This document shows, in pieces, positions 1-10,963 of a stretch of 10,963 nt of DNA. Numbering within the stretch: the stretch's first letter is position 1; every line of letters starts with the position of its first letter. The DNA comes from Synergistaceae bacterium (GTDB taxonomy: Bacteria; Synergistota; Synergistia; Synergistales; Synergistaceae), in contig JAAYEY010000267.1 in the NCBI GenBank assembly GCA_012728505.1, positions 1 to 10,963 of the forward strand, read 5' to 3'. The position numbers were made by a program, and so were the translations under genes. A model generated the notes under the pieces. It ran no database searches and was not told the origin of the DNA. It worked only from the letters and a program-made list of their open reading frames with translations.

Positions 1-515
1 AGGCTCATTCCGCTGAAAATTAGATTTATCCCCAATATGATTCCTATAATTGCTGCACCTGTGAAAAGGTTCTTCCACATCATTACAGAGAGTATTACTC
101 CCAAAAGACCGGAGACCAAGATCCATATAGAACCATCTATCTCCCTAATTCTGAAATACTCGATAATCTTGGTCACTCCATCAGCCAAAAAGTAAGCCGC
201 AAGAATAATACTAAGGGTCATTACTCCGGCAACAGGGTGGACCAAGAAAATAAATCCCGCGGCCATTGCCGCTATTGCCATAATGGTTTCCATCCAGGGT
301 GCACTACCGTCGCTGAAACCTTTAAAAGCACTCCAGCCCTGAGTGAATGCAACCGCTATCAAAAGTATCCCGACTATAGTTTCTATTGCAAAAGAGGCTA
401 GAAGTGGCATTGAAAGAGAGATAAACCCCAAAAAGAGCATCAACCCTCCAATAAGATAAAAGCGTCTTTTGCTTTTTTTTAGACCTTCTTTAGAAAATTT
501 ACCTGTAAAAAGCAT
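1..515 (-). CDS. HdeD/DUF308-family six-helix membrane protein (3' end beyond window)
   Basis: The first 171 residues read as an integral membrane protein of the HdeD (DUF308) type. About 18 basic, polar N-terminal residues precede six hydrophobic stretches at roughly residues 20-40, 42-60, 76-93, 97-114, 128-146 and 152-168. Family members are about 190 residues, so only a short tail should be missing past the left edge. Residues LVHPVAGVMTL and YFLADGVTKIIEYFRIR fit the family's repeated three-helix pattern. The ATG has a GGAGG site 7 bases upstream, and that site lies inside the end of the preceding small ORF. Its stop TAA abuts this ATG, so the two are probably translationally coupled. 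E. coli HdeD is linked to acid resistance, but for most homologues the role is unknown and I do not assign one. The gene is probably last or near last in an operon with ptb and buk. Confidence 0.8.
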   Translation of the reverse strand, partial: MLFTGKFSKEGLKKSKRRFYLIGGLMLFLGFISLSMPLLASFAIETIVGILLIAVAFTQGWSAFKGFSDGSAPWMETIMAIAAMAAGFIFLVHPVAGVMTLSIILAAYFLADGVTKIIEYFRIREIDGSIWILVSGLLGVILSVMMWKNLFTGAAIIGIILGINLIFSGMS

Positions 516-665
516 TTATATTTCCTCCGACTTATCTTTGTCATTTAAATTATTTCTAAATTCTTTTACTTTACCAACTATCCAAGAAAACGACGCGGCG
601 ACCGCCACGATAGGAAGAAGGAGAATTCAGGGAGGACATCCTCCAGGGCGTTTTTGTGAATTCAT
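516..665 (-). CDS. Candidate small membrane selenoprotein, 49 codons with in-frame TGA (CxxU)
   Basis: Starting at ATG 663-665, with a GGAGG site 8 bases upstream, the frame reads MNSQKRPGGCPP, then TGA (627-629), and continues open to TAA at 516-518, directly against the hdeD ATG. Decoding TGA as selenocysteine gives 49 residues. These are a basic tail, a CPPU motif of the CxxU redox type (Cys10, Sec13), one hydrophobic helix (about 14-31, ILLLPIVAVAASFSWIVG), and a charged tail ending DKDKSEEI. The post-TGA part looks like real protein: a single-pass helix followed by a polar tail. A 6-bp hairpin with loop GGUC begins 17 bases after the TGA. Neighbouring genes use TGG for Trp and TGA as stop (buk), so general recoding is unlikely. 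Alternatives are a 12-residue leader peptide, a recent nonsense mutation, or a Cys-to-stop error. I do not recognise the family. A redox role is inferred only from CxxU. Confidence 0.6.
594..609 (-). promoter_or_regulatory. SECIS-like hairpin downstream of in-frame TGA
   Basis: On the minus strand the sequence CGTGGC-GGTC-GCCGCG forms six continuous pairs (one G-U wobble) closing a four-base loop that starts with GG. The apical loop begins 23 bases after the TGA. Bacterial SECIS elements are short hairpins inside the coding region just after UGA, with G in the first loop positions and about 16-37 bases between UGA and loop. This hairpin meets those rules and resembles the GGUCU loop of E. coli fdhF. 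It is the most GC-rich patch in an otherwise AT-rich area. Binding by SelB is inference. Confidence 0.5.
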
Positions 666-698
666 TAATAACACCTCCGACGAGATACTGTGTTCATT

Positions 699-727
699 CT
701 CTCATATAAGTTTTTATATAGCGAGAG
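699..727 (-). other. Intercistronic hairpin between buk and the small selenoprotein ORF
   Basis: Read on the minus strand, CTCTC and ATATAA pair with TTATAT and GAGAG. This gives an 11-bp stem with a 3-base bulge (GCT) and a 4-base loop (AAAC). No U-run follows on either strand, so it is not a convincing terminator. It lies 98 bases of leader away from nothing else recognisable, between the buk stop at 765 and the ribosome site near 674-679. It may be an mRNA processing or stability element separating ptb-buk from the downstream pair. No clear promoter with both boxes was found in this gap. Confidence 0.35.
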
Positions 728-764
728 GAGAATTACTGCTTTGTTTGTAAATCTTACAGATACG

Positions 765-1844
765 TCAGCGGATGTATTCACCGCTAGGATATATCTTGGG
801 CAATTCTTCTTTCTTAAGCACCCTTTCTGCTCCTTTATAAAGTGCCTCAAGCTCGTTTTCTCCCGGTATAACGACTATTGGACCGATAGATTTGATTTTT
901 TTCTCGAGCATTGAGACGAATCGGTCAGAATATGCTATTCCACCTGTAAGTATTATCGAATCCAGATCTCCGTCAAGAACTGTGGACATTTCTCCTATTC
1001 CCTTCGCAATCTGGTAAACAAATGCTTCCAGTACGATCTTTGCTTTCGGATCATGGTCAGCCATCTTGAAGACTTCTCTAATGTCGCGTGTTCCCAGGTA
1101 GCCCACCAAACCCCCACTGGAAACTAATTTTTTCCTGACTTCTATTTTCGTTAACTTGTTGTCGAAAATATAATCCACCAGTTTGTCTATAGGCAGGCCT
1201 CCTGCTCGCTCTGGAGAGAAAGGGCCGTCTGCCTGAGCTCCGACAACGTCAATTATCTTGCCATTGCGATGAGCTCCGATGGTTATTCCTGTGCCTAGGT
1301 GTGCTACAACAAACCTACAGTCTTCTAGTTTTTTCTCAAGCTTAGCGGCAACATTTCTTGCGACTGCTTTCTGATTAAGGGCATGGAGTAGGCTGGTCCT
1401 TTGGATCTCGGGTGCGCCTGAAATCCTAGCTACTTCTGTAAATTCATCTACAGAGACAGGATCGACTATATATGCTTCACAGCTGGATATTTCTGCAAAT
1501 TTTTTAGCGAGGACCGCCCCAAGGTTAGAAGCGTGATCTCCGCGGGCAGCTATTCTAAGGTAATCAATCATCTCTTTTGTAACTATATATGTACCGCTGG
1601 GTACCGGTGCCAGAAGACCTCCTCTTCCAACTACAGCATCGAAAGAGTCGTTACCGATATTTTTATCAGCGAGGGTTTTGTTGATTAGCTCAAAACGATG
1701 GTCAAGCTGGTCCATAACAGAAGTAAAAGACGAAATAACATTTTCGTCGATTGGTATGTTTTCTCTAGCGATCTCTTCTCCGTTTTCGTAAACTGCGATT
1801 TTAGTCGAAGTCGATCCTGGGTTGACAGCTAGTATCCGGTACAT
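765..1844 (-). CDS. buk: Butyrate kinase
   Basis: Butyrate kinase catalyses butyryl phosphate + ADP to butyrate + ATP in the cytoplasm, the energy-yielding last step of butyrate fermentation. The reverse reaction can activate butyrate or branched acids. The 359 residues match the usual length of about 355-360. It has the acetate/propionate/butyrate kinase ASKHA fold: N-terminal phosphate loop ILAVNPGSTSTK (about 4-15), the second loop VVAHLGTGITIGAH (about 179-192), the segment DGPFSPERAGGLP typical of Buk rather than AckA, and the adenosine motif ILTGGIAYSDRF near residue 300. The start lies 2 bases after the ptb stop, with a GGAGG site inside the last ptb codons, so the two are translationally coupled. 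Related leucine, valine and isoleucine fermenters use the same enzyme on isobutyryl or isovaleryl phosphate, so a branched substrate is possible. Confidence 0.95.
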   Translation of the reverse strand: MYRILAVNPGSTSTKIAVYENGEEIARENIPIDENVISSFTSVMDQLDHRFELINKTLADKNIGNDSFDAVVGRGGLLAPVPSGTYIVTKEMIDYLRIAARGDHASNLGAVLAKKFAEISSCEAYIVDPVSVDEFTEVARISGAPEIQRTSLLHALNQKAVARNVAAKLEKKLEDCRFVVAHLGTGITIGAHRNGKIIDVVGAQADGPFSPERAGGLPIDKLVDYIFDNKLTKIEVRKKLVSSGGLVGYLGTRDIREVFKMADHDPKAKIVLEAFVYQIAKGIGEMSTVLDGDLDSIILTGGIAYSDRFVSMLEKKIKSIGPIVVIPGENELEALYKGAERVLKKEELPKIYPSGEYIR

Positions 1845-1846
1845 AG

Positions 1847-2761
1847 CTATTTCATTCCTCCGGAAACGATACAGGCAAGAGCCATGCTTAGGAATTTTGA
1901 TTCAGCTGGGTCGGATCTTGAGACAAGAACTATTGGTACTAAAGCACCAAGCACCAGTCCAGCCATTTGAGCGTTACAGTAGTGGACGAGTGTCTTACAG
2001 TGTACGTTGCCGCATTCTATGTTTGGAACCAGGGTAAGATCTACCTTACCTGCTATTTTACTTTTGATGCCTTTATGCTCTGCAGCTTTTTGTGAAGCTA
2101 CAACGTCCATGGCCATAGGTCCTTCTACGGTGCAGGCACAAGGGAGATCATCGAACTCTCCTTTTTCCCATGCCTTAACCAGGTTTGCAGCATCGACAGT
2201 AGATGGAACATGGGGGTCTACTTTTTCGTTCGCCGCTACGCAGGCAACATTCACATGCTTGTAACCCAGAGAGCATATTGCTTCTAGCGAGTTTCTAAGG
2301 ATCTTTTTTTTCTGGTCCAAATCTGGAGCCACATTGAATCCGCTGTCTGTACAAAATGAGAGGTGATTCTCTCCCGGTATTTCCATCACAGCCAGATGGC
2401 TCAAAAGGCGACCCGTTCTAAGGCCTTTTTCTTTGTCGAGTATTGCTCTAAGGAAATCGGTGGTATTCATTAGGCCTTTCATGAGTGCGTTGCCTCTTCC
2501 ATCCCTTATAGATTGGACGGCAAGAGCTGCCGCAGAGGCCGGAGAATCTGCATGGATGATCTCGATTCTATCGGAGATGCCCGCTTTTTCCGCTTCAGGC
2601 ATTATCACATTCATGTCTCCGGTAAATATAGCATGCCCGAGCCCTCGTTCCATCGCAAGCTTTACTGCATCTATACTCTCTTTGTCTGCAGCTGCGACTA
2701 CTATCTTGCTGCCTGTCAGGCAGCCGCTGTTGTTAATTATTTCAACGAACGTTTTATACAT
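1847..2761 (-). CDS. ptb: Phosphate butyryltransferase
   Basis: This enzyme transfers the acyl group between butyryl-CoA and phosphate, giving butyryl phosphate for the adjacent butyrate kinase. The 304-residue length matches Ptb (about 300) and is shorter than most Pta proteins. Family signatures visible are ALMKGLMNTTDFLRAIL, the CTDSGFNVAPDLDQK segment after a SHLAV motif, CTVEGPMAMDVV, LVPNIECGNVHCKTLVHY and the C-terminal PIVLVSRSDPAESKFLS. The ATG has a very strong GAGGAGGTG ribosome site. It is the first gene of the minus-strand operon, followed 2 bases later by buk. Pta and Ptb share the fold, but gene length and the paired butyrate kinase decide for Ptb. Acyl specificity (butyryl or branched) cannot be read from the sequence. 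Confidence 0.93.
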   Translation of the reverse strand: MYKTFVEIINNSGCLTGSKIVVAAADKESIDAVKLAMERGLGHAIFTGDMNVIMPEAEKAGISDRIEIIHADSPASAAALAVQSIRDGRGNALMKGLMNTTDFLRAILDKEKGLRTGRLLSHLAVMEIPGENHLSFCTDSGFNVAPDLDQKKKILRNSLEAICSLGYKHVNVACVAANEKVDPHVPSTVDAANLVKAWEKGEFDDLPCACTVEGPMAMDVVASQKAAEHKGIKSKIAGKVDLTLVPNIECGNVHCKTLVHYCNAQMAGLVLGALVPIVLVSRSDPAESKFLSMALACIVSGGMK

Positions 2762-2784
2762 AAATGCACCTCCTCATATAGAGT

Positions 2785-2790
2785 ATTATA
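2785..2790 (-). promoter_or_regulatory. Probable -10 box of the ptb-buk operon
   Basis: The minus strand shows a consensus TATAAT, which would place the transcript start about 17 bases ahead of the ptb ATG, just upstream of the ribosome site. No good -35 lies at 16-18 bases. The nearest candidate TTGTAA (2812-2817) is 21 bases away and is itself part of a palindrome. Activator dependence or another start is therefore possible. Confidence 0.35.
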
Positions 2791-2806
2791 ATATCTTAAT
2801 CCATTT

Positions 2807-2826
2807 TTGTATTACAATAGATTGTA
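2807..2826. promoter_or_regulatory. Overlapping palindromes in the ptb/MATE divergent promoter region
   Basis: Two perfect palindromes overlap here. TTGT-ATT-ACAA (2807-2817) fits the TNGTNNNACNA pattern known for operators of FadR-type GntR regulators. TACAAT-AG-ATTGTA (2813-2826) follows. They sit upstream of the ptb -10 and just before the MATE ribosome site, so one bound protein could affect both directions. The link to the GntR gene at 4373-5068 is inference. The same TTGTATTACAA site was not found near that gene. Confidence 0.3.
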
Positions 2827-2848
2827 TATTTTCGCAAGGGGAATCAGA

Positions 2849-4255
2849 ATGAAATTTATAAAGACAATTAAGAGGATGACCTTTCTCAAAGGCAAGGCAG
2901 AAATGGGCAAGGGGCCTGTTCTCAGCACACTGATAAAACTATCTATACCCTGCATAGCGATGGTGCTTTTCCATACTCTTTTTCATCTCGTAGATACAAT
3001 TTTTATCTCTTGGCTTGGTGATAGGCATTTGGTTGCCATCTCATATACTTTTCCCATCCAGATAGGAGTTTTTTCGGTCTTGGGGGGTGTTGGAAGTGGT
3101 ATGACAGCACTGTGTGGCAGAAGACTGGGTGAAGACAATCTTGATGAGGCAAGGAGCACAGCACTTGCAGGCATGAGTTTTGCATATCTGCTTTGCCTGC
3201 TTTGGATACCTTTTCTTTTCCCATATACCTCAAATATGATTTTCAGGTCGCTGGGTGCATCTGATGCAGAAACACTTCGTCAAGCCTGGCTATACAATAT
3301 GTGGATACCTCCTACTATGATACTTGTAAGCTTCTCATACATTGTGAGCTCAGTCTTTAGATGCCAGGCAAATACGATGGTACCTCTGAAATACCTTCTT
3401 ATTGCCAACGGAATAAATATTGTGCTTGACCCTATTTTCATATTCACGTTGGGATGGGGAATAACCGGAGCCGCAGCTGCTACATTTGTAGGCAGGCTTG
3501 CCGGGGTTTTATATCTGATTAAAAAACTTAAATTTGAAAGTGAAATACAGGTTCCTTTAATACCTCGCATAAGGTTGTCGATGGCTCCTATATGGAGGAA
3601 AATAACAGCGATAGGATTTCCTGTGACTCTTTCAAATGCAAGTGTTGCATTGGGGATGGGGAGCGTCAACAATATCCTTTCAGGTACATTTGGTCCCCAT
3701 GCGGTAGCTGCTTGGATGGTCGGACTTCGTATAGAAGATTTCGCTTTCAATACACTAATGGGGATTAATGACGCGCTCGTGCCATTCCTATCTTTCAACT
3801 ACGGGAGACGTGATCTTTCGAGGATGAAAAAAGGAATCAGGTCGGCGTTTATAATAAGCGCGGTCATTACAGGAAGTATAGGTCTCGTAGCGTGTCTTTT
3901 CCCTTTTCCAATCATCCAGCTTTTCAAACCTACAGAGGATATTGCAAGGATTGCGGCACAGTCAATCCGTATTACAATCTCGGGCTATCCTATGGTTATT
4001 TACAGCATAATATATAACTCCCTTTTTGTGGCTACAGGGTTCTCTTCCTTCGCCCTTATTACTCAGATATTTAGATCTGTGCTTGTCCGTATTCCGGCGG
4101 CTTACTTTTTAGCTCATATGGTTTCTCTCGACAATATCTGGTGGTTCCAGCCGATATCGTTTTTAGGGGGGGCTTTAATGACGGGATTGTTTTCCTGGAT
4201 TCTCCTGAAAAAGTTAAAACATAGCATGGAAGCTCCAAAAGTTCCGACAAGATAG
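2849..4255 (+). CDS. MATE-family multidrug/metabolite efflux transporter
   Basis: This is a 468-residue polytopic inner-membrane protein of the MATE family, which exports cationic or amphipathic compounds using Na+ or H+ gradients. The family has two homologous six-helix halves. The first half carries VLSTLIKLSIPCIAMVLFH, the VDTIFISWLGDRHLVAIS segment and GSGMTALCGRRLGEDNLDEA. The second half begins near ITAIGFPVTLSNASVALG and repeats the pattern with a loop ending NYGRRDLSRMKKGIR. ATG 2849 is chosen because an AAGGGGA ribosome site precedes it. An upstream TTG at 2807 is in frame but lies inside the palindromic promoter region and has no ribosome site. The gene stands alone, divergent from ptb. 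Substrate is unknown. Confidence 0.9.
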   Translation: MKFIKTIKRMTFLKGKAEMGKGPVLSTLIKLSIPCIAMVLFHTLFHLVDTIFISWLGDRHLVAISYTFPIQIGVFSVLGGVGSGMTALCGRRLGEDNLDEARSTALAGMSFAYLLCLLWIPFLFPYTSNMIFRSLGASDAETLRQAWLYNMWIPPTMILVSFSYIVSSVFRCQANTMVPLKYLLIANGINIVLDPIFIFTLGWGITGAAAATFVGRLAGVLYLIKKLKFESEIQVPLIPRIRLSMAPIWRKITAIGFPVTLSNASVALGMGSVNNILSGTFGPHAVAAWMVGLRIEDFAFNTLMGINDALVPFLSFNYGRRDLSRMKKGIRSAFIISAVITGSIGLVACLFPFPIIQLFKPTEDIARIAAQSIRITISGYPMVIYSIIYNSLFVATGFSSFALITQIFRSVLVRIPAAYFLAHMVSLDNIWWFQPISFLGGALMTGLFSWILLKKLKHSMEAPKVPTR

Positions 4256-4290
4256 AGATCGTTTGATTACCTCTAAGAACTACTTAATCG

Positions 4291-4307
4291 CCGGATGTTT
4301 TATCTGG
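4291..4307. other. Small hairpin in the convergent MATE/GntR gap
   Basis: CCGGAT-GTTTT-ATCTGG forms a 6-bp stem with one G-U pair, 36 bases after the MATE stop. There is no T-run after it on either strand, so termination is only a weak possibility. Nothing else recognisable lies in the 117-base gap between the two convergent genes. Confidence 0.2.
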
Positions 4308-4372
4308 AAGTAACAACAGCCGCAGTTTTACATATTAGTGAGGGTATTCTTTGTCTCTATAATAAACTAGGA

Positions 4373-5068
4373 TTAAACTTCTTCAGATAATCTATTATCT
4401 AATATATGACGAAACACTATAAGAGAATTTTTAATTGCTTCATCAATGTTGCTGGTGTCGCCTGAGCAGAAAATTTCCATTATCTTTTCATGGTTATCCA
4501 TTACCGTTTTGTCCAAAACTGCATTTCCTTTTTTAGAATAGGGACGGCATAATTCCATGACTAGGATTCCCATCTTAATAATAAATTGATTTCTGGTAGC
4601 ATTAAGTATGATTTTGTGGAATTCTTGGTCTGCCACGTCGGCAGTTGGATGATGAATTTCAGAGAGGTTTTTGTATTCATGGAATCTTTGACGTATAACT
4701 AGCTTCTCATCATCTGTTGCTTTAGTTGTGGCCAATTTCAAGGCAGCTATGTCAAAAATTAGCCTGAATTCATATAATTCCTCAGCATTAGAACGCTGGA
4801 GCATCATGTCCAATAGCAATGGTCTGAAAATTTGAGGACCAAGAGATTCTCGCAAAAATGTTCCTTTACCTTGTGAAGACTCCACAACGCCTAAAACCTG
4901 AAGCATTTTGATAGCTTCTCTAATGCTTGATTTGCCGACCCCATAACGTTCTGCCAGCTCGCGTTCGGAGGGCAAGCATACTCCAGGTTTGAATTCACCA
5001 TCTCTAATCGAATTTTGAATGTTTTCAAGAACTAATTGAGATAATGTGTTTTCTCTTTTTAGTTTCAT
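4373..5068 (-). CDS. FadR-type GntR transcriptional regulator (FCD domain)
   Basis: This is a 231-residue cytoplasmic DNA-binding regulator. Residues about 7-72 form the GntR winged helix, with LVLENIQNSIRDGEFKPG, LPSERELAERYGVGKSSIREAI and the wing GVVESSQGKGTFLR. Residues about 95-225 form an all-helical FCD ligand domain. D147, H151 (DQEFH), H193 (NHEKI) and H221 match the usual metal/carboxylate-binding set. FCD regulators commonly sense carboxylates or amino acids. ATG 5068 is preferred to an in-frame TTG two codons upstream because an AGAGGT site sits 7 bases ahead of the ATG. It is divergently transcribed from the racemase-TRAP genes, so it is the likely local regulator of that operon and possibly of itself. 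The ligand is presumably proline, hydroxyproline or a relative (inference). Confidence 0.9.
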   Translation of the reverse strand: MKLKRENTLSQLVLENIQNSIRDGEFKPGVCLPSERELAERYGVGKSSIREAIKMLQVLGVVESSQGKGTFLRESLGPQIFRPLLLDMMLQRSNAEELYEFRLIFDIAALKLATTKATDDEKLVIRQRFHEYKNLSEIHHPTADVADQEFHKIILNATRNQFIIKMGILVMELCRPYSKKGNAVLDKTVMDNHEKIMEIFCSGDTSNIDEAIKNSLIVFRHILDNRLSEEV

Positions 5069-5224
5069 TTGCAAGACCTCTCATTGATTGTAAGTTTTAT
5101 TGAAAAATCATTAGGTGCTGAAGAGCAGGAAGATTTTATAGATACCTACATGTATTGTACTATAAGATTCCTCCAGCCTTGTGTTTGTCAATAAATAGAG
5201 TTGTTGTTCTTTTAAACCATGTAA

Positions 5225-5238
5225 ATAATAATTATTAT
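5225..5238. promoter_or_regulatory. 14-bp perfect AT-only palindrome in gntR/racemase intergenic region
   Basis: ATAATAATTATTAT is perfectly self-complementary. It is flanked by ATGTA (5219-5223) and TACAT (5238-5242) in near-symmetry, off by two bases. It lies about 40 bases upstream of the racemase -35 box, where an UP-like element or an upstream operator could sit. With only A and T it may also be chance in an AT-rich gap. Confidence 0.25.
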
Positions 5239-5275
5239 ACATACAAACTGATAGCTATTGTTTTGGTTTGAGAGC

Positions 5276-5303
5276 TTGACAAAATCCTTATTGATTATAA
5301 AAT
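5276..5303 (+). promoter_or_regulatory. Sigma-70-type promoter for the racemase-TRAP operon
   Basis: A perfect -35 TTGACA (5276-5281) is followed by a 16-base spacer and -10 TAAAAT (5298-5303). Transcription would start near 5310, giving a leader of about 55 bases before the racemase ATG. It is the best promoter match in the window. It faces away from gntR. Confidence 0.6.
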
Positions 5304-5306
5304 CAA
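5291..5306. promoter_or_regulatory. Inverted repeat overlapping the -10 box (candidate GntR operator)
   Basis: TTGATT-ATAA-AATCAA is a perfect 6+4+6 inverted repeat that covers the whole -10 hexamer of the racemase promoter, a classic repressor position. A near copy of its left part, ATTGATTGTAA, occurs at 5083-5093, just upstream of the gntR ribosome site (the other copy reads ATTGATTATAA). Binding by the adjacent GntR protein is inferred from position only. Confidence 0.4.
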
Positions 5307-5364
5307 CTTATCTGATATCTGCTAACCAGACATTAGAAGTATATCACAGCTGAGGTGATTCTAT

Positions 5365-6378
5365 ATGATGCAATTTATTAGATCTATCAACGTAGTAGAC
5401 GCTCATACGGCTGGAGAGCCGGTAAGAGTGGTTGTTTCGGGTCTTCCTAACATCCCTGGCTCAACAATGCTCGATAAAATGAGATGGTTTGATGAGAATT
5501 TAGACGGGGTAAGAAATTTCCTAATGAGAGAGCCAAGGGGTCATAAGGACATGTTTGGCACGATCCTTACTCCTCCCGTTACTGAGGATGGACATGCAGG
5601 AGTTTTATATATTCATACCACAGGACAGGCTACCATGTGCGGTCATGGTACTATTGGAGTCGTTAAAGTGCTTATCGAGACCGGAGTAGTACCCGTCATC
5701 GAAGGAGCGAACACGGTAAATATCGATGCTCCTGCCGGACGTGTAACCGCAAGAGCAATAGTAAAAAATGGTAAGGTCATAGAAGTTTCTTTTCAGAATG
5801 TTCCATCTTTCCTCTACAAGGACAACATCGAAGTCGATATCCCAACAATTGGTAAAGTAAAAGTAGCCGTCTCTTTCGGCGGAGGCTTCTATGTTTTTGT
5901 AGAAGCAGAGGATTTGGGAATTGAAGTAACTCCAGAGCATAGCGCTGCAATTGCGAAGCATTCTATGTGGCTGAAAGATTGGGGAAACAGAGAACTGAAT
6001 GTAGTCCATCCGGAAAATCCCGAGATAAAAGGGATATATGGAGTAATAGTTACCGGACCCTCTGAAAAAACTTGTAACGGCTGGAAATCTAAAGAGACAT
6101 GTGTATTCGCAGATTCTGCTATAGACCGTTCCCCTTGCGGCACAGGGACGTCTGCCAGAATGGCGCTTCTTTATGGGCGCGGGCTAATGACTCCTGAAGA
6201 AACGTTGGAAAACAACAGCATACTTGATACGACATTTTATGGATCAATTGATGGCCTTGCAGAAATTGGCGGCATTAAGGGCATAGTTCCCCGCATAGCC
6301 GGACCTGCCTGGATAACAGGTTTTAACCAGCTTGTCCTTGATCCGGAAGATCCCTTAAGCGAGGGGTTCTTAATTTAA
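5365..6378 (+). CDS. Proline racemase / 4-hydroxyproline 2-epimerase family enzyme
   Basis: This is a 337-residue cytoplasmic, cofactor-independent racemase that inverts the alpha carbon of proline or hydroxyproline using two cysteines as acid and base. Both are present: Cys92 in MCGHGTIG and Cys258 in DRSPCGTGTSA. The conserved PRGHKDMFG block (58-66) and the C-terminal PAWITGFNQLVLDPEDPL are intact. Overall it closely resembles the PrdF-type proline racemase of proline-fermenting clostridia, which supplies D-proline to proline reductase. 4-Hydroxyproline epimerases share these motifs, so substrate stays open. The first ATG is preferred over the second (next codon) because GAGGTG lies 7 bases upstream of it. 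It is first in an operon with dctPQM, divergent from gntR. No proline reductase gene is in the window. Confidence 0.88.
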   Translation: MMQFIRSINVVDAHTAGEPVRVVVSGLPNIPGSTMLDKMRWFDENLDGVRNFLMREPRGHKDMFGTILTPPVTEDGHAGVLYIHTTGQATMCGHGTIGVVKVLIETGVVPVIEGANTVNIDAPAGRVTARAIVKNGKVIEVSFQNVPSFLYKDNIEVDIPTIGKVKVAVSFGGGFYVFVEAEDLGIEVTPEHSAAIAKHSMWLKDWGNRELNVVHPENPEIKGIYGVIVTGPSEKTCNGWKSKETCVFADSAIDRSPCGTGTSARMALLYGRGLMTPEETLENNSILDTTFYGSIDGLAEIGGIKGIVPRIAGPAWITGFNQLVLDPEDPLSEGFLI

Positions 6379-6489
6379 AGAAAATAATAAAGAAAGGAGA
6401 TTTAATCTGTAGATAGATCTCTAACTTTAAAAAAATCAATAAAAAACAGCTCAAGAAACATATACCAAAAAACAAAGGAGATTACAAAT

Positions 6490-7509
6490 ATGAAAAGCAA
6501 GATAATTAATTCTTCCCTGGTTCTAGCATTTGCCTTCGCAATCGCAGGTTTATTCTGCATGATGGCTCCATCAGTATCAGATGCAGCAGTAGCGGCACGC
6601 ACCATAAAGCTTGCTCATGTTCTTCCCCCCGACAGCAACTTTGACGTTGGCGCCCAGAAATTTAAGGAACTTGTAGATAAGGCCAGCAAAGGTAAAATTA
6701 AAGTTGAGATTTTTGCCGGTGACATGACAACAGACGAAGTCGAAGCGGCCGAAATGGTTCGCTCCGGCAACTTGGATATGGCGTGGACATCTACAGGAAG
6801 TCTTTCAGCTTTTGTTAAGGACCTTATGCTGCTTGACATGCCATTTCTTTTCCGCGATACAAACCATGTAAACAAAGTTCTGATGGGACCTGTGGGAGAT
6901 AAAATGCTTAAGCAGTTCGATTCTTCACACATCAAAGCTCTTGCCTTTTCAGAAGACGGATGGCGTGAAATTACAAATAATAAGCGCGCAATCAAAACTC
7001 TTGCAGACCTCAAAGGAATCAAACTGCGTATTATGATGAATGACATGAACGCAGACATGTATAAGGCTCTTGGTGCTGTCCCAACTCCTATCCCTTCAGG
7101 CGAAATCTATAGCAGTATCCAGACAGGCCTTGTGCACGGACAGGATAACGGAGTATATGTTGCAAACAGCGTTGGATACCTTGCTATACAGCCATACGTA
7201 TGCATGATCCAGCATTTTTATTCTTCAGGAGTTGTTCTTGCAAGCGAGAAGCTTTGGAACGGCCTTAACGCTGAGGAACGCAAAATTGTAAAGGATGCCG
7301 CAGTTGAAGCAGGTAAGTACCAGAGAGAGTGGTTCTGGGATACAGAGATGAGTTTGACCAAGAAACTTGAAAAAGAAAAGAAAATCACGGTTACAACTCC
7401 AAAGGATCGCGCTGCATGGGTGAAAGCAGTTCAGCCTGTGTACGCTTCTTACTTTAAGAAGTATCCTCACTGGAAGCCAATCGTAGATCAAATTAACAAA
7501 ACAAAGTAG
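6490..7509 (+). CDS. dctP: TRAP transporter solute-binding protein, DctP family
   Basis: This is a 339-residue extracytoplasmic binding protein that captures the substrate and delivers it to the DctQM membrane unit. A signal peptide is clear: basic MKSK, hydrophobic core about residues 8-26, and a probable cut near SDA-AVA (30-35). The mature part starts with the typical IKLAHVLPPDSNFDVGAQKF. GWREITNNKRAIKTLADLKG and IKLRIMMNDM follow. Arg180 is at the place of the conserved arginine that pairs with the substrate carboxylate. Next come LGAVPTPIPSGEIYSSIQTG and HGQDN. A strong AAAGGAG site precedes the ATG. DctP proteins bind carboxylates. Here the flanking racemases suggest an amino acid such as proline or hydroxyproline, though this is inference. 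The 111 bases before it hold an orphan ribosome-site-like sequence but no clear promoter, so it is probably transcribed with the racemase. Confidence 0.93.
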   Translation: MKSKIINSSLVLAFAFAIAGLFCMMAPSVSDAAVAARTIKLAHVLPPDSNFDVGAQKFKELVDKASKGKIKVEIFAGDMTTDEVEAAEMVRSGNLDMAWTSTGSLSAFVKDLMLLDMPFLFRDTNHVNKVLMGPVGDKMLKQFDSSHIKALAFSEDGWREITNNKRAIKTLADLKGIKLRIMMNDMNADMYKALGAVPTPIPSGEIYSSIQTGLVHGQDNGVYVANSVGYLAIQPYVCMIQHFYSSGVVLASEKLWNGLNAEERKIVKDAAVEAGKYQREWFWDTEMSLTKKLEKEKKITVTTPKDRAAWVKAVQPVYASYFKKYPHWKPIVDQINKTK

Positions 7510-7528
7510 TTGTAAATCAGCTAGTTTC

Positions 7529-7558
7529 CGGACGGTTCTGCGTACGTGGAACCGTCCG
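7529..7558 (+). other. Strong hairpin between dctP and dctQ
   Basis: CGGACGGTTC pairs perfectly with GAACCGTCCG (10 bp), around a 10-base loop that contains the self-complementary CGTACG. No T-run follows (CGATTTATCCC), so it is not a typical full terminator. Placed between the binding-protein gene and the membrane-subunit genes, it probably protects the upstream mRNA end or partly stops transcription, giving more DctP than DctQM. That pattern is known for binding-protein transporters. The role here is inferred. Confidence 0.6.
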
Positions 7559-7606
7559 CGATTTATCCCTAACATAAGATCTTTGACCGAAAGGCTGTGT
7601 TGCAAC

Positions 7607-8143
7607 ATGGAACTTATCATCAAAAAATTACAGAATATTGAAGACAAACTTGACGGACTTGCCTCCATCTTTGCTATTGTGACATTTGCTACAATGTCAG
7701 TCTTAGTGTGTATGCAGGTCATATCAAGGTTTTTCTTCTCTTATTCTTTCCAATGGGCGGAAGAAATGGGCAGATATCTGTTCATTTGGAGCACATTGCT
7801 TGCAGCTGCCTGTGCTGTTCACAGCCATTTGAACATCGGAGTCGATATACTTGTCAACAACCTCAGAGGTAAGGCTCAGTATGCAGTTAAATTGGTGGCT
7901 CAGATCTTTTTCATTTTGGCTGTATATATACTTACTGTTTATGGTGCTCAGCAAGCGATAGATGTTTTTAATGCAGGACAGACGGCGACTTCGTTCCCCG
8001 TGTCAGCAGGACTTCTGTATTTGTCGGTACCTGTGAGCGGCGGTCTGATGCTCTTCTACACTATTGTACAGCTGTTAGAGCTTCTTTTCCATGGTGAATT
8101 CAGAGAAAATAAAATTCGTGATTTTTTTAGGGGGGCCGCGTAA
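7607..8143 (+). CDS. dctQ: TRAP transporter small membrane subunit, DctQ family
   Basis: This 178-residue protein has four predicted membrane helices (about 19-41, 55-70, 92-113 and 136-160). Family landmarks are the SFQWAEEMGRYLFIW segment after helix 1 and HSHLNIGVDIL after helix 2. It pairs with DctM to form the membrane part of the Na+-driven transporter. ATG 7607 is chosen as the first ATG in frame. Its ribosome site is weak, with AAAGG 12 bases away, and an in-frame TTG 24 bases upstream cannot be excluded. Weak initiation and the hairpin upstream both suggest lower output than DctP. Its stop TAA touches the dctM ATG. Confidence 0.9.
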   Translation: MELIIKKLQNIEDKLDGLASIFAIVTFATMSVLVCMQVISRFFFSYSFQWAEEMGRYLFIWSTLLAAACAVHSHLNIGVDILVNNLRGKAQYAVKLVAQIFFILAVYILTVYGAQQAIDVFNAGQTATSFPVSAGLLYLSVPVSGGLMLFYTIVQLLELLFHGEFRENKIRDFFRGAA

Positions 8144-9421
8144 ATGAGCTGGATTTTGTTTGTCACATTTTTCCCTCTGCTTTTTTTAGGCGTTCCGATA
8201 TCTTTTGTTTTGATCCTCTCTACGATAGCATATATTTTAGCTATGGGCGGTGATGTCTCTTGGCTTCTGGTACCATCGCGAGTGGTTCGTGGAATGGACT
8301 CATTTCTTTTGATGTGCCTTCCCTTTTTTGTCCTCGCTGGCAACCTCATGAACAATGGAGGCATAACTGAGAGGCTGATAAAGCTTGCCCAGGCATTTGT
8401 AGGTCATATAAGAGGTGGACTCGCAATGGTGAATGTAATGGTCTGCGCATTTTTTGGAGCAGTCTCAGGGTCTGCTGTTGCAGCCACATCAGCCGTTGGG
8501 TCTGTCATGATACCTTCAATGAAAAAGGAAGGTTATCCGGCTGATTTCAGTGCAGGTCTCACGGCTGTTGCATCAACAATGGCGCCTGTAATTCCTCCTA
8601 GTCTTGCGTTTGTACTTTATGGTGCGGTAAGCCGTGTTCCCATTGGAGATCTTTTTGTAGCAGGAATTTTACCGGGAATATTGATGGCTTTTGCATTAAT
8701 GTCAGTTGTTTATGTATACGCAAAACGTGATAATTATCCGCGTCTGGCGCGGGTCTCTTGGAAAGGTCGGCTCGCTGCAGTAAAAGAATCGATACTCTGT
8801 CTGATACTGCCGGTTTTCATACTAGGAGGAATTACTTCTGGTATTTTCACACCGACTGAGGCCGCTGCTATGGCCGCGTTATATGCTTTTGTTCTCTCTA
8901 TGTTCATCTACAAGACAATTTCGTGGAAACAATTGCCGAAGATATTTTTAGAAAGTGCTATTGATAGCGGGTCTGTTATGTTGTTGGTTGGTACTTGTTA
9001 TGCTTTTGGGTGGGTACTTACCAACGAAAGAGTCGCTTTAAGGTTGACTGAAGCGCTTCTTGCCATGGATGTTACTCTATGGATGAAGCTGGCGTTAATA
9101 AATTTTGCACTTCTTATTGTTGGCATGTTTATGGACAGTGCACCGGCCATAATGCTTGTAGGACCCATACTTGCTCCTGCTCTAAGTAAGATGGGGGTAG
9201 ACCCTATCGTGGCTGGAATGATAGTCTGTATCAACCTAACAATAGGGCTTGCAACTCCTCCTGTTGGTGTCTGTTTGTTCTCAGCAACTAATATATCGAA
9301 AGTACCGTTTGAGAAAGTTTCGAAAGCTGCTCTTCCATTTTTAGCAGCAATGTTAGGTGTGTTAGTGATAGTTACTTATGTTCCATGGGTATCTCTGGTC
9401 CTGGTAAATTTGATTCGCTAA
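8144..9421 (+). CDS. dctM: TRAP transporter large membrane subunit, DctM family
   Basis: This is a 425-residue polytopic permease with about 11-12 hydrophobic segments, the usual DctM length. Visible family motifs are LPFFVLAGNLMNNGGITERLI, FFGAVSGSAVAATSAVGS followed by MIPSMKKEGYPADFSAGLTA, APVIPPSLAFVLYG, SGIFTPTEAAAMAALYA and, near the C-terminus, LTIGLATPPVGVCLF. The two halves carry the repeated elevator-type transport hairpins. The ATG abuts the dctQ stop and has an AGGGGGG ribosome site inside the end of dctQ, so the two subunits are translationally coupled. It is last in the operon, and a terminator follows about 50 bases after the stop. Substrate cannot be deduced from this subunit. 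Confidence 0.95.
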   Translation: MSWILFVTFFPLLFLGVPISFVLILSTIAYILAMGGDVSWLLVPSRVVRGMDSFLLMCLPFFVLAGNLMNNGGITERLIKLAQAFVGHIRGGLAMVNVMVCAFFGAVSGSAVAATSAVGSVMIPSMKKEGYPADFSAGLTAVASTMAPVIPPSLAFVLYGAVSRVPIGDLFVAGILPGILMAFALMSVVYVYAKRDNYPRLARVSWKGRLAAVKESILCLILPVFILGGITSGIFTPTEAAAMAALYAFVLSMFIYKTISWKQLPKIFLESAIDSGSVMLLVGTCYAFGWVLTNERVALRLTEALLAMDVTLWMKLALINFALLIVGMFMDSAPAIMLVGPILAPALSKMGVDPIVAGMIVCINLTIGLATPPVGVCLFSATNISKVPFEKVSKAALPFLAAMLGVLVIVTYVPWVSLVLVNLIR

Positions 9422-9469
9422 AAAGCCTATAAGTAATAAAAAGCACATATGAAATTCAGAGTAAAATAT

Positions 9470-9513
9470 AACCTCCCAAACCTGTATTCACTATTAGGGG
9501 CGGGAGGTTTTTT
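9470..9513 (+). terminator. Rho-independent terminator after dctM
   Basis: AACCTCCC (9470-9477) pairs with GGGAGGTT (9502-9509), with an inner CCT/AGG extension, followed by a run of T up to 9513. It closes the racemase-dctPQM transcription unit, so the downstream racemase-like gene needs its own promoter or readthrough. Confidence 0.75.
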
Positions 9514-9552
9514 CCATTAATGTTGATAAAAAATAAGGAGATATTTCAAACC

Positions 9553-9656
9553 ATGCTTATCCTTAATTCCAATGAGATAAGAAGGCCTTTATAATCGAAG
9601 ATGTAATAAAGTCTAGCGCAGCGGTTTTTGTTATACAAAGCAAAGGAGGATGTTGA
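9553..9656 (+). pseudogene. N-terminal remnant of an ornithine cyclodeaminase/mu-crystallin-family gene
   Basis: ATG 9553 reads MLILNSNEIRR and then meets a stop after two more codons. If one base is restored after codon 11 (CC at 9586-9587 where a full codon is expected), the frame continues FIIEDVIKSSAAVFVIQSK-GGC to TGA 9654-9656. The joined sequence matches the first 35 or so residues of the ornithine cyclodeaminase/mu-crystallin family, where an ILxxxEIRRA start leads into a helix of the form xxDVIxxxxxAFxxxSxGG. Family proteins are about 320-340 residues, so nearly all of this gene is gone. An AAGGAG site lies 12 bases before the ATG. Family members include ornithine cyclodeaminase (ornithine to proline) and delta-1-pyrroline-2-carboxylate reductases of hydroxyproline breakdown, both fitting the cluster. 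Its last codons AGC AAA GGA GGA now serve as the ribosome site of the next gene. I made the match from memory of the family pattern. Confidence 0.6.
9590..9595 (+). promoter_or_regulatory. Possible -10 box for the second racemase-like gene
   Basis: A consensus TATAAT lies inside the gene remnant, at its frameshift, and 63 bases before the next start codon. The sequence at the -35 position (TTCCAA, 17-base spacer) is poor. A promoter is expected here because a terminator stands upstream, but this match alone is weak. Confidence 0.25.
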
Positions 9657-9657
9657 A

Positions 9658-10668
9658 ATGCGTAACATACAGTCATTATTTGTAGTCGATGCTCATACCA
9701 CTGGTACTCCGATAAGAGTCATCACATCAGGAATTCCCCCCCTAAAAGGCGATACTATAGAAGATAGAATGGAATACATGAAGACCAATTATGATTGGTT
9801 AAGGACATGCTCTATGCAACAGCCAAGGGGTTTTCTTTCTTTGGTAGGGGCAGTGTTGACCGAGCCTTGTTCTTCTGATGCCGATTATGGCCTCTTTTAC
9901 ATTGATGCGCTAGGATACCAGCCTATGTGTGGCGCCGGAACTTTATCTGTCGCAAAAGTGCTTGTTGAGACAGGCATGATAAATCGCGTCGAACCGGAAA
10001 CGATAATTAGACTTGAAACACCAAGCGGAATTGTTACAGTTTTTGTCGAAATTGAAAACGGAGAAATTAAATGCATTTCACTTGAAAATGTCCCCGCTTT
10101 TTTATATCGTAGGAATCTGGAAATTAAAGTTCTCGATATTGGAGATATCAAGGTTGATATAGGATTTGGAGGAAATTTCTTTACGATCGTAGACATCGAT
10201 GCAATAAATATGGACATTTCTAAGAACAAAATGGATGAGCTACGCAAGTTAAGTAAGGTTATTCTTGCTTCTGCCAATGACGTTGTCAAAGTACAACATC
10301 CTATTAATAAATCTATAAATTATATGGATCAATTGCTTTTCGTGAAGAATAAACCGGACGAAAACGGCGAATATTTATGTCAGTGTATTTTTGGAGACGC
10401 ACAGGCAGACATATCTCCCTGTGGGACCGGAACGTCCACAAGACTTGCCCAGCGCTACTTCAGAGGACTAATTGGCATAGACGGGACGTTTTCGCAGAAA
10501 AGTATATATGGAGGAGTATTTAAAGCTTCAATTGTGCGTGAGGTTGATTTGAACGGCACAAAAGCAATTGTTCCTCGCGTGTCGTGCAGTGATGTACATA
10601 TTACTGGGTTTAATCATCTTATTGTGGAAGAAGATGATAAACTTAAAAATGGTTTTGTAACTTGGTAG
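9658..10668 (+). CDS. Divergent proline racemase-family protein
   Basis: This 336-residue member of the proline racemase superfamily aligns end to end with the racemase at 5365-6378. Both catalytic cysteines are kept: Cys91 in PMCGAGTLS and Cys255 in DISPCGTGTST. Two normally conserved positions differ. The MCGHG histidine is Ala93, and PRGHxDMFG has become PRGFLSLVG, so a second histidine is lost. The DRSPCG arginine is also Ile252. The two cysteines argue for a racemase or epimerase rather than a trans-3-hydroxyproline dehydratase, which lacks one. The changed pocket suggests another substrate. ATG 9658 is chosen because AAAGGAGG lies just ahead. A TTG ten codons upstream is in frame but lies inside the gene remnant. 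It is followed 14 bases later by a serine dehydratase-type gene. Exact activity is unknown. Confidence 0.82.
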   Translation: MRNIQSLFVVDAHTTGTPIRVITSGIPPLKGDTIEDRMEYMKTNYDWLRTCSMQQPRGFLSLVGAVLTEPCSSDADYGLFYIDALGYQPMCGAGTLSVAKVLVETGMINRVEPETIIRLETPSGIVTVFVEIENGEIKCISLENVPAFLYRRNLEIKVLDIGDIKVDIGFGGNFFTIVDIDAINMDISKNKMDELRKLSKVILASANDVVKVQHPINKSINYMDQLLFVKNKPDENGEYLCQCIFGDAQADISPCGTGTSTRLAQRYFRGLIGIDGTFSQKSIYGGVFKASIVREVDLNGTKAIVPRVSCSDVHITGFNHLIVEEDDKLKNGFVTW

Positions 10669-10682
10669 AAAGGAAGGATGTT

Positions 10683-10963
10683 ATGAATAAGCTCCCATCT
10701 AGTATATTTAATGATGTAATTGGACCGATTATGAGAGGGCCATCCAGTTCGCATGTAGCTGGGGCATCAAGAATCGCTGCTATTGTTAGGCAATCGCTTA
10801 ATAATGATGTCAAAAAAGTTATCGTTGATTTTGATGTAAATGGTTCACTTGCCTCGTCGCACGATGGACATGGTACAGATATGGGCTTTGTCAGCGGAAT
10901 ACTCGGTCTACCTGTTACTGACCCGAATGTCGCGAATTATGTTGACCTGGCTGCCAAAGCCGG
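10683..10963 (+). CDS. L-serine dehydratase beta-type protein, N-terminal part (runs off window)
   Basis: The first 93 residues are visible. They show the iron-sulfur L-serine dehydratase beta-domain start: SIFNDVIGPIMRGPSSSHVAG (7-27; the family usually has GPSSSHTAG), then VIVDFDVNGSLASSHDGHGTD (about 46-66), where typical enzymes have GSFAxTYxGHGTD. Such enzymes use a [4Fe-4S] cluster to deaminate L-serine to pyruvate and ammonia. In many anaerobes the beta and alpha parts are separate genes, so an alpha gene may follow. An AAAGGAAGG ribosome site precedes the ATG, and the gene starts 14 bases after the racemase-like stop, so they form one operon. The HVAG and ASSH changes and the racemase partner make a non-serine substrate possible (inference). 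The cluster-binding cysteines belong to the alpha domain and are not in the window. Confidence 0.75.
   Translation, partial: MNKLPSSIFNDVIGPIMRGPSSSHVAGASRIAAIVRQSLNNDVKKVIVDFDVNGSLASSHDGHGTDMGFVSGILGLPVTDPNVANYVDLAAKA

Follow-up and report, generated by a model that had tools for sequence, protein, structure and literature searches.

Can a frame of 49 codons that is interrupted by a TGA at its thirteenth codon be a gene, and is that TGA read as selenocysteine (Sec)? The question is raised by a small locus in a 10,963-nt stretch of a Synergistaceae contig (the window, i.e., the whole stretch of DNA analysed here), for which a preliminary description, made from the letters alone, had proposed a small selenoprotein with a CPPU motif, coupled to an HdeD-family protein. 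The frame lies on the minus strand, a point not given in that description, and its reading agrees with the elements on which the proposal was built (Table 1): the ATG follows a GGAGG at 8-base spacing and opens a 49-codon frame, a single TGA stands at codon 13 within a CxxU motif (GGCPP-U), and the 36 codons after it are open up to a TAA that touches the ATG of hdeD (at 515; gap 0). Read with U, the window protein is MNSQKRPGGCPPU ILLLPIVAVAASFSWIVGKVKEFRNNLNDKDKSEEI. Ordinary gene calling would miss the family because, under the standard code, each member has only 10 to 16 codons before it stops at the UGA, lengths that depend on the chosen start codons. Elsewhere in the window, two proline racemase-family genes (5365-6378 and 9628-10668, plus strand) flank the genes of a TRAP transporter (DctP, DctQ, and DctM); a gene for a GntR/FCD regulator (4373-5074, minus strand) adjoins the racemase and TRAP genes, and the start of a serine dehydratase beta-chain gene comes after them.

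Table 1. Features of the predicted selenoprotein locus and its neighbours, in window coordinates.
Feature	Position	Strand	Basis and remarks
Predicted CPPU micro-selenoprotein gene	516..665	-	Frame reading of the window, 665 to 516, 49 codons plus TAA; codon 13 is TGA, predicted to be read as Sec; homologues with TGA there in 23 genomes, including the window's own
Start codon ATG of the CPPU gene	665-663	-	Frame reading
In-frame TGA (predicted Sec), codon 13, completing GGCPP-U	627..629	-	Kept in 23/23 homologues
Stop TAA of the CPPU gene	518-516	-	Frame reading
Bacterial SECIS-type hairpin	594..609	-	6-bp stem, GGUC loop; loop starts 23 nt past the TGA
Predicted membrane helix ILLLPIVAVAASFSWIV, coding region	576..626	-	Hydropathy 2.45 over 17 residues; AlphaFold2 helix 13-48
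Shine-Dalgarno GGAGG	674..678	-	8-nt spacer to the ATG of the CPPU gene
hdeD-like gene (DUF308), truncated by the contig end	3..515	-	PF03729, 67.5 bits vs. a cut-off of 25; next gene, same direction
Butyrate kinase gene	765..1844	-	TIGR02707, 454.5 bits vs. a cut-off of 289.1; upstream of the CPPU gene, same direction
Phosphate butyryltransferase-like gene	1847..2761	-	PRK05805, 284.5 bits, under its cut-off of 399; upstream, same direction

The frame and its hairpin are raised above a chance occurrence by their conservation: both the TGA and the open frame recur in 23 genomes, and the hairpin in the 22 sequences aligned. In a first search of 100 relatives, 41 genomes matched at E <= 1, from which 13 clear homologues (E < 1e-7, the window's own included) were kept and the weak rest was dropped. 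A profile search of the phylum (185 genomes, with at most 38 candidates scored per genome) matched 26 genomes at E <= 0.01, of which 22 were kept (G121, G025, G049, and G022 were dropped), and a wider profile search (389 genomes, at most 18 candidates scored per genome) matched 25, of which 23 were kept. The two remaining matches were discarded as chance, that in G178 after its sequence had been read and found to hold no such motif, and that in G258 from its result row alone. The Sec codon is TGA in every one of the 23 homologues kept. Thirteen of the carriers belong to the window's own family, the Synergistaceae (f1), nine to a second family (f3), and one to a third (f6). All eight genomes of the genus are among the f1 carriers, the remaining five being from elsewhere in the family, and the TGA has the same place in every one of the 13. 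The f3 and f6 proteins, of about 34 to 39 residues, are shorter than these and consist of GF(A/V)CPPU or GFCPPU, a hydrophobic stretch, and a stop just past it.

A form with Cys at the Sec position was not encountered in these genomes. The sole such form (CPPC) in a search of 5.8 billion predicted proteins is P0003 (E = 2.9e-4), which has 55 residues, ends in RRGGFACPPCLLVWLGAAVVALLGWLARRFF, is 36 to 54% identical to the nine f3/f6 members of alignment A4, and derives from a single metagenome contig of 946 nt. A further protein search gave no second Cys homologue beside P0003; the protein searches also returned one fragment of 33 residues, identical to part of L019. A scan of genome contigs, using patterns of the hdeD-linked type only, yielded six loci, five in Synergistaceae and one in Akkermansiaceae; the latter was judged to be a chance match upon reading. 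In a scan of viral contigs no member of the family was found.

The codons beyond the TGA evolve as a protein-coding sequence would. Within the genus (seven sequences, G007 being omitted as equal to G002 here), codons +1 to +20 after the TGA have a pN/pS of 0.29 (0.84 and 2.85 when the frame is shifted), with 60, 24, and 112 differences at the successive codon positions. The own family has a pN/pS of 0.42 after the TGA, the two shifted frames giving 0.95 and 2.36; that of the other lineages (f3/f6) is 0.52. In alignment A1, R6, G8, C10, P11, P12, the Sec position, P18, A21, and W28 are invariant. Judged from these substitution patterns, the frame downstream of the TGA is under protein-level selection. 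This bears directly on the alternative that the locus encodes a 12-codon leader peptide that stalls the ribosome at CPP-UGA and regulates hdeD, the remaining frame being untranslated. Ribosomes are known to stall at a proline before a stop, as in TnaC, and both the invariant Pro-Pro before the UGA and the start of the window's hdeD directly after the frame would suit such a leader. However, the frame past the UGA is conserved as protein (including P18, A21, and W28), the Cys homologue P0003 reads through, ten carrier genomes have no HdeD match at E <= 1e-5, and the hairpin fits the spacing and loop rules of SECIS elements (see below), so that we regard a leader peptide as very improbable.

A SECIS-like hairpin with a loop starting in GG, 23 bases past the TGA, had also been proposed for this locus, and is confirmed as a structure whose stem covaries across 22 sequences. 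In the window it reads CGUGGC-GGUC-GCCGCG and has an energy of -9.6 kcal/mol when folded alone; its GGUC loop resembles the loop of E. coli fdhF. According to the legend of Figure 2 in PMC13188914, bacterial SECIS elements have a loop of 3-9 nt with a G within its first two positions, a stem of 4-16 bp, a spacing of 16-37 nt, and an energy <= -7.5 kcal/mol. The window hairpin fits every one of these rules (4-nt loop, 6 bp, 23 nt, -9.6 kcal/mol), while not all relatives fit each of them (e.g., L093 with -4.0 and L095 with -5.8 kcal/mol; 22-nt fold). As a lone fold it is unexceptional (z -1.88, with 11 of 200 shuffles as good), three longer stretches have z values of -0.80 to -1.58, and Rfam gave no match up to E = 5 for the window gene. 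The single folds of GrdA at 30 loci of the same bacteria had, by eye, no form in common with the CPPU hairpin, and an automatic filter gave 0 out of 30; this comparison was taken to weigh neither for nor against the hairpin.

The evidence for the hairpin comes from its comparison among relatives. The alignment, anchored at the TGA, includes 22 of the 23 sequences (G007, equal to G002 here, was omitted) and needs no gaps. The hairpin occupies identical columns in all 22, with the loop starting 23 nt past the TGA, and all six pairs are formed in 18 of them; RNAalifold recovers the same six pairs. In the stem, 97.0% of the cells are paired, a value reached by 0 of 500 shuffles (90.0%); slid controls have 18.2 to 77.3% of their cells paired. 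Compensatory change on both sides is seen in three of the six stem pairs. The outermost pair is CG in 16 sequences, UA in three, AU in one, GC in one, and unpaired in one; in total, four of the 132 stem cells are unpaired (L095, L104, L107, and L108). The loops of five f3 members lack a U (GGGC or AGGC). Because related sequences inflate such shuffles, a synonymous-codon null was drawn, in which each protein was redrawn with local codon usage (2000 draws). Under this null, 101.2 of the 132 pairs are expected (sd 3.1; maximum of all draws 114) vs. 128 observed. With one sequence per genus, 30 out of 30 pairs are formed both in five f1 genera (23.7 expected) and in five f3/f6 genera (23.9 expected), a number reached by 0 of 2000 draws in either case. 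For single sequences, the p values by pair count range from 0.07 to 0.63 and none is significant, the strength of the test being the sum over 22 related sequences. By energy, they range from under 0.002 to 0.65, with L104 no better than the null and eight other sequences at p >= 0.07. Taken over the alignment, the pairing and the codon null indicate that the hairpin is under RNA-level selection.

The genes for decoding such a codon that were sought are present in the genome from which the window derives. Its selA and selB genes adjoin, a tRNA-Sec scores 76 bits vs. a cut-off of 47, and there is a partial GrdA match with an in-frame TGA. Across the phylum, selB was detected in 21 out of 23 carriers vs. 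107 out of 162 other Synergistota (Fisher p = 0.009) and, when genomes are limited to those of >= 90% completeness and <= 5% contamination, in 14 out of 14 carriers vs. 79 out of 101 others (p = 0.04). selB gave no match in two carriers, G005 (65% complete) and G015 (66%), the latter of which has a GrdA that contains a TGA. It could be argued that the UGA is passed by leaky readthrough, or read as an amino acid other than Sec, and member L020, which uses TGA as its frame end too, lends some support to this. Against it stand the genome's selA, selB, and tRNA-Sec genes and its GrdA with an in-frame TGA, the position of the UGA as the last of CxxU, where the sole non-TGA relative has Cys, and the RNA-level selection on the hairpin, which together leave this alternative hardly any probability. 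The preliminary description had named findings that would speak against a selenoprotein: a genome without selB or selC, random codons or stops at position 13 in homologues next to hdeD, and no conservation beyond the TGA. What was found is a genome with selA, selB, and tRNA-Sec, the TGA in 13 out of 13 homologues next to hdeD, and, past the TGA, a pN/pS of 0.29 with three residues invariant in A1.

On these comparisons, we consider it almost certain that the gene at 516..665 encodes a selenoprotein, selenium incorporation being a prediction from sequence. The full explanation, a 49-residue CPPU selenoprotein whose UGA is decoded via SelB, tRNA-Sec, and the hairpin, appears highly probable. In this explanation SelB and tRNA-Sec, together with the hairpin 23 nt further on, would make the ribosome insert selenocysteine at the UGA of codon 13. 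The product would have a short, basic N-terminal part that closes with CPPU, followed by a single membrane helix that starts at the selenocysteine and by a charged tail. A membrane helix after the TGA had been expected, and it is supported both by the hydropathy, which peaks at 2.45 over ILLLPIVAVAASFSWIV, with both flanks of the helix basic, and by the AlphaFold2 model, a single helix of residues 13 to 48 that starts at the Sec (modelled as Cys; modest confidence, with a mean pLDDT of 71.6 and a pTM of 0.31). In thioredoxin-fold proteins, CxxC sits at a helix N-cap. The CPPU would similarly be located at the helix N-cap, at the membrane surface, and may act as a selenol/thiol redox or metalloid-binding group; we regard the chances of such a redox or metalloid role as about evenly balanced.

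With which system the protein works would depend on the lineage. In Synergistaceae, it would serve the adjoining HdeD-like membrane protein. The coupling to HdeD that had been claimed is indeed seen throughout the window's own family, where hdeD lies directly downstream in 13 out of 13 carriers (gap 0 to 21 nt), but it does not extend to the ten carriers of the two other families (f3/f6), in which no HdeD match was obtained at E <= 1e-5. Because of these ten, HdeD is regarded as a local partner and not as a defining one. Conversely, a close hdeD (E < 1e-50) without a selenoprotein match is present in ten genomes of the own family (thirteen when E <= 1e-5 is allowed), and no CPPC or CPPU frame was found in the 150 to 210 nt upstream of hdeD, one copy being inspected in each of those ten. 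The window's HdeD copy, which is cut by the contig end, scores 80.4 bits, under the NF007577 equivalog cut-off of 189. A C-terminal Cys, a candidate partner residue, is present in 12 of the 12 linked HdeD copies whose C-terminus is complete (that of the window is truncated, and L011 and L012 are identical) vs. 7 of the 10 unlinked copies that were inspected (p = 0.08). In the own family, the HdeD-like proteins (L160-L173) often end in GRGCS, with the Cys at the membrane edge; this ending is found in 6 of the 10 unlinked copies, and the seventh unlinked copy with Cys has GCD.

The genes upstream of the selenoprotein gene are also partly shared. The order phosphate butyryltransferase, butyrate kinase, selenoprotein, hdeD is found in G000 to G004, i.e., the five of the eight genus members examined for gene order (G005 to G007 lie outside this count), and in G016. 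G020 keeps butyrate kinase upstream, and G011, G015, and G029 have other upstream genes. The selenoprotein could be a dedicated subunit of an HdeD membrane module for acid stress that is supplied by the butyrate kinase operon, as this gene order and the constant position of hdeD in the own family would suggest. Such a module is, however, difficult to reconcile with the ten carriers of other families without an HdeD match and with the ten own-family genomes that have a close hdeD and no selenoprotein match, and we consider it unlikely. A direct partnership of the selenoprotein with HdeD we regard as doubtful.

In the other lineages, the CPPU protein would serve other systems, e.g., arsenite methyltransferase clusters. 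A match to arsenite methyltransferase (NF008823) lies at <1 kb on the same strand in six out of nine f3 carriers (G105, G116, G117, G118, G119, and, as a partial match, G173), the L107 copy scoring 269.9 bits vs. a cut-off of 263; none lies within 1 kb in f3 carriers G099, G113, and G120. Also identified nearby are an ArsR-type regulator (L106 copy) and pieces of an ArsP_1-like permease (L111 copies, just under the Pfam cut-off). In eight out of nine f3 members, a TATAAT or CAAT runs into the palindrome AC(C/T)CC(C/T)AGGGGG, or a form shorter by one base, before the start, and this palindrome (L103-L110) overlaps the promoter and the ribosome site. We take it to resemble the operators of the CsoR family; a CsoR-family gene is found in 10 out of 10 f3/f6 carriers vs. 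0 out of 13 f1 carriers. When sought with one mismatch in 185 genomes as the mark of a possible regulon, the palindrome ATACCCCNAGGGGGTGA occurs at 24 places, seven before a CPPU gene and 17 elsewhere, the latter exceeding the two places of a backward-read control. The seven are one each in seven of the eight f3 carriers having the palindrome, the shorter form of G120 missing the pattern, and three of the other 17 lie in the own-family carriers G002, G004, and G007.

These surroundings, i.e., the arsenite methyltransferases, the ArsR-type regulator and ArsP_1-like pieces, and the palindrome together with the CsoR-family genes, would fit a selenoprotein with a role at the membrane in the binding or reduction of arsenic and similar metalloids. 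Yet none of the five own-family carriers searched with NF008823 has a match at E <= 1e-20, nor do G065 and G120, and the palindrome is a putative regulator site, with similar ones at 17 other places in the phylum, so that a specific metalloid function seems rather improbable. As a separate observation, the arsenite methyltransferase matches L210, L211, and L213 (in G121, G113, and G112) contain an internal TGA, and that of G113 also a TAG; Sec-containing ArsM is an already known kind (PMC13188914, Table 1).

We tentatively propose that this Synergistota family of 34 to 49 residues represents a thioredoxin-like site cut to one helix, in which a CPPU-capped membrane helix, nearly always carrying Sec and very rarely Cys, would act as an exchangeable selenol subunit, with HdeD-like partners in one lineage and arsenite methylation clusters in another; we give this proposal slightly less than an even chance. 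If confirmed, the protein would be among the smallest selenoproteins, without a known redox fold, and would suggest that a CxxU site needs no more than a membrane helix to carry it, and the family would be a direct test of the role of Sec vs. Cys at such a site. To our knowledge, the biochemistry of HdeD-like proteins is poorly known, and the CPPU protein would, if confirmed, offer a partner for them.

The suggestion that the family is undescribed agrees with the databases and catalogues searched, Rfam (see above) included. With E values of up to 1, the window protein has no match among the models of NCBIfam 20.0, Pfam gave no match for it, the thioredoxin domain included, and ten A4 members had two chance matches only in NCBIfam (E 0.23 and 1.6). 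Table 1 of PMC13188914 gathers, by its own count, 119 selenoprotein families and subfamilies, and in the part available no entry was recognised as the CPPU family. Nor was such a family seen in the accessible portions of PMC9312934 and of PMC12013277, the test genomes of the latter including two Synergistota for which no new family is given. As stated in PMC12013277, the deep-Sep method may misidentify selenoproteins without Cys homologues; the CPPU family has almost no Cys relatives. When the literature was searched for HdeD together with selenocysteine, or for CPPU together with selenoproteins, only unrelated work was found, and the titles among the matches listed for Synergistota selenoproteins contained none, RefSeq records and other journals being beyond the scope of that search.

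Several known systems share features with the CPPU protein. Human SELENOK and SELENOS are small single-helix membrane selenoproteins; their Sec is near the C-terminus, whereas that of the CPPU protein stands before the helix, and no homology is claimed. The KCU-star / DUF466 (YbdD-type) selenoproteins are small. This family (NF033934) is likewise a bacterial selenoprotein, but its motif is CU and not CPPU (PMC13188914, Table 1), and NCBIfam gave no match. The CC/Se motif family NF041239, a CxxU selenoprotein of unassigned function, has the CxxU in common with the CPPU family (PMC13188914, Table 1). It differs in that NCBIfam links the window protein to no model up to E = 1 and the A4 members by chance only. 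The HdeD / DUF308 domain (PF03729) belongs to the downstream neighbour and not to the selenoprotein. With thioredoxin-fold CxxU/CxxC proteins, finally, the CPPU protein shares a CxxU at the start of a helix, as seen in the AlphaFold2 model, but it has no Pfam match and consists of one helix, predicted to lie in the membrane.
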